From Lachnospiraceae bacterium (lineage in GTDB: Bacteria > Bacillota > Clostridia > Lachnospirales > Lachnospiraceae), in the NCBI GenBank assembly GCA_017473115.1, contig JAFUNC010000018.1:1-64000 (forward strand): DNA of 64,000 bases. The letters run 5' to 3'. Each line of letters begins with the position of its first letter. The first letter of the stretch is position 1. Shown here in pieces: positions 1 through 64,000 of the stretch. A program made the position numbers and the translations under genes. The notes below the pieces were generated by a model. The model saw only the letters and a list, made by a program, of their open reading frames with translations, was not told the DNA's origin and searched no databases.

Positions 1-525
1 CTTACCAACTTTACGTCTGATAACTTCATCAGCATACTTGATACCCTTGCCCTTGTAAGGTTCAGGTCTTCTCTTATCTCTGATTTCAGCTGCGAATTGG
101 CCAACTTTTTCTTTATCAATACCCTTAACAACGATGATATTGTTATCAACTGTTGTTTCGATACCTTCAGGATCTTCCATCTCAACCGGATGTGAGAATC
201 CTAAACTTAATGTAAGTTTTTTTCCGGCCTTAGATACCTTATAACCAACACCGTTTACTTCAAGTTTCTTTTCATAACCTGCAGTAACACCAACTACCAT
301 GTTGTTGATTAAGGTTCTTGTAAGACCGTGTAAAGATTTCATTTTCTTTAAGTCGTTAGGTCTTGAAACAACGATTTCAGCACCTTCAACTTTAATTTCC
401 ATCTCTGCGGGTAATACTCTTTCAAGAATACCCTTGGGACCTTTTACAGTCACTTTATTATTTTCTGCAACTTCTACAGTAACGCCTGCAGGAATCGCGA
501 TTGGCATTCTTCCTATACGTGACAT
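1..525 (-). CDS. rplF: 50S ribosomal protein L6, 3' end cut by window edge
   Basis: L6 binds 23S rRNA near the sarcin-ricin loop and the factor-binding region of the large subunit. The reading frame is open for 175 codons from an ATG with a good upstream GGAGG and begins MSRIGRMPI, the usual L6 start. It runs off the left edge after RRKVGK. The family is about 178-180 residues, so only a few C-terminal residues are missing. It follows rpsH in the usual spc order. Confidence 0.97.
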
Positions 526-571
526 GCCCGTACCTCCTTATTTTACTAAGTGAGTTTCGCATTCGTTTAAA

Positions 572-973
572 TTACCAAACAAACGCCAAAACTTCACCAC
601 CAACGTTTAATTTTCTAGCTTCCTTATCTGTGATAACACCCTGGTTTGTAGAAATAATTGCTACACCAAGTCCGCCGAGTACCTTAGGTAACTCATCCTT
701 GCCAGCGTATACACGAAGACCGGGCTTAGAAATTCTCTTAATACCTGTGATAATCTTATCGTTCTTATCCACACCATACTTTAATGTGATGCGAATTGTC
801 TTAAAATTACCGTCTTCAATAATATCGTAGGCTTTAATATAACCTTCATCTAAAAGAATCTTTGCAATAGCAAGTTTCATCTTAGAAGAAGACACATCTA
901 CTGTATCATGTTTTGCAGCGTTTGCATTACGAATTCTTGTAAGCATATCTGCAATAGGATCGCTCATTGTCAT
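572..973 (-). CDS. rpsH: 30S ribosomal protein S8
   Basis: S8 is a primary 16S rRNA binder of the small-subunit platform; in E. coli it is also the repressor of the spc operon. The 133-residue product has family length, starts [15 protein letters not shown] after a short Met-Thr extension, and ends with the typical GGEVLAFVW. It lies between rpsN and rplF in the canonical order. Confidence 0.98.
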
Positions 974-1007
974 TGATTTTGCCTCCTTATAAATTTATCT
1001 CGTGATC

Positions 1008-1193
1008 TTACCAGCTTGATTTCTTAACGCCAGGAATCTGACCTTTGTATGCCAATTCTCTAAAGCAAATACGACAGATACCGTATTTTCTTAAATATGC
1101 ATGAGGACGACCACAGATTCTGCAACGATTGTATTCTCTTACAGCGAATTTCTTTGTACGCTGCTGCTTAATCTTCATTGCTGTTTTAGCCAT
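1008..1193 (-). CDS. rpsN: 30S ribosomal protein S14, zinc type
   Basis: The 61-residue short form of S14 shows the zinc ribbon as CRICGRP and CRICFRE (two CxxC pairs). This is the zinc-dependent paralogue normal in Gram-positive spc operons, unlike the longer zinc-free form. An AAAGGAGG site precedes the ATG. S14 helps form the 30S head. Confidence 0.98.
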
Positions 1194-1226
1194 GAATTTA
1201 TACCTCCTTTAATTTACGACAACTGT

Positions 1227-1766
1227 TTATTTTGCAAACGGCATGTTGAAAAGTCTTAATAACTCGCGTGCTTCTTCGTCAGACTTAGCAGTTGTAACGA
1301 AGATAACATCCATACCTCTTACTTTATCTACCTTATCATATTCGATTTCAGGGAAGATAAGCTGTTCCTTGATACCAAGTGCGTAGTTACCTCTACCATC
1401 GAATGCGTTAGGATTAACACCTCTAAAGTCACGTACACGAGGCAATGCAAGGTTTACAAGACGATCTAAAAATTCATACATCTTGTCACCACGAAGGGTT
1501 ACCTTACAACCAATGTTCATGCCTTCACGGATTTTGAAGTTAGCAACTGAATTTTTAGCCTTTGTAAGAACTGCCTTCTGGCCTGCGATAATTTCCATAT
1601 CTCTTACGGCTGATTCGAGTGCTTTTGCATTATCTTTTGCTTCGCCAACGCCCATGTTGATAACAATCTTATCAAGTTTGGGAACTTCCATAACGTTCTT
1701 GTAGCCAAACTTCTTTGTCATAGCGTCAACGATTTCATTCTTATATAAATCTTTAAGTCTACTCAA
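1227..1766 (-). CDS. rplE: 50S ribosomal protein L5
   Basis: L5 binds 5S rRNA and forms an intersubunit bridge in the central protuberance. The 179-residue product has the family start ([12 protein letters not shown]) and a conserved core with the [16 protein letters not shown] segment. Spacing to rplX and rpsN is short, as expected inside the spc operon. Confidence 0.98.
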
Positions 1767-1790
1767 CGTTTTAGACCTCCTTCCTTAGAA

Positions 1791-2102
1791 TTAATCAATC
1801 ACTTCGCCTGTTGCCTTAGCAACACGTACTTTTTTGCCGTCCTCAACTTTGAAACCTACTCTTGTAGCTTTTCCTTTGTGAACAAGCATTACGTTTGAAA
1901 TATCAATAGGCGCTTCTTTCTGAATAATTCCACCATTGGGGTTAGCTGCTGAAGGCTTAGAATGCTTGCTAACTACGTTAACACCTTCTACTAAAACTTT
2001 ACCCTTCTTAGGATCAACAGAAATAACTTTTCCTTCTTTACCATTAGAAGCTCCGGCGATTACTTTAACGTTATCGCCCTTCTTAATCTTCATCATAGAC
2101 AT
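1791..2102 (-). CDS. rplX: 50S ribosomal protein L24
   Basis: L24 is an early assembly initiator of the large subunit. The 103-residue product carries an N-terminal KOW motif ([20 protein letters not shown]). The first of several nearby Met codons was kept because GGAGG lies 9 bases upstream. Between rplN and rplE. Confidence 0.98.
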
Positions 2103-2116
2103 ATCTCGGCACCTCC

Positions 2117-2485
2117 TTATAATACTTCGGGAGCCAGAGAAACGATCTTCATATACTGTTTCTCACGAAGCTCTCTTGCTACGGGCCCGAAAATACGTGT
2201 TCCTCTCGGGGTCTTGTCATCTTTAATGATAACTGCAGCATTTTCATCAAACTTAATGTAAGAACCGTCTTTACGGCGAGCACCCTTAACAGTACGTACC
2301 ACTACGGCCTTTACTACATCGCCTTTTTTGACAACACCGCCGGGTGTTGCATCTTTAACAGAAGCAATGATAACATCACCAATATTTGCATATCTTCTTG
2401 TTGAGCCGCCTACAACACGGATGCAAAGTAATTCTTTTGCACCGGTATTGTCAGCAACTTTCAATCTGCTTTCTTGCTGAACCAT
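2117..2485 (-). CDS. rplN: 50S ribosomal protein L14
   Basis: L14 lies at the subunit interface. The start was placed at the ATG opening [16 protein letters not shown], giving the normal 122 residues, with GGAAGGAG just upstream. An in-frame TTG six codons earlier lies within that ribosome-binding site and is not a credible start. Confidence 0.98.
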
Positions 2486-2530
2486 GCTATTTTCTCCTTC
2501 CAAATTCTTGAAAATAAGTCTTTATAAAAC

Positions 2531-2785
2531 TTATTTTACTCTTTCAATAATCTCAACAAGTCTCCATCTCTTATCTTTTGATAAAGGTCTTGTTTCGACA
2601 ACTTTTACGGTATCACCGATGTTGCACTCATTCTTTTCGTCATGAGCTTTTAACTTGTAAGTCTTCTTAACGATCTTGCCGTAAAGAGGATGCTTTACGT
2701 GGTTTTCAACTGCAACAACGATTGTTTTATCCATTTTATTGCTGACTACCTTACCGGTACGCACTTTTCTTAAATTTCTTTCCAC
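2531..2785 (-). CDS. rpsQ: 30S ribosomal protein S17
   Basis: S17 is a primary 16S rRNA-binding OB-fold protein. The 84-residue product has the conserved [20 protein letters not shown] opening and family length. Located between rpmC and rplN. Confidence 0.98.
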
Positions 2786-2820
2786 AGCTGTTCTCCTTTC
2801 TCAATTATCCGGCCAAAATC

Positions 2821-3033
2821 TTAGGCCTGCTGTTCCTTTGCTTTTTCAGTTATAACGGTCTGAATTCTTGCGATATTCTTTCTTACTTCTTTGATTCTTG
2901 AAGTATTGTCCAACTGATTTGTAGCGTTCTGGAATCTCAAATTGAAAAGTTCTTTCTTAGCATCAACTAACGCCTGAGCTAATTCTGCAGGGGATTTTGC
3001 TTTTAAATCTTCTACATACTTATTAGTTTTCAT
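2821..3033 (-). CDS. rpmC: 50S ribosomal protein L29
   Basis: L29 is a small helical hairpin at the exit of the peptide tunnel, part of the docking site for trigger factor and SRP. The ATG opening [18 protein letters not shown] gives 70 residues, normal for the family; upstream in-frame codons lie inside rplP. Its start overlaps the end of rplP by 11 bases, consistent with translational coupling. Confidence 0.96.
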
Positions 3034-3460
3034 TTGATACACCGCCTTCCAAGTCTGCTTTAGAAACGATCTTACACTTACAAGGAAGCTTGTGTGTTGC
3101 AAGACGTAAAGCTTCTCTAGCAACTTCTTCGTTTACGCCGGAGATTTCGAACATTACACGACCCGGCTTAACAACTGCTACCCAGTATTCAAGTGTTCCC
3201 TTACCGGAACCCATACGTGTTTCAGCAGGTTTAGTAGTTACAGGTTTGTCAGGGAAAATCTTAATCCAAACTTTACCACCACGTTTGATATGACGTGTCA
3301 TAGCAATACGGGCTGCTTCAATCTGGTTAGATCTAATCCAACAAGGTTCCATAGCAACAATACCGAATTCACCGTAAGAGATTGTGTTACCTCTTAACGC
3401 TTTACCTCTCATACTGCCGCGGAACTGTTTACGACGTTTTACTCTTTTAGGCATTAACAT
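3023..3460 (-). CDS. rplP: 50S ribosomal protein L16
   Basis: L16 helps position tRNA at the A and P sites of the large subunit. The 145-residue product begins [15 protein letters not shown], the standard start. Its ATG shares one base with the rpsC stop codon (TAATG) and its 3' end overlaps rpmC, so rpsC-rplP-rpmC are likely translationally coupled. Confidence 0.98.
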
Positions 3461-4116
3461 TATTTAGCTCCCCCTTCCTGGTTGTTCTTGACAGGAAGAA
3501 CTTCGCCTTTGTAGATCCAAACCTTGATACCCATTTTACCATAGGTTGTATCTGCTTCTGCGAATCCATAGTCAATATCTGCACGAAGTGTCTGTAAGGG
3601 AATGGTTCCCTCGCTGTAAAATTCTGTACGAGCCATATCAGCACCACCTAAACGGCCTGATACTGCAGTCTTAATACCGAGAGCGCCTGACTTCATTGCT
3701 CTACCCATGCAAGACTTCATTGCTCTACGGAATGATACACGGTTTTCCAACTGTGCTGCAATGTTTTCTGCAACAAGCTGAGCTTCTTTATCCGGTCTCT
3801 TAACTTCCTGAATATCAACGTTAACTTTCTTGCCTGTCATCTTCTGAAGTTCTTTCTTGGTAACTTCGATGTCAGCACCGCCCTTACCGATTACAACACC
3901 GGGCTTAGCAGTGTGAACGATAACTTTCACTTTGTCAGCTGCTCTTTCGATTTCAATTCTGCTGATTCCTGCAGAGTATAATTTTTTCTTTAAATATTCT
4001 CTAATCTTGTGGTCTTCCACTAAGCAATCTGCAAAGTCTGCTTCTGCATACCACTTAGAATCCCAGTCTTTGATAACTCCGACTCTAAGTCCATGAGGAT
4101 TAACTTTCTGTCCCAT
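3460..4116 (-). CDS. rpsC: 30S ribosomal protein S3
   Basis: S3 is a KH-domain protein at the mRNA entry channel. The ATG opening [15 protein letters not shown] was chosen: it is the universal S3 start and has AGGAGG upstream, giving 218 residues. A KH-type VVIGKGG segment and the C-terminal domain are complete. Confidence 0.98.
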
Positions 4117-4126
4117 ACTTTTCCTC

Positions 4127-4522
4127 CTATTTCTCGTCAAGCACGATGGTGATGTGGCTTAATCTCTTTTCGATTCTGTAAGCTCTACCCTGTGCTCGCG
4201 GTCTTACTCTCTTCATTGTAGGTCCCTTGTTTGCAAAGCATTCTGCAATGTAGAGGTTTTCAACGTTCATTCCGTTGTTGTTTTCTGCATTTGCGATTGC
4301 TGACTGCAATAACTTTTTGATAATGCTTGAAGCATATCTGGGATTATACTCTAAGATTGCCAAAGCAGTCTGTACATCTTTACCTCTGATAGCATCGAGT
4401 ACGAAACATGCTTTCTGAACGGAAACTCTTGCATAAGATAACTTTGCAAAAGGTCTTGTTTCCCTATTATTGGCATTTCTTTCTCTTTTAAATTTAGATC
4501 TGCTAATTCCTGTCTTTTCCAT
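4127..4522 (-). CDS. rplV: 50S ribosomal protein L22
   Basis: L22 lines the peptide exit tunnel with a long beta hairpin, seen here as the [19 protein letters not shown] segment. At 131 residues it is slightly long because of a basic N-terminal extension ([18 protein letters not shown]). It sits between rpsS and rpsC. Confidence 0.98.
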
Positions 4523-4545
4523 GGATAAAAACCTCCTTTCAAAAA

Positions 4546-4827
4546 TTATCTTACTTTAGATTTCTTTTCGTCTTTTCCATGTCCTCTAAAGGTTCTGGTT
4601 GCAACGAATTCTCCAAGTTTGTGTCCAACCATATCTTCGGTTACATATACAGGCACATGCTTTCTACCGTCGTGTACTGCAATTGTGTGTCCAACGAAGG
4701 ACGGGAAAATTGTAGAACGACGAGACCATGTCTTGATAACCTGCTTATTACCTGATGCATTCATAGCGTCTACTTTCTTAAGTAAACTGGCATCTGCAAA
4801 AGGTCCTTTTTTTAATGATCTAGCCAT
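4546..4827 (-). CDS. rpsS: 30S ribosomal protein S19
   Basis: S19 is a head protein contacting S13 and the A-site tRNA region. The 93-residue product has the typical opening [15 protein letters not shown] and a [14 protein letters not shown] core. Between rplB and rplV. Confidence 0.98.
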
Positions 4828-4856
4828 TGTGTTTCCTCCTTATCAACTATGCGGGC

Positions 4857-5699
4857 TTATTTAATACCGCGTCCATCTCTTCTTCTAACAATAAGCTTAT
4901 TAGACTGCTTGTTTTTCTTTCTTGTCTTTAAGCCAAGAGCAGGTTTTCCCCAAGGTGTGCAGGGACCGGAACGACCGATACCACACTTACCTTCACCACC
5001 ACCGTGAGGATGGTCGTTAGGGTTCATTACGGAACCGCGAACTGTAGGTCTGATACCCATGTGACGCTTACGTCCTGCTTTACCGATATTGATAAGGTTG
5101 TGGTCTACGTTACCAACAACACCAACTGTTGCTCTACATCCGATAGGAACCATTCTCATTTCGCCTGAAGGAAGTCTTAATGTTGCATACTTACCTTCTT
5201 TCGCCATGAGCTGTGCGCTGTTACCAGCAGAACGAACCAACTGGCCGCCCTTTCCGGGATATAATTCAATGTTGTGTACCTGTGTACCTACAGGAATCTT
5301 TTCCAAAGGTAAGCAGTTACCAACTTTAACTTCTGCTTCAGGTCCGTTCATAACCTTCATTCCGTCTGTTAAACCTTCGGGAGCGATGATGTATGATTTT
5401 TCACCGTCTGCATATGCGATTAATGCGATGTTTGCTGTTCTGTTAGGATCGTATTCGATGCCGATTACAGTTGCAGGAACGCCATCTTTCAATCTTCTGA
5501 AATCTACCATTCTGTATTTCTTTCTGTTTCCGCCACCACGATGTCTAACTGTGATTTTACCCTGATTATTACGTCCAGCGTTCTTCTCTAAAGATACACA
5601 TAATGATTTCTCAGGTGTGCTCTTTGTGATTTCAGAGAAGTCCGAACCAGTCATATTTCTTCTGGAAGGTGTATACGGGTTATATGTCTTAATACCCAT
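4857..5699 (-). CDS. rplB: 50S ribosomal protein L2
   Basis: L2 is a large 23S rRNA binder close to the peptidyl-transferase centre. The 280-residue product shows the conserved [16 protein letters not shown] and the [13 protein letters not shown] loop; the histidine of that loop is near universal. Order rplW-rplB-rpsS is canonical. Confidence 0.99.
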
Positions 5700-5760
5700 T
5701 TTCTTTTCTCCTTTTCTATCAATTATTTATTGTCATGCTTCATTGCATATAGTTGACCTT

Positions 5761-6060
5761 TTAGATACCTGCAAAAAGTTCGATATCCTTGCTGCCTTCT
5801 GTTAACTTAACGATGGCTTTCTTGGTCTGAGCAGTCTTGCCGTATACCATACCGCGTCTCTTGTTCTTGCCTTCGCAGTTCATGGTGTTAACCTGAGCCA
5901 CTTCAGTTCCGGGGAACATTTTTTCAACTGCTTCTTTAATCTGATTCTTGGTTGCATCGGGATGAACCAGGAATGTATATTTCTTTTCGCCCATGCCGGC
6001 CATACTTCTTTCGGTAACAACCGGTTTGAGGATTACGTCGTAATATTTAATATCTGCCAT
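5761..6060 (-). CDS. rplW: 50S ribosomal protein L23
   Basis: L23 surrounds the exit tunnel mouth and docks trigger factor and SRP. The 99-residue product has the DVILKPVVTERSM opening of the family. Its ATG shares one base with the rplD stop codon (TAATG), implying coupled translation. Confidence 0.98.
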   Translation of the reverse strand: MADIKYYDVILKPVVTERSMAGMGEKKYTFLVHPDATKNQIKEAVEKMFPGTEVAQVNTMNCEGKNKRRGMVYGKTAQTKKAIVKLTEGSKDIELFAGI

Positions 6061-6680
6061 TATGCGTACACCTCCTCAATTTTTGCAACTGAGTCCTTAG
6101 TAAGAACTACTGTGCCAGCCTTCATGATGTCATATACGTTGATTGAATCAGCAACGATTGTCTGAGCATCAGGAATATTTCTAGCTGATAATACGATGTT
6201 CTTGTCGTTTTCTTTGATCACAACAAGTGCCTTCTTCGCATTGAGGTTTGTTAAAACCTCCTGGAATTTCTTTGTCTTAATTTCATCAAGTTTTAATTCA
6301 TCGAGAACCATTACCTTGCCATCCTGAACTTTGCTTGTCAAAGCAGACTTAAGTGCAATTCTCTTTTCTTTCTTATTCAACTTGAAAGAGTAATCTCTCG
6401 GAGTGGGAGCAAATACAACGCCGCCATGTGTCCACTGGGGTGATCTGGTAGAACCCTGTCTTGCATGACCTGTTCCCTTCTGTCTCCAAGGTTTTCTTCC
6501 GCCGCCGGAAACCTCTGCACGAGTTTTTGCTTTCTGTGTTCCCTGACGCTTGTTTGCAAGGTGCTGAACTACTGCAAGATGCACAAGGTGTTCGTTAACC
6601 TCTACACCGAAAATAGCATCGCTCAAGTCCATCTTTCCAACTTCCTTGCCTTCCATATTGTAAACAGATACGTTTGCCAT
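6060..6680 (-). CDS. rplD: 50S ribosomal protein L4
   Basis: L4 is an early assembly protein whose extended loop reaches the exit tunnel; in gamma-proteobacteria it also represses its own S10 operon through the leader RNA. The 206-residue product carries the conserved GRKPWRQKGTGHARQGS loop. Whether it controls this operon is unknown, but the operon has a long structured leader (7,814-8,088). Confidence 0.98.
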   Translation of the reverse strand: MANVSVYNMEGKEVGKMDLSDAIFGVEVNEHLVHLAVVQHLANKRQGTQKAKTRAEVSGGGRKPWRQKGTGHARQGSTRSPQWTHGGVVFAPTPRDYSFKLNKKEKRIALKSALTSKVQDGKVMVLDELKLDEIKTKKFQEVLTNLNAKKALVVIKENDKNIVLSARNIPDAQTIVADSINVYDIMKAGTVVLTKDSVAKIEEVYA

Positions 6681-6705
6681 CTGTGTGTTCCTCCTTTCGT
6701 CCCGA

Positions 6706-7389
6706 TTATGCGTTTGCCTTAGTAGTTTCTTTGATTGTTACTAAAGCTTTCTTAGGTCCGGGTACTGCACCCTTTACCAAAAGCAGATTCTTTTCAGCAT
6801 CTACTCTGACTACTTCAAGATTCTTTACAGTAGTCTGCTTGTGTCCCATGTGACCGGGCATACCTTTGCCCTTGAATACACGGCTGGGGCTTGAGCAAGC
6901 ACCGTTTGAACCCTGGTGACGATGGAACTTAGAACCGTGAGCCATGGGTCCTCTATGCTGTCCTAATCTCTTGATGGCACCCTGGAAGCCTTTACCTTTG
7001 CTGATTGCAGTTGCGTCAATCTTGTCGCCTTCTGCAAAGATGTCAGCCTTGATTTCCTGTGCAAGAGCGTACTCAGAAGCGTTTTCGAACTTGAATTCTC
7101 TTACATAACGCTTAGATGTAACGCCTGCTTTCTTGAAATGTCCCTGCATAGCCTTGGTTGTACCATGTGCATGAACGATTTCTTTCTTGCCGGATGCATC
7201 TTTGTTGATGATCTTGTCTTTCTTGTCTACAAAACCTACCTGAACTGCTTCGTAACCATCATTCTCAACTGTCTTGATCTGAGTTACTACGCAAGGGCCG
7301 GCCTGAAGAACTGTTACCGGAATAAGGCTGCCGTCTTCTGCGAAGATCTGAGTCATTCCGACTTTGGTTGCTAAAATAGCTTTCTTCAT
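6706..7389 (-). CDS. rplC: 50S ribosomal protein L3
   Basis: L3 initiates 50S assembly and reaches the peptidyl-transferase centre. The product begins [16 protein letters not shown]. At 227 residues it is some 15-20 longer than B. subtilis L3, owing to a Lys-rich insert around residues 55-80. The [14 protein letters not shown] signature is intact. Confidence 0.98.
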
Positions 7390-7501
7390 TTCTTTACCTC
7401 CATTTGTTTCTACTACAGCGGCATCTGAGGTTTGTTCGGATGCATACTAGTTGTAGAAGGCTTTATTTTTTGTTTTTAGTTACTTCTTTTATTAATATCA
7501 A

Positions 7502-7813
7502 TTATTTCATTTTGATATCAATGTAAACGCCTGCAGGAACTTCAAGGTTCTGCAATGACTCTCTGACTTTGGTGTCAGGATTAATCACATCGATCAGTCT
7601 CTTGTGAGTTCTCTGTTCGAACTGCTCTCTGGAGTCTTTGTACTTGTGTACGGCACGGATGATTGTAACTACTTCCTTCTTAGTAGGAAGGGGCACGGGT
7701 CCGCTAACCTTTGCTCCGTTCTTCTTAACTGTTTCGATGATTTTCTTGGCAGCTGCATCTACTGTCTGATGCTCATAAGCTTTAAGTGTGATTCTCATTA
7801 CTTCGTTTGCCAT
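7502..7813 (-). CDS. rpsJ: 30S ribosomal protein S10
   Basis: S10 belongs to the 30S head and, as NusE, pairs with NusB and NusG in antitermination. The ATG opening [17 protein letters not shown] was chosen because it has AGGAGG upstream and gives the usual 103 residues; earlier in-frame codons fall in the leader. First gene of the S10 operon. Confidence 0.98.
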
Positions 7814-8088
7814 AAAAAAAGTCGCCTCCTTTTCGCACTTTATAAAATCTAAGTACGACAAGCGGTGACTGTACACTCTCCCGTGTGTGTCCTAATCGTT
7901 TACGCAACCCCAGAATTGCTTCCGAACCGTATCCGTTAAAACTCTCACGTCGTTTCTACCTGTTTGTAGACATGTTGTTTTGTACAGTGACTTGTCGCCA
8001 GTATCTTGACTTGACATTCGCTCCATGTAAAAACCTATCCATTTTGCCGGATAGCAACCTTACATTTCATCGCTATCATGCCACAGCA
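7814..8088 (-). promoter_or_regulatory. Long structured 5' leader of the S10 operon
   Basis: About 275 nt separate the predicted transcription start from rpsJ. A long-range helix is visible: CGACAAG (7856-7862) pairs with CTTGTCG (7991-7997) and ACTGTACA (7868-7875) with TGTACAGT (7981-7988), separated by a 5/2 internal loop. Inside it is a 5-bp hairpin, 7955-7959 with 7966-7970. Upstream is a 6-bp hairpin, CTATCC (8035-8040) with GGATAG (8049-8054). Such a leader suggests autogenous control, as L4 exerts on the E. coli S10 leader; the regulator here is not known. Confidence 0.65.
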
Positions 8089-8094
8089 ATGCCT

Positions 8095-8123
8095 AGTATA
8101 CAACATGTTTTGGCAATGTGCAA
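8095..8123 (-). promoter_or_regulatory. Promoter of the S10 operon
   Basis: On the minus strand TTGCAC (8118-8123) is followed by a 17-base spacer and TATACT (8095-8100), a good sigma-A type promoter. It lies directly between the terminator of the upstream gene and the S10 leader. Confidence 0.75.
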
Positions 8124-8230
8124 GAGTTTTTTTCAAAAATTTTATTACTTTTTAACAAAAAGATTTCTGCACCTTTTATATAGAAGAAACAGACTCAATA
8201 TCCTGTGGTTTTACATTTTTTATCCACAAG

Positions 8231-8256
8231 AAAAGCGAGATGCATTAACATCCCGC
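8231..8256 (-). terminator. Rho-independent terminator after the Tyr/Asp-tailed protein
   Basis: An 8-bp stem (8235-8242 with 8249-8256, one G-U pair) with a 6-base loop is followed on the minus strand by TTTTCTT. Confidence 0.85.
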
Positions 8257-8263
8257 CTTATAA

Positions 8264-8761
8264 TTAATTCCAATCTTCCAACGCGTCTTCTACTTCATCC
8301 CAATCAACATCTTCATAATTATAATCATCATAGTCATAATTATAGTCATAGTCATCGTATTCATAATCATAATCATAGTAGTAATCGTCGTAATCATAAC
8401 CGTTTTCTTCCATATATTCCATCATGAAAGCAGGTGTCGCCATCATACCCGTGAAAATCAGGACAGAGAAAACTATAATGATAACAGACAACAACAAGCC
8501 TACCACGCTACAAATAATGCCGGCGATGCCCGTGCCTTTTCCGCCTTTCTTTGCGATACCGATAATACCGAATATAATACTGAGCACTCCCAGAATCGCT
8601 GCAAACACCAACACAAAAGGCAGACAACATGACATAAAGGTAAGCACCAGCGCTATAATGCCCAAAACCATTGATGCGATACCCATACCATGTCCAGGAC
8701 GCACAGGGTCAGGCTGCTGATAAGTATTATTATATTGATAATTCATATTATTTCCATCCAT
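8264..8761 (-). CDS. DUF4190-like membrane protein with Tyr/Asp-rich tail
   Basis: The 165-residue product starts MDGNNMNYQYN, with GAGGGGG upstream of the chosen ATG. Two hydrophobic segments (about residues 25-70 and 75-110) with Gly-rich turns and an IAKKGGKGTGIAG loop resemble the DUF4190/DUF4064 family of small membrane proteins of unknown role. The last ~45 residues are an unusual run of Tyr, Asp and Glu ending EDALEDWN. It opens with the same MDGNNMN as the next gene, so the two are probably paralogues. Confidence 0.8.
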   Translation of the reverse strand: MDGNNMNYQYNNTYQQPDPVRPGHGMGIASMVLGIIALVLTFMSCCLPFVLVFAAILGVLSIIFGIIGIAKKGGKGTGIAGIICSVVGLLLSVIIIVFSVLIFTGMMATPAFMMEYMEENGYDYDDYYYDYDYEYDDYDYNYDYDDYNYEDVDWDEVEDALEDWN

Positions 8762-8864
8762 TAAAATATCCCCCTCATTTGATCGTGAATAAAGCATATC
8801 ATATTTTAGTGTTATTGTAAATCCGGGTGTCAAAACAAATACCGGCCGGTTATGTTACCAGAAT

Positions 8865-8892
8865 TAAAAAAGCGGAGCGCTGTGCACTCCGC
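8865..8892 (-). terminator. Rho-independent terminator after the second DUF4190-like gene
   Basis: GCGGAG (8872-8877) pairs with CTCCGC (8887-8892), followed on the minus strand by a run of six T. Confidence 0.85.
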
Positions 8893-8916
8893 CTTTCATT
8901 GATTACAAACCAAATC

Positions 8917-9258
8917 TTAGTAGTAGTAATATGAATCCAAACCTTCACCTGAGAATGTAAGTACAAGATTAATGATAAACATAATGAATCCGAGTACTAC
9001 ACCAACGATACCGAGAATCATACCGATTCTTGCCATACCGATTTTTTCACATCTCTTCATACCAAGTACACCACATACGATGCCGGCAGCACCTGTAATC
9101 CAACTAGCGATAGGCACGCAGCAACAAACGATTGAAAGAATACCTGTAACTAAAGAAACGATTGCAAGAGCATTGCTCTTCTGTTCTACCACTTCATATG
9201 TACCGTTTGCTTCATATGAATATTCAGAATAATTATTGTTCATGTTATTTCCGTCCAT
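8917..9258 (-). CDS. DUF4190-like membrane protein
   Basis: The 113-residue product has an N-terminal polar segment (MDGNNMNNNYSEYSYE), two hydrophobic segments from about residue 33 with VCCCVPIAS and GVLGMKRCEKIG between them, and a C-terminal SYYYY. The start was set at the ATG with AGGAGG upstream. The architecture matches the neighbouring gene and the DUF4190 group; its function is not known. It has its own terminator, so it need not be cotranscribed with its neighbour. Confidence 0.8.
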   Translation of the reverse strand: MDGNNMNNNYSEYSYEANGTYEVVEQKSNALAIVSLVTGILSIVCCCVPIASWITGAAGIVCGVLGMKRCEKIGMARIGMILGIVGVVLGFIMFIINLVLTFSGEGLDSYYYY

Positions 9259-9541
9259 TTTTTCTTCTCCTCCTAACAAACGAATATTAATAAACTACAG
9301 AACAATACTAACATATTCAAAGTATTTTGTAAATAAAATCATTTTATAATATTTTAATAATTAAAACCGTAATTTATCCGGCCATAATCATTTCCGTTTC
9401 CTTACATTCCGCATAAAAAGAATTGCAGTCTCTTCAAAATTATTATAATATGATAAAGAATTATAAATGAATAACTTATTGTTCATTCCGAACAAAAATA
9501 ATATTATTCAAACAAACTCAATACTCAGAACGGAGCATATT

Positions 9542-10402
9542 ATGTGGATTGCAAATAATTGGAAAGATTACGAAGTTCTCGCCACCTCAAACGGTGAAAA
9601 GTTAGAACGTTGGGGAGATTACATATTGGTACGTCCGGACCCCCAGGTCATTTGGGATACCCCTCACACCCACAGCGGTTGGAAACACAAAAACGGACAC
9701 TATCACCGCAGCAACAAAGGCGGTGGCGAATGGGAGTTTTTCAGCCTTCCCGATGAGTGGTCCATCAACTACAAAGATTTAACCTTTCACTTGAAGCCTT
9801 TTAAGTTTAAACACACAGGCCTGTTCCCTGAGCAGGCGGTAAACTGGGATTGGTTTTCTTCTATTATAAAAGAATCCGACCGACCTTTGAAAATTTTAAA
9901 TCTTTTTGCCTATACCGGCGGTGCAACTTTAGCCGCTGCCAAGGCAGGTGCCAGTGTTACCCATGTGGATGCATCCAAAGGTATGGTACAATGGGCCAAA
10001 GAAAATGCAGTCGCTTCCGGTTTGGGCGATGCTCCCATTCGCTGGCTGGTAGATGACTGTGTTAAATTCGTAGAACGCGAAATCCGCCGCGGCAATCATT
10101 ACGACGGCATCATTATGGATCCGCCCTCTTACGGTCGCGGCCCCAAAGGCGAAATTTGGAAAATTGAAGAATCCATCTTCCCTTTTATTGAGTTAACTGC
10201 ACAACTCCTTACCAAGGATTCCAAATTCCTCCTGATTAACTCCTATACTACAGGACTTCAGCCGGCAGTACTTTCCTATATGATTAACACCGCCATTGTA
10301 TCGAAGTTTGGCGGCAGTGTGGATGCCAACGAAATCGGACTTCCCGTTTCAGAAGACGGTCTGGTACTTCCTTGCGGCGCTTCAGGTCGTTGGACGAAAT
10401 AA
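9542..10402 (+). CDS. Class I SAM-dependent methyltransferase, RlmI/RlmK-like
   Basis: The 286-residue product has a Rossmann methyltransferase core: LNLFAYTGGATLAAAKAGA (SAM motif I), THVDASKGMVQWAKEN (motif II) and DGIIMDPPSYGRG (DPPSY, as in 23S rRNA cytosine-5 methyltransferases). The N-terminal ~90 residues precede the SAM domain without a clear PUA match. The start MWIANNWKDYE was preferred because GGAG lies just upstream; an earlier ATG at 9467 has no ribosome-binding site. It is a lone plus-strand gene with its own terminator. RNA methylation is likely; the substrate is not determined. Confidence 0.85.
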   Translation: MWIANNWKDYEVLATSNGEKLERWGDYILVRPDPQVIWDTPHTHSGWKHKNGHYHRSNKGGGEWEFFSLPDEWSINYKDLTFHLKPFKFKHTGLFPEQAVNWDWFSSIIKESDRPLKILNLFAYTGGATLAAAKAGASVTHVDASKGMVQWAKENAVASGLGDAPIRWLVDDCVKFVEREIRRGNHYDGIIMDPPSYGRGPKGEIWKIEESIFPFIELTAQLLTKDSKFLLINSYTTGLQPAVLSYMINTAIVSKFGGSVDANEIGLPVSEDGLVLPCGASGRWTK

Positions 10403-10430
10403 TTTTGACATATTATAATTTTTATTTTTA

Positions 10431-10472
10431 AAAAAGAAAGAGAATTGCTTCCATGAAACAATTCTCTTTTTC
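10431..10472. terminator. Bidirectional Rho-independent terminator
   Basis: An 11-bp perfect stem (10437-10447 with 10459-10469) has A and T runs on both sides. It serves the plus-strand methyltransferase and also lies downstream of the minus-strand DUF2752 gene. Confidence 0.85.
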
Positions 10473-10513
10473 TATTACGATTCTTCGCATTATTCTATTC
10501 AACCGGCACTCTG

Positions 10514-10951
10514 TCAGAATATCGTCAATCCGAATCCCAAAAACAATATATTTCGAATAATGCACTGTCCAATCAAAATTCCGATACCGACATAAATCAA
10601 TCCAACGATGGGGAACTTCTCAATTCCGATTTTTTTCGTATGCATATATAAAAACGTATTCATCATAAAAAATACATATATCACCATCATATAAATGACA
10701 AACGGATTATAAAGAAAACTCTTCCAGAACTGTCCGTGCACCAAATAATAAAAGGCCCGCGTCCCGCCGCATCCGGCGCAATAGAACCCTACGGTTTCAC
10801 GGAACACGCATCCGTGTTCGCGACTGATGATGGCATCTCCTTTCCACCAGAAAAGAATCGCCGCCGCCACAAAAATCATCAGGGCAATTTTACCGACAAA
10901 ATACCATTCTTCAATTATCTGTTCCGGATGTCTTTTTGCTTTGTCGTACAT
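10514..10951 (-). CDS. DUF2752 membrane protein
   Basis: The 145-residue product shows the DUF2752 signature: CVFRETVGFYCAGCGGTRA followed by an NPF motif ahead of a membrane helix, with about three hydrophobic segments. The paired cysteines (CAGC) could bind metal or be redox active, but the family has no settled function. It closes the minus-strand run that begins far upstream with the hydrogenase-maturation genes. Confidence 0.85.
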   Translation of the reverse strand: MYDKAKRHPEQIIEEWYFVGKIALMIFVAAAILFWWKGDAIISREHGCVFRETVGFYCAGCGGTRAFYYLVHGQFWKSFLYNPFVIYMMVIYVFFMMNTFLYMHTKKIGIEKFPIVGLIYVGIGILIGQCIIRNILFLGFGLTIF

Positions 10952-11034
10952 TACTCCAACACTTTCTTAATCTTTATTTGGCACTTCAGTTTCCGGTGCG
11001 TTCACACAAAATCAACGCCCGGTCAAAACCTCTT

Positions 11035-11505
11035 CTATAAAATAAGTTCCATGCCTACCTTCTGCGGCTTCAATCCGCACTTTTCATAAAACTTCATAGC
11101 CCCCTCATTGCAGGACCACACATTTAAGGTGACATTGTAAAATCCCTGTTCCTTTGCAAAGGCAATAACATAATCATATAACTGCTTTCCGATATGCTGT
11201 CCGCGCAAACTTTCATCTACGCACAAATCATCAATATATAATGTTTTAACATCCGTTAAAATATTATTGTTCACGCATTGCTGATACACACAAAACGCAT
11301 ACCCCGTAACTGCTCCGCCGTCATCCACGGCAACAAAAATCGGTCGGGCATCATCCCTGATAATAGCCCCCAACTCTTCATCGGTATACTTTTTTACATT
11401 GGCCTTAAACAAATCCGGTCTGCCGTTGTGATGTACCATTAACACCTGCTTTAAAAGTTTGTTTATGCCTGCCATATCTTCAAGGCCCGCTCGTCTGATT
11501 ATCAT
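11035..11505 (-). CDS. GNAT family N-acetyltransferase
   Basis: The 156-residue product has the GNAT acetyl-CoA loop as DLCVDESLRGQHIGKQLYDY (about residues 94-112) and the late NVTLNVWSCNEGAMKFYEKCGL segment. The substrate is unknown. GAGG precedes the ATG. It lies 39 bases downstream of hydF and is probably cotranscribed with it. Confidence 0.88.
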   Translation of the reverse strand: MIIRRAGLEDMAGINKLLKQVLMVHHNGRPDLFKANVKKYTDEELGAIIRDDARPIFVAVDDGGAVTGYAFCVYQQCVNNNILTDVKTLYIDDLCVDESLRGQHIGKQLYDYVIAFAKEQGFYNVTLNVWSCNEGAMKFYEKCGLKPQKVGMELIL

Positions 11506-11544
11506 ATTGAATTCCTCTGCTGTTTTTATTTCTGCATATGTCTT

Positions 11545-12810
11545 TTATTTCTCGTTCCTGTCGGAAGTCGAAAAAGGCTCCATGCTTCTTGCTAAAATTC
11601 CGTTCATATGGGCAATCGCCATACCGTAATTGGTAACCGGGACACCGTTTTCTTTGCAATGCTTTAATCTTCTCTGCATCATCTGTTCCGTCAATGTGCA
11701 ACCACCACAATGTATCACCAATACGTACTCATCCAAATCTTCCGGAAAATCATTGCCGGAGCAAAGCACAATCTCAATATTCTTTCCCGTATAGTTCCGA
11801 ATCAGCGCAGGAATTTTAACACTTCCGATATCCCCGCATTGTCTGTGGTGGGTACAGCCTTCTGCCATAAGAATTTTATCACCGTCCCGCAAAGAATCCA
11901 GCACTTTGGCTCCGCTTACCAAAGTATCCAAATTCCCTTTGTACCTTGCAAACAAAATAGAAAACGATGTTAATAAAACATCCTTAGGTACTATCGCTGA
12001 CACTTTCGCAAACGCTTGAGAGTCCGTAATGACCATTTTCGGTTTTACGCCAAGTTTCTCCAATGTATCCGCAAGTTCCGTATCCTTGCAAACCACACTG
12101 ATTGCTCCCGCATCCAATAAATCACGAATCGTCTGCTGCTGCGGCAAAATTAATCTTCCCTTGGGAGCGGCTTCATCAATGGGCACCACCAGTACAACCA
12201 CATCTCCGGGTTCCAACAAATCCGCCACAATCTTTTTTTCCGTAATTTGCTTTTTCCCCAGTTCTGCAATTTTTTCTTTCAAACGATTGAGTTGATAACC
12301 GGTGTGGGCACTTACATACAAAATCTTTTCTTCCCTGCTTTTGGAGGCAACTGTTTCTTTCGTTCCAACAGAAGTCGTTTCTGCCCAAGGCATCTCCTCG
12401 TTTTCCCTGCCCTCCTGCAAATCCACCTTGTTCATTGCAATGATATAGGGAATCTTTAACTGTTCCAGTCTTGCAATCAATTTTTCATCTTCTTCCAGCA
12501 AACCGGTTCCGATGTCCGCAACCACTACTGCAAGATTCACTTCTTTTAAAATTGCTTCTGTTTTTTTAACACGGAGTTCCCCAAGTTCGCCTATATCATC
12601 TATTCCAGGAGTATCAATCATCACCACCGGTCCCAAAGGCAAAAGTTCCATGGCTTTTCTCACCGGGTCTGTTGTAGTACCTTCCGTTTCGGATACCACC
12701 GCCAAATCCTGTCCGGTCACGGCATTCATCAAACTGGACTTCCCGGCATTTCTTCTCCCAAAGAAACCGATATGGATTCGTTCCGATGATGGTGTGGTAT
12801 TCAAACTCAT
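11545..12810 (-). CDS. hydF: [FeFe]-hydrogenase maturation GTPase HydF
   Basis: HydF is the scaffold on which the H-cluster precursor is assembled and passed to HydA. The 421-residue product has an Era-like GTPase domain (GRRNAGKSSLMN P-loop, DTPG, NKVD), a dimerisation region, and a C-terminal cluster-binding part with CTHHRQC and HCGGC (CxH...HCxxC). AAAGGAG precedes the ATG. It directly follows hydG. The hydrogenase itself is not in this window. Confidence 0.95.
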   Translation of the reverse strand: MSLNTTPSSERIHIGFFGRRNAGKSSLMNAVTGQDLAVVSETEGTTTDPVRKAMELLPLGPVVMIDTPGIDDIGELGELRVKKTEAILKEVNLAVVVADIGTGLLEEDEKLIARLEQLKIPYIIAMNKVDLQEGRENEEMPWAETTSVGTKETVASKSREEKILYVSAHTGYQLNRLKEKIAELGKKQITEKKIVADLLEPGDVVVLVVPIDEAAPKGRLILPQQQTIRDLLDAGAISVVCKDTELADTLEKLGVKPKMVITDSQAFAKVSAIVPKDVLLTSFSILFARYKGNLDTLVSGAKVLDSLRDGDKILMAEGCTHHRQCGDIGSVKIPALIRNYTGKNIEIVLCSGNDFPEDLDEYVLVIHCGGCTLTEQMMQRRLKHCKENGVPVTNYGMAIAHMNGILARSMEPFSTSDRNEK

Positions 12811-12824
12811 TGGATGCTCCTTTC

Positions 12825-14273
12825 TTAAAAACGAAAATCTCGCGCATTGGAATTTTTAATATCTTCAATATGTTCTTTCGCAATTTCCTTGGTACGCTCT
12901 CTGGGTATTTTCTCCAGTTCCTTCTCAATTAAGGCAAAACCTGTTTTCTTCGTTTCCACCGAAGCATAATCCACCAGGTATTCCGCCAGCGTCATCAATG
13001 CATTGGGATGACAGAAGTTGAGAATCTGCCCGCTTTTACAAAAACTCATAAAACGATCGCCGGTACGTCCTTCTCGGTAACAAGCCGTACAGAAGGAAGG
13101 AATGTGTCCGTTATCCATCAGCCACTTCACCACCTCATCCAAAGTACGCTGATCTGAAACATCAAACTGTTCTGAATCGTGCGGACGCTCTTCTTCGGTA
13201 TATCCGCCCACGGAAGTTCTGGACCCGCCGCTAATCTGCGAAATACCCAAACGAAGTACACGCTCACGGACCTTCTCATTTTCACGGGTAGAAATGATCA
13301 TACCGGTATAAGGCACTGCCAGACGGATGCAGGCAATGATTTTTTCAAACTTGTCATCTGCAAGTGAATTGTCAAACTCATCCGGATCAATATCGTCGGC
13401 ACGCTTCAAACGGGGAACACTGATTGTGTGCGGTCCCACACCGTGCACTGACTCCAAATGCTCTGCATGCATAATCAGGCCGGCAAATTCATACTTGTAG
13501 GTTTCCAAGCCGAACAATACGCCAAGGCCTACATCATCGATACCGCCTTCCATAGCACGGTCCATCGCCTCGGTATGATAATCATAATCATGCTTCGGAC
13601 CCGTAGGATGCAGTTTCAAATAACTTTCTTTGTTGTAAGTTTCCTGGAATAAAATATAGGTTCCGATGCCCGCTTCTTTTAACTTGCGGTAATCCTCCAC
13701 CGTGGTTGCCGCAATGTTTACATTCACACGACGGATGGCACCGTTTTTGTGATTGATGCTGTAAATCGTCTTAATACATTCCAAAATATATTCAAGCGGG
13801 TTGTTTACAGGATCTTCGCCCGCCTCAATGGCAAGACGCTTATGCCCCATATCCTGCAACGCAATTACTTCCGCTTTTACTTCTTCCTGGGTCAGTTTCT
13901 TACGCGTAATATGTTTATTTTTAAAATGATACGGACAGTACACACAGCCGTTTACACAATAATTGGAAAGATACAGCGGCGCAAACATAACGATTCTGTT
14001 GCCGTAAAAAGCCAGTTTAATCTCTTCCGCAATTTTATAAATTTCTTCAATCTTCTCCGGAATTTCACACGCAAGTAAAACCGATGCCTCCCTGTGGGTA
14101 AGTCCGTTACACACAAGTCCGTTCCCGTCCTTCTTCGGGCGCGCCTTCTCCAGAATTTCATCAATCAGCGCAACATTGTTTTTGTTTGCCTCCGCATATG
14201 CAATTGTCTCAAGAATCTCCCCGTCATTGATAAACTCTTCTGCTTTTAATGACTTCGGATTATAAACTGCCAT
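12825..14273 (-). CDS. hydG: [FeFe]-hydrogenase radical SAM maturase HydG
   Basis: HydG cleaves tyrosine to supply CO and cyanide ligands as an Fe(CO)2CN synthon. The 482-residue product has the radical SAM cluster motif CVNGCVYC (CxxxCxxC) near residue 100 and the HydG-specific C-terminal cluster site beginning CTACYREGRTGDRFM and ending with a third Cys in NFC. The start MAVYNPKSL was chosen because GAGGAAA lies ahead of it; an upstream Met has no such site. Found between hydE and hydF. Confidence 0.95.
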   Translation of the reverse strand: MAVYNPKSLKAEEFINDGEILETIAYAEANKNNVALIDEILEKARPKKDGNGLVCNGLTHREASVLLACEIPEKIEEIYKIAEEIKLAFYGNRIVMFAPLYLSNYCVNGCVYCPYHFKNKHITRKKLTQEEVKAEVIALQDMGHKRLAIEAGEDPVNNPLEYILECIKTIYSINHKNGAIRRVNVNIAATTVEDYRKLKEAGIGTYILFQETYNKESYLKLHPTGPKHDYDYHTEAMDRAMEGGIDDVGLGVLFGLETYKYEFAGLIMHAEHLESVHGVGPHTISVPRLKRADDIDPDEFDNSLADDKFEKIIACIRLAVPYTGMIISTRENEKVRERVLRLGISQISGGSRTSVGGYTEEERPHDSEQFDVSDQRTLDEVVKWLMDNGHIPSFCTACYREGRTGDRFMSFCKSGQILNFCHPNALMTLAEYLVDYASVETKKTGFALIEKELEKIPRERTKEIAKEHIEDIKNSNARDFRF

Positions 14274-14396
14274 CTGTATTTCCTCGTCTTTCATTTGTTT
14301 TTATTGAATATTTTCGTCCGCCCTGCCCTTGGTAAAGTTTTTTTGCACAGCCCTTCTTTCTGGCACACGACGTGACTTTTCTCAATACATTTTTCC

Positions 14397-15446
14397 TTAT
14401 AAGCGGACGTCCCCTCTGTCCGTCACTACACGACAACCAATCGCTTCCATACGTTTCTTTAACGCTTCCACGTTCTTTGCCGCCTCACTTCCGCCGTAAG
14501 CCTTGTTATCATACAGTTCATACTTCTGCTTCGCAGATATTGGCGAAACGTTTGGCATTACTACATTAGCACCTGCGAGAATCCCTTTCTCACAGCCTTT
14601 CGCATCCAAGGTTGCCAGTGCCGTAGTTGCCGGTAACAGTATATTCGGTTTGATTAATCTGATGATGGATAAAAGGTAACAGGTCAATCCCACATCCCCT
14701 GCTTTATCGTTTGCAAACCGCGTTGCGTGATGCGGGATAAAAGGACCGATTCCGCACATAGCAGGCTGAAATGCTTCAATCCATTTTATATCCTTGGCAA
14801 GCATCTGTGTTGTCTGTCCGGGACTTCCTACCATAAAACCACAACCGGTCTGATAACCGATTTCTTTCAAATCTCTCAACGCCTGTAATCTGTTTTGCAA
14901 CGTTAATTCCGTCGGATGCAGACTTGCATAATGTGTTTCGTCCGCCGTCTCATGTCGCAGCAGATAACGGTCTGCTCCCGCTTCAAACAAACACCGAAAA
15001 CTTTCTTTTCCACGCTCGCCCAATGACAAAGTAACAGCACAGTCAGGATATGACTCTTTTACTTTTCTAATCAAATCGCACAAGAAATCATCCGTATAAA
15101 AAGCATCTTCGCCACCCTGCATAACAAAGGTGCGAAACCCCAGTGCATAGCCTTCTTCGCAACAGGATAAAATCTCTTCCCTGCTTAAACGATAACGTTC
15201 ACAGGTTTTATTGCTTCTTCTTATGCCACAGTAAAAGCAATCATTCTTACAGTAGTTGCTGATTTCAATCAATCCTCGGACAAAAACATCCTTGCCGTAA
15301 ACTTCCTTGCGCACCTCTCTCGCGCGCTTAGCAAACAGTTCCGCCAATGACGCATCATATCCGTCAATCAGTTCTGCATATTCTTCAAGCGTAAGACTAT
15401 GATTCTTACACAACTTATCCGCTATAAAAATCAATCGCTCCTTCAT
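14397..15446 (-). CDS. hydE: [FeFe]-hydrogenase radical SAM maturase HydE
   Basis: HydE is the radical SAM enzyme that acts on the cysteine-bearing iron synthon during H-cluster assembly. The 349-residue product carries CKNDCFYCGIRRSN (CxxxCxxC) near residue 65 and an internal MQGGED, typical of the HydE/biotin-synthase group. Its position with hydG and hydF settles the choice over PylB or BioB. Confidence 0.93.
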   Translation of the reverse strand: MKERLIFIADKLCKNHSLTLEEYAELIDGYDASLAELFAKRAREVRKEVYGKDVFVRGLIEISNYCKNDCFYCGIRRSNKTCERYRLSREEILSCCEEGYALGFRTFVMQGGEDAFYTDDFLCDLIRKVKESYPDCAVTLSLGERGKESFRCLFEAGADRYLLRHETADETHYASLHPTELTLQNRLQALRDLKEIGYQTGCGFMVGSPGQTTQMLAKDIKWIEAFQPAMCGIGPFIPHHATRFANDKAGDVGLTCYLLSIIRLIKPNILLPATTALATLDAKGCEKGILAGANVVMPNVSPISAKQKYELYDNKAYGGSEAAKNVEALKKRMEAIGCRVVTDRGDVRL

Positions 15447-15495
15447 ACGCTCTCCATTCTTTTTTATATCATCGTAAAATATGGAATCCCTTTAA

Positions 15496-16176
15496 TCACA
15501 TCCGTTTTGTTTTTTTATCACAATCAGCAATCATCTCCGGCAAACGGCATTCCTTACTCTCCTGCCACATTACCCACAGCACGCCTTCTTTTACGGAAAT
15601 TTCCGACGCCTGCCCCGTAAATTCATTGCTGACGCCCAAGGCTTTGTTATTCACAAGCGTTGCATCATCCAGGGTATATTTCAGTCCTTTGATGCAAACC
15701 CCTTTCGCTTCCTGCGCTGCCGCAAACACGGAAACCGTTCCGTAATAATCTGCGCCAAATTGCGCAGTTGCACCGGTCAGTGCCGTAATGGTGCAATCCG
15801 GACAGAAGCAATACACTTCCGCTCCTTTTTGACTCAAATCCGTCAGCAGCTGAAGATTCGCCAACGTATGGTCCAAACGCCCGCCGCTGATGCCAAAGAA
15901 GTACAGTTTGCGATATCCTTTCTCCAACGCAATCTCTGCCGCCAACGCCACATCCGTATCATCTTTTTCTACCGGATGACAGATGATATTATCACCCTTA
16001 GGACGATATCCCAAATAATCAAAATCGCCCACAATCCAATGCGGATGATACCCTGCTTCTTCAATGTATACCAAGCCGCTGTCTGCCGCAATAATACAAT
16101 CTTCTTTTCCGGGATAAAAGCGGTCTATGTCAAAATCACCACCGCCTACAATATAACAAATTCCGGTCTGCGTCAT
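15496..16176 (-). CDS. thiN: Thiamine pyrophosphokinase
   Basis: Converts thiamine plus ATP to thiamine pyrophosphate. The 226-residue product has the N-terminal catalytic half with ADSGL, VGDFDYLG and a DDTDVALAAEIAL segment, then GRLDHTLANLQLL, and a C-terminal substrate-binding beta domain. GGAGG precedes the ATG. It lies among radical SAM genes on the same strand; a direct functional link is not evident. Confidence 0.93.
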   Translation of the reverse strand: MTQTGICYIVGGGDFDIDRFYPGKEDCIIAADSGLVYIEEAGYHPHWIVGDFDYLGYRPKGDNIICHPVEKDDTDVALAAEIALEKGYRKLYFFGISGGRLDHTLANLQLLTDLSQKGAEVYCFCPDCTITALTGATAQFGADYYGTVSVFAAAQEAKGVCIKGLKYTLDDATLVNNKALGVSNEFTGQASEISVKEGVLWVMWQESKECRLPEMIADCDKKTKRM

Positions 16177-16287
16177 TTATTCACTCCTCCACGCACACTT
16201 TCTTTCTCTTTTTACACAATCTGCTTTGATACGCAATAGTTCTTCATCATCGCCTTAATACATAACACAAGAACTATCCTTACCGTT

Positions 16288-17169
16288 TTACGTATCCGTG
16301 CTCTGAAGTACCTGATTTAATGCATTTAAAACCTTCTTCTTGTCAGCACTCCACTCAGGCGCAATCAGGGTCTTTTTATTTCCGTCTCCCGTCAGCCGGT
16401 GAATGATCATAGTCTCCGGAATCAAATCCACACACGCTTTGATCATTTGAAGATACTCTTCCATGGTAAGTGTGTTAAAATTTCCCGCCGCATAATCCTT
16501 GGCAAGATCCGTTCCTTCTATCACATGAAGAAGTTGTAATTTAATTCCTTCCGATTTGCTTTCCACTACATATTCCACGGTTGAAAACATCTCTTCTTTG
16601 GTCTCACCGGGAAGTCCGATAATCACGTGGGTAATGACTTCCACGCCTATCGCATGCAAATCTTTTACTGCCTGATCATAAACTGCCAGCGGATATCCAC
16701 GGCGAATATACTCTGCAGTCCTTGGATGAATGGTTTGAAGCCCCAGTTCCACCCAAACAGGTTTTATGGTGTTTAATCTTGTCAGCATCCTCAAGATATC
16801 TTCCTGCAAACAATCCGGTCTTGTGGCAATGGATATCGCCACCACTTCCTCATCTTCCATCGCTTCCCTGAATTTGGGTTCTAAAAATTCCACGCTTCCG
16901 TAAGTATTGGTAAAAGACTGAAAGTAGGCAATGTATTTACCGTCTTTGTTCTTAGATGCTACCTTTTCTTTTGCAAGTTTTATCTGCTCTCTAATAGGAA
17001 GTGCGGCGCTCTGCGCAAAATCTCCCGAACCGGTATCTGCGCAAAAAATACAACCACCCACCCCAACCGTTCCGTCACGGTTGGGGCAGGTGCATCCACT
17101 ACTTAATGCAATTTTATAAACCTTAGTTCCAAATCTCTCTTTGAGATGTTGGTTCAAACTTTTATACAT
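16288..17169 (-). CDS. TIGR01212 family radical SAM protein (YhcC-like)
   Basis: The 293-residue product opens MYKSLNQHLKERFGTKVYK and has the TIGR01212 cluster motif CTCPNRDGTVGVGGCIFC (Cys spacing longer than the classic CxxxCxxC), then VWVELGLQT and HVIIGLPGE. The ATG overlaps the end of the upstream gene by 8 bases (ATGTATAA), implying translational coupling. The family's reaction is not established. Confidence 0.9.
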   Translation of the reverse strand: MYKSLNQHLKERFGTKVYKIALSSGCTCPNRDGTVGVGGCIFCADTGSGDFAQSAALPIREQIKLAKEKVASKNKDGKYIAYFQSFTNTYGSVEFLEPKFREAMEDEEVVAISIATRPDCLQEDILRMLTRLNTIKPVWVELGLQTIHPRTAEYIRRGYPLAVYDQAVKDLHAIGVEVITHVIIGLPGETKEEMFSTVEYVVESKSEGIKLQLLHVIEGTDLAKDYAAGNFNTLTMEEYLQMIKACVDLIPETMIIHRLTGDGNKKTLIAPEWSADKKKVLNALNQVLQSTDT

Positions 17170-19888
17170 GATAGATATCCGTAAACTCTGCAATTTCTCT
17201 GTCTACCGTGCAAAGATCCTTGACGTTCAAATCTTCCACATCATAGTGACCTGTAATTCTTGCGTATTTCTTCAATCCTTCCGTCATCTTAATCATGTCT
17301 TCGGGACGGTTACGGAGTGCAATAACATCAGCACCCATTGCCATAATCTTGGCAAGTTCTTCCGCATCTTTCGCGCCATCCAATGCAATTACGATATCCA
17401 TATCGGACTGTACCGTATTCAGGTACTTGGTTGCACGATGCAATGCATAGGGAAGAGGTACTACATCAAAATTATTCAAAACCACGTAGTCGGGTTTTGC
17501 AAATACACAGAATTCCAAATCTCTTTCAATTCTGGCGGCACCCATCTTAATACCGATGGGACATCCGTCTGATTCGAGACGCAAGAAGTTTACAACCTGA
17601 CGTAAATCTTCCTTGGAATTAATGGTCTTCTCAATGCCGTTTCCGTGACCTACGATTACTTCGATGGCATCTGCCTTCTGGTAATCTTCGCTGGTCAAAC
17701 CGCTGTTGGGAATGTACTGAACCATATTGTAATCTCCGGTAGAGAATACAGGATTATCCAGTACCAAAGGTCTCTCGGACGCAATGCCAAGAACAGTTCT
17801 TCCTTCCACCTCAGTTCCTTCCGGTAAGGGCATCGGATTTAACTGTGCGGGTACAATGAGAATCTTCTCAAGATTATTACAGTAGGACACTTTTGCTTCT
17901 TCCACGGTATCACACTGTTCTGCCAAAGGAACTTCTTCTTTAAATTCCGCAGGTTCCTGTGCAAACAACTCTTCCGCCAAAGTTGCCTTAAATTCATGCT
18001 CCTTTGCATCTTCTTTTACTTCTTCCGCAAAGTCTACAAATACTTCTTCAATATCTTCATCTGTTACTTCTTCGTCTACAACCTCATCCATTGCCTTGGT
18101 TACAAAATTCACACCGGCAACGCCTGCACCGGTTGCTACGCCTGCACCTACTACATCATCTAAGAACGACCAACCTTTTACGACCGGTGTTTCTTCCGCT
18201 GCGCTTTCCGGAGTAGTTTCCGCATCCGTTTCAATCTCTATTGTCTCTTCGTCACTCTCTTCCACCGTTTCTTCCGTTACTTCTGCGATCTCTTCTGCTG
18301 CTTCGCTGACATCTTCCGTTACTTCTTCTGCTACGTTCTCAGACTCTTCTTTTATCTCTTCTTCGAAAGCATCAATATCTTCGAAAATAAACGGTTCGTC
18401 ATCTTCATCAAACACATCTGCTGCCGCTTCAACAGTCTCTTCCAAAGCCGCATCCTCAGCCACTTCCGATGCACTCTCTTCCGCAGCCATTGTCATATCC
18501 TCAGCAACATTTTCTACGATTTCATCTGCGAAAACTTCATCGTTCTCCGGCTCTTCCTCATCAAAGAAGAACGGTTCATCCTCCGCAACAACGTCATCAA
18601 CGCCATCTCTTGCAATATCGTCTGCTGCTTCTACAGTTTCTTCTACATCTTCTTCATAGATGCTTTCTTCTGCCTGTTCCGTTTCCGGTTCTTCATCCCA
18701 CAACTCAATGGTCTCTGTTCCCTCAGCGCTTACTACTTCCACACGTCCGCCTTCCGGAACATCATCATCAAATACAATGGCATCAATGGCACTGAATACA
18801 TCTTCTTCCGCAATACCGGAATCTCCGTGACTATGATGTTCTTCTGGCATATCCATCATTGCATCCACAGTCATCTCCGTAAAGAAATCTTCGTCATCTT
18901 CTTCAAAAATATCTTCAACCGCATCATCTGTCACGGCATCCTCAACAACTTCTCCTTCAGCCGCTTCTTCAAAAGCAACTTCTGCGCTGCTGCCTTCCAT
19001 ACCGTCTGCGACACTCTCAACTGTCACTTCCGCAACATCCTCTGCTGCCACTTCTTCTACTGTTTCCATGGCATCCTCTGCAATCGCTTCCTCTGCTGTT
19101 TCCATGGCATCCTCCGTAGCAACTTCTTCTGCAGTTTCCGCAAAATCAATTACATCTTCCACCGCCTCATCGTCACCAAGAATTTCTTCCACGACAGGTT
19201 CTTCCGCAGGCATTACCATACCGATATTCTCTGCTTTTACTACGGAATCACTTTTATCATTAAAAGGATCAATCACACGCTGTACGGTTCCTCCGCCTGC
19301 ATTCCACAACGGCTTAAATGTTTCTTCCTCATCCTCGGAAATAATATGGGATGCTCCGATAGGTTCCGCGGATGAATAGAAACTTTCAATTCTGCTGCTG
19401 AAAGCATCCTTTTCTTCATCCTCTTCTTTTACCGGTTCTTCCACAATGGTTGCTGCCATTGTATTGGTATCTTCGTCGGCATTCTCTTCTTCTGCACCGA
19501 TTACTTTCTCCACGCTGCCCATGGCATTGCTGATAGTCCAGCCGGTAGTGTTATTGTTCACGGACTCTTCTTTCTTCTCTGCGCCGGCAGATACCGGTGT
19601 CCAGAAATCCTGACGTCTTTCTACCACAAAATCAGAAGCCGGAGTTACAACAGACTCTGTTTCTTCCTTCTCAACGACAACCTCGTCCTGTTTTGCTTCC
19701 GTAAAGAAATCATCCTCTGCTTTTACTTCTTCCTTCACATCTTCCATAGGATTGTTGTCCGCATCCAACGCTACAAAATTTTCTTTGCCTTCATTACAAA
19801 TCGGACATTCCGATAATTCCTCGAAAGATCTGCTTGCGTGCTGCTCATTATAAATATAACCGCACACTTTACATTCGTATTTTGCCAT
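17162..19888 (-). CDS. Rubredoxin-like / acidic linker / glutamate synthase-like fusion protein
   Basis: A 908-residue three-part protein. Residues 1-45 form a rubredoxin-like knuckle with CKVC and CPIC pairs. Residues ~50-660 are low complexity, dominated by Glu, Asp, Ala, Val and Thr with recurring AEDAMETVEE-type units. The last ~240 residues resemble the FMN domain of glutamate synthase: CPIGIKMGAARIERDLEF, a DIVIALDGAKDAEELAKI-like strand-helix and a terminal HYDVEDLNVKDLCTVDREIA. The Gly-rich FMN/active-site loop of true glutamate synthases is replaced by LNNFDVVPLPYALHRA, so catalysis is doubtful. GGGAGG precedes the ATG. A redox or scaffold role is inference. Confidence 0.75.
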   Translation of the reverse strand: MAKYECKVCGYIYNEQHASRSFEELSECPICNEGKENFVALDADNNPMEDVKEEVKAEDDFFTEAKQDEVVVEKEETESVVTPASDFVVERRQDFWTPVSAGAEKKEESVNNNTTGWTISNAMGSVEKVIGAEEENADEDTNTMAATIVEEPVKEEDEEKDAFSSRIESFYSSAEPIGASHIISEDEEETFKPLWNAGGGTVQRVIDPFNDKSDSVVKAENIGMVMPAEEPVVEEILGDDEAVEDVIDFAETAEEVATEDAMETAEEAIAEDAMETVEEVAAEDVAEVTVESVADGMEGSSAEVAFEEAAEGEVVEDAVTDDAVEDIFEEDDEDFFTEMTVDAMMDMPEEHHSHGDSGIAEEDVFSAIDAIVFDDDVPEGGRVEVVSAEGTETIELWDEEPETEQAEESIYEEDVEETVEAADDIARDGVDDVVAEDEPFFFDEEEPENDEVFADEIVENVAEDMTMAAEESASEVAEDAALEETVEAAADVFDEDDEPFIFEDIDAFEEEIKEESENVAEEVTEDVSEAAEEIAEVTEETVEESDEETIEIETDAETTPESAAEETPVVKGWSFLDDVVGAGVATGAGVAGVNFVTKAMDEVVDEEVTDEDIEEVFVDFAEEVKEDAKEHEFKATLAEELFAQEPAEFKEEVPLAEQCDTVEEAKVSYCNNLEKILIVPAQLNPMPLPEGTEVEGRTVLGIASERPLVLDNPVFSTGDYNMVQYIPNSGLTSEDYQKADAIEVIVGHGNGIEKTINSKEDLRQVVNFLRLESDGCPIGIKMGAARIERDLEFCVFAKPDYVVLNNFDVVPLPYALHRATKYLNTVQSDMDIVIALDGAKDAEELAKIMAMGADVIALRNRPEDMIKMTEGLKKYARITGHYDVEDLNVKDLCTVDREIAEFTDIYHV

Positions 19889-19969
19889 ATGTATCCTCCC
19901 TTAATTCGGTAACCCGTTTTTATACCCAAAACATATAAAACAGCATACCATACTATTCGACTTTTTTCA

Positions 19970-20008
19970 ATGAAAAACCACAGGCATTCAAACCCGTGGT
20001 TTTTCATT
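19970..20008 (-). terminator. Rho-independent terminator after the MATE gene
   Basis: GAAAAACCACAG pairs with CGTGGTTTTTC around a 12-base loop, with T-rich flank on the minus strand directly after the MATE stop codon. Confidence 0.8.
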
Positions 20009-20030
20009 TTGTATGCAAATAAATCTGTAT

Positions 20031-21407
20031 TTATGCATTCCCCTGCATAACCTTCCACTCTTTTCCCCTTTTATATCGCACAATAATAAAACAAATCACG
20101 TGCGCAAGAAACGTCAAAGTCCAGGACACCGGATAAGAAAGATAAATCGTCTCAATGCAATGGTACTCCGGAATCTGAAAAATCGTGGCAAGCCATACCA
20201 AACGAAACGCACAGGCTCCCATGAGCGAGACAATCATCGGAACGATGGAGCATCCCATACCGCGCAAAGAACCAACCATAACATCCATCATACCGCAAAG
20301 TGCATACACGCTACAGATGTATATCAGACGCACCATTCCGGCCTCAATCACCGCCGGGCTGTCCGTATACAGGGATAAAAGCGGTCGTCCGAAGAGCACC
20401 ACCAAATTTCCCATAATCACACCGGTCGCAATAACCAATCCCTGGGCAGTGTAAAGAATTTTATTTACACGCTCAAACTTCATGGCACCGATATTCTGGC
20501 TGGTAAAAGAAATCGCCGCCTGATACATGGAATTCATTGCCACATACACAAACCCTTCCACACTGCTTGCGGATGAATTACCCGCAATGACCGTTTCTCC
20601 GAAAAGATTGACCGAGGACTGGATAAAAACATTGGAAAGCGAAAAAAGTGTTCCCTGAAATCCTGCGGGCAAACCAATCTGCACGATTTTCCAAAACTTA
20701 TCCGCCTGAATGCGCAACTCTTTTAATTCCAGATGAATGCCACCCTCTTCTTTGATGAGACAACGCAATACAAGGAATGCGGAAATAAACTGGGAAATCA
20801 CCGTTGCAAGGGCAACACCGGCCACATCCATATGAAAACATATTACAAAAATCAAATTCAACACGACATTTACCACACCGGCAAACGCAAGATAATAAAG
20901 CGGTCTTCTGGTATCTCCCACCGCACGTAAAATGGCACTGCCGAAATTATAGACCATGGTTGCCGGCATCCCCAGAAAATAAATCCGCAGATACAAGGAT
21001 GCCAGTTTCAGCACCTCCGGCGGCGTATTCATTTTGCTCATGATAAAAGGCGCTCCCACAAAACCGATGACCGCCAGAATCACACCGCTTACCAGACTCA
21101 GCATAATGGATGTGTGTACCGTTTCTTTTAATTCCTTCTGCTGGTTTGCCCCATAAAAACGGGCCGTTAACACATTGGAGCCTACTGATAAACCGATAAA
21201 AACATTGGTTAAAAGATTAATCAGCGAAGAAGTCGCTCCCACTGCTGCCAGCGAATTGTCCCCGGCATAATTTCCTACCACAATGATATCCGCTGCATTG
21301 AATAATAATTGTAAAATGCCCGAACACATTAACGGCAGGGAAAACAACAGCATTTTCTTTAAGATGGAGCCGCTGCACATATCCATTTCGTATTTTTTAC
21401 CACGCAT
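20031..21407 (-). CDS. MATE family efflux transporter
   Basis: The 458-residue product has about 12 membrane segments in two pseudo-repeats, with the family motifs LMCSGILQLLFNAADIIVVG near the N terminus and PAGFQGTLFSLSNVFIQS at the start of the second half. MATE proteins export drugs or metabolites using Na+ or H+ gradients. The ATG of MRGKKYEMDMC was used; its ribosome-binding site is weak. The second MATE gene in the window (46,521) belongs to a different subgroup by sequence. Confidence 0.92.
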   Translation of the reverse strand: MRGKKYEMDMCSGSILKKMLLFSLPLMCSGILQLLFNAADIIVVGNYAGDNSLAAVGATSSLINLLTNVFIGLSVGSNVLTARFYGANQQKELKETVHTSIMLSLVSGVILAVIGFVGAPFIMSKMNTPPEVLKLASLYLRIYFLGMPATMVYNFGSAILRAVGDTRRPLYYLAFAGVVNVVLNLIFVICFHMDVAGVALATVISQFISAFLVLRCLIKEEGGIHLELKELRIQADKFWKIVQIGLPAGFQGTLFSLSNVFIQSSVNLFGETVIAGNSSASSVEGFVYVAMNSMYQAAISFTSQNIGAMKFERVNKILYTAQGLVIATGVIMGNLVVLFGRPLLSLYTDSPAVIEAGMVRLIYICSVYALCGMMDVMVGSLRGMGCSIVPMIVSLMGACAFRLVWLATIFQIPEYHCIETIYLSYPVSWTLTFLAHVICFIIVRYKRGKEWKVMQGNA

Positions 21408-21448
21408 AACTACCACTCTTTTCTAACATACAATTCTACAAGAAGTAA

Positions 21449-21482
21449 AAGTGTACTGCCGAAACCGGCCGTACACTTTTGT
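21449..21482 (-). terminator. Rho-independent terminator after mscL
   Basis: AAAAGTGTAC pairs with GTACACTTTT, extended inward by GCCG/CGGC with one mismatch, just downstream of the mscL stop on the minus strand. Confidence 0.85.
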
Positions 21483-21491
21483 AACCCTTCT

Positions 21492-21908
21492 TTATTCTCT
21501 TATCTCTGATGTACAATGAGGACATCTTGTAGCCTCAATATCAATCTCGCTCTTGCAGAACGGACATACCTTTGTAGTCGGTGCCGGTTCTTCTTCTTTT
21601 TTCTTACGGGTAAAAGCCTTACTCATGGTATTGATGGTCTTAATCATAATAAATACCACAACTGCCATAATCAAAAAGTTAATGATTGCGGTAAGAAAAC
21701 TTCCGTAATTTAACACTGCATCATCTTTTAAAACCAAAGCATAACCGGTCAAATCCGTTCCGCCAATCATACCGATTAAAGGATTGATAATGTCATTTAC
21801 CAGCGAATTTACAATACCGGTAAACGCACCACCGATAATAATACCTACTGCCATATCCATTACATTTCCACGGCTGATAAATTCTTTAAATTCTTTTAAA
21901 ATTTTCAT
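21492..21908 (-). CDS. mscL: Large-conductance mechanosensitive channel MscL with C-terminal zinc ribbon
   Basis: MscL opens under membrane tension and protects against hypo-osmotic shock. The 138-residue product has the N-terminal amphipathic helix and TM1 (KEFKEFISRGNVMDMAVGII), a periplasmic loop, TM2 (LTAIINFLIMAVVVFIMI) and a charged cytoplasmic tail. The tail ends in CPFC...CPHC, a zinc-ribbon-like pair that ordinary MscL lacks. The ATG at 21908 was preferred because AAGGAG lies just upstream. An extra ~20 residues are possible if an earlier Met is used. Confidence 0.92.
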   Translation of the reverse strand: MKILKEFKEFISRGNVMDMAVGIIIGGAFTGIVNSLVNDIINPLIGMIGGTDLTGYALVLKDDAVLNYGSFLTAIINFLIMAVVVFIMIKTINTMSKAFTRKKKEEEPAPTTKVCPFCKSEIDIEATRCPHCTSEIRE

Positions 21909-22091
21909 CTTTTTGTTCTCCTTACTCATCATCTCAATGTATCTTGCCTGCCCAAAACCGGATACCGGTTTCTCAAACACTTAATATATATCGTCACAAA
22001 CTAAAAAATATTATACACCCGATATAAAAAAGTGGCAAATATAATTTTACAAAAAACATTTCTCTCTTATTTGCTGATGAAACACACACTT

Positions 22092-22634
22092 TTACTCGCC
22101 CACCAAAGTCACTTCCGTATATTCGTGCCCCGTAAACGGGAGAAACTTCTGCAGCATATCCGCCGTCCTCATGGCAATACTGGAAGTATTCATACAGGGA
22201 TGACAGCCAAACCACTCCATTGCCAGCAAATCTTTATCAATTAACAGACGGACCTTTTGCTCCGTATCATACATCAGTCCCAGAACCGTAGCCGAACCCG
22301 GGGTCAAATTTAAATACTGCTCCAGTTCTTCCGGTCCTGCAAAAGACAGGCGCGCCGAATTAATCTGCGCCGATAATTCCTTGGTTTTAAACACCTTATC
22401 TCCGGGCATTAACAACAAATAAAAATCCGTCTTCTGACGATTACATAAAAATAAATTTTTACAGATATGGGCATCCAGTGCCTCTCCGATGGCGATACAG
22501 TCTTCCATGGTCATGGCAACCTCGTGGTCTGCTCTTTTATAATTAATTCCCAGGGCATCCAGGGTATCATATGCTTTTATTTCTTTTTCCGTTCTGCCTG
22601 CAGTGTCCGCAGGTCTTCCTTCGTAAACATTCAT
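22092..22634 (-). CDS. Prolyl-tRNA editing protein, YbaK/ProX family
   Basis: Free-standing editing domain that hydrolyses misacylated tRNA (Ala-tRNA-Pro or Cys-tRNA-Pro). The 180-residue product has the YbaK core: KNLFLCNRQKTDFYLLLMPG, ARLSFAGPEELEQYL and LTPGSATVLGL with the conserved Lys and GxxxP-type loop. The start MNVYEGRPADT has GGAG upstream. It lies two bases after the preceding MBL gene, so the two are coupled. Confidence 0.88.
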   Translation of the reverse strand: MNVYEGRPADTAGRTEKEIKAYDTLDALGINYKRADHEVAMTMEDCIAIGEALDAHICKNLFLCNRQKTDFYLLLMPGDKVFKTKELSAQINSARLSFAGPEELEQYLNLTPGSATVLGLMYDTEQKVRLLIDKDLLAMEWFGCHPCMNTSSIAMRTADMLQKFLPFTGHEYTEVTLVGE

Positions 22635-22636
22635 CT

Positions 22637-23584
22637 TTATTCTCCAATCTGATAAACCGCACCGCTGCACAATGACTGCAACGTGCCTACTTCCAACCGC
22701 TCCTTCAGCATCTGCATCGCCGGTGCTCCCGTGCAATGTCCGGTCAAAAGAATCTCAATGCCTTCCGTCTTGATAAAATCCGTAAGTTCCTGCACTTCCG
22801 CTTCCGTAAACGTACAGATTTCCTCCCCGTTTCGTTTACCTTTCATATGTAATCCGCCTACATAGGCATAAATGTGCTTATCCGGAAGAGCCGCTTTTAC
22901 TTCTTTTACAATGTTTTGCACACCGCCGTGAGAACAACTGTTACAAATCACAAGCCCCTTGTCCGTTTCAAACACTACACTCATTTCGTGCAAAAAATCA
23001 TCCGGCACCCACCTGATGTCACCGGTACGGCATAATGCATTTTCGCCTTCTTTTGCTTCCCTGTAAAGTCCCGCCTTCTCACCGATTTGGGCAAATTCCG
23101 CCCCTGCGGTACTGTGGGGTACCAGGACAATTCCGCCTGCAATCTCCGTCATTTCTTTGAGCAAAACAAAACGCTCACTGCAGTTTTTTAATACCGCTTC
23201 GGGCACTCCGATTTCATGCAAAATTCCGCCGGATGCTGACGCATACCGTTTCCGGGCCTGTTCCATGGCATATATCGGCGCCTTTTTATTACGCTCACAA
23301 AATATACCAAAACCGCCGGAATGGTCGTAATGTCCATGGGATAAAAATGCCAAATCCACTTCTTCCAAATCAACGCCCATTTTATCTGCATTTTCGGCAA
23401 ATGCACATGTACTGCCGGCATCCAATAATACTTTTTTATTTTTATATTCAATGTACAGACTCAATCCATGCTCACACTTCAGATTGGAATCTGTGGTATT
23501 TTCAATCAGCACTTTAATAATCAACGCAATCTCTCCCATAACTTCACTGACGGTCATATACGCCTTTGTTCCGATTTCCTGCAT
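22637..23584 (-). CDS. MBL-fold metallohydrolase
   Basis: The 315-residue product has the metallo-beta-lactamase metal motif as FLSHGHYDHSGG near residue 85, further ligands in VPHS and CNSCSHGGVQN, and HCTGAPAM near the C terminus. This pattern matches the group annotated as 7,8-dihydropterin-6-methyl-4-(beta-D-ribofuranosyl)-aminobenzene-5'-phosphate synthase-like proteins. The physiological substrate in bacteria is not known. AAAGGA precedes the first ATG; a start 15 codons later is possible. Confidence 0.85.
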   Translation of the reverse strand: MQEIGTKAYMTVSEVMGEIALIIKVLIENTTDSNLKCEHGLSLYIEYKNKKVLLDAGSTCAFAENADKMGVDLEEVDLAFLSHGHYDHSGGFGIFCERNKKAPIYAMEQARKRYASASGGILHEIGVPEAVLKNCSERFVLLKEMTEIAGGIVLVPHSTAGAEFAQIGEKAGLYREAKEGENALCRTGDIRWVPDDFLHEMSVVFETDKGLVICNSCSHGGVQNIVKEVKAALPDKHIYAYVGGLHMKGKRNGEEICTFTEAEVQELTDFIKTEGIEILLTGHCTGAPAMQMLKERLEVGTLQSLCSGAVYQIGE

Positions 23585-23758
23585 GCTTTTATAATTTCCT
23601 TTTTATCTTATCACAGTTTTCTTTATAAAAGAATGAAAATTTTATGGATTTCTTGGTACGGCACGGATATAATGTCGATAGACGCTATCATTGGTTGCAA
23701 AACAGTTGCCATATATTGAATGCGTCCGCAATCGTTTCACAAAAAAGGATACACAAAG

Positions 23759-24580
23759 ATGAAAAATATGACCGACTTGGAACTCTACTACAATAAATTT
23801 AACGAAGAAAAACGTTTGAACTCCCGACACGGGCAAGTGGAATTTATCACTTCCATGAAATATATTCACAAGTATATACCCGATGACCGCACGCCCTCCG
23901 ATATCAAAATTCTGGACATCGGTGCAGGTACCGGACGCTACAGCATTGCACTGGCAGAAGAAGGCTATGACGCGACCGCCGTGGAACTGGTCAAATATAA
24001 TCTTGGTATTTTAAAACAAAAACGAGACGCCTTGGGCAATGCATTAAAAGGTTCTTTGACCGCAATGCAAGGCAATGCCCTCAAATTAAAAAAATTGGAG
24101 GATAACGTTTTTGATGTCACCCTCCTGTTTGGTCCCATGTACCATTTATTCGGTCACGATGATAAAAGAAAAGCCCTGTCGGAAGCTATGCGCGTCACCA
24201 AACCGAACGGAATCATTTTGGTTGCTTACTGTATGAATGAATACAGCGTACTGACCTTCGCTTTTAAGGAACGTAATATTTTACAGTGCAAAGAAGAAGG
24301 CCGTTTAAGCGCTGATTATAAAACCCTTTCACAACCGGAGCATTTGTACGACTACATGCGATTGGAAGACATTGATGCTTTAAATAATGAACTTGGTTTA
24401 CAGCGTCTTCAAATCATTTCTCCCGACGGACCTGCCAATTATATGAGACCCTTCCTGAATCAGTTAACGGAAGAAGAATTCCGGTATTTTATCGAATATC
24501 AACTTGCCACCTGTGAGCGTGCTGATTTAATCGGTGCCGGCGCTCATACCGTGGACATTTTACGCAATAAAAAAGAATAA
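23759..24580 (+). CDS. Class I SAM-dependent methyltransferase
   Basis: The 273-residue product has motif I as ILDIGAGTGRYSIALAEEG, an acidic motif II (VELVKYN), and DVTLLFGPMYHLFGHDDK after strand 4. This is a small-molecule type methyltransferase (Methyltransf_25/11 group); substrate unknown. AAAGGAT precedes the ATG at 23759. It converges on the M20 peptidase gene, with 6 bases between their stop codons. Confidence 0.88.
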   Translation: MKNMTDLELYYNKFNEEKRLNSRHGQVEFITSMKYIHKYIPDDRTPSDIKILDIGAGTGRYSIALAEEGYDATAVELVKYNLGILKQKRDALGNALKGSLTAMQGNALKLKKLEDNVFDVTLLFGPMYHLFGHDDKRKALSEAMRVTKPNGIILVAYCMNEYSVLTFAFKERNILQCKEEGRLSADYKTLSQPEHLYDYMRLEDIDALNNELGLQRLQIISPDGPANYMRPFLNQLTEEEFRYFIEYQLATCERADLIGAGAHTVDILRNKKE

Positions 24581-24586
24581 TCTTTT

Positions 24587-25774
24587 TTACAACACTTTTA
24601 CGTACCGCACGGCAACTTCCGCCAAGGCTGCCGTTCCATATGCAAATGCCTTCGCATCCAATCTCATTTCGGGATGATGCAGCGGATGAATAAAACCCTC
24701 TCTGCTGTCACCGGCAGCCAATGCTACCATAACAGACGGCACCTTTTGGGACACATAGGCAAAGTCTTCCGAGCCGCCACCGTGGTTTTGCGGCAGTTCG
24801 CAACTGCAAAGAACCTTATCCTGACCCAAAATTTCTTTTAACCAAATAGTTGTTTTCTCAGACAATTCCTTATCATTCACTAACGTAGGAGCACCGCTTG
24901 TATAGGTTACGATTGTCTCTGCACGAAAAGCACGTCCTATATTCTCCGCAATTTCCGCAAGACGCTTTTTCATATTATTACGAACCGCTTCATCAAATGC
25001 CCGCATGGAACCTTTTAAAGTAACCGTTCCGGGAATTGCATTGGGTACCTCTGCTCCCTCCAGCGCCCCGATGGTAAGTGCCGCCTCATCAAATGCACTT
25101 AACTCCCTCGCTTGAATTTCCTGTAACCCGATTATAATATGGGACGCCACCGTTAATGCATCCACTCCGAGATGAGGCGCAGAGCCGTGACACCCTTTTC
25201 CCTTGACCTCAATCTTAAAAAAGTCTGCTGCCGGCGCACTGACTCCCGGTGCCGACACAATAACCGTTCCTGAATCCACGGGCACTCCCGTCATCACATG
25301 CACCATCATTGCCCCATCTGCTTTCGGATTTTCAAGCACACCTCCGTCTATCATATTTTTGGCACCCTCCAGGATTTCTTCAGCGGGTTGAAACATAAAT
25401 TTTACAATACCGCCCAGTTCCTGCTCATGATATTTAATTAACTTGGCTGCTCCAAGCAGCATAGCCGTATGTGCATCATGACCGCAGGCATGCATATTGC
25501 CGTTTGTACTACGGAACGGAACTTCCGCTTCTTCTTTTATACGCAATGCATCCATATCCGCACGAAGCATAAAACATTTTCCGCTATCCATCGTTCCTGC
25601 GCACGCCACAATTCCGGCCTTGCCGCAATCAAGCGGTGCATAGCCCATTTCTTTCAAACGCTTCTTCACGTAAGCCCTTGTCTTCGTCAAATCAAACCCT
25701 ACTTCCGCACAATAATGTAAATGTGCATAATCCTCTTCTATCTGTTTCTGTATTTCCAATGCTTCTTTTAACAT
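24587..25774 (-). CDS. M20 family amidohydrolase (hippurate / IAA-amino acid hydrolase-like)
   Basis: The 395-residue dinuclear metallopeptidase has the metal motifs ADMDALR, HACGHDAHTAML and PAEEILEGAKNMIDGG (catalytic Glu pair), then QNHGGGSEDFAYV near the C terminus, and a central dimerisation domain with HGSAPHLGVDA. Likely cleaves N-acyl amino acids. A repeat element (25,806-26,004) lies immediately upstream of its start. Confidence 0.92.
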   Translation of the reverse strand: MLKEALEIQKQIEEDYAHLHYCAEVGFDLTKTRAYVKKRLKEMGYAPLDCGKAGIVACAGTMDSGKCFMLRADMDALRIKEEAEVPFRSTNGNMHACGHDAHTAMLLGAAKLIKYHEQELGGIVKFMFQPAEEILEGAKNMIDGGVLENPKADGAMMVHVMTGVPVDSGTVIVSAPGVSAPAADFFKIEVKGKGCHGSAPHLGVDALTVASHIIIGLQEIQARELSAFDEAALTIGALEGAEVPNAIPGTVTLKGSMRAFDEAVRNNMKKRLAEIAENIGRAFRAETIVTYTSGAPTLVNDKELSEKTTIWLKEILGQDKVLCSCELPQNHGGGSEDFAYVSQKVPSVMVALAAGDSREGFIHPLHHPEMRLDAKAFAYGTAALAEVAVRYVKVL

Positions 25775-25805
25775 GACAACTCTCCTTTTATTGGGGGTAT
25801 AACTC

Positions 25806-26004
25806 CGATTTCGGAAGTTGTTGTAAGATTAGCCGCTGTGTGACTATTGATTCCAACAGAACACGCTTCCGCTCGTTCGACTGATGTAACAGTACTAAAC
25901 TCGCAGTGCATTTCATTTCTGCTCGTTAAGTGCTGACACAGTCGAAAACGGTTCTTTATGGAATCAAATAGTTCACAGCGATTCATAAAATGACTTCCGA
26001 AATC
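25806..26004 (-). repeat. Interspersed foldable repeat, copy A
   Basis: The outermost arms CGATTTCGGAAGT (25806-25818) and ACTTCCGAAATCG (25992-26004) are perfectly complementary. Inside lie CGCTGTG/CACAGCG, GATTCCA (25849-25855)/TGGAATC (25959-25965), AGAAC/GTTCT and CGACTG/CAGTCG arms, then an imperfect central hairpin. The 117-bp core is nearly identical to copy B at 49,327-49,491 and related to copy C at 62,461-62,604. It occupies most of the 460-bp gap between the M20 peptidase and trxA. A 72-codon frame through it is a by-product of the repeat. Confidence 0.85.
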
Positions 26005-26087
26005 GTTACCGGACTTTTTACATATAAACCGGTCTTTATAACAGAGAGTGTCCTTTTTATTAATTTTTTATACTGCATTTACGGTTA

Positions 26088-26116
26088 TTTACTTTCTCTT
26101 TCTTTTTTTATATAAT
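26088..26116 (+). promoter_or_regulatory. Probable trxA promoter
   Basis: TTTACT (26088-26093), 17-base spacer, TATAAT (26111-26116). It lies about 120 bases upstream of trxA and outside the repeat element. Confidence 0.6.
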
Positions 26117-26234
26117 TTATTTAGACCATTCTATATTTTTATGGTTTCAGAATGTATTACATAATAACCAAAGCAACGGATATACTAATCCGAAAATAGT
26201 GAAATACAAGTGAATAAACAAAGGAGGCAACAAT

Positions 26235-26543
26235 ATGGCATTAATCAAATTTACAAGAGACAATTTTGAAAGTGAAGCATTAACAAGTTCCCTTCCCGTA
26301 TTGGTAGATTTTTATGCAGAATGGTGCGGTCCCTGCCGTATGTTAGGTCCCGTCATCGACGAAATAGCAGAAGAAGCATCCGACTTCAAAGTAGGAAAAG
26401 TAAACATCGATGAACAACCTGAACTTGCTACCAAATATCAAATTATGAGCGTTCCCACACTGTTAGTTATCAAAAACGGCGAAGTGACAAACCGTATTAC
26501 GGGAGTTACTTCCAAACAGAAAATTCTGGATATGTTGGCATAA
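26235..26543 (+). CDS. trxA: Thioredoxin
   Basis: General dithiol reductant. The 102-residue product has the active site WCGPC near residue 31 in the context DFYAEWCGPCRMLGPV, and the cis-proline SVPTL. AGGAGG precedes the ATG. Monocistronic, with its own promoter and terminator. Confidence 0.97.
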   Translation: MALIKFTRDNFESEALTSSLPVLVDFYAEWCGPCRMLGPVIDEIAEEASDFKVGKVNIDEQPELATKYQIMSVPTLLVIKNGEVTNRITGVTSKQKILDMLA

Positions 26544-26545
26544 TA

Positions 26546-26580
26546 AAAACCCTCGTTACCGCCGGTAGCGAGGGTTTATT
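26546..26580. terminator. Bidirectional terminator between trxA and the LCP gene
   Basis: CCCTCG and CGAGGG with further pairing around CCGCCGG, flanked by A and T runs on both sides; it serves two converging genes. Confidence 0.88.
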
Positions 26581-26613
26581 TATATGTCTGATATAAATCA
26601 AATTCAAAAAATT

Positions 26614-27711
26614 CTATTCTTCCGTTTCCGTGACTTGCGTATAATATAATTCCAACATCAATTCTCTCAGTTCATTTTCGTTTGGATAAAATTCCTCATA
26701 CACTTCGCCCTGAACAGTTTCTCCCGGCATGGTATGAATCTTTACTTCACTAAAATTATAATCTATAACCTCTTCTGCCAAAAACAATATTTCATCTGCC
26801 GACAAATCCGTTACGATATACTCCTGCACGCCCTGGTACAGACGAATTGGCAAGGTAATGTCTTCTTTGGACTGCTGAAACAATTGATTCACAAATGCTG
26901 ACAAATACTCTTTTTGACGCATCGTTCGCAATCGTGCGCTTTCAAAAATCGTAGTATCACGATATCGGATAAAAATAATTGCCTCATGTCCGTATAAAAC
27001 AACCCTCTCGCCTTCCGTCCAATGCGTATCTCCAAGCACATCTTTCGTAATGGTAACCTCAACGCCGCCTACGGAATCATTCAAATACGGAATGGCACTG
27101 TATCCGATTGCCGCATACCCATGAATCGGTAAATTATAAAGCGTCGAAGAAACCGTCTCCTTCGTCAGTTCGCAACTGCCTTCCCTTCCGTCTCCATATC
27201 CGTATTGCAGGGTAATCTGGCCCTCGGTATATGCATCCTCACCGTTCTCACCCATTTTCGGTAACGTAAGGGTAGTAATCAGATTCCGGTCAACCGCCAA
27301 AACATCAATACTTTTGGTTTCCGGATTCAGCAACGCAAGAAACAGCGCGTCGCTTTGACCACCGGCCGCCTCTTCTTCCGTGGCAATCAACGGACCTTCT
27401 TTATCTACTCCCATAATTAAAAAAGTGAGGATTTTATCATTATACTCATATACTTTTCCCTGGTATCTTACTTTTCCCGGCCGCCACATCACATCAGCCA
27501 ATTCCTCATTGGACAGATAACTGATGTTAACAATTTCTCCGTTGCCTTCCGCATTTCCTGTAGCATATAAACTGTTTTCACCGATTTTACTTATAATCAA
27601 CCAAACAACAAAAAGAATCAGAACGATACCGGCCAAACCGCCAAGAATCATTCCGATTACTTTTGCGTTTTTTCTTTTTTTTGCACTCTTCATTGCTTTT
27701 ATCTTTTTCAC
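26614..27711 (-). CDS. LytR-CpsA-Psr (LCP) family protein
   Basis: LCP proteins transfer glycopolymers from undecaprenyl phosphate to peptidoglycan. The 365-residue product has a Lys-rich cytoplasmic start, one membrane helix (about residues 19-42) and an extracellular LCP domain: FLIMGVDKEG, QSDALFLALLNPETKSIDV and RYRDTTIFESARLRTMRQKEY, which keeps the pyrophosphate-binding arginines. The usual IPRDT reads AVDRNLI, so one Asp is replaced and activity could be altered. The start is a GTG with GGGA upstream; an ATG seven codons in is an alternative. Confidence 0.85.
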   Translation of the reverse strand: MKKIKAMKSAKKRKNAKVIGMILGGLAGIVLILFVVWLIISKIGENSLYATGNAEGNGEIVNISYLSNEELADVMWRPGKVRYQGKVYEYNDKILTFLIMGVDKEGPLIATEEEAAGGQSDALFLALLNPETKSIDVLAVDRNLITTLTLPKMGENGEDAYTEGQITLQYGYGDGREGSCELTKETVSSTLYNLPIHGYAAIGYSAIPYLNDSVGGVEVTITKDVLGDTHWTEGERVVLYGHEAIIFIRYRDTTIFESARLRTMRQKEYLSAFVNQLFQQSKEDITLPIRLYQGVQEYIVTDLSADEILFLAEEVIDYNFSEVKIHTMPGETVQGEVYEEFYPNENELRELMLELYYTQVTETEE

Positions 27712-27740
27712 GGTATTATCCCAAATATCAATTTAAAAAT

Positions 27741-27757
27741 TGTGTCACATGTAAATA
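27741..27757. repeat. 17-bp inverted repeat, distal copy
   Basis: TGTGTCACATGTAAATA here is the exact inverse of the sequence at 28413-28429. The pair brackets the sortase-substrate gene, this copy lying just past its stop codon. Confidence 0.8.
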
Positions 27758-27766
27758 TGGTATTAA

Positions 27767-28387
27767 TTATGCAAAATATTTTTTAGATAAAACTACTGCA
27801 CCGCCTGCACTAACCAATGCAAGTACAGCAATCCATGCCATATTCATATCTGCAGTCTTAGGTGCTGTTGCGTTTACAACAACAGCTACCGGTGAGTAAG
27901 AACTCATTGTAAAAGTAACAGAACCGTTATTTACTGCGGTAACAGGAAGAACTTCGATGTCTGTTGCTGATTTTAAGTGAAGAACAGTTACTGACTGACC
28001 TGCAACCAATGAAGGTACGCTTAATGTAAAGCTTGCAGTTCCGGTTCCTTCGGGAACCTGAATATCAACCATAGTAACAATGTTTGCATTTGCGCCAACT
28101 ACTTCGTTTGCCTTGTTAACCAAGCAAGCAGCAGCCTGAGGACCAACGTTTGTAAGAGATGCTCCTTCTACACTTGTTGATAATGTTGTTGCGTTTAAAT
28201 CTGCATACAAAGATGCTTCTGTAATTGCCTCTCCTGAACCAGTTGTAGCAATTGTTTCCTTAGAAGGTTTCCATGATGATGAAGTGGTGTCATTTCCTGC
28301 AACAGGGCTGGGTGCCGCCATTACAGTCATGCTCATACCTAATGTGAACACTAAGATAGAAACCATAGCCAAAACTCTTTTTTTCAT
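27767..28387 (-). CDS. Secreted, probably sortase-anchored surface protein
   Basis: The 206-residue product has a clear signal peptide (MKKRVLAMVSILVFTLGMSM, cleavage likely after VMA) and a Thr/Ser-rich body of beta character. Its tail reads APKTAD, a 17-residue hydrophobic segment and a basic KKYFA. APKTAD resembles the PKTGD-type sorting motifs of this group with Ala in place of Gly. The sortase B gene directly upstream on the same strand is the likely partner. The gene is bracketed by a 17-bp inverted repeat. The ligand or role is unknown. Confidence 0.82.
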   Translation of the reverse strand: MKKRVLAMVSILVFTLGMSMTVMAAPSPVAGNDTTSSSWKPSKETIATTGSGEAITEASLYADLNATTLSTSVEGASLTNVGPQAAACLVNKANEVVGANANIVTMVDIQVPEGTGTASFTLSVPSLVAGQSVTVLHLKSATDIEVLPVTAVNNGSVTFTMSSYSPVAVVVNATAPKTADMNMAWIAVLALVSAGGAVVLSKKYFA

Positions 28388-28412
28388 GATCGTTTTTCAA
28401 TCCTTTCTCTTT

Positions 28413-28429
28413 TATTTACATGTGACACA
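28413..28429. repeat. 17-bp inverted repeat, proximal copy
   Basis: TATTTACATGTGACACA, inverse of 27741-27757, lies in the 5' region of the sortase-substrate gene and touches its probable -10 element. Confidence 0.8.
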
Positions 28430-28456
28430 TATATATTAAACGGCATAACCGTTCAA
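28428..28456 (-). promoter_or_regulatory. Possible promoter of the sortase-substrate gene
   Basis: On the minus strand TTGAAC (28451-28456), 17-base spacer and TATATG (28428-28433). The -10 overlaps the proximal inverted repeat by two bases. The match is moderate. Confidence 0.45.
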
Positions 28457-28463
28457 TAACGTT

Positions 28464-29309
28464 TTATTGCCGGCCGTCGGCCACCAACACTGCCGATACG
28501 AGATATCTTTTATCCGGCTTATTGCCGATACAGGTTGCCATCGTCAGAATATTATCTTCCGTCGTTACCGCGATATCCATATTATAATTGTTTGTTTTTC
28601 CTTCCGCGGTAAAAACATTATTCAGATAAATCCGGCGCACTTCCTCGGATGATAAATCAAATCCCATAATCAGGTGGATATCGCTAAACTCATAGGCTGC
28701 AAAAATCTGATACACCAAAACGCCGGTCTCGGTATATACGTATATGTACGGATTCTCTTCAAAAAAAACATCGTCCTCGTATTTATGTAAGTCTTTAAAC
28801 ATGGAACCGTTTCGCATATTGTGTCCGTATACAACAGTGTTAAAATCATCAAATTCCTTACTGTTAATATACTGCGTATAAATTCCGCCGGGATATCCTT
28901 CGCTTCCGTCCAGATTGTGTGTCAGATAGTAATCCAGTTCCTCCGGATGCTGAACAATCGGATAATCAATTTCCGTTCCGGGAATATAGACCCACGCATA
29001 AATATCCTCATTGATTTCTTTCAATGCCGCAAAATCCGGTTGCTTATCCTCCGGTATATTGTACAGACTCAAATCAACTTTCTCTTCTTCGGGTTCTGCA
29101 ACCGACTCCTCTTCCGGCTCTTCAATCTCCAATGATGCCACAGGAATCGTAACCGCTTTTAAATCATTATAGTATTCTTCCTGCTCTTTCAAAAGAGATT
29201 GTTCCCGAATCAAACACACAATACATACAACGGAACAAGTTGCCAAAAGTATGGCCAATATCAAAAAAATCGGTTTTTTTCGCAGTTTACGTTTCTTCTT
29301 TTTGCTCAT
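28464..29309 (-). CDS. srtB: Class B sortase
   Basis: Membrane-anchored transpeptidase that attaches proteins to the wall. The 281-residue product has a basic cytoplasmic start, one membrane helix (about residues 13-33), a Glu-rich linker and the sortase fold. The catalytic His is in VVYGHNM, the Cys in TMATCIG and the Arg in KPDKRYLV. The WVYIPGTEIDYPIVQ start of the domain is typical of class B. Its likely substrate is the neighbouring APKTAD protein. Confidence 0.92.
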   Translation of the reverse strand: MSKKKKRKLRKKPIFLILAILLATCSVVCIVCLIREQSLLKEQEEYYNDLKAVTIPVASLEIEEPEEESVAEPEEEKVDLSLYNIPEDKQPDFAALKEINEDIYAWVYIPGTEIDYPIVQHPEELDYYLTHNLDGSEGYPGGIYTQYINSKEFDDFNTVVYGHNMRNGSMFKDLHKYEDDVFFEENPYIYVYTETGVLVYQIFAAYEFSDIHLIMGFDLSSEEVRRIYLNNVFTAEGKTNNYNMDIAVTTEDNILTMATCIGNKPDKRYLVSAVLVADGRQ

Positions 29310-29376
29310 TTTTATCTCAATTCCTTTTGTATCTTTTCCCTTAATTCTTATATAGGTTTATGCAGTTTCCCGTATC

Positions 29377-30051
29377 CTAAAATGTTACTTCCCCGTCATG
29401 CGATAAAAGAGAGGCGGATGTTACCCCTTTGATTTCCATTATCCGCTGAATCAATTCCGCACCTTCTTTGGTTCTGACTTCAATTATCAGATCCAATGCA
29501 TCTTTGGTCATATTTCTGGATTTTACTTTCAAATACTTGGTTCCCTTTTTAATTTCTTCGATTACTGCCTTTTCAGCATCCATTGCATCTGCATTTACAA
29601 TCAGAATCATGGGCGCTTTTGCTACGGGCAATAACTGTAGCAGAATAATACCCACGGTAACCACTACCGAAAGAATTAACGCAATCTCCGCAAATCCCGC
29701 GCCGCAGATAATACCTACACTGATGGACCAGAATAAAAACATCAAATCCATGGCATCCTTAATCGCCGTTCGGAAACGCACAATGGACAGGGCACCAACC
29801 ATACCCAAAGAAACGATAACACTGGATTGCATGGTTAATACAATTGCTGCCGTAATTACCGCCACTCCGGCCAACGCAATGTTAAAACTCTTGGAGTAAA
29901 ACGTTTTACGGGTTGCAATGCGATATACAAAAAAGATATACAACGCCAACGCGCATACCAGTAAAAAAGTTACGAGAATGGTTCTTGTTCCGATATCCGT
30001 ATCGGTGTATCCTTCCAAAAATGATTGTTTTAAAATATCCTTAAAACTCAT
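29377..30051 (-). CDS. DUF4956 membrane protein
   Basis: The 224-residue product has about four membrane segments (residues ~25-155), including the family signature VSLGMVGALSIVRFRTAIKD, and a cytoplasmic alpha/beta domain with a NADAMDAEKAV start. DUF4956 genes often accompany VTC and CotH genes, as here, but their role is not established. Its start overlaps the 3' end of the VTC gene by 11 bases, so the two are coupled. Confidence 0.88.
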   Translation of the reverse strand: MSFKDILKQSFLEGYTDTDIGTRTILVTFLLVCALALYIFFVYRIATRKTFYSKSFNIALAGVAVITAAIVLTMQSSVIVSLGMVGALSIVRFRTAIKDAMDLMFLFWSISVGIICGAGFAEIALILSVVVTVGIILLQLLPVAKAPMILIVNADAMDAEKAVIEEIKKGTKYLKVKSRNMTKDALDLIIEVRTKEGAELIQRIMEIKGVTSASLLSHDGEVTF

Positions 30052-30763
30052 GACGTTCTCCTTTAATCATTGTAAATTTTCTGCATAAATAAAACTTTGA
30101 AAAAGTGGTTTGTCTCAAATCTTTTAACTGTAAATTATTATAGATATAGTCCGGAAGCAATTCATCATACTTTACCTCCAGCAACTGCTGTCCGGCTCCC
30201 ATAATCGGCCGCTTGAGAATGTCTTCATCCAGAAATCGGTCCACTGCAGTGGATGCCGCCATATTATGGTCCAGTGTAATACGCACATTTCCCAACTTGT
30301 AAGTATACGGTATCCTGTCATATTCCACAATCACAACCGGTCGCATCCGCCTTGTCATCATCCGATACGTAAACCGTTTCAGCACTTCCGGTTGCCCGGC
30401 CACATCCCGCAAATACTGCCCTTTCATCAGAGTTTGCGTCTGCTCAACCGTCAACGGACAACTGCTTTTATGAATCTTTCCATGCTCTTTCCTTTTGCAT
30501 TCCAACATAATCCGTTCAGCGGAATGATTATAAATTCGGATGCGGAACTTTTCTCTTGGCTCCGTACCGTTTTCATTTTCATAAAAACAGCGGTTATCAT
30601 AATCATCAAAGTATAAACTCCGAATATTATATACGCCTTCCGCTCCCACATGCGGATCCGGTGACAGCATACGGTTCATTTGATTCTGAAGCATTTTCAT
30701 TTGCGCCGTACTGATTAAATATTTTATTTCATGCCGAAACTTCATTTGTTTCTCTTTGTCCAT
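30041..30763 (-). CDS. VTC-domain polyphosphate polymerase
   Basis: The 240-residue product has the tunnel-fold VTC domain: FRHEIKYLI, YNIRSLYFDDYDNRCFYEN, REKFRIRIYN, ERIMLECKRK and LEVKYDELLP. The basic and acidic residues of these strands correspond to the nucleotide, metal and phosphate ligands of yeast Vtc4, which makes polyphosphate from ATP. The product is cytoplasmic by sequence; it may work with the DUF4956 membrane partner. Confidence 0.88.
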   Translation of the reverse strand: MDKEKQMKFRHEIKYLISTAQMKMLQNQMNRMLSPDPHVGAEGVYNIRSLYFDDYDNRCFYENENGTEPREKFRIRIYNHSAERIMLECKRKEHGKIHKSSCPLTVEQTQTLMKGQYLRDVAGQPEVLKRFTYRMMTRRMRPVVIVEYDRIPYTYKLGNVRITLDHNMAASTAVDRFLDEDILKRPIMGAGQQLLEVKYDELLPDYIYNNLQLKDLRQTTFSKFYLCRKFTMIKGERHEF

Positions 30764-30797
30764 ACACTTCTCTCCGATTCTTTCTCAGAAAAAATGC

Positions 30798-32549
30798 TTA
30801 TTCCGTCGCTTCCCACTTCGCGTATATGTGCATATCTCCCGTAATTGGTTGCTCCGGGTCAAACGGTTCGTTGGTATCCGCACGATACCAGCCGGCAAAA
30901 CGCAAGCCTTCCTGCTCCGGAAGGACAGGCATTTCCATTCTGTTTTCCTCCGTCGGAACCGTATAATACAGATAAAAGGAGTCCACACCGGTTTCTACAC
31001 TGACTGTGTAATACTGCATATTATCCAGCCATACCCTGTCCAAAAATGCGACCCTGCGCTCCAGGAATTCATAAATTGCTTCCGTTTCCTGCTCAAACAA
31101 GTTCTCTGTTCCGGGAAACCATCTTGCATCGTTCATCTTCGCAGAAGCCTTAATTTGGGCCACGTACGCAGGCAATTGTGTTCCCTGAAGATATTGCAAC
31201 TCCGCTTTAAACTCTTCCCGATACAACCGGACAATCTCACCATAGAAATCTTCTTTCTGATATAGGTGATATAACCATGGCGTATAGCCTTCCCGATTTG
31301 CATATTCACGATTTGCCAACAACGTCTCCGGAGATGCAATTTGTTGCACCGCTAAAGCATTATCATAATCCCACACCGGACCGGCATAGATTTTCGTCCC
31401 TTCACTTTGACTGTCATAATAGAAGTATTGGCTGCCGTGCCCTGCATCGGCATTCATAAAAATTTCTTCCACCATATATTTACGTGCCCAAGAATCCACA
31501 TCAATCGCATCCGCATAATGCGTTCCGCTCCATCCGTCGATGTCATTCTCTGCCATAATACCATTCTCCGCAATCAAAAATTGCAATGCAACCTCATTGA
31601 GTTGCAATCCCGTAATTTCTTCCGGTTCATGCACACCAAATCCGAGTCCGTACTGCGTCTCAAATCTCGCAATTTCCTTGTTGTAGATACGTTCTTTTAT
31701 CTCCTGAGATACAATATAACTGCAATCTAAATCTTCACTGACGGGTGTGATATTCACACGATTCTCTCCGATTTCAATTCGCTCGGATAAGAGATATAAG
31801 CCTGCATACTCATTATTCAAATAAACATCTACCCACTCCGCATCCGGAGTATAAGCAAGACCAATCCGGTCGGCAAAATCAAAAACAATTTTATTATTCA
31901 AATTGGAAGCATCCTTGGCATTGGCCAACAAAATCCATTTTTCCGCAGTCCCCATATTTAAAAGGTCTGCACCGGCCTCCAATTTAAGGGAATAAGGCTT
32001 TTTCATATAATTATTCCACGTATCGTTACCGCGTCCTTTAATCGAGTCAATCTTACCCTCATAATTTAACGCACCATCCGCCGCATACAATACCATCTCG
32101 CCGGATTCTTCCTTGCCTTTTGCTTCATGAATATAGTCCATATTCCCCGATGCAGTGTCCACGTATAAAGTTGCCACATTGGCAGACTGCATAAACATAA
32201 TCCGGTAAGAATACTTATGACCCCAACTTGTATAACTGAACTCATAAAAACAGTCTTTCTCAAAAGCACTGCAACTCATACCATCCTCAAGAAGTTGTCC
32301 GCCCACATAAACATCATTGGATGTTTCCAATGCAATCACTGCATCCTCGTAAGCAACATAACCCGGCAAAAAAACATATATGTTTCCATCCGGACCTTCA
32401 CAATAATCCACATATTCCGTATGTCCGTCCGAGGTAATCTGCACACGAAATGCCGACGGATACTCTTCTTTGATATGTTCGTATCCGAAATATCCGCCCA
32501 CAATAACAAGGAGTAATGTAATGATTATAATGACAATTCTGTTTTTCAT
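30798..32549 (-). CDS. CotH kinase family protein with C-terminal InlB-type repeat
   Basis: CotH proteins are atypical secreted protein kinases known from spore coats. The 583-residue product has an N-terminal membrane anchor (residues 5-22), a CotH domain with IKGRGNDTWNNYMKKPYSLK, LANAKDASNLNNKI, YLNNEYAGLYLLSERIEIG and the metal-binding GPVWDYDNA, then a C-terminal GWYRADTNEPFDPEQPITG segment like Listeria-Bacteroides (InlB B) repeats. First gene of the CotH-VTC-DUF4956 run. A surface phosphorylation role is inferred. Confidence 0.88.
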   Translation of the reverse strand: MKNRIVIIIITLLLVIVGGYFGYEHIKEEYPSAFRVQITSDGHTEYVDYCEGPDGNIYVFLPGYVAYEDAVIALETSNDVYVGGQLLEDGMSCSAFEKDCFYEFSYTSWGHKYSYRIMFMQSANVATLYVDTASGNMDYIHEAKGKEESGEMVLYAADGALNYEGKIDSIKGRGNDTWNNYMKKPYSLKLEAGADLLNMGTAEKWILLANAKDASNLNNKIVFDFADRIGLAYTPDAEWVDVYLNNEYAGLYLLSERIEIGENRVNITPVSEDLDCSYIVSQEIKERIYNKEIARFETQYGLGFGVHEPEEITGLQLNEVALQFLIAENGIMAENDIDGWSGTHYADAIDVDSWARKYMVEEIFMNADAGHGSQYFYYDSQSEGTKIYAGPVWDYDNALAVQQIASPETLLANREYANREGYTPWLYHLYQKEDFYGEIVRLYREEFKAELQYLQGTQLPAYVAQIKASAKMNDARWFPGTENLFEQETEAIYEFLERRVAFLDRVWLDNMQYYTVSVETGVDSFYLYYTVPTEENRMEMPVLPEQEGLRFAGWYRADTNEPFDPEQPITGDMHIYAKWEATE

Positions 32550-32675
32550 ACATCCGCTCCTTTTTTACATAATTTAACATCTTATTATATCACAAATGCT
32601 TTTATGAATCTATGTTTATTTTGTTCCGATAACCGCCCTTTTATCAATATACCGAAACACAAACAAATCCATACA

Positions 32676-32712
32676 CAAAAGAAGCACTGATTCCCCAAAG
32701 AAACAGTGCTTC
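32676..32712 (-). terminator. Rho-independent terminator after the flotillin gene
   Basis: GAAGCACTG (32681-32689) pairs with CAGTGCTTC (32704-32712), followed by TTTTG on the minus strand. Confidence 0.75.
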
Positions 32713-32760
32713 CATATGTCTTTACATATCACTCAATATTATTTTGTTCGTAATGATTCT

Positions 32761-34266
32761 CTATTCCTGCGTTTTATTGTCTTTTACAACCAAATTAATG
32801 TCTTCAAGACCTGTTAAATTAACATTTCTGTTCACCTTAGCATCGTAAGATTCCGCATTAATGATGTTAGCCAAATCAATGCCGGTTGCTTCCTTCATGC
32901 TTTCAAAAACCTTAGCCATAACAACAGGCACATTGCCTGCAACCTGGTCTACACCATTACTTCCGCCTTCACCGCCACCGATAATGGTAATCTTATCAAT
33001 CTGACCGAGAGGCTGAGCAACTTTCTCTGCAATTTCAGGCAATACTTTGATCATCATTTCAGCCACAGCAGCCTTGTTGTACTTCGCATACGCTTCCGCT
33101 TTCTTTTCCATGGCTTCCGCTTCGGCAAGACCTTTTGCTGCGATTGCTGCCGCTTCCGCTTCACCGACAGCACGGATACCTTCCGCTTCCTGCTCTCTTG
33201 CGAAACGGTCAGCCTCTGCCTGCGCCTTACGGGCCTCTGCTTCACGCTGAGCCTCAAACTGCTTTGCTTCTGCTTCTTTCTGACGCTGATACAACTGTGC
33301 ATCAGCTTTCTGCTGAGCCGCATACTTATCTGCTTCCGCCTGCTTCTTAACTTCTGCTTCCAAAGCCTGTTCCTTAACAGCAACTTCTTTCTGTTTTAAT
33401 TCAATCTCACGTTCCTGACGTGCGATATCCGCATTGGCGGTAGAAATTTCGATCGACTTACGCTGCTCTTCCTTCTGGATATCGTAAGCAGCATCCGCCA
33501 TAGCCTTCTTGGTATCCGCATCCATCTGGAGTTCGGATTTCTTAATGGCAAGTTCAGTCTGCTTCTTAGCGATTTCGGTTTCAGCTGCAACCTTAGCATC
33601 ATTGGATTCTTTGTCTGCTGCTGCCTGTGCAACCTTAATGTCTCTTTCACTTTCCGCACGGGCAATGGCTGCTGCCTTTTTGATTTTAACAATGTTATCA
33701 ATACCGAGGTTCTCGATTACTTCATTACCGTCCACGAAATTCTGAACGTTAAAACTGATAATATCAAGACCCATAGCCGCAAGGTCAGGCTCTGCATTTT
33801 CTTTTACAAGATTTGCAAACTTCTGACGGTCAGAAACCATTTCTTCCAACTTCATCTTACCTACGATTTCACGTACGTTACCTTCCAAAACTTCTCTTGC
33901 AACATTTGCTATGTACTCGGTGGGTTTATTTAAGAAGTTCTCTGCTGCAAGCTGGAGTTTATCCGCTTCGTTGCTGATTTTAACGTTAACGGTAGCATCC
34001 ACATTGATGTTGATGTAGTCAGCAGTAGGAACTGCGTTGCTGGTCTTAACATCGATGGGAATCAAACGTAAATTCAGTTTATCCAATCGCTCAAAGAAAG
34101 GGATACGCACCGTAGCCTTACCAATGGCATAACGGGGCTTCTTTCTGAGACCTGAAATAATGTAGGCCATATCGGGCGGAGCCTTCACATAGCCTAAAAG
34201 AATCAATGCAACAACAACAATCACGGCAATCACAATTACCGCAGGAATCAATAACAATTCCGGCAT
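32761..34266 (-). CDS. Flotillin-like SPFH protein
   Basis: The 501-residue product has an N-terminal membrane segment (residues 3-25), an SPFH/band 7 domain (about 30-200) and a long Ala/Glu/Lys-rich coiled coil with EAEA-type repeats (about 200-420), as in B. subtilis FloT/YuaG. Flotillins organise ordered membrane regions and are often linked to NfeD-type proteins; no NfeD gene is present here. Monocistronic between two terminators. Confidence 0.92.
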   Translation of the reverse strand: MPELLLIPAVIVIAVIVVVALILLGYVKAPPDMAYIISGLRKKPRYAIGKATVRIPFFERLDKLNLRLIPIDVKTSNAVPTADYININVDATVNVKISNEADKLQLAAENFLNKPTEYIANVAREVLEGNVREIVGKMKLEEMVSDRQKFANLVKENAEPDLAAMGLDIISFNVQNFVDGNEVIENLGIDNIVKIKKAAAIARAESERDIKVAQAAADKESNDAKVAAETEIAKKQTELAIKKSELQMDADTKKAMADAAYDIQKEEQRKSIEISTANADIARQEREIELKQKEVAVKEQALEAEVKKQAEADKYAAQQKADAQLYQRQKEAEAKQFEAQREAEARKAQAEADRFAREQEAEGIRAVGEAEAAAIAAKGLAEAEAMEKKAEAYAKYNKAAVAEMMIKVLPEIAEKVAQPLGQIDKITIIGGGEGGSNGVDQVAGNVPVVMAKVFESMKEATGIDLANIINAESYDAKVNRNVNLTGLEDINLVVKDNKTQE

Positions 34267-34342
34267 AATTCATTCCTCCTTTTATTCCTTAATACTTTTA
34301 TATTATATGACAAAATATGTCTTGTCATTATCCGTAGCGGAT

Positions 34343-34375
34343 AAAAAAGGACTGCTCCCGCTCGAGAACAGTCCT
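34343..34375 (-). terminator. Rho-independent terminator after the YegP-like gene
   Basis: AGGACTG (34348-34354) pairs with CAGTCCT (34369-34375), followed by TTTTTT on the minus strand. Confidence 0.88.
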
Positions 34376-34389
34376 CTTCATTTCTGTTC

Positions 34390-34752
34390 CTATTCTACCT
34401 TTGCATCTGCGGCGTTTTTCTTAACGCTTTCAATACCCTTTAAGCATGCTGCCTTGGTTGTATAACCTTCACCGGTAGCAATAATCTGTCCGTTGGTTGC
34501 TTTTAAACGGAAACGTGTTTCACCCTTCTTGTCTGTATAAACTTCAAACTTAGGATTCTTAGCAGTTGCATAACCTTCTTCTGTCTGGTCTTCAATTGCT
34601 GCAACGGGAGCGTTCTTCTGAACACTTGCGATACCCTTTAAGCATGCTGCTTTGGAAGAATAAACTTCTGAAGTTGCGATTACTTCGCCGTTTCCTGCCT
34701 TTAAATCAAATTTAACCCCTGTGTTTGTTTCTTTGACTACGAATTTACCCAT
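34390..34752 (-). CDS. YegP/DUF1508 two-repeat protein
   Basis: The 120-residue product is two ~55-residue copies of the DUF1508 unit, each a beta hairpin plus the helix YSSKAACLKGIASVQKNA or YTTKAACLKGIESVKKNA. The family is small, soluble and of uncertain function. GGAGG precedes the ATG. Next to the C39-like peptidase gene and probably cotranscribed with it. Confidence 0.9.
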   Translation of the reverse strand: MGKFVVKETNTGVKFDLKAGNGEVIATSEVYSSKAACLKGIASVQKNAPVAAIEDQTEEGYATAKNPKFEVYTDKKGETRFRLKATNGQIIATGEGYTTKAACLKGIESVKKNAADAKVE

Positions 34753-34794
34753 AATTGTAACCCTCCTGTTTTTTATAAAGTAGTCTTAAATTCC

Positions 34795-35481
34795 TTATTT
34801 ATCGATAACAAACATGGATACGACTCTTTTGTATTGGCCGCTGTCCAAAAATGTTTGTATATCTTCATACTTATGCGTGTAATCACGATTACCGTATTCA
34901 TTGTAAACGTTAATTCCTTCATCGGTCCGCTCAATGGAAACATAGTGCGCACCGCATCCTTTCCGGCTTACCCACCAGTATAAAAGGATGGCAACCTGAT
35001 CTTTACCGAGACAGGCATCCCAGTCTTTGGATTTGGAATAAAACTTCCACTGCAATCCTTTGGATTTGAGATATTTCTTAACCGCAGAAGGATTCACGCC
35101 CATTCTGGCATTTAAAATCAAACCATTGCGCTCATAAAAATCCACAATATCTTCCATCTTAGGCTCCAACCCCAAAACGCTCATGGCGTTGAATGTGGCT
35201 ATGGCGCCGCAGCCGCTATGGTTAAAACCGCAACTGCCCATACGCAACTCTTTCAAGTCCCCCATCCCCTGACCGTTCAACGGAAAGGTAAGGTTCTTGC
35301 TCCTGTTGATTTCCCGGTTTTTAACCGCTTTTTTCTTCAAAGAAAAATACGGAAAACGCAACAGTTGAATCGTTGCAAAGAAGCCGTATCCCAAGGCATG
35401 CGCAACACATTTATAGAAAAAACCGGGCTTTATGTTTGCTGTATTCTTTTGTGTTTTTTTGTCGGAATTTGTTGTACTCAT
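34795..35481 (-). CDS. Putative C39-like cysteine peptidase
   Basis: The 228-residue product has a hydrophobic stretch near residues 25-45, then HSGCGAIATFNAMSVLG with a candidate catalytic Cys, GAHYVSIER with a candidate His and VYNEYGN supplying Asn. This Cys-His-Asn order fits papain-like peptidase C39-type folds. No signal peptide or transporter is evident. The substrate is unknown and the assignment rests on motif order only. Confidence 0.6.
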   Translation of the reverse strand: MSTTNSDKKTQKNTANIKPGFFYKCVAHALGYGFFATIQLLRFPYFSLKKKAVKNREINRSKNLTFPLNGQGMGDLKELRMGSCGFNHSGCGAIATFNAMSVLGLEPKMEDIVDFYERNGLILNARMGVNPSAVKKYLKSKGLQWKFYSKSKDWDACLGKDQVAILLYWWVSRKGCGAHYVSIERTDEGINVYNEYGNRDYTHKYEDIQTFLDSGQYKRVVSMFVIDK

Positions 35482-35648
35482 ATTAATTCTATTTTATTAC
35501 ATTTATGGGAATATGCAAGTACTATTTCCGAAATATTAAAATAAACAACTTACATTAAAATACCGCTTTATCTTTCTGTCGCATCCTTATAAACATTAAA
35601 AATGCGTGGAAGAAAAATATAAAAATATGCATTTCCGCTCTTCATGTT

Positions 35649-35677
35649 TTGCCCCGCTCAACCGATACATTTTATAG
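35649..35677 (+). promoter_or_regulatory. Possible aquaporin promoter
   Basis: TTGCCC, 17-base spacer, TTATAG about 40 bases upstream of the aquaporin start. The match is moderate. Confidence 0.45.
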
Positions 35678-35714
35678 TGATTTTTCTGTACATTAAAACA
35701 AGGAGGTTATTTGC

Positions 35715-36407
35715 ATGAAAAAGTTGATTGCCGAATTTATCGGCACAGCAGTGCTTGTCACTTTAGGTTGCGGTACTGCAATGCTGGTTGGATGCAACGC
35801 AGCACAGGGTTGCGGCTACATCTTAACTGCACTGGCATTCGGTCTTGTCATCGTTGGTATGGCTTACTGCGTAGGTAACATTTCAGGTTGCCACATCAAT
35901 CCCGCAGTTTCATTGGGCGTACTGATAAGCAAAGGGATGACCGTAAAAGAGTTCTTCGGTTATGTTTGTGCACAGTGCTTGGGTGCATTGGCAGGCGCAG
36001 GAATTCTTGCCGCAATCTTTGGTCTTGGCGGAGTGACCGACATGACAGGCGGCTTCGGTTCAAACGGTCTTGCCGGAGTGAACGGCAGCATCGTTGCAGG
36101 CTTACTGGTAGAAGTTGTTTTAACTTTTATCTTTGTAATGACTATTTTAGGCGTGACCAGCAAAAAAGGCGGACATGGTTCTTTCGGCGGTTTGATCATC
36201 GGTCTTACACTTACTTTGGTACATATCCTTGGTATCGGTTTGACAGGCACATCCGTAAACCCTGCAAGAAGTATCGGTCCCGCTATCGTTGCAGCAATTG
36301 CAGGAAATACTGCTCCCATCGCTTGCGTTTGGGTGTTCATTGTAGGTCCTTTGGTTGGTGCGGCACTGGCTGCTTTGGTTTATAATTTCTTAGAAAAAGA
36401 GAAATAA
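35715..36407 (+). CDS. MIP family aquaporin / glycerol channel
   Basis: The 230-residue product has six membrane segments and both half-helix motifs, NPAVSLG and NPARSIG. Residues around the second NPA and the small C-terminal loop are more like the AqpZ water-channel type than GlpF, but transport selectivity cannot be settled by eye. AGGAGG precedes the ATG. Single gene with its own terminator. Confidence 0.93.
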   Translation: MKKLIAEFIGTAVLVTLGCGTAMLVGCNAAQGCGYILTALAFGLVIVGMAYCVGNISGCHINPAVSLGVLISKGMTVKEFFGYVCAQCLGALAGAGILAAIFGLGGVTDMTGGFGSNGLAGVNGSIVAGLLVEVVLTFIFVMTILGVTSKKGGHGSFGGLIIGLTLTLVHILGIGLTGTSVNPARSIGPAIVAAIAGNTAPIACVWVFIVGPLVGAALAALVYNFLEKEK

Positions 36408-36429
36408 AAAACAAATCATTTAGGAATTT

Positions 36430-36498
36430 AAAAAGACTTTGTTGTTGCGATTTACCCCTTCTCTTACAGAGAGATATCGCTCAAACAAAGTCTTTTTT
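36430..36498. terminator. Bidirectional terminator after aquaporin
   Basis: AAAAAGACTTTGTT pairs with AACAAAGTCTTTTTT across a ~40-base loop, between the converging aquaporin and flavodoxin genes. Confidence 0.75.
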
Positions 36499-36579
36499 AT
36501 TTTATAATATCTTTTATTTCTCGCGTTCTTCGGCAAACGCCTGCTTCAACTTCTTGTGGTTTCCGTAGTTGGGACTATT

Positions 36580-37074
36580 TTACTTCAACTTCTCACAAAA
36601 CTCCGCAATCAGTGAATCGTCTTCTTCTTTCACATTATCCTTCGGATCTACAAGTATTAACTCAGCCTCGAATTTCGAGGCTTCAAGGAACTTTTGCAAC
36701 TTCGCAAGGGCCTTGTCCGCACCACCGCCGCTAAAACAGGTAAACACTGCGATTTGCTTCTCTTTTACCGCAGGATTCTCATTGATAAACGTTCGGATGG
36801 GCGGTGTAAAAGTACTTGCCCAAACAGGAGTGCCAAAGATGATTCTGTCGTATTTTGTAGCGTCAAATTCATAGGGTTGCAATGTGGGCATCTCTGCCAT
36901 AACGGCACTTTTACCGCCCCAGAAGAATTTCTTAAAACCTTTATCGGGGTAAGCCTTCTTAGGCTCGATACGAATAATATCTACTTCGCAGGATGCTTTT
37001 AAAATATCGGCGATTTTATCTGCTGTGTACTTGGTGTTGCCTTCCAATGAGTAATATACGATTGCTGTTTTCAT
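36580..37074 (-). CDS. Flavodoxin
   Basis: The 164-residue FMN-binding protein has the phosphate-binding YYSLEGNTKYTADKIA loop, GTPVWASTFTPPIRTF and FTCFSGGGADKA. The ATG overlaps the PadR stop codon (ATGA) and has AAAGGAG upstream, so the pair is translationally coupled and likely regulated by PadR. Confidence 0.93.
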   Translation of the reverse strand: MKTAIVYYSLEGNTKYTADKIADILKASCEVDIIRIEPKKAYPDKGFKKFFWGGKSAVMAEMPTLQPYEFDATKYDRIIFGTPVWASTFTPPIRTFINENPAVKEKQIAVFTCFSGGGADKALAKLQKFLEASKFEAELILVDPKDNVKEEDDSLIAEFCEKLK

Positions 37075-37616
37075 TTCTGCCACTCCTTTATTTGTTCTTT
37101 TGCTTCCCGGCACCATTCCAGATAGGACTCATAAGTCTTGATGCCGAATCTAACAGTTAAATAATAATGCTTGTGTGTATCATCTTCCAGATGGTGCGAC
37201 AGATTCTCTGCAAATAAGTTTAGAACAACTAATTCATCTTTGCACTTCGCTTCAAAACGCTCAATATGTTCCATAGCACCTTCCATGCCGGTTTCGTTTC
37301 CAAAAAAAAGTTTTAAAAGCGTTTCGTAGCGAAGTTCATCTTTTTCCACCGGTTTGGCGAGCCACTCTTTCAATGATACTCTCCCGCAATCCGTAATGGA
37401 ATAGGAAAGTTTTTCACGACCGTTAGAACTGGTGTCTTCCTTCGTGACCTTACCTTCTTTTTCCAGTTGATTTAAGGTCGGATAGATGCTTCCGTAACTA
37501 CCACCCCAGAAAAAACGAAGCGTTGTGTCGAGCCTCTTTTTTATTTCATATCCTGTCATGGGCTCATGGCTTAGTAAACCCAGCAGGACATAATCCATTT
37601 TCTTCGTGTTAGCCAT
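37071..37616 (-). CDS. PadR family transcriptional regulator
   Basis: The 181-residue product has an N-terminal winged helix (DYVLLGLLSHEPMTGYEIKKRL, then GSIYPTLNQLEKEGKV) and a C-terminal helical dimerisation domain of the longer PadR (Vir_act_alpha_C) type. A nested dyad operator overlaps its own promoter, which implies autorepression and control of the coupled flavodoxin. The ligand is unknown. Confidence 0.92.
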   Translation of the reverse strand: MANTKKMDYVLLGLLSHEPMTGYEIKKRLDTTLRFFWGGSYGSIYPTLNQLEKEGKVTKEDTSSNGREKLSYSITDCGRVSLKEWLAKPVEKDELRYETLLKLFFGNETGMEGAMEHIERFEAKCKDELVVLNLFAENLSHHLEDDTHKHYYLTVRFGIKTYESYLEWCREAKEQIKEWQK

Positions 37617-37642
37617 TAAGTTTTCTCCTTTTAGGATGTATG

Positions 37643-37693
37643 ATGTATCGGCTTGATATATTGCATGGTATATCAGTTTGATACATTTGTCAA
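37643..37693 (-). promoter_or_regulatory. padR promoter with nested palindromic operator
   Basis: On the minus strand TTGACA (37688-37693) is followed at 17 bases by TACCAT. Overlying it is a two-level dyad: ATGTATC (37643-37649)/GATACAT (37680-37686) and TGATATA (37654-37660)/TATATCA (37669-37675), with equal 4-base gaps. The symmetric arms inside the promoter suggest repression by a PadR dimer or pair of dimers. Confidence 0.75.
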
Positions 37694-37800
37694 GTGTAAA
37701 ATTGAAATAAAGGCAACGAAAACCTAACTTCCGGGTCTATGCGCGAAGATGAATACTATAAAACTGTTTAATATGGCTATTGATGATTATGCGTAAATAT

Positions 37801-37861
37801 AAAAAGAAATTCGCTTTAAACCGGTTTAAGGCGAATTTCTTTTTGATTAAGGCGAATTTCT
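37801..37861. repeat. 44-nt near-perfect palindrome plus partial duplicate
   Basis: Positions 37801-37844 form a nearly perfect inverted repeat with outer arms AAAAAGAAATTCGC and GCGAATTTCTTTTT and a CCGG centre. TTAAGGCGAATTTCT is then repeated directly at 37847-37861, ending at the stop codon of the DUF4325 remnant. It could work as a bidirectional terminator. The rest of the 37,694-37,800 gap holds nothing I can identify. Confidence 0.75.
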
Positions 37862-38027
37862 ATGATGTGATAACATGGTTATATATTTTTGTAATATCCT
37901 CATCCATATTGATTGGCACTATTTGAATATCTAAATGCTCTCTGGCAAATATAACAAATAACTGGTGAGCAAAACCTTGTCCCATCCACTGTACCCCCTC
38001 AAAATCTATAACAAGGAGCTGTTTAAA
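37860..38027 (-). pseudogene. DUF4325 (STAS-like) C-terminal remnant
   Basis: The minus strand has ~55 open codons ending FKQLLVIDFEGVQWMGQGFA, continuing HQLFVIFAREHLDIQIVPIN, and then a stop. This matches the DUF4325 pattern of a hydrophobic strand, DFxGV, and a GFA(D/H)ELF helix. No start codon or N-terminal half is present. Upstream the frame runs into the antisense of a cytosine methyltransferase, so the gene was cut at about 38,010-38,040. DUF4325 proteins are common in mobile and defence islands. Confidence 0.6.
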
Positions 38028-38549
38028 CGTATTTTGATTAAGCGAATAGATAAAAAACCATCAGAATTTAAGATTCTTGATTTATTCTGTGGTGCAGGAG
38101 GATTGTCTTGGGGAATGGATAAAAATCCATATTTTAAGACAATGGTAGCATTAGATTTTGATGAGAATGCGGCAAATACTTTTAAAAAGAATATGCCTTA
38201 TGCAGAAGTTGTTGTAGGGGATATTACAGATTCTAAGATAAAAGAGAATATAGTATCTTTGGCAAAAAAGACGGGTGTAAATATGATAGTCGGTGGACCG
38301 CCGTGCCAAGGATATTCGATGAAAGGAAAAAAATTAGGATTGCAGGATCCACGTAATTTTTTGTTTAGAGAATATTTGGATTTGGTTCAAAGATTGCAAC
38401 CGGATGTGTTTGTTATTGAAAATGTTAAAGGATTGCTTTTATCAGCTAATGGATGGTTTAAGGATCAGATAGTTAGCACTATAGAAAAATTGGGATATAC
38501 GGTAAGATTCGGTATATTAAACGCTGCAAATTTTGGGGTGCCTCAACCG
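37965..38549 (+). pseudogene. C5-cytosine DNA methyltransferase, C-terminally truncated
   Basis: The frame carries motif I (ILDLFCGAGGLSWGMD), motif IV with the catalytic Cys (VGGPPCQGYS), motif VI (VIENVKGLL) and the start of motif VIII (NAANFGVPQ), then breaks off. The target-recognition domain and motifs IX-X are missing, so it cannot be active. The break coincides with a 26-nt perfect palindrome. The first ~25 codons are antisense to the DUF4325 remnant, so the native start may also be lost; homology begins near 38,050. Confidence 0.85.
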
Positions 38550-38574
38550 CCTATGATTTTGCAAAATCATAGGC
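38549..38574. repeat. Perfect 26-nt palindrome at the methyltransferase break
   Basis: GCCTATGATTTTG is followed immediately by its exact reverse complement. It sits precisely where methyltransferase homology stops and the next gene's promoter begins. It may be a terminator or a scar of rearrangement. Confidence 0.85.
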
Positions 38575-38587
38575 CAGCTACATTTTT

Positions 38588-38616
38588 TCATGCTATAATC
38601 TATATAGGAGGAAGTT
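38588..38616 (+). promoter_or_regulatory. Extended -10 promoter and ribosome-binding site
   Basis: TGCTATAAT is an extended -10 (TGnTATAAT), soon followed by AGGAGG and the ATG at 38622. No good -35 is seen. Confidence 0.55.
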
Positions 38617-38621
38617 CATCT

Positions 38622-39263
38622 ATGAAATGTATTTTTTGTAAACAACCTACCGGTTTTATGCGCAGATACCATAGCGATTGTCATCATAAAACCAAAATCA
38701 TAATTCAGCAAATCGAGACCATAATAAACCAGTATAAAGATATAGATGTTGTTCCAAGGATGCCAAACAGCAACTCAAGGAACTTACCAATTCCAGTACA
38801 CTATATAAAAACTATATGGCCTCTAAACTGATTGACCGAACAACCAAATATACAGATGAAACAATCATTCATATTGAATCGGGGCTTAAAATCTTTGAAT
38901 CCAAGAATCGATGCAAAATGGTTGAAAGCGGATATAGGTATGAAAAGATGCCTACTTGGTCAGAAAAAGAATATTTACTTGATAACTCTGGTGCCATTAT
39001 TTTTACCGATGCTGCAATCTATTTATATGTCAATTCAAAAACTATGCGTTATCCGTACACCAAAATAGTAAATTATGGTTTTGAAAAGATATTTACTATG
39101 AATCAGGCTTATTTTGATGTAAAGACATCCTCACCTTTTCCTCATAGATTTTCTTTTACAGATACATTCAGAGAAAAGAACAAAATATTTGTTTATTTCT
39201 ACATTTTCTCAAATAGTAGAAGAAACACACATGCTCCTTCTGCATTATATTGCAATGAATTAA
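38622..39263 (+). pseudogene. Frameshifted gene: zinc-finger N terminus plus PH-like body
   Basis: The ATG at 38622 opens MKCIFCKQPTGFMRRYHSDC (CxxC then HxxxC, a likely zinc site). After ~45 codons the frame shifts at about 38,745-38,760. The main body continues in another frame (MASKLIDRTTKYTDET, IIFTDAAIYLYVNSKTMRYP, YTKIVNYGF), which resembles a short bacterial PH-like beta domain. A second shift near 39,190-39,205 restores the first frame, ending EETHMLLLHYIAMN. Two compensating shifts could also be assembly error. I do not recognise the family. Confidence 0.55.
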
Positions 39264-39426
39264 GAGGAAATCGTTTCCACTTTTATTTAGTGTGCTACCG
39301 ACATCCTATCATTTTCCGACATACTTTCCAAACAAAGAAGATATGCTTTCGCATCCCCTTCCTATTTACTTAACTTTTCACCCTGCGGTAGTCTGACAAC
39401 AAAATTTTTCCCTCATCTTATCCCCT

Positions 39427-40200
39427 TCACAGAAATCGCTCTATATACCGCTCCAACACATTAATATCCAACGGATTTCCCGTCGTCTCATGCGTTATAA
39501 TTAACCCATCGCCCAGCAAAATCCCATTTTTCTCATACATATCTATTTTTTGCATTGCGTTTTCGCTATAAGACATTTTATCCATCATCCCCAAATGTTC
39601 AAGAATATACTTCTTTCCGGTCCTTTTATTGAGCACCGTAAAATCAGGATACACTACGATAATCCGATTTCTGTATTTCAATTCCAAAGGAAGTTCATAA
39701 TGATAAAGGATTCCTCTTCTATACAAAGTATCTGCAATGATTTTTTCTGACTTAGAACGCACTCTTTCTCCCTTTTCGGTATAATATGCCGTTGTATCAT
39801 CCTCAGCAAATCCTTTTCCCTTATACTCCAGTTTCTCAAATTCTTCTTTCATATTCTCCAGCGGTTTTATATACGGCTTCACCAGTTGTTTTCGTGCCGG
39901 ATGAAGTTTAGCATAGACTTCATCCAGCCTATACTTCTCCAAAGTTACTAAAAGATTTTCCAATGCAAGTATCTGTTTCTTTATACATCCCAACAACTGC
40001 AGATTGTATTCTTTCTGCGCAATTTTCTCGACTAAATTTCTCTTTTTCTTCCCCTGATATTCCTTTCCGATATAATATTGATAGCATCCTTTGTTGATTG
40101 CACAGCGAAGTTTCCCCTCCGGTGCGAACTTTACATATCGCTTTGCTTGTTCTTCCAACTCTATTAGTTCCTGCAAAGTACCCCTTAATTCTTTTTCCAA
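39427..40200 (-). CDS. Solitary PD-(D/E)XK nuclease-like protein
   Basis: The 257-residue product has a Lys/Glu-rich, coiled-coil-like N-terminal half (to ~120). The C-terminal half carries RSKSEKIIADTLYRRGILY, then VYPDFTVLNKRTGKKYILEH. The SEKIIAD helix, PDF and ...ILEH spacing matches the PD-(D/E)XK endonuclease core (with ExH in place of ExK). It starts at TTG with AGGAGG 11 bases upstream. No partner methyltransferase, helicase or ATPase is adjacent. The tandem array begins 21 bases upstream of the start codon. Confidence 0.65.
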   Translation of the reverse strand: MEKELRGTLQELIELEEQAKRYVKFAPEGKLRCAINKGCYQYYIGKEYQGKKKRNLVEKIAQKEYNLQLLGCIKKQILALENLLVTLEKYRLDEVYAKLHPARKQLVKPYIKPLENMKEEFEKLEYKGKGFAEDDTTAYYTEKGERVRSKSEKIIADTLYRRGILYHYELPLELKYRNRIIVVYPDFTVLNKRTGKKYILEHLGMMDKMSYSENAMQKIDMYEKNGILLGDGLIITHETTGNPLDINVLERYIERFL

Positions 40201-40220
40201 ATTTATTTAATCCTCCTCTT

Positions 40221-40704
40221 TTTACCTACTATTGTTTTATTTACTTGCTCTAATTTGTATTTTTTATCATTTGTTTTTTTAATTTACCTACCTTAAGTGT
40301 TTCATCAGCAGCAAATAGGGAAATCTAAGTGCACTAAGTAATATTTTACCTACTGGCACTTCTTCACAATCCTATAAGTAGGTATTTCCCTGGGGCATCT
40401 GCACTCTTTTACCTACCGACACCTCTCTACAAGCCTCTCAATAGGTATTTCCCCGGGACATCCGCACTCTTTTACCTACTGACGCCTCTCCACAAGCCTA
40501 CAATAGGTATTTCCCCGGAGCATTAGTACACTTTTTACCTGCTGACGACTCTTCATATGCCTACAGTAGGTACTTTCCCGGGACATCCGCACATATTTAC
40601 CTACTTACACTTCTTTGTATCATACCAATAGGTAATTCCCCACGCATCAGACGTATTTTTACCTACTAGGAAGCATCAAATTATAAATGGTAGGTAATTC
40701 CCCC
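40221..40704. repeat. Tandem array, eight 62-63 bp units with alternating inverted sites
   Basis: TTTACCTAC-type boxes start at 40221, 40283, 40345, 40408, 40471, 40534, 40596 and 40658 (intervals 62 or 63). Between them, inverse boxes (A/G)TAGGTA start at 40378, 40441, 40503, 40566, 40628 and 40690, with a degenerate one at 40315. Inverse boxes are followed by a conserved TTCCCC tail. Inter-box sequence is similar but not identical, so this is not a CRISPR. It fills the region upstream of the nuclease gene and downstream of tuf. Confidence 0.9.
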
Positions 40705-40849
40705 ATAAACACTAACTCGCAAGATAATACAAGGAATCGCCGGACAAGCCCAAGCAAGCACTCACTCATTCATTTATCTATATGTGAATATTTCATCCCG
40801 AAACAGGATGTATACGATATGGCATCGAATCTGCCAACAAATGAGAAAT
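40705..40849. other. Non-coding gap between array and tuf terminator
   Basis: About 145 bases with no credible frame, promoter or repeat that I can recognise, apart from a small CATCC...GGATG inverted repeat near 40796-40810. Confidence 0.5.
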
Positions 40850-40892
40850 AATGAAAATTACAGCCCTCTAATAACTTAGAGGGCTGCAAAAA
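40850..40892 (-). terminator. Rho-independent terminator after tuf
   Basis: CAGCCCTCTAA (40861-40871) pairs with TTAGAGGGCTG (40876-40886), with a T-rich tail on the minus strand, 20 bases after the tuf stop. Confidence 0.8.
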
Positions 40893-40909
40893 ATAGATAT
40901 TAATTACAA

Positions 40910-42097
40910 TTATTCAATGATAGTAGCAACACGACCAGAACCTACTGTTCTACCACCTTCACGGATAGCGAATGTAAGACCCTGTTCCATAGCGATGGGA
41001 TGGATCAATTCGATTGTCATTTCTACGTTATCACCAGGCATGCACATTTCTGTACCTGCAGGAAGGTTACAAACACCTGTTACGTCAGTTGTTCTGAAGT
41101 AGAACTGAGGTCTGTAGTTGTTGAAGAAAGGAGTATGACGTCCACCTTCATCTTTTGTTAAAACGTAAACCTGAGCTGTGAACTTTGTGTGGCACTTTAC
41201 TGAGCCGGGTTTAGAAAGAACCTGTCCTCTTTCGATTTCAGTTCTCTGAACACCACGAAGAAGTGCACCAATGTTATCACCAGCCTGAGCTTCGTCAAGC
41301 ATCTTACGGAACATTTCGATACCTGTACATACAGTCTTCTTTGTTTCTTCCTTGATACCAACGATTTCAACTTCGTCGTTAAGGTGAAGAACACCACGTT
41401 CTACTCTACCGGTAGCAACTGTACCACGACCTGTGATTGTGAAAACGTCTTCTACAGGCATAAGGAAAGGCTTATCTGTATCACGCTGAGGATCAGGAAT
41501 ATGAGCATCTACTGTTGCCATAAGTTCCATGATCTTGTCACCCCATTCACCCATGGGATCTTCAAGAGCCTTAAGAGCAGAACCCTGAACGATAGGGCAA
41601 TCTGTGAACTCATATTCTTCAAGCTGTTCTGTGATTTCCATTTCTACTAATTCAAGTAATTCAGGATCTTCAACCATATCACACTTGTTCATAAATACTA
41701 CGATGTAAGGTACACCTACCTGACGAGAAAGAAGGATGTGTTCCTTAGTCTGAGCCATAACACCGTCAGTAGCAGCAACTACGAGGATAGCGCCGTCCAT
41801 CTGAGCAGCACCGGTAATCATGTTCTTAACGTAGTCAGCATGGCCCGGGCAGTCAACGTGTGCATAGTGTCTGTTTTCTGTCTGGTATTCAACGTGTGCT
41901 GTAGAGATAGTGATACCACGTTCTCTTTCTTCGGGAGCCTTATCGATGTTTTCGAAGTCTACCTTTTCGTTACCAGATACTCTTTCAGCCAAAACCTTGG
42001 TAATAGCTGCTGTAGTAGTTGTTTTACCATGGTCTACGTGACCGATGGTACCGATATTACAATGGGGTTTTGTTCTTTCAAATTTAGCTTTAGCCAT
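40910..42097 (-). CDS. tuf: Elongation factor Tu
   Basis: GTPase that delivers aminoacyl-tRNA to the ribosome. The 395-residue product has [15 protein letters not shown] (P-loop), [12 protein letters not shown] (G3) and NKCDMV (G4) and is complete through [11 protein letters not shown]. Last gene of the str operon, with a terminator directly downstream. Confidence 0.99.
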
Positions 42098-42211
42098 TTT
42101 CTAAAGTCCTCCTTGTTAAAATAGATAATATTGGTTTATTTTTGTTTTTATATCGCTAACTTTGATTATATTAAATAATCAAAACATTTTCAAGTAGTAT
42201 TTTGTTGAATC

Positions 42212-44332
42212 CTACTTATCTGCACGTCCGGCAAGTACCTTTTCCTGGATATTCTTAGGAACGGGTTCGTACTTCTCAAAGAACATTGAGTAGTTACCAC
42301 GACCCTGTGTCTTAGAACGTAAGTCTGTAGAGTAACCGAACATTTCCGCAAGAGGAACGAAACCTCTTACGATCTTACCGCCGCCGAGGTCATCCATACC
42401 TTCGATACGACCACGTCTTGAGTTGATATCACCGATAACATCACCCATGTATTCTTCGGGCATGGTTACTTCAACCTTCATGATGGGTTCGAGAAGTACG
42501 GCATCACCCTTCTTCATAGCGTCCTTAAATGCCATGGAACCGGCAATGTGGAATGCCATTTCGGAAGAGTCGACTTCATGGTAAGAACCGTCGTATACAT
42601 TAGCGTGAACACCCAATACAGGGAATCCGCCAAGGATACCGGATTTAGCAGCTTCTTCGATACCTTCACCAACTGCAGGGATGTATTCCTTGGGAATAGC
42701 ACCACCAACAACGGTAGATTCGAACTTGAATGTCTCTTCACCGTTAGGATCCATAGGAGCGAATTTAACTTTACAGTGACCGTACTGACCACGACCACCG
42801 GACTGCTTTGCATACTTACTGTCAACTTCAACAGCCTTGGTAAAGGTTTCTTTGTAAGCAACCTGAGGTGCACCTACGTTTGCTTCTACCTTGAATTCAC
42901 GTAACAAACGGTCAACGATGATTTCCAAGTGAAGTTCACCCATACCTGCGATGATTGTCTGACCTGTTTCAGTATCTGTGTGAGCGCGGAATGTAGGATC
43001 TTCTTCAGCAAGTTTTGCCAAAGCTTCACCCATCTTGCCCTGACCTGCTTTGGTCTTAGGTTCGATTGCAAGCTCGATAACGGGCTCGGGGAATTCCATA
43101 GATTCAAGGATTACAGGATGCTGTTCGTCACAGATTGTATCACCTGTACTTGTTACCTTGAAACCAACAGCTGCTGCAATATCACCGGAGTAAACTTTAT
43201 CAAGTTCTTCTCTCTTGTTTGCATGCATCTGAAGGATACGTCCAACACGTTCTTTTTTATCTTTGGTTGCATTTAATACATATGAACCTGAGTTCATTGT
43301 TCCTGAATATACACGGAAGAATGCAAGTTTACCAACGAAGGGGTCAGTCATAATCTTGAATGCAAGTGCTGAGAAAGGTTCTTCGTCTGAAGAATGTCTT
43401 TCTACTTCGTTACCTTCCATATCAACACCCTTAATAGCCGGGATATCAACAGGTGAAGGCATGAATTCGATGACAGCATCCAACAACTTCTGTACACCCT
43501 TGTTTCTGTAAGCGGTACCGCAGCATACAGGGATTGCCTGACATTCACAGGTAGCCTTACGTAAAACTTTCTTCATTTCTTCCACTGAAGGTTCTTCACC
43601 TTCCAAATACATCATCATAAGGTCGTCGTCTAATTCGCAAATCTTTTCAACGAGCTCTGAACGATATAATTCAGCTTCATCAGCCATATCTTCGGGAATG
43701 TCAACAATTGAAATATCATCACCCTTATCATCGTTGTAGATGTAAGCTTTCATTTCAAATAAGTCAATGATTCCCTTGAATTCATCTTCTTTACCGATAG
43801 GTAACTGGATGCAGATTGCATTCTTACCTAATCTGGTACGGATCTGATCTACAGCGCCGTAGAAGTTTGCACCAAGAATATCCATCTTGTTGATGAATGC
43901 CATTCTGGGTACATTGTAAGTGTCAGCCTGACGCCAAACGTTTTCTGACTGAGGTTCAACACCACCCTTAGCACAGAATACACCAACAGCACCATCAAGT
44001 ACACGCAATGAACGCTCTACTTCTACAGTAAAGTCAACGTGACCCGGAGTATCAATGATATTGATACGATGCTCTAATGCACCAGGCTTGGGCTGGCAAT
44101 TTTCCTGCAATGTCCAGTGACATGTTGTCGCAGCTGAAGTGATTGTGATACCTCTTTCCTGTTCCTGCTCCATCCAGTCCATGGTTGCAGTACCTTCGTG
44201 AGTATCACCGATCTTATAATTAACACCAGTATAGTATAAGATACGCTCGGTTGTGGTAGTCTTACCTGCATCGATATGCGCCATAATACCAATATTTCTG
44301 GTTCTCTCTAACGGATATTGTCTTCCAGCCAA
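42212..44332 (-). CDS. fusA: Elongation factor G
   Basis: Translocase GTPase. The 706-residue product has [28 protein letters not shown] and NKMD, then domains II-V including [13 protein letters not shown] and RGRIEGMDD. Between rpsG and tuf in the classic str order. Confidence 0.99.
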
Positions 44333-44346
44333 GGTCGTTCCTCCTT

Positions 44347-44972
<626 letters not shown>

Positions 44973-45392
44973 TTACTTACCTGCCTTAGGTCTCTTGGCG
45001 CCGTATTTAGAACGAGCCTGACGTCTGTTTGCAACACCTGCTGTATCGAGTGTACCTCTGATGATGTGGTATCTGGTACCGGGTAAGTCCTTTACTCTAC
45101 CACCACGAATCAGAACAACGCTATGCTCCTGAAGGTTGTGACCTTCACCGGGAATGTAGCTTGTTACTTCGATACCGTTTGAAAGACGAACTCTGGCGAT
45201 CTTTCTAAGAGCTGAGTTAGGCTTCTTCGGTGTAGCAGTCTTAACTGCTGTACACACACCTCTCTTCTGAGGAGAAGGAGCTTCAACAGCTTTCTTGTGC
45301 AAAGAGTTGTAGCTTCTCTGCAAAGCAGGAGCTGTAGACTTCTTTACAGATGTCTGTCTTCCCTTACGTACTAACTGATTAATTGTGGGCAT
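44973..45392 (-). CDS. rpsL: 30S ribosomal protein S12
   Basis: Decoding-centre protein. The 139-residue product keeps [17 protein letters not shown] and [13 protein letters not shown] with the lysines at which streptomycin-resistance changes usually occur, so it looks wild type. First gene of the str operon. Confidence 0.99.
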
Positions 45393-45495
45393 TCAATTTC
45401 ACCTCCTATGATAATATTTTGCTTAATGCTTTGCTTTATACATTTTCTGTAAAAAGCGCCACAATAAAAACATGCATAAACATGCACGCTAAATC

Positions 45496-45524
45496 ATTAT
45501 ACTTTTCCGTTTTTTCATTGTCAA
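45496..45524 (-). promoter_or_regulatory. Perfect consensus promoter of the str operon
   Basis: On the minus strand TTGACA (45519-45524), exactly 17 bases, TATAAT (45496-45501). Predicted start about 95 bases upstream of rpsL. Confidence 0.9.
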
Positions 45525-45580
45525 TGATTTTTTTCGTAAAAAATAAGGTTTTTCGGGCAAAAACAGAGTTTTCTTCGTTT

Positions 45581-46333
45581 TTAGTGAATTTCCGATATAT
45601 TTTTCTTATAATAAGTGTTCCGATACTCTTTCGGCGTCATATTGCGATACTTTTTAAAAACACTGATAAAAGCACTTTGGGAAGAATACCCCAACATCAG
45701 GGCAATATCCAAATAAGAATGCTCCGAATAAATCAGCATATCGGCTGCTGTGGCGATTTTAACCTCTGCCACGTAATCTTTCACGGACACTCCCGTTTCC
45801 TTATAAAAGAGTTTCGCATAATAATCCGGTGACAACCCCACCTGTCCGGCAATCTCTTTTACGCTGAGTTTTTCCTGTAAATGTTCCTGGATATAATCAA
45901 CACTTTTACGGATATGAATGGAATAAATCTTCTCTTTCTTTAACTCCCTCATACGCTTGGCAAAATCCACCTGCATCTCTTCCAGCAAATCCATCAGCCC
46001 CTCAATACTTGTAGTCTTATCACCTTTTCGGATGTAAATATCACTTAATGTATATGCCACGTCATGATTCATTCCGGATTCCACGCATACACGGGAAACC
46101 ATAGCCACGGAAACCACAAAATGATACATCACGTTTCGGACGGGATTGTCCGACAATTCGCCTTTACCTTCAAAGAAATTCTGACGGATTTTCTTTAGAT
46201 TCTTTTTAACGCCTTCTACATCACCGTTACTGATTACCGCATAGCGCTCAAACTCGCTTTGAAAAGCCGTCCTTATAAAACCGTTTTCTTTCTGTGCATA
46301 CAAACTATAATTCAAATCACGATTCGTACCCAT
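45581..46333 (-). CDS. AraC family transcriptional regulator
   Basis: The 250-residue product has a C-terminal pair of HTH motifs (about residues 148-245): KLSVKEIAGQVGLSPDYYAKL and DIALMLGYSSQSAFISVFKK, ending with the family MTPKEYRNTY. The N-terminal ~140 residues are helical and do not match a cupin. The target is unknown; the divergent MATE gene 187 bases away is a natural candidate. No clear operator was found between them. Confidence 0.88.
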   Translation of the reverse strand: MGTNRDLNYSLYAQKENGFIRTAFQSEFERYAVISNGDVEGVKKNLKKIRQNFFEGKGELSDNPVRNVMYHFVVSVAMVSRVCVESGMNHDVAYTLSDIYIRKGDKTTSIEGLMDLLEEMQVDFAKRMRELKKEKIYSIHIRKSVDYIQEHLQEKLSVKEIAGQVGLSPDYYAKLFYKETGVSVKDYVAEVKIATAADMLIYSEHSYLDIALMLGYSSQSAFISVFKKYRNMTPKEYRNTYYKKNISEIH

Positions 46334-46520
46334 ATAGAAATTCTTTCTCCTTTACATCTGCAAAATAAATTCCGTTCAGAAACAGTCTTGCATAAAGTAT
46401 TTATTTGCTGTTTTTTTACAAACCGCCATTTATATAATATCGTTTTTTTGTTATGAAAACAAGTTTTTTGTTATATTGTAAAAAAGCACTTCTTTTATAA
46501 TATAAAAAGAGGAAAAATCA

Positions 46521-47849
46521 ATGGAAAAGACACAAGATTTGACACAAGGGAAAGTATTACCGCAAATTCTGCGGTTTTACTTCCCCATGTTTTTTACAAA
46601 TATGTTGCAACAGGTATACAACATTGCCGACACTGCCATCGTGGGAAAAGGATTAGGGGACGACCCCCTCGCCGCGGTAGGAAATATGGCCTCGCTGAGT
46701 TTTTTGATTGTAGGATTCTCCGTAGGACTGGCCAATGGATTCTGTGTACCGATTGCTCACAATTTCGGTGCCAAAGACTATGGCGAACTCCGAAGAAGTA
46801 CAGCTTCTGCAATTAAACTATCCTTATTTTTGGCAATTATTTTAACTTTTGCAAGCATTCTCTATTTAGATGATATATTAATCCTTCTGCAGACGTCTCC
46901 TGACATTATCAAGGACAGTCTGACATACGGATACATCATCTTTGGTGGTTTAATCACCACCATTTCTTATAATTTGTGTGCAGGCATATTGAGGTCGTTG
47001 GGCGACAGCACGACACCTTTTATTGCTATTGTAATATCTACCCTAACAAATATCGCTTTAAACTGTTTCTTCATCTTCGGATGCAAAACAGGCGTAGAAG
47101 GTGTGGCAATCGCTACGATTATTGCACAAATCTTATCGACTTTCATATGTCTGCACAAATTATCCCGCATTCACATACTCAAATTAAATCGTGCGGATTT
47201 TGCGACCGATTATGTTCTTTACGGGAAATTGCTCAAAAACGGTGTGCCTATGGCTTTGATGAATTCCATTACCGCCGTAGGATGTATGGTGGTTCAGTAT
47301 TTTGTAAACGGCCTCGGTGTAGCATACACCACTGCATACTCGGTATGCAGCCGCTATGTGAATATGTTTATCCAACCCTCCTGCACAGCAGGATATGTAA
47401 TGTCTTCTTTTACAGGTCAGAATCACGGCGCAAACCGTTTTGACCGTATCCAAAAAGGATTGCGGGTCTGTGTTGGCATTGCGATGGTGAATTATATTCT
47501 TTTAGGCACCGTATTGTACTTCTTCCCGGATTTTCTCGCAGGTCTTATGGTCAACGGAAGCCAACCGATTCAATTAATCAGTGAATTTCTCCCTCCTTGC
47601 GGAATTATGATGCTTTTTATTAACCTTCTGTTCGTTTACAGAAGCGGCGTACAGGGACTTGGCAAACCGTTAATCCCAATGCTTTCCGGCATAATGGAAA
47701 TGGTTATGCGCATTTCCGTGATATTCTTCGGTCTCGATTATTTCGGCTTTGTTACTACGGCATACGCGGATATTGCCGCATGGTTCGGAGCATTGGCCAT
47801 GAATTTAATCGCTTACTATGTTTTTGTTCATCGGCTGTCCGGAAAATAA
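46521..47849 (+). CDS. MATE family efflux transporter
   Basis: The 442-residue product has about 12 membrane segments, opening TQGKVLPQILRFYFPMFFTN and containing QQVYNIADTAIVGKGLGDDPL and the matching second-half PMALMNSITAVGCMVVQ. Exporter of unknown substrate. GAGG precedes the ATG. Divergent from the AraC regulator. Confidence 0.92.
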   Translation: MEKTQDLTQGKVLPQILRFYFPMFFTNMLQQVYNIADTAIVGKGLGDDPLAAVGNMASLSFLIVGFSVGLANGFCVPIAHNFGAKDYGELRRSTASAIKLSLFLAIILTFASILYLDDILILLQTSPDIIKDSLTYGYIIFGGLITTISYNLCAGILRSLGDSTTPFIAIVISTLTNIALNCFFIFGCKTGVEGVAIATIIAQILSTFICLHKLSRIHILKLNRADFATDYVLYGKLLKNGVPMALMNSITAVGCMVVQYFVNGLGVAYTTAYSVCSRYVNMFIQPSCTAGYVMSSFTGQNHGANRFDRIQKGLRVCVGIAMVNYILLGTVLYFFPDFLAGLMVNGSQPIQLISEFLPPCGIMMLFINLLFVYRSGVQGLGKPLIPMLSGIMEMVMRISVIFFGLDYFGFVTTAYADIAAWFGALAMNLIAYYVFVHRLSGK

Positions 47850-48013
47850 TTTTGAACATCTTTTATGATAAAATCAACACATTTTATTTTATACGGGCAA
47901 CAACTGTGCTATGATTAACATATACAAGAAAAATATGCTGGCAATGCCGCATTTTTTCACTGTTGTATTTTATCAACAAACTATTATTTATATAAAAGGG
48001 GGTACTACTTTCA

Positions 48014-49195
48014 ATGGAAAATTTTAATTTTTACAGTCCGACAGAGTTTGTCTTCGGTAAGGATACCGAAAATGAATGCGGCAAATATGTGCGTAAGCAC
48101 GGCGGAAGCAAAGTGCTGATTCACTACGGTTCAAACTCTGCCGAAAAATCAGGCCTTTTGGACCGCGTCAAAAAATCTCTGGATGCGGAAGGTATCGCTT
48201 ACGTCGCATTAGGCGGTGTAAAACCCAATCCCAGGGACACATTAATTTATGAAGGCATTGAATTATGTCGAAAGGAAAATGTAGACTTTATCCTTTCCGT
48301 AGGCGGCGGTTCCTGCATCGACTCCTCCAAAGGTATTGCTTTAGGTGTACCTTATGACGGTGATTTCTGGGACTTCTACGGCACAGGTAAGGTAGTAGAG
48401 AAAGCATTGCCCATCGGTACGGTTTTAACCATTGCGGCAGCCGGCAGCGAAGGTTCCCCGGGTTCCGTAGTTACCAAAGAAGACGGCATGTTAAAAAGAG
48501 ATGTGGGCTCTGATCTTTTAAGACCGAAGTTCTCGATTTTAAATCCGGCCTTGACACAAACGCTTCCCGCTTACCAGACAGCCTGCGGTGCTACTGATAT
48601 TATGGCTCACGTATTTGAACGCTATTTTACAAATACCTCAGAAGTGGAAATTACCGACAGACTTTGTGAAGCAGTTCTTTTAACCATGATAAAAGAAACA
48701 CCTCGTGTCATTGAAAATCCGGATAATTACGAAGCGCGTGCCAACATTATGTGGGCAGGTACTGTTGCTCACAACGATATTGTCGGCGTAGGAAGAAGCC
48801 AGGATTGGAACAGCCACGGCATTGAACACGAACTTTCCGGTTTATATGACTGTGCGCACGGAGCAGGTCTTGCGGTAATTATGCCCGCTTGGATGGAATT
48901 CGTTTATAAACACAATGTAATGCGTTTTGCCCAAATGGCAGTCCGCATCTGGGGTTGTGAGATGAATTTTGAAAATCCGGAATTTACTGCACTTCGGGGA
49001 ATTAAATGCTTCAGAACATTCCTTCACGACATCGGAATGCCCATCAACTTCGAAGAACTCGGAGCCAAAGCAGAAGATATTCCTACTCTGGTTGATAAAT
49101 TCGGTTTGGGCGACGGCAAAACCGGCGGCTTTGTCCCCTTAAGTTCTGATGATGTGGCAGAAATCTATACAATTGCATCCAAAGCAACCTTGTAA
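48014..49195 (+). CDS. Iron-containing alcohol dehydrogenase (butanol dehydrogenase-like)
   Basis: NAD(P)H-dependent alcohol dehydrogenase/aldehyde reductase. The 393-residue product has the NAD-binding SVGGGSCIDSSKGIALG and the iron ligands in TDIMAHVFERYF and HGIEHELSGLYDCAHGAGLA. It is closest to the YqhD/BdhA group involved in fermentative alcohol formation. GGGG precedes the ATG. Single gene with its own terminator. Confidence 0.93.
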   Translation: MENFNFYSPTEFVFGKDTENECGKYVRKHGGSKVLIHYGSNSAEKSGLLDRVKKSLDAEGIAYVALGGVKPNPRDTLIYEGIELCRKENVDFILSVGGGSCIDSSKGIALGVPYDGDFWDFYGTGKVVEKALPIGTVLTIAAAGSEGSPGSVVTKEDGMLKRDVGSDLLRPKFSILNPALTQTLPAYQTACGATDIMAHVFERYFTNTSEVEITDRLCEAVLLTMIKETPRVIENPDNYEARANIMWAGTVAHNDIVGVGRSQDWNSHGIEHELSGLYDCAHGAGLAVIMPAWMEFVYKHNVMRFAQMAVRIWGCEMNFENPEFTALRGIKCFRTFLHDIGMPINFEELGAKAEDIPTLVDKFGLGDGKTGGFVPLSSDDVAEIYTIASKATL

Positions 49196-49260
49196 ATACT
49201 TCGATTAGATTTTATATTAGCATATTGGAAACAATTTTCTTAAATATAGGCTAATACAAT

Positions 49261-49296
49261 AAAAAGCAAACTCCGGAAATCAGAGTTTGCTTTTTT
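49261..49296. terminator. Terminator after the alcohol dehydrogenase gene
   Basis: AAAAAGCAAACTC pairs with GAGTTTGCTTTTTT around a 9-base loop. Confidence 0.9.
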
Positions 49297-49326
49297 CATG
49301 TAGCAATTCGGTTATTTGCACTTGAA

Positions 49327-49491
49327 GTGTAAAGGATTGTGAGGATATTTTCATTCCATAAAGAACCGTTTTCGACTGTGTCAGCACTTAACGAGCAGAA
49401 ATGAAATGCACTGCGAGTTTAGTACTGCTACATCAGTCGAACGAGCGAGAGCGTGTTCTGTTGGAATGAAAATATCCCCACAATTCTACAC
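49327..49491 (+). repeat. Interspersed foldable repeat, copy B
   Basis: The core from CATTCCA to TGGAATG matches copy A at almost every base. Outer arms are GTGTA (49327-49331)/TACAC (49487-49491), ATTGTG/CACAAT and a 15-bp GATATTTTCATTCCA/TGGAATGAAAATATC. It lies between two terminators, so read-through transcription from neighbours is unlikely unless it has its own promoter. Confidence 0.88.
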
Positions 49492-49528
49492 CAAACTCCA
49501 AATGTAAAAAAACGAATGTAACCACATA

Positions 49529-49562
49529 AAAAACCCGGAAACCTAAAAGTTTCCGGGTTTTA
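49529..49562 (-). terminator. Rho-independent terminator after rpoC
   Basis: AACCCGGAAAC pairs with GTTTCCGGGTT around a 6-base loop, flanked by A and T runs, five bases after the rpoC stop. Confidence 0.92.
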
Positions 49563-49567
49563 TCATT

Positions 49568-52500
49568 TTATTCTTCGTCTGAAACGGTTTCTTCCACTGC
49601 ATCAAGATTATCAAGTTCTTCTACATCAACTTCTGTTTCAGTTGCGTCTATAAACTCTTCATCCAAAACAGTATCGGAAATTTCACGCATGGTATCGATT
49701 TTAACGTCACGATAACGTTTCATACCTGTACCTGCAGGAATCAACTTACCGATGATAACGTTTTCTTTTAAGCCGTACAGAGGGTCAACCTTACCCTTAA
49801 TTGCAGCTTCTGTAAGAACCTTCGTTGTTTCCTGGAAGGATGCTGCTGACATAAAGGAGTTGGTCGCAAGGGAAGCCTTGGTAATACCCAAAATGATGTC
49901 CTTTGCTACTGCAGGAGCAGCATCAGGATTCTCAGCCAAAAGTTTTTCGTTTACTTCTTCCAAAACAAGTCTGTCAACAAGACTGCCGGGAAGCAAATCG
50001 GTATCTCCGCTTTCTTCTACACGCTGTTTCTTTAACATCTGGCGAACGATAACTTCAATGTGCTTGTCGTTCAAGTCTACACCCTGAAGGCTGTAAACCT
50101 TCTGAACTTCACGGATGATGTAGTTTTCAACCGCTTCAATCTTCTTAATTTCAAGTAAATCATGAGGATTGATGCTACCTTCGGTCAATTCATTACCGGC
50201 TTCAATGGTCATACCATCAAGCACTTTAATACGTGAGCCATAAGGAATCAAATAACTCTTTTCCTGCTCGTTGTTTTTGATTACAACTTCGCGCTTCTTG
50301 GAAGTTTCTTTGATTTCCACAGTACCGCCGAACTCTGCAATAATTGCAAGTCCCTTCGGTTTTCTTGCTTCGAATAATTCTTCCACACGAGGAAGACCCT
50401 GTGTGATATCGTTACCCGCAACACCACCGGTATGGAATGTACGCATGGTCAACTGTGTACCGGGTTCACCGATAGACTGTGCAGCGATAATACCAACTGC
50501 TTCACCAACCTGTACCGCTTCACCGGTAGCCATGTTGGCACCGTAACATTTCGCACAAATACCATTCTGTGATTTACAGGTTAAAATACTTCTGATTTTA
50601 ACAGTATCAATAGGGTTACCATTTTCATCCACACCAACGGAAACAATCTTTGCAGCTCTGCTGGGAGTAATCATATGGTTTCTCTTAACGATAACATTTC
50701 CGTCTTTATCAAAGATGGTATTAACAGAATATCTGCCCTTAATTCTGGTTTCAAGGCTTTCAATGTTAGCATCGCCTTCTGTAAATGCAGATACGTTCAT
50801 ACCTACAATTTCATCTCTGTTTGCACAGCAATCCACATCACGTACAATCAATTCCTGACAAACGTCAACCATACGACGTGTCAAGTAACCGGAGTCCGCT
50901 GTACGAAGCGCTGTATCGGAAAGACCTTTACGCGCACCATGTGCAGACATAAAATATTCCAAAACGTCAAGACCTTCACGGAAGTTTGACTTAATAGGCA
51001 ATTCAATGGTACGACCGGTTGTATCGGCCATCAAACCACGCATACCTGCAAGCTGCTTCATCTGCTGCTTAGAACCACGGGCACCGGAGTCAGCCATCAT
51101 CTTAATATTATTGTAAGCATCAAGACCTGTCATCAACTCTTCTGTCAAACGATCATCGGTTGCGTTCCATACACGCTTAACGCTTTCGTATCTTTCTTCT
51201 TCGGTACACATACCACGACGATAATTCATAGCAATCTGGTCTACCTTAGCCTGAGCTTCTTCCAACAACTGTTTCTTGATAGGAGGCACTGTCATATCCG
51301 ATACGGATACTGTCATTGCCGCACGGGTTGAGTACTTATAACCTGTTGCTTTTACAAGGTCAAGTACTTCTGCAGTCTTGGTAGCACCATGCTTATTGAT
51401 TACTTTGTCAAGGATCGGCTTTAACTGCTTCTTGCCAACCAAGAAATCAATTTCAAGTTTAATTGCATTCTCAGGAATGCTTCTGTCTACATATTCAAGG
51501 TCCTGAGGAAGGATTTCATTGAAGAGGAAACGTCCAAGAGTGGATTCTACAATACCCTTTACAACCGTTCCGTCTGCCAATGTTTTGGTTACACCAACCT
51601 TGATACGTGCATGTAAAGTAATTACTTCATTCTCGTATGCGAGAATTGCTTCATTCAAATCCTTAAAGAACTTACCTTCACCCTTTGCACCGGGTCTCTC
51701 CTGTGTGAGGTAGTAAATACCAAGTACCATATCCTGTGAAGGAACGGCTACGGGAGCACCGTCAGAAGGCTTCAATAAGTTGTTGGGTGAGAGCAGGAGG
51801 AAACGACATTCTGCCTGAGCCTCTACGGACAAAGGAAGATGTACCGCCATCTGGTCACCGTCAAAGTCAGCGTTGAACGCTGTACATACCAAAGGATGGA
51901 GTTTGATTGCCTTACCTTCTACAAGGATAGGCTCAAACGCCTGAATACCAAGCCTGTGAAGTGTCGGAGCACGGTTCAACATAACCGGATGTTCACGAAT
52001 TACTTCTTCCAAAACATCCCATACGGTATCATCAAGTTTTTCAACGAGTTTCTTTGCATGCTTAATGTTCTGGCTGATTCCCTTTCCAACCAATTCTTTC
52101 ATAACGAAGGGTTTGAAAAGTTCGATAGCCATTTCTTTAGGAAGACCACACTGGTAAATCTTTAACTCAGGTCCAACTACGATTACGGAACGTCCTGAAT
52201 AGTCAACACGCTTACCTAACAGGTTCTGACGGAAACGTCCGGACTTACCTTTTAACATATCGGAAAGTGACTTTAATGCACGGTTTCCGGGTCCTGTTAC
52301 CGCTCTTCCTCTTCTACCGTTATCAATCAAAGCATCCACTGCTTCCTGAAGCATTCTCTTTTCGTTACGCACGATAATATCGGGTGCACCCAAATCAAGA
52401 AGTCTTGCAAGACGATTGTTACGGTTGATAATTCTTCTGTATAAATCGTTCAAGTCAGAAGTAGCAAAACGTCCGCCATCCAACTGAACCATAGGTCTTA

Positions 52501-53239
52501 AATCGGGGGGAATTACCGGAATGGCATCCATAATCATCCATTCAGGTCTGTTTCCGGATTCACGGAATGCTTCCACCACTTCGAGACGCTTCACAATCTT
52601 CGCTCTCTTCTGGCCTTTGGTGCTTTCGTTCTCTAATTCTGCTTTTAATTCTGCATTTTCTTTTTCAAGATCAATCGCAGATAAAAGTTCTTTGATTGCT
52701 TCTGCACCCATGCCAACGCGGAACTCATTGCCCCAGATTTCTCTCTGTTTCTGATATTCTACTTCAGATAAAATATCTTTTACTTTTAAATCTGTATTTC
52801 CTGCATCCAAAACGATGTAAGATGCAAAATACAATACCTTTTCAAGTACTCTCGGTGTAAGGTCAAGAATAAGACCCATACGGCTGGGAATACCCTTAAA
52901 ATACCAAATGTGTGAAACGGGTGCTGCAAGTTTAATGTGACCCATTCTTTCACGACGAACATTTGCCTTGGTTACTTCTACACCACAACGGTCACAAATA
53001 ATACCTTTGTAACGTACTTTTTTGTACTTACCGCAGTGGCACTCCCAGTCCTTGCTGGGTCCGAAAATCTTTTCACAATATAAACCTTCGCGTTCCGGTT
53101 TTAAAGTTCTGTAGTTGATGGTCTCGGGCTTGGTAACCTCGCCTTTAGACCATTCTAAAATCTTTTCCGGTGACGCCAAACCGATTTTGATGGAGTCAAA
53201 ACTAATCGGTTCATATATCTCTTTTTTTACATCAGACAT
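49568..53239 (-). CDS. rpoC: RNA polymerase beta' subunit
   Basis: The 1,223-residue catalytic subunit has the active-site [12 protein letters not shown], the N-terminal zinc ribbon around CHCGKYK...CDRCG, the second zinc site [13 protein letters not shown], and the trigger-loop region. The ATG opening [12 protein letters not shown] has GGAAGGAG upstream. It follows rpoB by 36 bases. Confidence 0.99.
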
Positions 53240-53275
53240 TATTGGCACTCCTTCCAAAATTAGGCTGTCGCCTTA

Positions 53276-56200
53276 TTAGTTTTCTTCGTCATCATCAAAT
53301 GCTTCGCCGAAATCCACATCTTCATCTGCGTAATCGTCTGCATACTCTTCCTCTTCGGGTTCGTCATATGCATCTGTTAATTCGCCGTCTTCGTTGAATT
53401 CCTGTTTCTGATAGCCGTAACTTGCCATATCATCACGTTCATAGTCGTATTCTCTGGCTTCGCCTTCCATCTCGAAACGATAGTTATTGGTGGGCGGTTC
53501 AACATTTTCTCTGATTTCAACCTCTTCACCGTTTTCATCAAGTACTTTGACATCCAGACACAGGGACTGTAATTCCTTCAACAATACCTTGAAGGATTCA
53601 GGAATACCCGGTGTAGGAATATTTTCACCCTTGATAATCGCTTCGTAGGTCTTTACACGTCCAACCACGTCGTCTGACTTAACGGTCAGGATTTCCTGTA
53701 AGGTGTATGATGCTCCGTATGCTTCCAGAGCCCAAACTTCCATTTCACCGAAACGCTGTCCACCGAACTGCGCTTTACCACCCAGAGGCTGCTGTGTAAC
53801 CAATGAGTACGGTCCTGTAGAACGGGCATGAATCTTATCGTCTACAAGGTGGTGGAGTTTCAGGTAATGCATGTGACCGATGGTTACGGGACTGTCAAAG
53901 TATTCACCCGTTCTACCGTCACGAAGTCTAACCTTACCGTCTCTTGAAATTTCAACACCCTTCCAGAGTTCTCTGTGTGCTCTGTTTTCATATAAGTATT
54001 CCAATACTTCAGGACGAAGGGTATCTTTGTGTTTTGCTTCAAACTCTTCCCATGTTGTATTAACATAGTCGTTTGCAAGGTCCAAAGTATCCATAATATC
54101 CGCTTCGTTTGCACCATCAAATACCGGAGTGGCAATGTTAAAGCCGAGGGCCTTAGCCGCCAATGACAAGTGAATTTCGAGCACCTGTCCGATATTCATA
54201 CGGGAAGGTACACCCAAAGGATTCAATACGATATCCAAAGGACGTCCGTTGGGTAAGTAAGGCATATCTTCAACAGGTAATACGCGGGAAACAACACCCT
54301 TGTTACCGTGACGACCGGCCATCTTGTCACCTACGGAAATCTTTCTCTTCTGTGCAATATAGATACGTACCTTCTGGTTTACGCCGGGAGATAATTCGGA
54401 ATCGCCTGCTGCTCTGGAGAATACCTTCGCATCCACAACAACACCATACTCACCGTGAGGAACCTTTAAGGATGTATCACGCACTTCTCTTGCTTTTTCA
54501 CCGAAAATTGCACGGAGGAGTCTTTCTTCCGCGGTAAGTTCTGTTTCACCCTTCGGTGTAACCTTACCAACCAAAATGTCACCGGCACGTACTTCCGCAC
54601 CGATACGGATGATACCTCTGTCATCCAAATCCTTCAATGCATCTTCGCCAACGCCCGGAACATCTCTGGTAATTTCTTCCGCACCAAGTTTGGTATCACG
54701 GGCTTCTGTTTCATATTCTTCAATGTGAACAGATGTATAAACATCTTCACGTACCAATCTTTCACTTAAAAGAACAGCATCTTCGTAGTTGTAACCTTCC
54801 CATGTCATAAAACCAATCAAAGGGTTTTTACCAAGACCGAGTTCACCTTCTGCGGTAGAAGGACCGTCAGCGATTACCTGACCTTCTGCCACATGATCAC
54901 CCTTAAATACGATGGGTTTCTGGTTGTAGCAGTTACTCTGGTTACTTCTTACAAACTTAGACAACTGATATTCCATTGCTTCGCCGTCATCTGCTGTAAT
55001 TTTAATCAATTCGGAAGATACATAAGTTACGGTACCTGCCTTCTTGGCAACCACACACACACCGGAGTCAACCGCTGTTTTTACTTCCATACCTGTACCG
55101 ATTACAGGTGCCTCTGTGAAAAGAAGGGGCACTGCCTGACGCTGCATGTTGGAACCCATCAGCGCACGGTTCGCATCGTCGTTCTGCAAGAAAGGAATCA
55201 ACGCTGTAGCCACAGAGAATACCATTTTAGGAGACACGTCCATAAAATCAAACATAGCCTTCGGATATTCCTGTGTTTCCTCTCTGTAACGACCGGATAC
55301 CATGTTCTTTACAAAGTGTCCGTCTGCATCTAATTTTTCGTTTGCCTGTGCTACATGATAGTTATCTTCTTCATCTGCTGTCATATAGATAACTTCATCC
55401 GTCACACGGGGATTCTCGGGATCTGACTTATCAATACGGCGATAAGGAGCCTCTACAAATCCGTATTCATTAATTCTTGCATAAGATGCAAGTGAGTTAA
55501 TCAAACCGATGTTGGGACCTTCCGGTGTTTCAATCGGACACATTCTTCCATAGTGAGTATAGTGAACGTCTCGAACCTCGAAACCTGCACGGTCTCTGGA
55601 GAGACCACCGGGTCCTAATGCAGAAAGACGTCTCTTATGTGTCAATTCACCAAGAGGGTTATTCTGATCCATAAACTGTGACAACTGTGAAGAACCAAAG
55701 AATTCTTTGATTGCAGCCTGCACAGGTTTAATATTGATTAATTTATCGGGAGTGATGCTTTCTGAATCATGTGTTGTCATTCTTTCACGTACAACACGTT
55801 CCATTCTGGAAAGACCGATTCTGTACTGATTCTGTAACAACTCACCAACCGCACGAATACGTCTGTTACCCAAATGGTCGATATCGTCATCATGACCGAT
55901 ACCATATTCCAAATGAATGTTATAGTTGATGGATGCAAGCATATCTTCCTTGGTAATGTGCTTCGGAATCAACTCCTGCGCATTACGCATAATTGCTTCA
56001 GCCAATTCTTCCGGCTTCTCTGCATATTCGCCTAAAATTTTCTGAAGAGCAGGGAAGTAAACCAACTCTGTAATACCTAATTCTTTGGCATCACAATCAA
56101 CCCATTCATTGATGTCTACCATCATATTGGAAAGAACTTTTACATTCTTTTCTTCTACCTGAATTAACACAGAAGCAACCGCTGCATTCTGAATAGCATC

Positions 56201-57160
56201 AGCTAATTCTGCAGTCACGGTATCGCCTGCTTTCGCAATTAATTCTCCTGTGTACTCATTTACAACATCTGCTGCAAGAACATGATTGCGGATTCTGTTC
56301 TTAAGCATAAGTTTTTTATTGAATTTATAACGTCCTACTTTTGCCAAATCATATCTTCTGGCATCAAAGAACATGGAACTCAAGAAACTTTCAGCACTTT
56401 CCACGGTAAAAGGCTCACCGGGATGTACTTTTGCATACAATTCCTTCAAACCGTCTACATAGTTCTTAGAAGGATCCTTTGCAAAACTTGCACGAATCTT
56501 GGGTTCATCACCAAACACCTCAAGAATCTCTTCGTCTGTTCCCAGACCAAGAGCACGAATAAATACAGTGATGGGGAATTTTCTGGTTCTGTCAACACGA
56601 ACATATGCCACATCATTAGAGTCTGTTTCATACTCTAACCATGCACCACGATTCGGGATAACGGTAGACGAGAACAATTCTTTACCAATTTTATCATGTC
56701 CGATTGCATAATAAATACCGGGCGAACGCACCAACTGGCTAACGATTACTCGCTCTGCACCATTGATAACGAATGTACCTGTTTCAGTCATTAAAGGGAA
56801 ATTACCCATAAAAATAGTACGTTCTATGAGATTTTCCTTCTCATTTTCATTGAAAAAGCGGACCTTTACATTCAAAGGTGCTTCATAAGTAAGGTCTCTT
56901 TCTTTACATTCCGCAATTGTATGCTTGATTTTGTCTTCCGCAAGTTCAAAATCAACAAATTCCATGCGCAAATCACCGCCGAAATTGGTAATGGGCGAAA
57001 TATCATCAAACGCTTCCTTCAAACCTTCTTCCAAGAACCACTTGTAAGAATTCTTCTGCACTTCGATGAGATTCGGCATCTCCAGAACTTCTTTCTGACG
57101 TGAATAGCTCATACGCATACTGTTGCCGTTAACAATAGGACGTATTCTGTTCTTTTCCAT
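53276..57160 (-). CDS. rpoB: RNA polymerase beta subunit
   Basis: The 1,294-residue subunit has the rifampicin region [20 protein letters not shown] and [13 protein letters not shown] in wild-type form (Gln, Asp, His and Ser contacts present). The C-terminal ~100 residues are strongly acidic ([18 protein letters not shown]), as is common in Firmicutes. GGAG precedes the chosen ATG; a GTG two codons earlier is possible. It is separated from rplL by a terminator and a new promoter. Confidence 0.99.
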
Positions 57161-57300
57161 TGACACTTCACTCCGTTCTTATTATGTTATATAGCCTTTT
57201 TTGCCTATTTCTGATAACCTGTCTGATTTTTGTCCGCAAAGAATCAACCTCTTGTGTCAAAAGACAAAAAGAGACAGTAAACCACAATAGTGCATCATCC

Positions 57301-57329
57301 ATATTAGCAGAAAACAAGATGGAAGTCAA
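57301..57329 (-). promoter_or_regulatory. Probable rpoBC promoter
   Basis: On the minus strand TTGACT (57324-57329), 17 bases, TAATAT (57301-57306), downstream of the rplL terminator and about 135 bases before rpoB. Confidence 0.6.
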
Positions 57330-57365
57330 ACATTATTTTCCATTTTTATAAAATATTTTACAACA

Positions 57366-57400
57366 TAAAAAAACCGCGAAAGAAAACTCTTTCGCGGTTC
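57366..57400 (-). terminator. Strong terminator after rplL
   Basis: ACCGCGAAAGA and TCTTTCGCGGT form an 11-bp perfect stem with a GTTT loop and a T7 tail on the minus strand. It should largely separate rplJL transcription from rpoBC. Confidence 0.9.
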
Positions 57401-57420
57401 ATATTCACTCCGGGTAAAAA

Positions 57421-57801
57421 TTACTTTAATGTAACCTTTGCGCCTTCAGCTTCTAACTTAGCCTTGATATCATCAGCTTCTTCCTTAGAAGCGCCTTCCT
57501 TAAGCATCTTAGGAGCAGCATCTACTAAGTCTTTTGCTTCCTTTAAGCCAAGGCCTGTAGCTTCACGTACAACCTTAATAACCTTAACCTTGTTAGGTCC
57601 AACGTCTGTTAATTCAACGTCGAATTCAGTCTTTTCTTCAGCTGCTTCAGCTGCACCACCTACAGCACCTGCTGCTACAACAACACCTGCTGCTGCAGAT
57701 ACACCAAATTCTTCTTCACATGCTTTTACTAATTCGTTTAATTCAAGTACGCTTAACTCTTTGATAGCGTCGATAAATTCCTGAGTTGTTAACTTTGCCA
57801 T
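57421..57801 (-). CDS. rplL: 50S ribosomal protein L7/L12
   Basis: Stalk protein that recruits translation GTPases. The 126-residue product has the N-terminal dimer helix, an Ala/Gly hinge ([15 protein letters not shown]) and the C-terminal domain with [24 protein letters not shown] precedes the ATG of MAKLTTQEF. Confidence 0.98.
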
Positions 57802-57856
57802 TTTATTTTCCTCCATTTTAAAATATTGTTTGTTCTAAAAGTTTCAAATGCAACAA

Positions 57857-58357
57857 TTACTCTGCTGCGGGAGCACCCTGCTGTTCTGCAATCTGATTGA
57901 GAACGCGTGCAAGGTTTGTAATAGGTGACTGGATGCTTCCAAGTAATTTGCCAAGTAATTCTTCTCTTGAAGGTACGTTGGAAATTGCTTCGATGCCCTT
58001 GCTGTCATATACAGTTCCTTCAACAACACCGCCCTTGATTTCAAGTGCTTTTGCGTTCTTAGCAAACTTGCAAAGAATTCTTGCAGGAGCTGTAGCGTCA
58101 TCCTTGGAAATTGCAATTGCGCTGGGTCCCTCTAAATAAGGAGCAAGTCCTTCGCAATCTGTTCCCTTGAATGCAAAATTCATCATGGTGTTTTTGTATA
58201 CCTTGTAAGTAATGCCTGCTTCACGAAGCTGCTTACGAAGTTCGGTATCTTCAGCTACGGTAAGTCCGCGGTGGTCAACGATAACAACTGACTGCGCATC
58301 CTTAATATTTGCTGAAATCTCTTCCACGATGGGTTTCTTCAATTCAACTTTTGCCAT
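57857..58357 (-). CDS. rplJ: 50S ribosomal protein L10
   Basis: Base of the L7/L12 stalk and, with L12, the repressor that binds the L10 leader. The 166-residue product starts MAKVELKKPIVEEI and has the VVIDHRGLTV core. AGGAGG precedes the ATG. Confidence 0.98.
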   Translation of the reverse strand: MAKVELKKPIVEEISANIKDAQSVVIVDHRGLTVAEDTELRKQLREAGITYKVYKNTMMNFAFKGTDCEGLAPYLEGPSAIAISKDDATAPARILCKFAKNAKALEIKGGVVEGTVYDSKGIEAISNVPSREELLGKLLGSIQSPITNLARVLNQIAEQQGAPAAE

Positions 58358-58407
58358 TTTGTTTTACCTCCTTCTTTATTTCGTGCCGAAAGAGTTTTTA
58401 TAAAGAA

Positions 58408-58539
58408 TAAAAAACCTCTCATCTTCGCAGAAGACGAGAGGGTAAAAATTCATTCAAAATCTACTCATCCTCGGTAGGCGTTGTCTCCTTACGTCGCTTA
58501 GCGACACCTACTGTCTTCGGCGCGGTTGCTTTTACAACC
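58408..58539 (-). ncRNA. L10 leader with attenuator
   Basis: Upstream of rplJ the transcript carries the L10-leader hallmarks GAAGACAGTAGG and CCTACCGAGG, with a GTCGC...GCGAC stem between them, followed by a terminator hairpin (CCTCTCGTCTTC and GAAGATGAGAGG) and TTTTTTATT at 58408-58442. Binding of L10(L12)4 is known in Firmicutes to promote termination here. Confidence 0.88.
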
Positions 58540-58545
58540 TCAATA

Positions 58546-58574
58546 AACTTATCATATGTATTCCACATTGTCAA
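58546..58574 (-). promoter_or_regulatory. Promoter of the rplJL operon
   Basis: On the minus strand TTGACA (58569-58574), 17 bases, TAAGTT (58546-58551) preceded by TGA, an extended -10. It lies at the head of the L10 leader. Confidence 0.7.
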
Positions 58575-58660
58575 GCATTTTTATTATTTTATTCTGCCGG
58601 CATTTCACTGTCAATCTGCCGTTGGCTTTTCACGGGTTCTCCGTCCCGCCGACAAACAGG

Positions 58661-59938
58661 TTATTGCGGTGTTACATATCCGTCCGCATCAATACTTACA
58701 CCTTCCGATAATCCGCGCATATAATCCAGAATTCGGGTTGCTTCTTCTCCCGTCGCCAAATATGTTCTGCTGCTTTCGGTCCGGCAGGGAATGAATTTCG
58801 CCGAAACCAATCCTTCCTCACCAATTTCCAAGGTTACAAGACAACTGTCCTGACTCTTGGAATTAAACCAGTAATTTCCCAAACTGTAAAATACCGGTAC
58901 ATCATTCACGTAAGCAATTTCCTGCAATACATGAGGATGTGCACCAATCACCACATCGGCTCCCGCCGCCGTAAAATCCGCCGCCTGGCCGGGCTGACTC
59001 CAATCCGGTTCATCCGTACTCTCCGTTCCCCAATGCACATATACAATCAGGAAATCACATTCCTTCTTCGCCTCACGGATTACTTCTTCCAAAGCATCAT
59101 TTTGGAAACAACGGAAGGTTCCCGGCGAATCTGCCGTTGCACCTTTGGTATCCGGCGTAGCAAGACGCTCCACTTCCGTCGCGGACACGATACCGATTTT
59201 CACATCTCCGTTTTGATAAAAAACCACTTTGGATGCCTCGTCCAAATCACGCCCCGCGCCTACATACGGAATCCCTGCGCCTTCCAACGTATCCAGCGTG
59301 TCCAGCAGTGATATCTCTCCGTAATCCGAAGCATGATTATTGGCAAGGGACACAATATCCACACCCATATCCTTCAGAACCTGCACATTAGCCGGATCCG
59401 CACAAAAGGTAAAAGCCTTATTTGCCAAAGGGGTCCCGCGATTCGTATAGGGAAATTCATTATTAATCATAAAAATATCCGACCCGCGCATAATATCCAG
59501 CAGTTCCGGGTCAATACATTCTTCCAGAACGCTTCCGTTTGCGCGATAAGTACTCATCACCGCATATTCTTCATCCAAAAGCACATCTCCCGCAAAGGTA
59601 AACGTCACCGTATCTTTATCCGGCAAAGCATATGTATTCTCCGGCAGATTTTGAACCGATTCTTCATTTTCCTGCAGTTGTTCACCATTTCCCGAAACAC
59701 TTACATCACTTTCACCCAAAATCGCCCCGTCTTCGTACAATTCCGGAAATAATTCTTCTCCCGAAATTTGCGGAATCGGTTGCGCGTTCTGGTTCGTAGC
59801 CAATTCTGCCTCCCTTATATTGTTTTTACGTACAATAAGAAACGCAAGAAATGCCGCAAACAGCAATACGCTGATTACGGTTGCCGCAATACCCGCTATT
59901 CTGTTTTTACCCGCATTTACATCTAATGTATCTCTCAT
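58661..59938 (-). CDS. CapA family (PGA-synthesis-like) metallophosphatase
   Basis: The 425-residue product has a membrane anchor near residues 15-38, an acidic linker and a CapA-type calcineurin-like domain: FTFAGDVLLDEEY, FMINNEFPYT, SLANNHASDYG, VYVHWGTE and GAHPHVLQE supply the dimetal ligands. CapA proteins take part in poly-gamma-glutamate or related envelope polymer handling; no capB/capC lies nearby. The gene is inserted between rplA and rplJ, behind the rplA terminator. Confidence 0.88.
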   Translation of the reverse strand: MRDTLDVNAGKNRIAGIAATVISVLLFAAFLAFLIVRKNNIREAELATNQNAQPIPQISGEELFPELYEDGAILGESDVSVSGNGEQLQENEESVQNLPENTYALPDKDTVTFTFAGDVLLDEEYAVMSTYRANGSVLEECIDPELLDIMRGSDIFMINNEFPYTNRGTPLANKAFTFCADPANVQVLKDMGVDIVSLANNHASDYGEISLLDTLDTLEGAGIPYVGAGRDLDEASKVVFYQNGDVKIGIVSATEVERLATPDTKGATADSPGTFRCFQNDALEEVIREAKKECDFLIVYVHWGTESTDEPDWSQPGQAADFTAAGADVVIGAHPHVLQEIAYVNDVPVFYSLGNYWFNSKSQDSCLVTLEIGEEGLVSAKFIPCRTESSRTYLATGEEATRILDYMRGLSEGVSIDADGYVTPQ

Positions 59939-59982
59939 AATTTCATTTTACCATTTTCAAATTCATTTGAACAGACCAAATA

Positions 59983-60014
59983 AAAAGACAGCGGATTGCT
60001 CCACTGTCTTTTGA
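59983..60014 (-). terminator. Rho-independent terminator after rplA
   Basis: AAAAGACAGCGGA pairs with TCCACTGTCTTTT (one mismatch) around TTGC, with a TATTT tail on the minus strand. Confidence 0.88.
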
Positions 60015-60023
60015 AAATGCTGA

Positions 60024-60713
60024 TTACAGCTTCATTACATTAACTTTTACACCAGGTCCCATTGTACTTGAAAGGGTTACGCTTCTTAAGTACTGACCCT
60101 TTAATGAGCTGGGTTTTGCCTTCTTGATTGCTTCCATTAAAGCATCGAAGTTTTCATTCAACTTTTCTTCTGAGAAAGATACCTTTCCGATAGGGCAGTG
60201 AATGATGTTCTGCTTGTCAAGTCTGTATTCAATCTTACCAGCCTTGATATCAGCGATAGCCTTGGTAACGTCCATTGTTACGGTACCTGCCTTGGGGTTA
60301 GGCATTAAGCCCTTAGGTCCTAAAACCTTACCAAGACGACCAACAACACCCATCATGTCGGGAGTTGCTACAACTACGTCGAAATCTAACCAACCATCGT
60401 TCTGAATCTTGGGAATAAGTTCTTCGCCGCCTACATAATCAGCACCAGCTGCTTCAGCTTCGTTTACCTTATCGCCCTTAGCGAATACGAGAACCTTAAC
60501 GGTCTTACCTGTACCGTTGGGTAATACTACCGCACCACGGATCTGTTCTTCAGCGTGACGTCCGTCACAACCTGTTCTGATGTGAATTTCTACTGTTTCA
60601 TCAAATTTAGCACCAGCAGTCTTCTTTACCAAAGCAACTGCGTCAGCAGGATCATAGAGTGTTGCTCTATCAACAAGCTTAGCTGCTTCGTTATATTTCT
60701 TACCATGTTTCAT
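60024..60713 (-). CDS. rplA: 50S ribosomal protein L1
   Basis: Mobile stalk protein at the E site and a known translational repressor of its own operon in bacteria and archaea. The 229-residue product has the family [20 protein letters not shown] signature. A hairpin resembling the one before rplK overlaps its upstream region. Confidence 0.98.
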
Positions 60714-60730
60714 AACTTATTTACCTCCTT

Positions 60731-60758
60731 GTGGTTCAATGCACACACGTGCTCCCAC
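60731..60758 (-). promoter_or_regulatory. Candidate L1-responsive hairpin before rplA
   Basis: On the minus strand GTGG-GA-GCAC-GTGT-GTGC-ATTGAA-CCAC: two helices with an asymmetric 2/6 internal loop, ending 3 bases before the AGGAGG of rplA. The same layout precedes rplK. Confidence 0.6.
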
Positions 60759-60767
60759 CTTCTAAAA

Positions 60768-61193
60768 TTAATCTTCTACTACGATACCCATACTGCGAGC
60801 TGTACCCGCGATCATGCTCATAGCTGCTTCGATACTTGCTGCGTTTAAGTCCGGCATCTTCATTTCTGCGATTTCACGAACCTTATCCTTAGAAATTGTT
60901 GCAACCTTCTGCTTGTTAGGCTTAGCAGATGCTGTCTTAAGGTTACAAGCCTTCTTTAAAAGAACTGCAGCGGGAGGAGTCTTAGTAATGAAACTAAAGC
61001 TTCTGTCTGCATAAACTGTGATAACAACAGGGATGATTAAGTCACCCTTATCTGCTGTCTTAGCGTTGAACTGCTTTGTGAATTCAACGATGTTAACGCC
61101 GTGCTGTCCAAGTGCAGGACCTACAGGCGGTGCCGGTGTTGCTTTGCCGGCAGGAATCTGTAATTTGATATAACCTGTTACTTTCTTTGCCAT
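60768..61193 (-). CDS. rplK: 50S ribosomal protein L11
   Basis: GTPase-centre protein. The 141-residue product starts [16 protein letters not shown] and has [16 protein letters not shown], the thiostrepton-site loop. Upstream of rplA as usual. Confidence 0.99.
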
Positions 61194-61215
61194 TTTGGCT
61201 ACCTCCTAATAAATT

Positions 61216-61251
61216 GTGGTTCGGCGCCGTGCCCTATGCAACGGCTCCCAC
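61216..61251 (-). promoter_or_regulatory. Candidate L1-responsive hairpin before rplK
   Basis: On the minus strand GTGG-GA-GCCGT, a ~10-base loop, ACGGC-GCCGAA-CCAC: same outer helix, same 2/6 internal loop ending GAA as the hairpin before rplA, close to the rplK ribosome-binding site. Confidence 0.6.
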
Positions 61252-61310
61252 TGTTCATATAACAACATTACTGTTGCTAAAATAGGATACAATCCTATGA
61301 ACAAGCATTT

Positions 61311-61877
61311 TTACATTTTCTTGATATCTGAGAAACTAATTTCAACCGGAGTCTCGCGACCGAACATTTCAACATTGATGGTAACGGACTGCTTACCTTC
61401 ATCCACACGTTTTACAATACCTGCAGTATCTTTCCAAACGCCTGCGATAACGGTAATGGCATCGCCTTCTTTTACATCGATGTGTGATGTTTCTCCACCA
61501 ACATTGAGCATCTTCATTTCTGCTTCCGTTAAAGGAACGGGCTTACTTCCGGGACCTACGAAACCTGTAACACCTCTGGTATTTCTTACTACATACCATG
61601 CATCATTGTTGTCTGCATCCATATGAAGTAAAACATAACCGGGGAATAACTTCTTCTGCACAACTTTCTTGGTGTTGTTCTTCATTTCAACAACTTCCTG
61701 CATCGGAACACGTACTTCCAAGATTTCATTCTCAAGATGACGGTTCTCAATTGCTTTCTCGATGTTGGCTTTTACCTTATTCTCATATCCGGAATAGGTG
61801 TGAACAACATACCATCCCATACCCTTGCCGCTCTTATTATCACTCTGGCCAATGTCAAATTCTTTATTTTCTTCCAT
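61311..61877 (-). CDS. nusG: Transcription elongation factor NusG
   Basis: The 188-residue product has an NGN domain (GWYVVHTYSGYENKVK) and a C-terminal KOW domain (VKEGDAITVIAGVWKDTAGIV). It controls pausing and couples transcription to translation. Between secE and rplK as in most bacteria. Confidence 0.98.
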   Translation of the reverse strand: MEENKEFDIGQSDNKSGKGMGWYVVHTYSGYENKVKANIEKAIENRHLENEILEVRVPMQEVVEMKNNTKKVVQKKLFPGYVLLHMDADNNDAWYVVRNTRGVTGFVGPGSKPVPLTEAEMKMLNVGGETSHIDVKEGDAITVIAGVWKDTAGIVKRVDEGKQSVTINVEMFGRETPVEISFSDIKKM

Positions 61878-61892
61878 ACGTCCACCCTCACC

Positions 61893-62108
61893 TTAAAAAC
61901 TTAAATTTGTTAACCATTCCATGCCGAGTTTTACCAGTGCATCCACACCGAAAATCAAAGCTCCGACAAAAATAATTGCCACCAGGACAACTGCTGTCTG
62001 TTTTACAACATCGTTTTTAGAGGGCCAGGTAATCTTCTTCCATTCCTGTTTTACGCCACGAAAGAAACTTGTTTTCTTAGGTTTCTCTGTGTTTGACGCA
62101 TTTGCCAT
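61893..62108 (-). CDS. secE: Preprotein translocase subunit SecE
   Basis: The 71-residue Gram-positive short form has a conserved amphipathic region FFRGVKQEWKKITWPSKNDV and one membrane helix (VVLVAIIFVGALIFGVDALV). It stabilises SecY. Confidence 0.97.
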   Translation of the reverse strand: MANASNTEKPKKTSFFRGVKQEWKKITWPSKNDVVKQTAVVLVAIIFVGALIFGVDALVKLGMEWLTNLSF

Positions 62109-62141
62109 AATCCTAATTTCCTTTCAAATAAAAAAGACAAA

Positions 62142-62291
62142 TTATTTAGTTTCTTTGTGCAAAGTATGAGCCTTGCAGAATCTACAATACTTCTTTGTTT
62201 CCATTCTGTCAGGATGTGTCTTCTTATCCTTAGTTGTGTTGTAATTACGCTGCTTGCATTCTGTACATGCTAAAGTAATTCTTGTACGCAT
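62142..62291 (-). CDS. rpmG: 50S ribosomal protein L33
   Basis: The 49-residue product has the zinc-binding type of L33: CTEC and CRFC pairs. The ATG of [12 protein letters not shown] has GGAGG upstream. First gene of the rpmG-secE-nusG-rplKA run. Confidence 0.97.
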
Positions 62292-62400
62292 TTTCCCACC
62301 TCCACGCGTATTTATTTCTATTTTCTTGTTGAATCTTTTGCTTGATTTAATGAAATTTAAGCGCATAAAAAAAAGGCCTAAAAACCAATCTTGCCATAGT

Positions 62401-62429
62401 AGAATACCACACGGGTGGTCGTTCGTCAA
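62401..62429 (-). promoter_or_regulatory. Probable promoter of the rpmG-secE-nusG operon
   Basis: On the minus strand TTGACG (62424-62429), 17 bases, TATTCT (62401-62406), about 100 bases before rpmG. Confidence 0.6.
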
Positions 62430-62460
62430 TGAGTTTTTTTAAATTTCTTTTTTATAAGTC

Positions 62461-62604
62461 GCAGGGCGTAGGATTTCTTTGCAGGACACGCTCCCGCTCG
62501 CTTCTGCCGCGTAACGGTACTAAACTCGAAGTCTTGTATACAAGCCTTCTCATTAAGTACCGACGGGCAGAAAAACGGTCCTCAAAGAAATTCCTACGCC
62601 CTGC
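62461..62604 (-). repeat. Interspersed foldable repeat, copy C (divergent)
   Basis: Outer arms GCAGGGCGTAGGATTTCTTTG and its complement at 62584-62604 pair over 21 bp with one bulged base. Inside, on the minus strand, are ACCGTTTTT, GTACTTAATGAG, CGAGTTTAGTACCGTTAC and GAGCGGGAGCGTGTCCTG, which match the conserved segments of copies A and B. The stems (TTCTGCC/GGCAGAA, CGGTACT/AGTACCG) differ in sequence but still pair. Confidence 0.82.
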
Positions 62605-62709
62605 TCGGTGTTGAGAAAAAATAAATAATGATATTTCCGTATAATATTTTCTGTATTTTTATCGATATATCTCTATAGGGGAAATGATTAGAAATCCGTT
62701 ACCGCTTTG

Positions 62710-63651
62710 TTATAAAGATAATATAAAATACTTCATCTCTTCGGCTATCAATTCATACTCATGATCATGCACGTAATGCGAACAATTCAGTTCAACAAGC
62801 CTTCCGTCCGAAACTTCCTGAATGTAATCTTTCTGATAATTACGCCAGGCCTCTTCCTCCCAGCCGGTGCCGCTTCCGTTTGATACGAACAAAAGCATAG
62901 GCACCTGCGGAACACCTGCATCATCTACCACCTTTGCGCTCTCTTTGATACTGCCCACTTCATTCATCATAGTAGTGGTTGCCGTACGGCTGAAAAACAC
63001 CGCCTTGTAAATCTCTTTTTCCGCTTCTGTTAGGGTGTCGTACTTCATCGCCTCGCTTTCCGCAACGCCCGGAAGAAGTCTTATGATCCCCATGCGCGCA
63101 GCAAACTGCGATAATTTTAACATAGGCACATTGATTTGATAATCTTCATACGCTCCGGGAACTGCCATATCCAAACCGACAATCGCCAATACTTCCTCGG
63201 GATACTGCTGCGCCCAATACAAGGCCTCAATGCCCGACATAGAATGCGGACATAAAATATACGGTCCTTCCACGCCTGCTGCCGCAAGTGCCGCTCTCGT
63301 ATCCGCAAGCACGGACGCAACGTCTCTGTCTTTATCCACCACATCACTGAACCCATAGCCGAACTTTTCCACTACGACCACCTTATAGTCGTCACTCAAT
63401 AAAGAGTACAACGATTTAAAATCCAAGACGGGCGAACAGGTTCCGCCGCCGGAAAGGAATACAATGGTCTGTTCTCCTTCACCTTCTATATATATGTTCA
63501 TTTTATGGCCGTCCACTTCCACAAGTTGTCCGATAGGTGTTAAAAGTTTCGCTTCCCTTTTCAATTGAATTTTATGATTGATAAAAATTGCAAGACATAA
63601 AAAGATTACGATTCCTAAAATAATCAGCGTCATTTTTATTCCCTTCTTCAT
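62710..63651 (-). CDS. Alpha/beta hydrolase, membrane anchored
   Basis: The 313-residue product has an N-terminal membrane helix (about residues 7-25) and an alpha/beta hydrolase fold: VFLSGGG oxyanion region, VVVEKFGYGFSD, nucleophile Ser in CPHSMSGIEAL and catalytic His in NCSHYVHDHE. Substrate unknown. AGGAGG precedes the ATG. It lies directly downstream of a GNAT gene on the same strand. Confidence 0.88.
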   Translation of the reverse strand: MKKGIKMTLIILGIVIFLCLAIFINHKIQLKREAKLLTPIGQLVEVDGHKMNIYIEGEGEQTIVFLSGGGTCSPVLDFKSLYSLLSDDYKVVVVEKFGYGFSDVVDKDRDVASVLADTRAALAAAGVEGPYILCPHSMSGIEALYWAQQYPEEVLAIVGLDMAVPGAYEDYQINVPMLKLSQFAARMGIIRLLPGVAESEAMKYDTLTEAEKEIYKAVFFSRTATTTMMNEVGSIKESAKVVDDAGVPQVPMLLFVSNGSGTGWEEEAWRNYQKDYIQEVSDGRLVELNCSHYVHDHEYELIAEEMKYFILSL

Positions 63652-63675
63652 AAACAGCCTCCTGTTTTTTTACTC

Positions 63676-64000
63676 CTACAATTCTCTGTAATACGGGCAG
63701 ATATCTTCATACCGTCCATCCTCCATGCGGAATCCGCCGGGAATCGTGCCCAGCCGGACAAACCCTAATCTCTCATACAAATGTCTTGCATGAATGTTGG
63801 TTGCCACAACGGCGTTGAATTGCAATACCTTAAAGCCGTGCATTTTACCTTGGGCCATACAATCTTTTACCAGTTTCTCACCAATATGCAACCCGCGGCT
63901 GTCTGCTGCCACCGCATAACTTGCGTTACAGATGTGTCCGCATCTTCCTATATTATTAGGATGTAAAATATACAGTCCATGGATTCGGTCCGTTTCGGAA
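63676..64000 (-). CDS. GNAT family N-acetyltransferase, 5' end cut by window edge
   Basis: About 107 C-terminal codons are present. NASYAVAADSRGLHIGEKLV is the acetyl-CoA loop region (RGxHIG), followed by FKVLQFNAVVATNIHARHLY and ERLGFVRLGTIPGGFR. The frame is open to the edge, so the true start lies beyond the window. Substrate unknown. Confidence 0.85.
   Translation of the reverse strand, partial: SETDRIHGLYILHPNNIGRCGHICNASYAVAADSRGLHIGEKLVKDCMAQGKMHGFKVLQFNAVVATNIHARHLYERLGFVRLGTIPGGFRMEDGRYEDICPYYREL

Follow-up and report, generated by a model that had tools for sequence, protein, structure and literature searches.

Iteron and parC/parS arrays are helix-phased repeats of protein-binding sites, BIMEs (mosaic REP clusters of E. 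coli) are extragenic clusters of alternately inverted sites, and in the type III toxin-antitoxin system toxIN, tandem repeats that act as RNA lie directly upstream of a nuclease gene. The REPIN/RAYT system consists of a DNA-processing gene with an adjacent cluster of inverted palindromic boxes and dispersed extragenic copies; a genome may hold several families, each with its own box, and there are preferred distances (PMC3116915, PMC8266576). RAYT is thought to maintain or spread REPINs (PMC3116915), and RAYT/TnpA-REP is an HUH enzyme that processes single-stranded REP (PMC8266576).

The window analysed here is a stretch of 64,000 nucleotides from a Lachnospiraceae genome, in which an array of short inverted boxes adjoins the gene of an uncharacterised nuclease-like protein. 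The locus resembles REPIN/RAYT in its stand-alone gene, adjacent inverted boxes, dispersed copies and separate box for each family, but differs in that the protein is PD-(D/E)XK-like, the sites are apparently double-stranded and the tandem rows are locked to helical turns. As in a REPtron, an inverted-box cluster lies beside the gene (68/115 homologue loci, 46 of them validated by their arms), and dispersed extragenic copies of the same box are present in four genomes, with none seen in the incomplete genome G236. The GTAG of the REPtron GTAG/CGTC tag occurs inside the window box and, in an unsystematic look, is often absent from other boxes. The HUH (Y1) transposase partner is missing, and for this reason the gene and its arrays are not a REPtron, although by analogy they may work somewhat like one in several respects.

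BIMEs share the alternately inverted extragenic sites but are not known to have a PD-(D/E)XK partner. The locus is unlike toxIN in its DNA geometry, its protein without a Pfam link and the existence of solo arrays, and where type III toxin-antitoxin systems have an RNA repeat array and terminator ahead of a ToxN-fold gene, the window has no terminator-like site between array and gene and the protein no ToxN match in Pfam. It is set apart from iteron and parC/parS arrays by the nuclease-like neighbour, the chromosomal location and the many box families, and from the TnsA and I-Bth0305I nucleases by the N-terminal region of the protein. No Nop match is present in Pfam, whereas TIGR-Tas combines a Nop-domain effector with a guide array. 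A CRISPR array has one direct repeat and unique spacers; here each unit holds two inverted short boxes and the spacers are alike within an array (loops 0.67 identical in genome G282), in agreement with the original prediction that the array is not CRISPR. By the features compared, the locus is neither CRISPR nor a type III toxin-antitoxin or TIGR-Tas system. Neither the protein family nor the arrays are described in the listed titles and abstract openings of PMC papers, and subscription literature may hold a description.

The array in the window

The features of the locus are listed in Table 1. On the minus strand, the order is tuf, a terminator-like hairpin, the array and ORF 39427-40200, with the array directly upstream of the ORF and box 8 only four bases from the AGGAGG ahead of it. 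The array contains eight boxes, seven TTTACCTAC and one TTTACCTGC, whose TACC starts are at 40223, 40285, 40347, 40410, 40473, 40536, 40598 and 40660. The predicted spacings of 62, 62, 63, 63, 63, 62 and 62 bp, with inverse boxes alternating about every 31 bp, are reproduced exactly, and the inverse boxes sit midway between the TACC boxes. Read along the gene strand, the box-to-box steps are 31, 31, 31, 31, 31, 32, 31, 31, 32, 31 and 32, followed by 62 and 62 at the place of two decayed left boxes.

Table 1. Positions of the array, its half-sites and the flanking features in the window
Feature	Coordinates	Strand	Remarks
Alternating inverted-box array	40221..40704	.	Sites 31-32 bp apart; unit period 62-63 bp, close to 6 turns of the helix
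Inverted half-site pair 1	40660..40696	.	TACCTAC...GTAGGTA
Inverted half-site pair 2	40598..40634	.	
Inverted half-site pair 3	40536..40572	.	One box is CAGGTA on the gene strand
Inverted half-site pair 4	40473..40509	.	
Inverted half-site pair 5	40410..40447	.	
Inverted half-site pair 6	40347..40384	.	
Pair 7	40285..40322	.	Intact box at 40285, decayed partner (AATAGGGA)
Box 8	40223..40229	.	Single half-site adjoining AGGAGG of the nuclease-like gene
Uncharacterised 257-aa protein	39427..40200	-	TTG start; C-terminal PD-(D/E)XK-type domain; presumed array partner
Terminator-like hairpin	40858..40889	-	Follows tuf and precedes the array
tuf (EF-Tu; named by eye)	40910..42097	-	Upstream neighbour, outside the system

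TRF detects the array independently (period 63, score 277). In the whole genome (2.23 Mb), the pattern TACCTAC-N54..57-TACCTA has 10 matches, seven in the window array and three in a second array on another contig, and its reversed control has none; the restriction of the pattern to two places and the empty control indicate that the array is not due to chance. An Rfam scan of 37-43 kb gives three sub-threshold matches, none within the array, and a promoter scan of the window finds four sites compared with 4.1 in shuffles.

The nuclease-like protein

The N-terminal part of the 257-aa protein is predicted to form a helix, a β-hairpin and a long helix. The PD-(D/E)XK superfamily core fold with the conserved E, D and E is present, and the protein may act as a nuclease. 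Searched as P0001, a query that has one extra residue before the TTG start, the protein has no Pfam match at E up to 1; 50 aligned members match five Pfam families at E up to 0.01, one member each, and a Y1, Nop or ToxN match occurs in Pfam neither for P0001 nor for these members. NCBIfam returns none and the PDB, searched by sequence, no significant match, and PHROGs gives one weak endonuclease match (E 0.0065). In PADLOC, PDC-S68 models match the C-terminal domain of 50, 50 and 48 of the 50 members, with further matches to PDC-S69 (33), HEAT_CxxC_PDDEXK (27), AbiGi (1) and LmuB (1). These matches look like domain sharing, which alone does not amount to a defence role; the PDC-S69 model is similar in size to the nuclease-like protein, and a defence link is conceivable.

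Residues 31-89 of P0001 comprise the hairpin and then a helix and carry the motif G-LR....G..QYY...YI.K; the region may resemble an integrase arm-binding domain. In VIA-align, neither an arm-binding nor an AP2-type fold is listed for the N-terminal region, a result that is uninformative either way. A single-sequence AlphaFold model of the protein was discarded (pLDDT 42).

Helical phasing of arrays beside homologous genes

A set of 115 homologue loci was assembled from 110 of the matches in genomes of the family (mostly the best-scoring ones) and five from a metagenome-bin search, and arrays were called with TRF at a period of 40 or more on the upstream side of the homologue. Tandem arrays are present in 68 of the 115, which is a lower bound because some loci include less than 130 bp of upstream sequence (L021, L022, L036 and L062). 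Among loci with at least 300 bp on both sides, an array lies within 600 bp upstream in 60/100 and downstream in 9/100. The arrays have up to about 16 units and, at many loci, stop a short distance from the ORF. Four loci (L038, L082, L093 and L097) have a tandem array downstream and none found upstream, which is perhaps a switched arrangement or the array of a neighbour.

The unit periods fall at whole helical turns, namely about 53, 63, 73-74, 85 and 94 bp. When values from 6 to 20 are scanned, the TRF periods of all 68 arrays, without filtering, fit best to 10.5 bp (R = 0.79), and 61 of them lie within 1.5 bp of a multiple of 10.5 bp (19 expected) and 64 within 2 bp; the Rayleigh p of about 4e-19 is nominal, since it presumes an independence that related loci violate. 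The phasing proposed for the window array is borne out in these homologue arrays, where spacing more than 2 bp out of phase, which would speak against it, is confined to 4/68 (L015, L055, L088 and L104). In the arm-validated set of 46 loci, defined by an inverted-arm score of at least 6 and at least two regular spacings, R rises to 0.857, 44 loci deviate by no more than 1.5 bp, and not one jittered set in 20,000 attains this value; L015, L047 and L106 are excluded from the set as their arms do not alternate. L012, whose translation was faulty, is omitted. After removal of five loci with related boxes, R is 0.845. A small control of 11 other tandem arrays in 400 kb of one genome gives R = 0.30, with 5/11 in phase. 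Within the genus, an array of period 53, 62 or 63 lies beside 14 of 18 homologue loci, a count that includes one downstream-side array and one locus already counted as L116; the remaining four give 66, none, 58 and 92. To our knowledge, steps of 10.5 bp across many box families have not been described.

Half-sites and their partial covariation with the protein

The build common to the arrays is a tandem repetition of inverted half-sites of 6-14 bp. The two half-sites of a pair are about 29.6 +/- 2.3 bp apart from centre to centre (41 loci), a narrow range that is partly imposed because accepted pairs had to span 33-43 bp. This filter kept 41 of the 46 arm-validated loci, of which 15 can be paired in two alternative ways. 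No two of the 41 compared arm strings are identical as written, and cores of nine (L086/L116), seven (L020/L059 and L090/L077) or six bases (L029/L039) are shared; the common box of L086 and L116 is repeated at periods about one turn apart (73 v 62). The inverted alternation and the period in helical steps are kept across the homologue loci, most of which differ in their boxes, as would be expected from the original prediction.

The proteins of the window, L032 and L003 are 50-58% identical, and all three loci have TACCTA/TAGGTA boxes 30-32 bp apart, whereas the identity of the L032 and L003 spacers to the window spacers, 0.24-0.38, is close to chance (about 0.28). By eye, tuf precedes L032; the terminator-like hairpin recurs at L003, on whose contig no tuf was seen. 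Over 41 loci and 500 permutations, proteins that are more alike in their N-terminal half tend to have arrays of more similar period (rho 0.229, p 0.002), and no such correlation is found for the C-terminal half (0.045, p 0.22). Half-site and protein identity do not correlate over all pairs, where one of the box comparisons used 12-mers that are faulty in several rows, but box similarity does correlate for the 10 pairs with an N-terminal identity of at least 0.45 (p 0.0014). Protein and array thus covary in part, which suggests that the N-terminal half may set geometry and specificity and that specificity evolves fast.

Solo arrays elsewhere in the genomes

Four genomes, including that of the window, also carry solo arrays, in which the box is that of the gene-side array and the period is similar. 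In the genome of the window, the second array has four units (G000:C23:58065-58290) spaced 62, 63 and 62 bp, and its spacers are 0.31-0.38 identical to those of the window, where chance gives about 0.28. Spacer identities near chance with the boxes intact, in this array as well as in L032 and L003, indicate that the boxes were kept while the spacers diverged, which speaks against the plain slippage repeat considered at the outset. An ORF that resembles an IS110 transposase (named by eye) lies beside the solo array (L192, 6596-7846, minus strand).

In G282, a single contig, an exact search for the pair GTACCCC-N20..32-GGGGTAC gives 41 matches spread over 15 loci, and its reversed control none. 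One of these loci belongs to a homologue (L061); the remaining 14 are solo, two of them within about 5 kb of L061. At the loci retrieved, units are spaced by 94 +/- 1 bp in 40 of 45 cases; the other five spacings are 167.5, 167.5 and 168, which equal 16 turns, and 176.5 and 187, which are about 2 bp short of 17 and 18 turns. In an orientation-aware comparison between arrays, loops are 0.54 and linkers 0.41 identical (chance 0.37 and 0.31), and within arrays the values are 0.67 and 0.57; the copies are therefore diverged relatives in which box and spacing have been kept with few indels.

Several further features of the G282 copies were observed. The linkers of several arrays (L174-L184) carry, by eye, a motif like TATGTTGT at a similar place, which may mark another binding site within each 94-bp unit or reflect shared descent. 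Twelve of the 15 GTACCCC loci fall on a single side of the chromosome, in the interval that runs from 2.77 Mb over the start of contig G282:C1 to 0.65 Mb, and the GC skew of this contig changes sign somewhere in 0.40-0.65 Mb; the clustering may reflect proximity to an origin or spread from the source gene. Eight of the 12 fetched solo regions (L173-L180 and L182-L185) lie between convergent ORFs, which were called mechanically.

The same genome has a second array family, with box TGTACCATA and period 72, which is found both beside a gene and as a solo array (L186/L187). Its solo array was seen first, and the third G282 homologue then showed the same box and period; the two arrays are in reverse orientation and their spacers are 0.51-0.56 identical (chance 0.32). 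In G319, a TACGGG array of period 63 lies behind tuf, and 0.6 kb beyond it a second one of period 62 is cut by the contig end; both have the box of a homologue's array on a different contig, whose period is 62. Spacer identities are near chance for the array behind tuf and 0.41-0.51 for the second. In G207, the box pair is present at three loci beyond that of the gene, with none in the reversed control, and at one locus the pairs are 150 and 159 bp apart. In G236 (83% complete), the pair is found at the gene only, with no solo array.

Proposed mechanism and alternative explanations

The explanation that we consider probable is that the array is bound, as double-stranded DNA, by the adjacent protein, which belongs to an undescribed family of small PD-(D/E)XK nuclease-like proteins and would also act in trans on the solo arrays. 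We judge it very probable that the array is bound by protein as double-stranded DNA, and likely that the adjacent protein is the binder; spreading of the repeats as its function is a tentative suggestion. The phasing and the kept boxes support the putative cooperative protein-binding array of the original prediction, which suggests an iteron-, centromere- or silencer-like role. One dimer would occupy each inverted half-site pair, with its halves about 30 bp apart, and the spacing of the pairs by whole turns would place the dimers on a common side of the helix, where they could stack and touch. The half-sites, of about 6-14 bp, differ between most paralogues, and the position of the gene-side array suggests that it probably also feeds back on expression of the gene.

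Action in trans is probable because the same box and a similar period recur at the solo arrays. The protein may maintain or spread these arrays, as is thought for RAYT and REPINs, or the bound solo arrays may instead organise the chromosome. Spreading fits the relatedness by descent of the G282 copies, and a constraint on spacing fits the scarcity of indels among them; what this relatedness adds in favour of spreading is roughly offset by what it takes from the argument based on equal spacing. The findings point to an unrecognised protein-and-repeat system. We lean slightly towards a new two-part chromosomal system, in which a fast-evolving, sequence-specific PD-(D/E)XK protein is coupled to genome-wide, helically phased arrays of private half-sites, one beside the gene and the rest intergenic, with box and period changing together in each lineage, and which would be either a selfish repeat-spreader independent of REPIN/RAYT or a domesticated chromosome organiser. 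If so, the known REP-spreading transposases would be joined by a protein and interspersed-repeat system with an unrelated type of enzyme, dozens of protein/site pairs from nature would be available for working out how proteins of this kind recognise DNA, and with a helical phase conserved across a whole protein family, bacterial repeat maintenance would become directly testable.

The arrays could instead be chromosome-organising or silencer-type elements bound by another host protein, with the nuclease-like gene as a frequent neighbour or hitchhiker. The solo arrays away from the gene are in line with this reading, as are the convergent ORFs around 8/12 fetched G282 regions and the location of 12/15 loci on one chromosome side, but box and period track the paralogue within one genome (GTACCCC/94 and TGTACCATA/72) and the period tracks N-terminal identity, and we regard it as unlikely. 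A purely autoregulatory operator of the nuclease-like gene would account for the window array abutting the ribosome-binding region and for the closeness of array and ORF in many loci; the four genomes with solo arrays that have no homologue beside them, and arrays of up to about 16 units, more than an operator needs, make this improbable. Functionless slippage satellites are the least credible of the alternatives, to which we give very little weight: copy number is variable and units are more alike within than between arrays (loops 0.67 v 0.54), whereas the boxes are retained while spacers diverge, inverted alternation holds across many different boxes and the period is quantised, with the small size of the control of other tandem arrays (11 arrays, R 0.30, 5/11 in phase) as a caveat.

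It is likewise improbable that the array is transcribed into a chain of hairpins serving as antitoxin or guide RNA for the downstream nuclease, as in a type III toxin-antitoxin or TIGR-like system. Such a reading is suggested by the position of the repeats directly upstream of a nuclease-like gene, which is reminiscent of toxIN, by their extension up to the gene in many loci and by arms that could form stems of 6-14 bp. As gene-strand hairpins, the arms of the 46 loci contain 2572 Watson-Crick pairs, 82 G-U, 67 A-C and 165 other mismatches, with G-U exceeding A-C in 21 loci and the reverse in 15; this slight excess gives no clear sign of selection for RNA pairing, and locking to 10.5-bp steps has no evident reason in RNA, so that the hairpin alternative of the original prediction is disfavoured. 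Moreover, of the 47 loci where at least 45 bp separate array and gene, nine have a promoter-like site (at least 10 of 12) in this gap (perfect in L102), against 1/60 inside the array and four loci before it, in regions that differ in length; in L187, TTGACA-N17-TATAAT stands between array and gene (by eye). The mean gap score over the 47 loci (8.53) barely differs from that of crude shuffles (8.24), and the promoter position is thus settled in a minority only. The window has no terminator-like site between array and gene, and no Nop or ToxN-type domain is matched in Pfam.

Distribution of the protein family and a neighbouring gene

Of the 299 genomes sampled from the family of the window, 101 have a homologue, with a maximum of eight matches in a single genome; in the genus, 14 of 31 genomes have one. 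In the phylum sample, 26 matched in 398 genomes, and near-full-profile matches are restricted to five genomes, all of the window's family; the other 22 rows are partial, 15 towards the C-terminal domain, six N-terminal and one in the middle. The closest named relatives are from Lachnospiraceae MAGs, and divergent relatives occur in three other named metagenome bins, where L034 has a 61-bp array. The family is probably confined mainly to Lachnospiraceae. Plasmids give no DNA match, and the phage matches are two unannotated metagenomic records. Viral contigs give none with P0001 and nine loci with the profile, in which the match starts at residue 114.

About 1 kb from the nuclease-like gene, the window contains a gene for a C-5 cytosine methylase (37965-38831, plus strand; PF00145, E 4.9e-45), which looks truncated, as the match covers positions 1-151 of the 324-position profile only.
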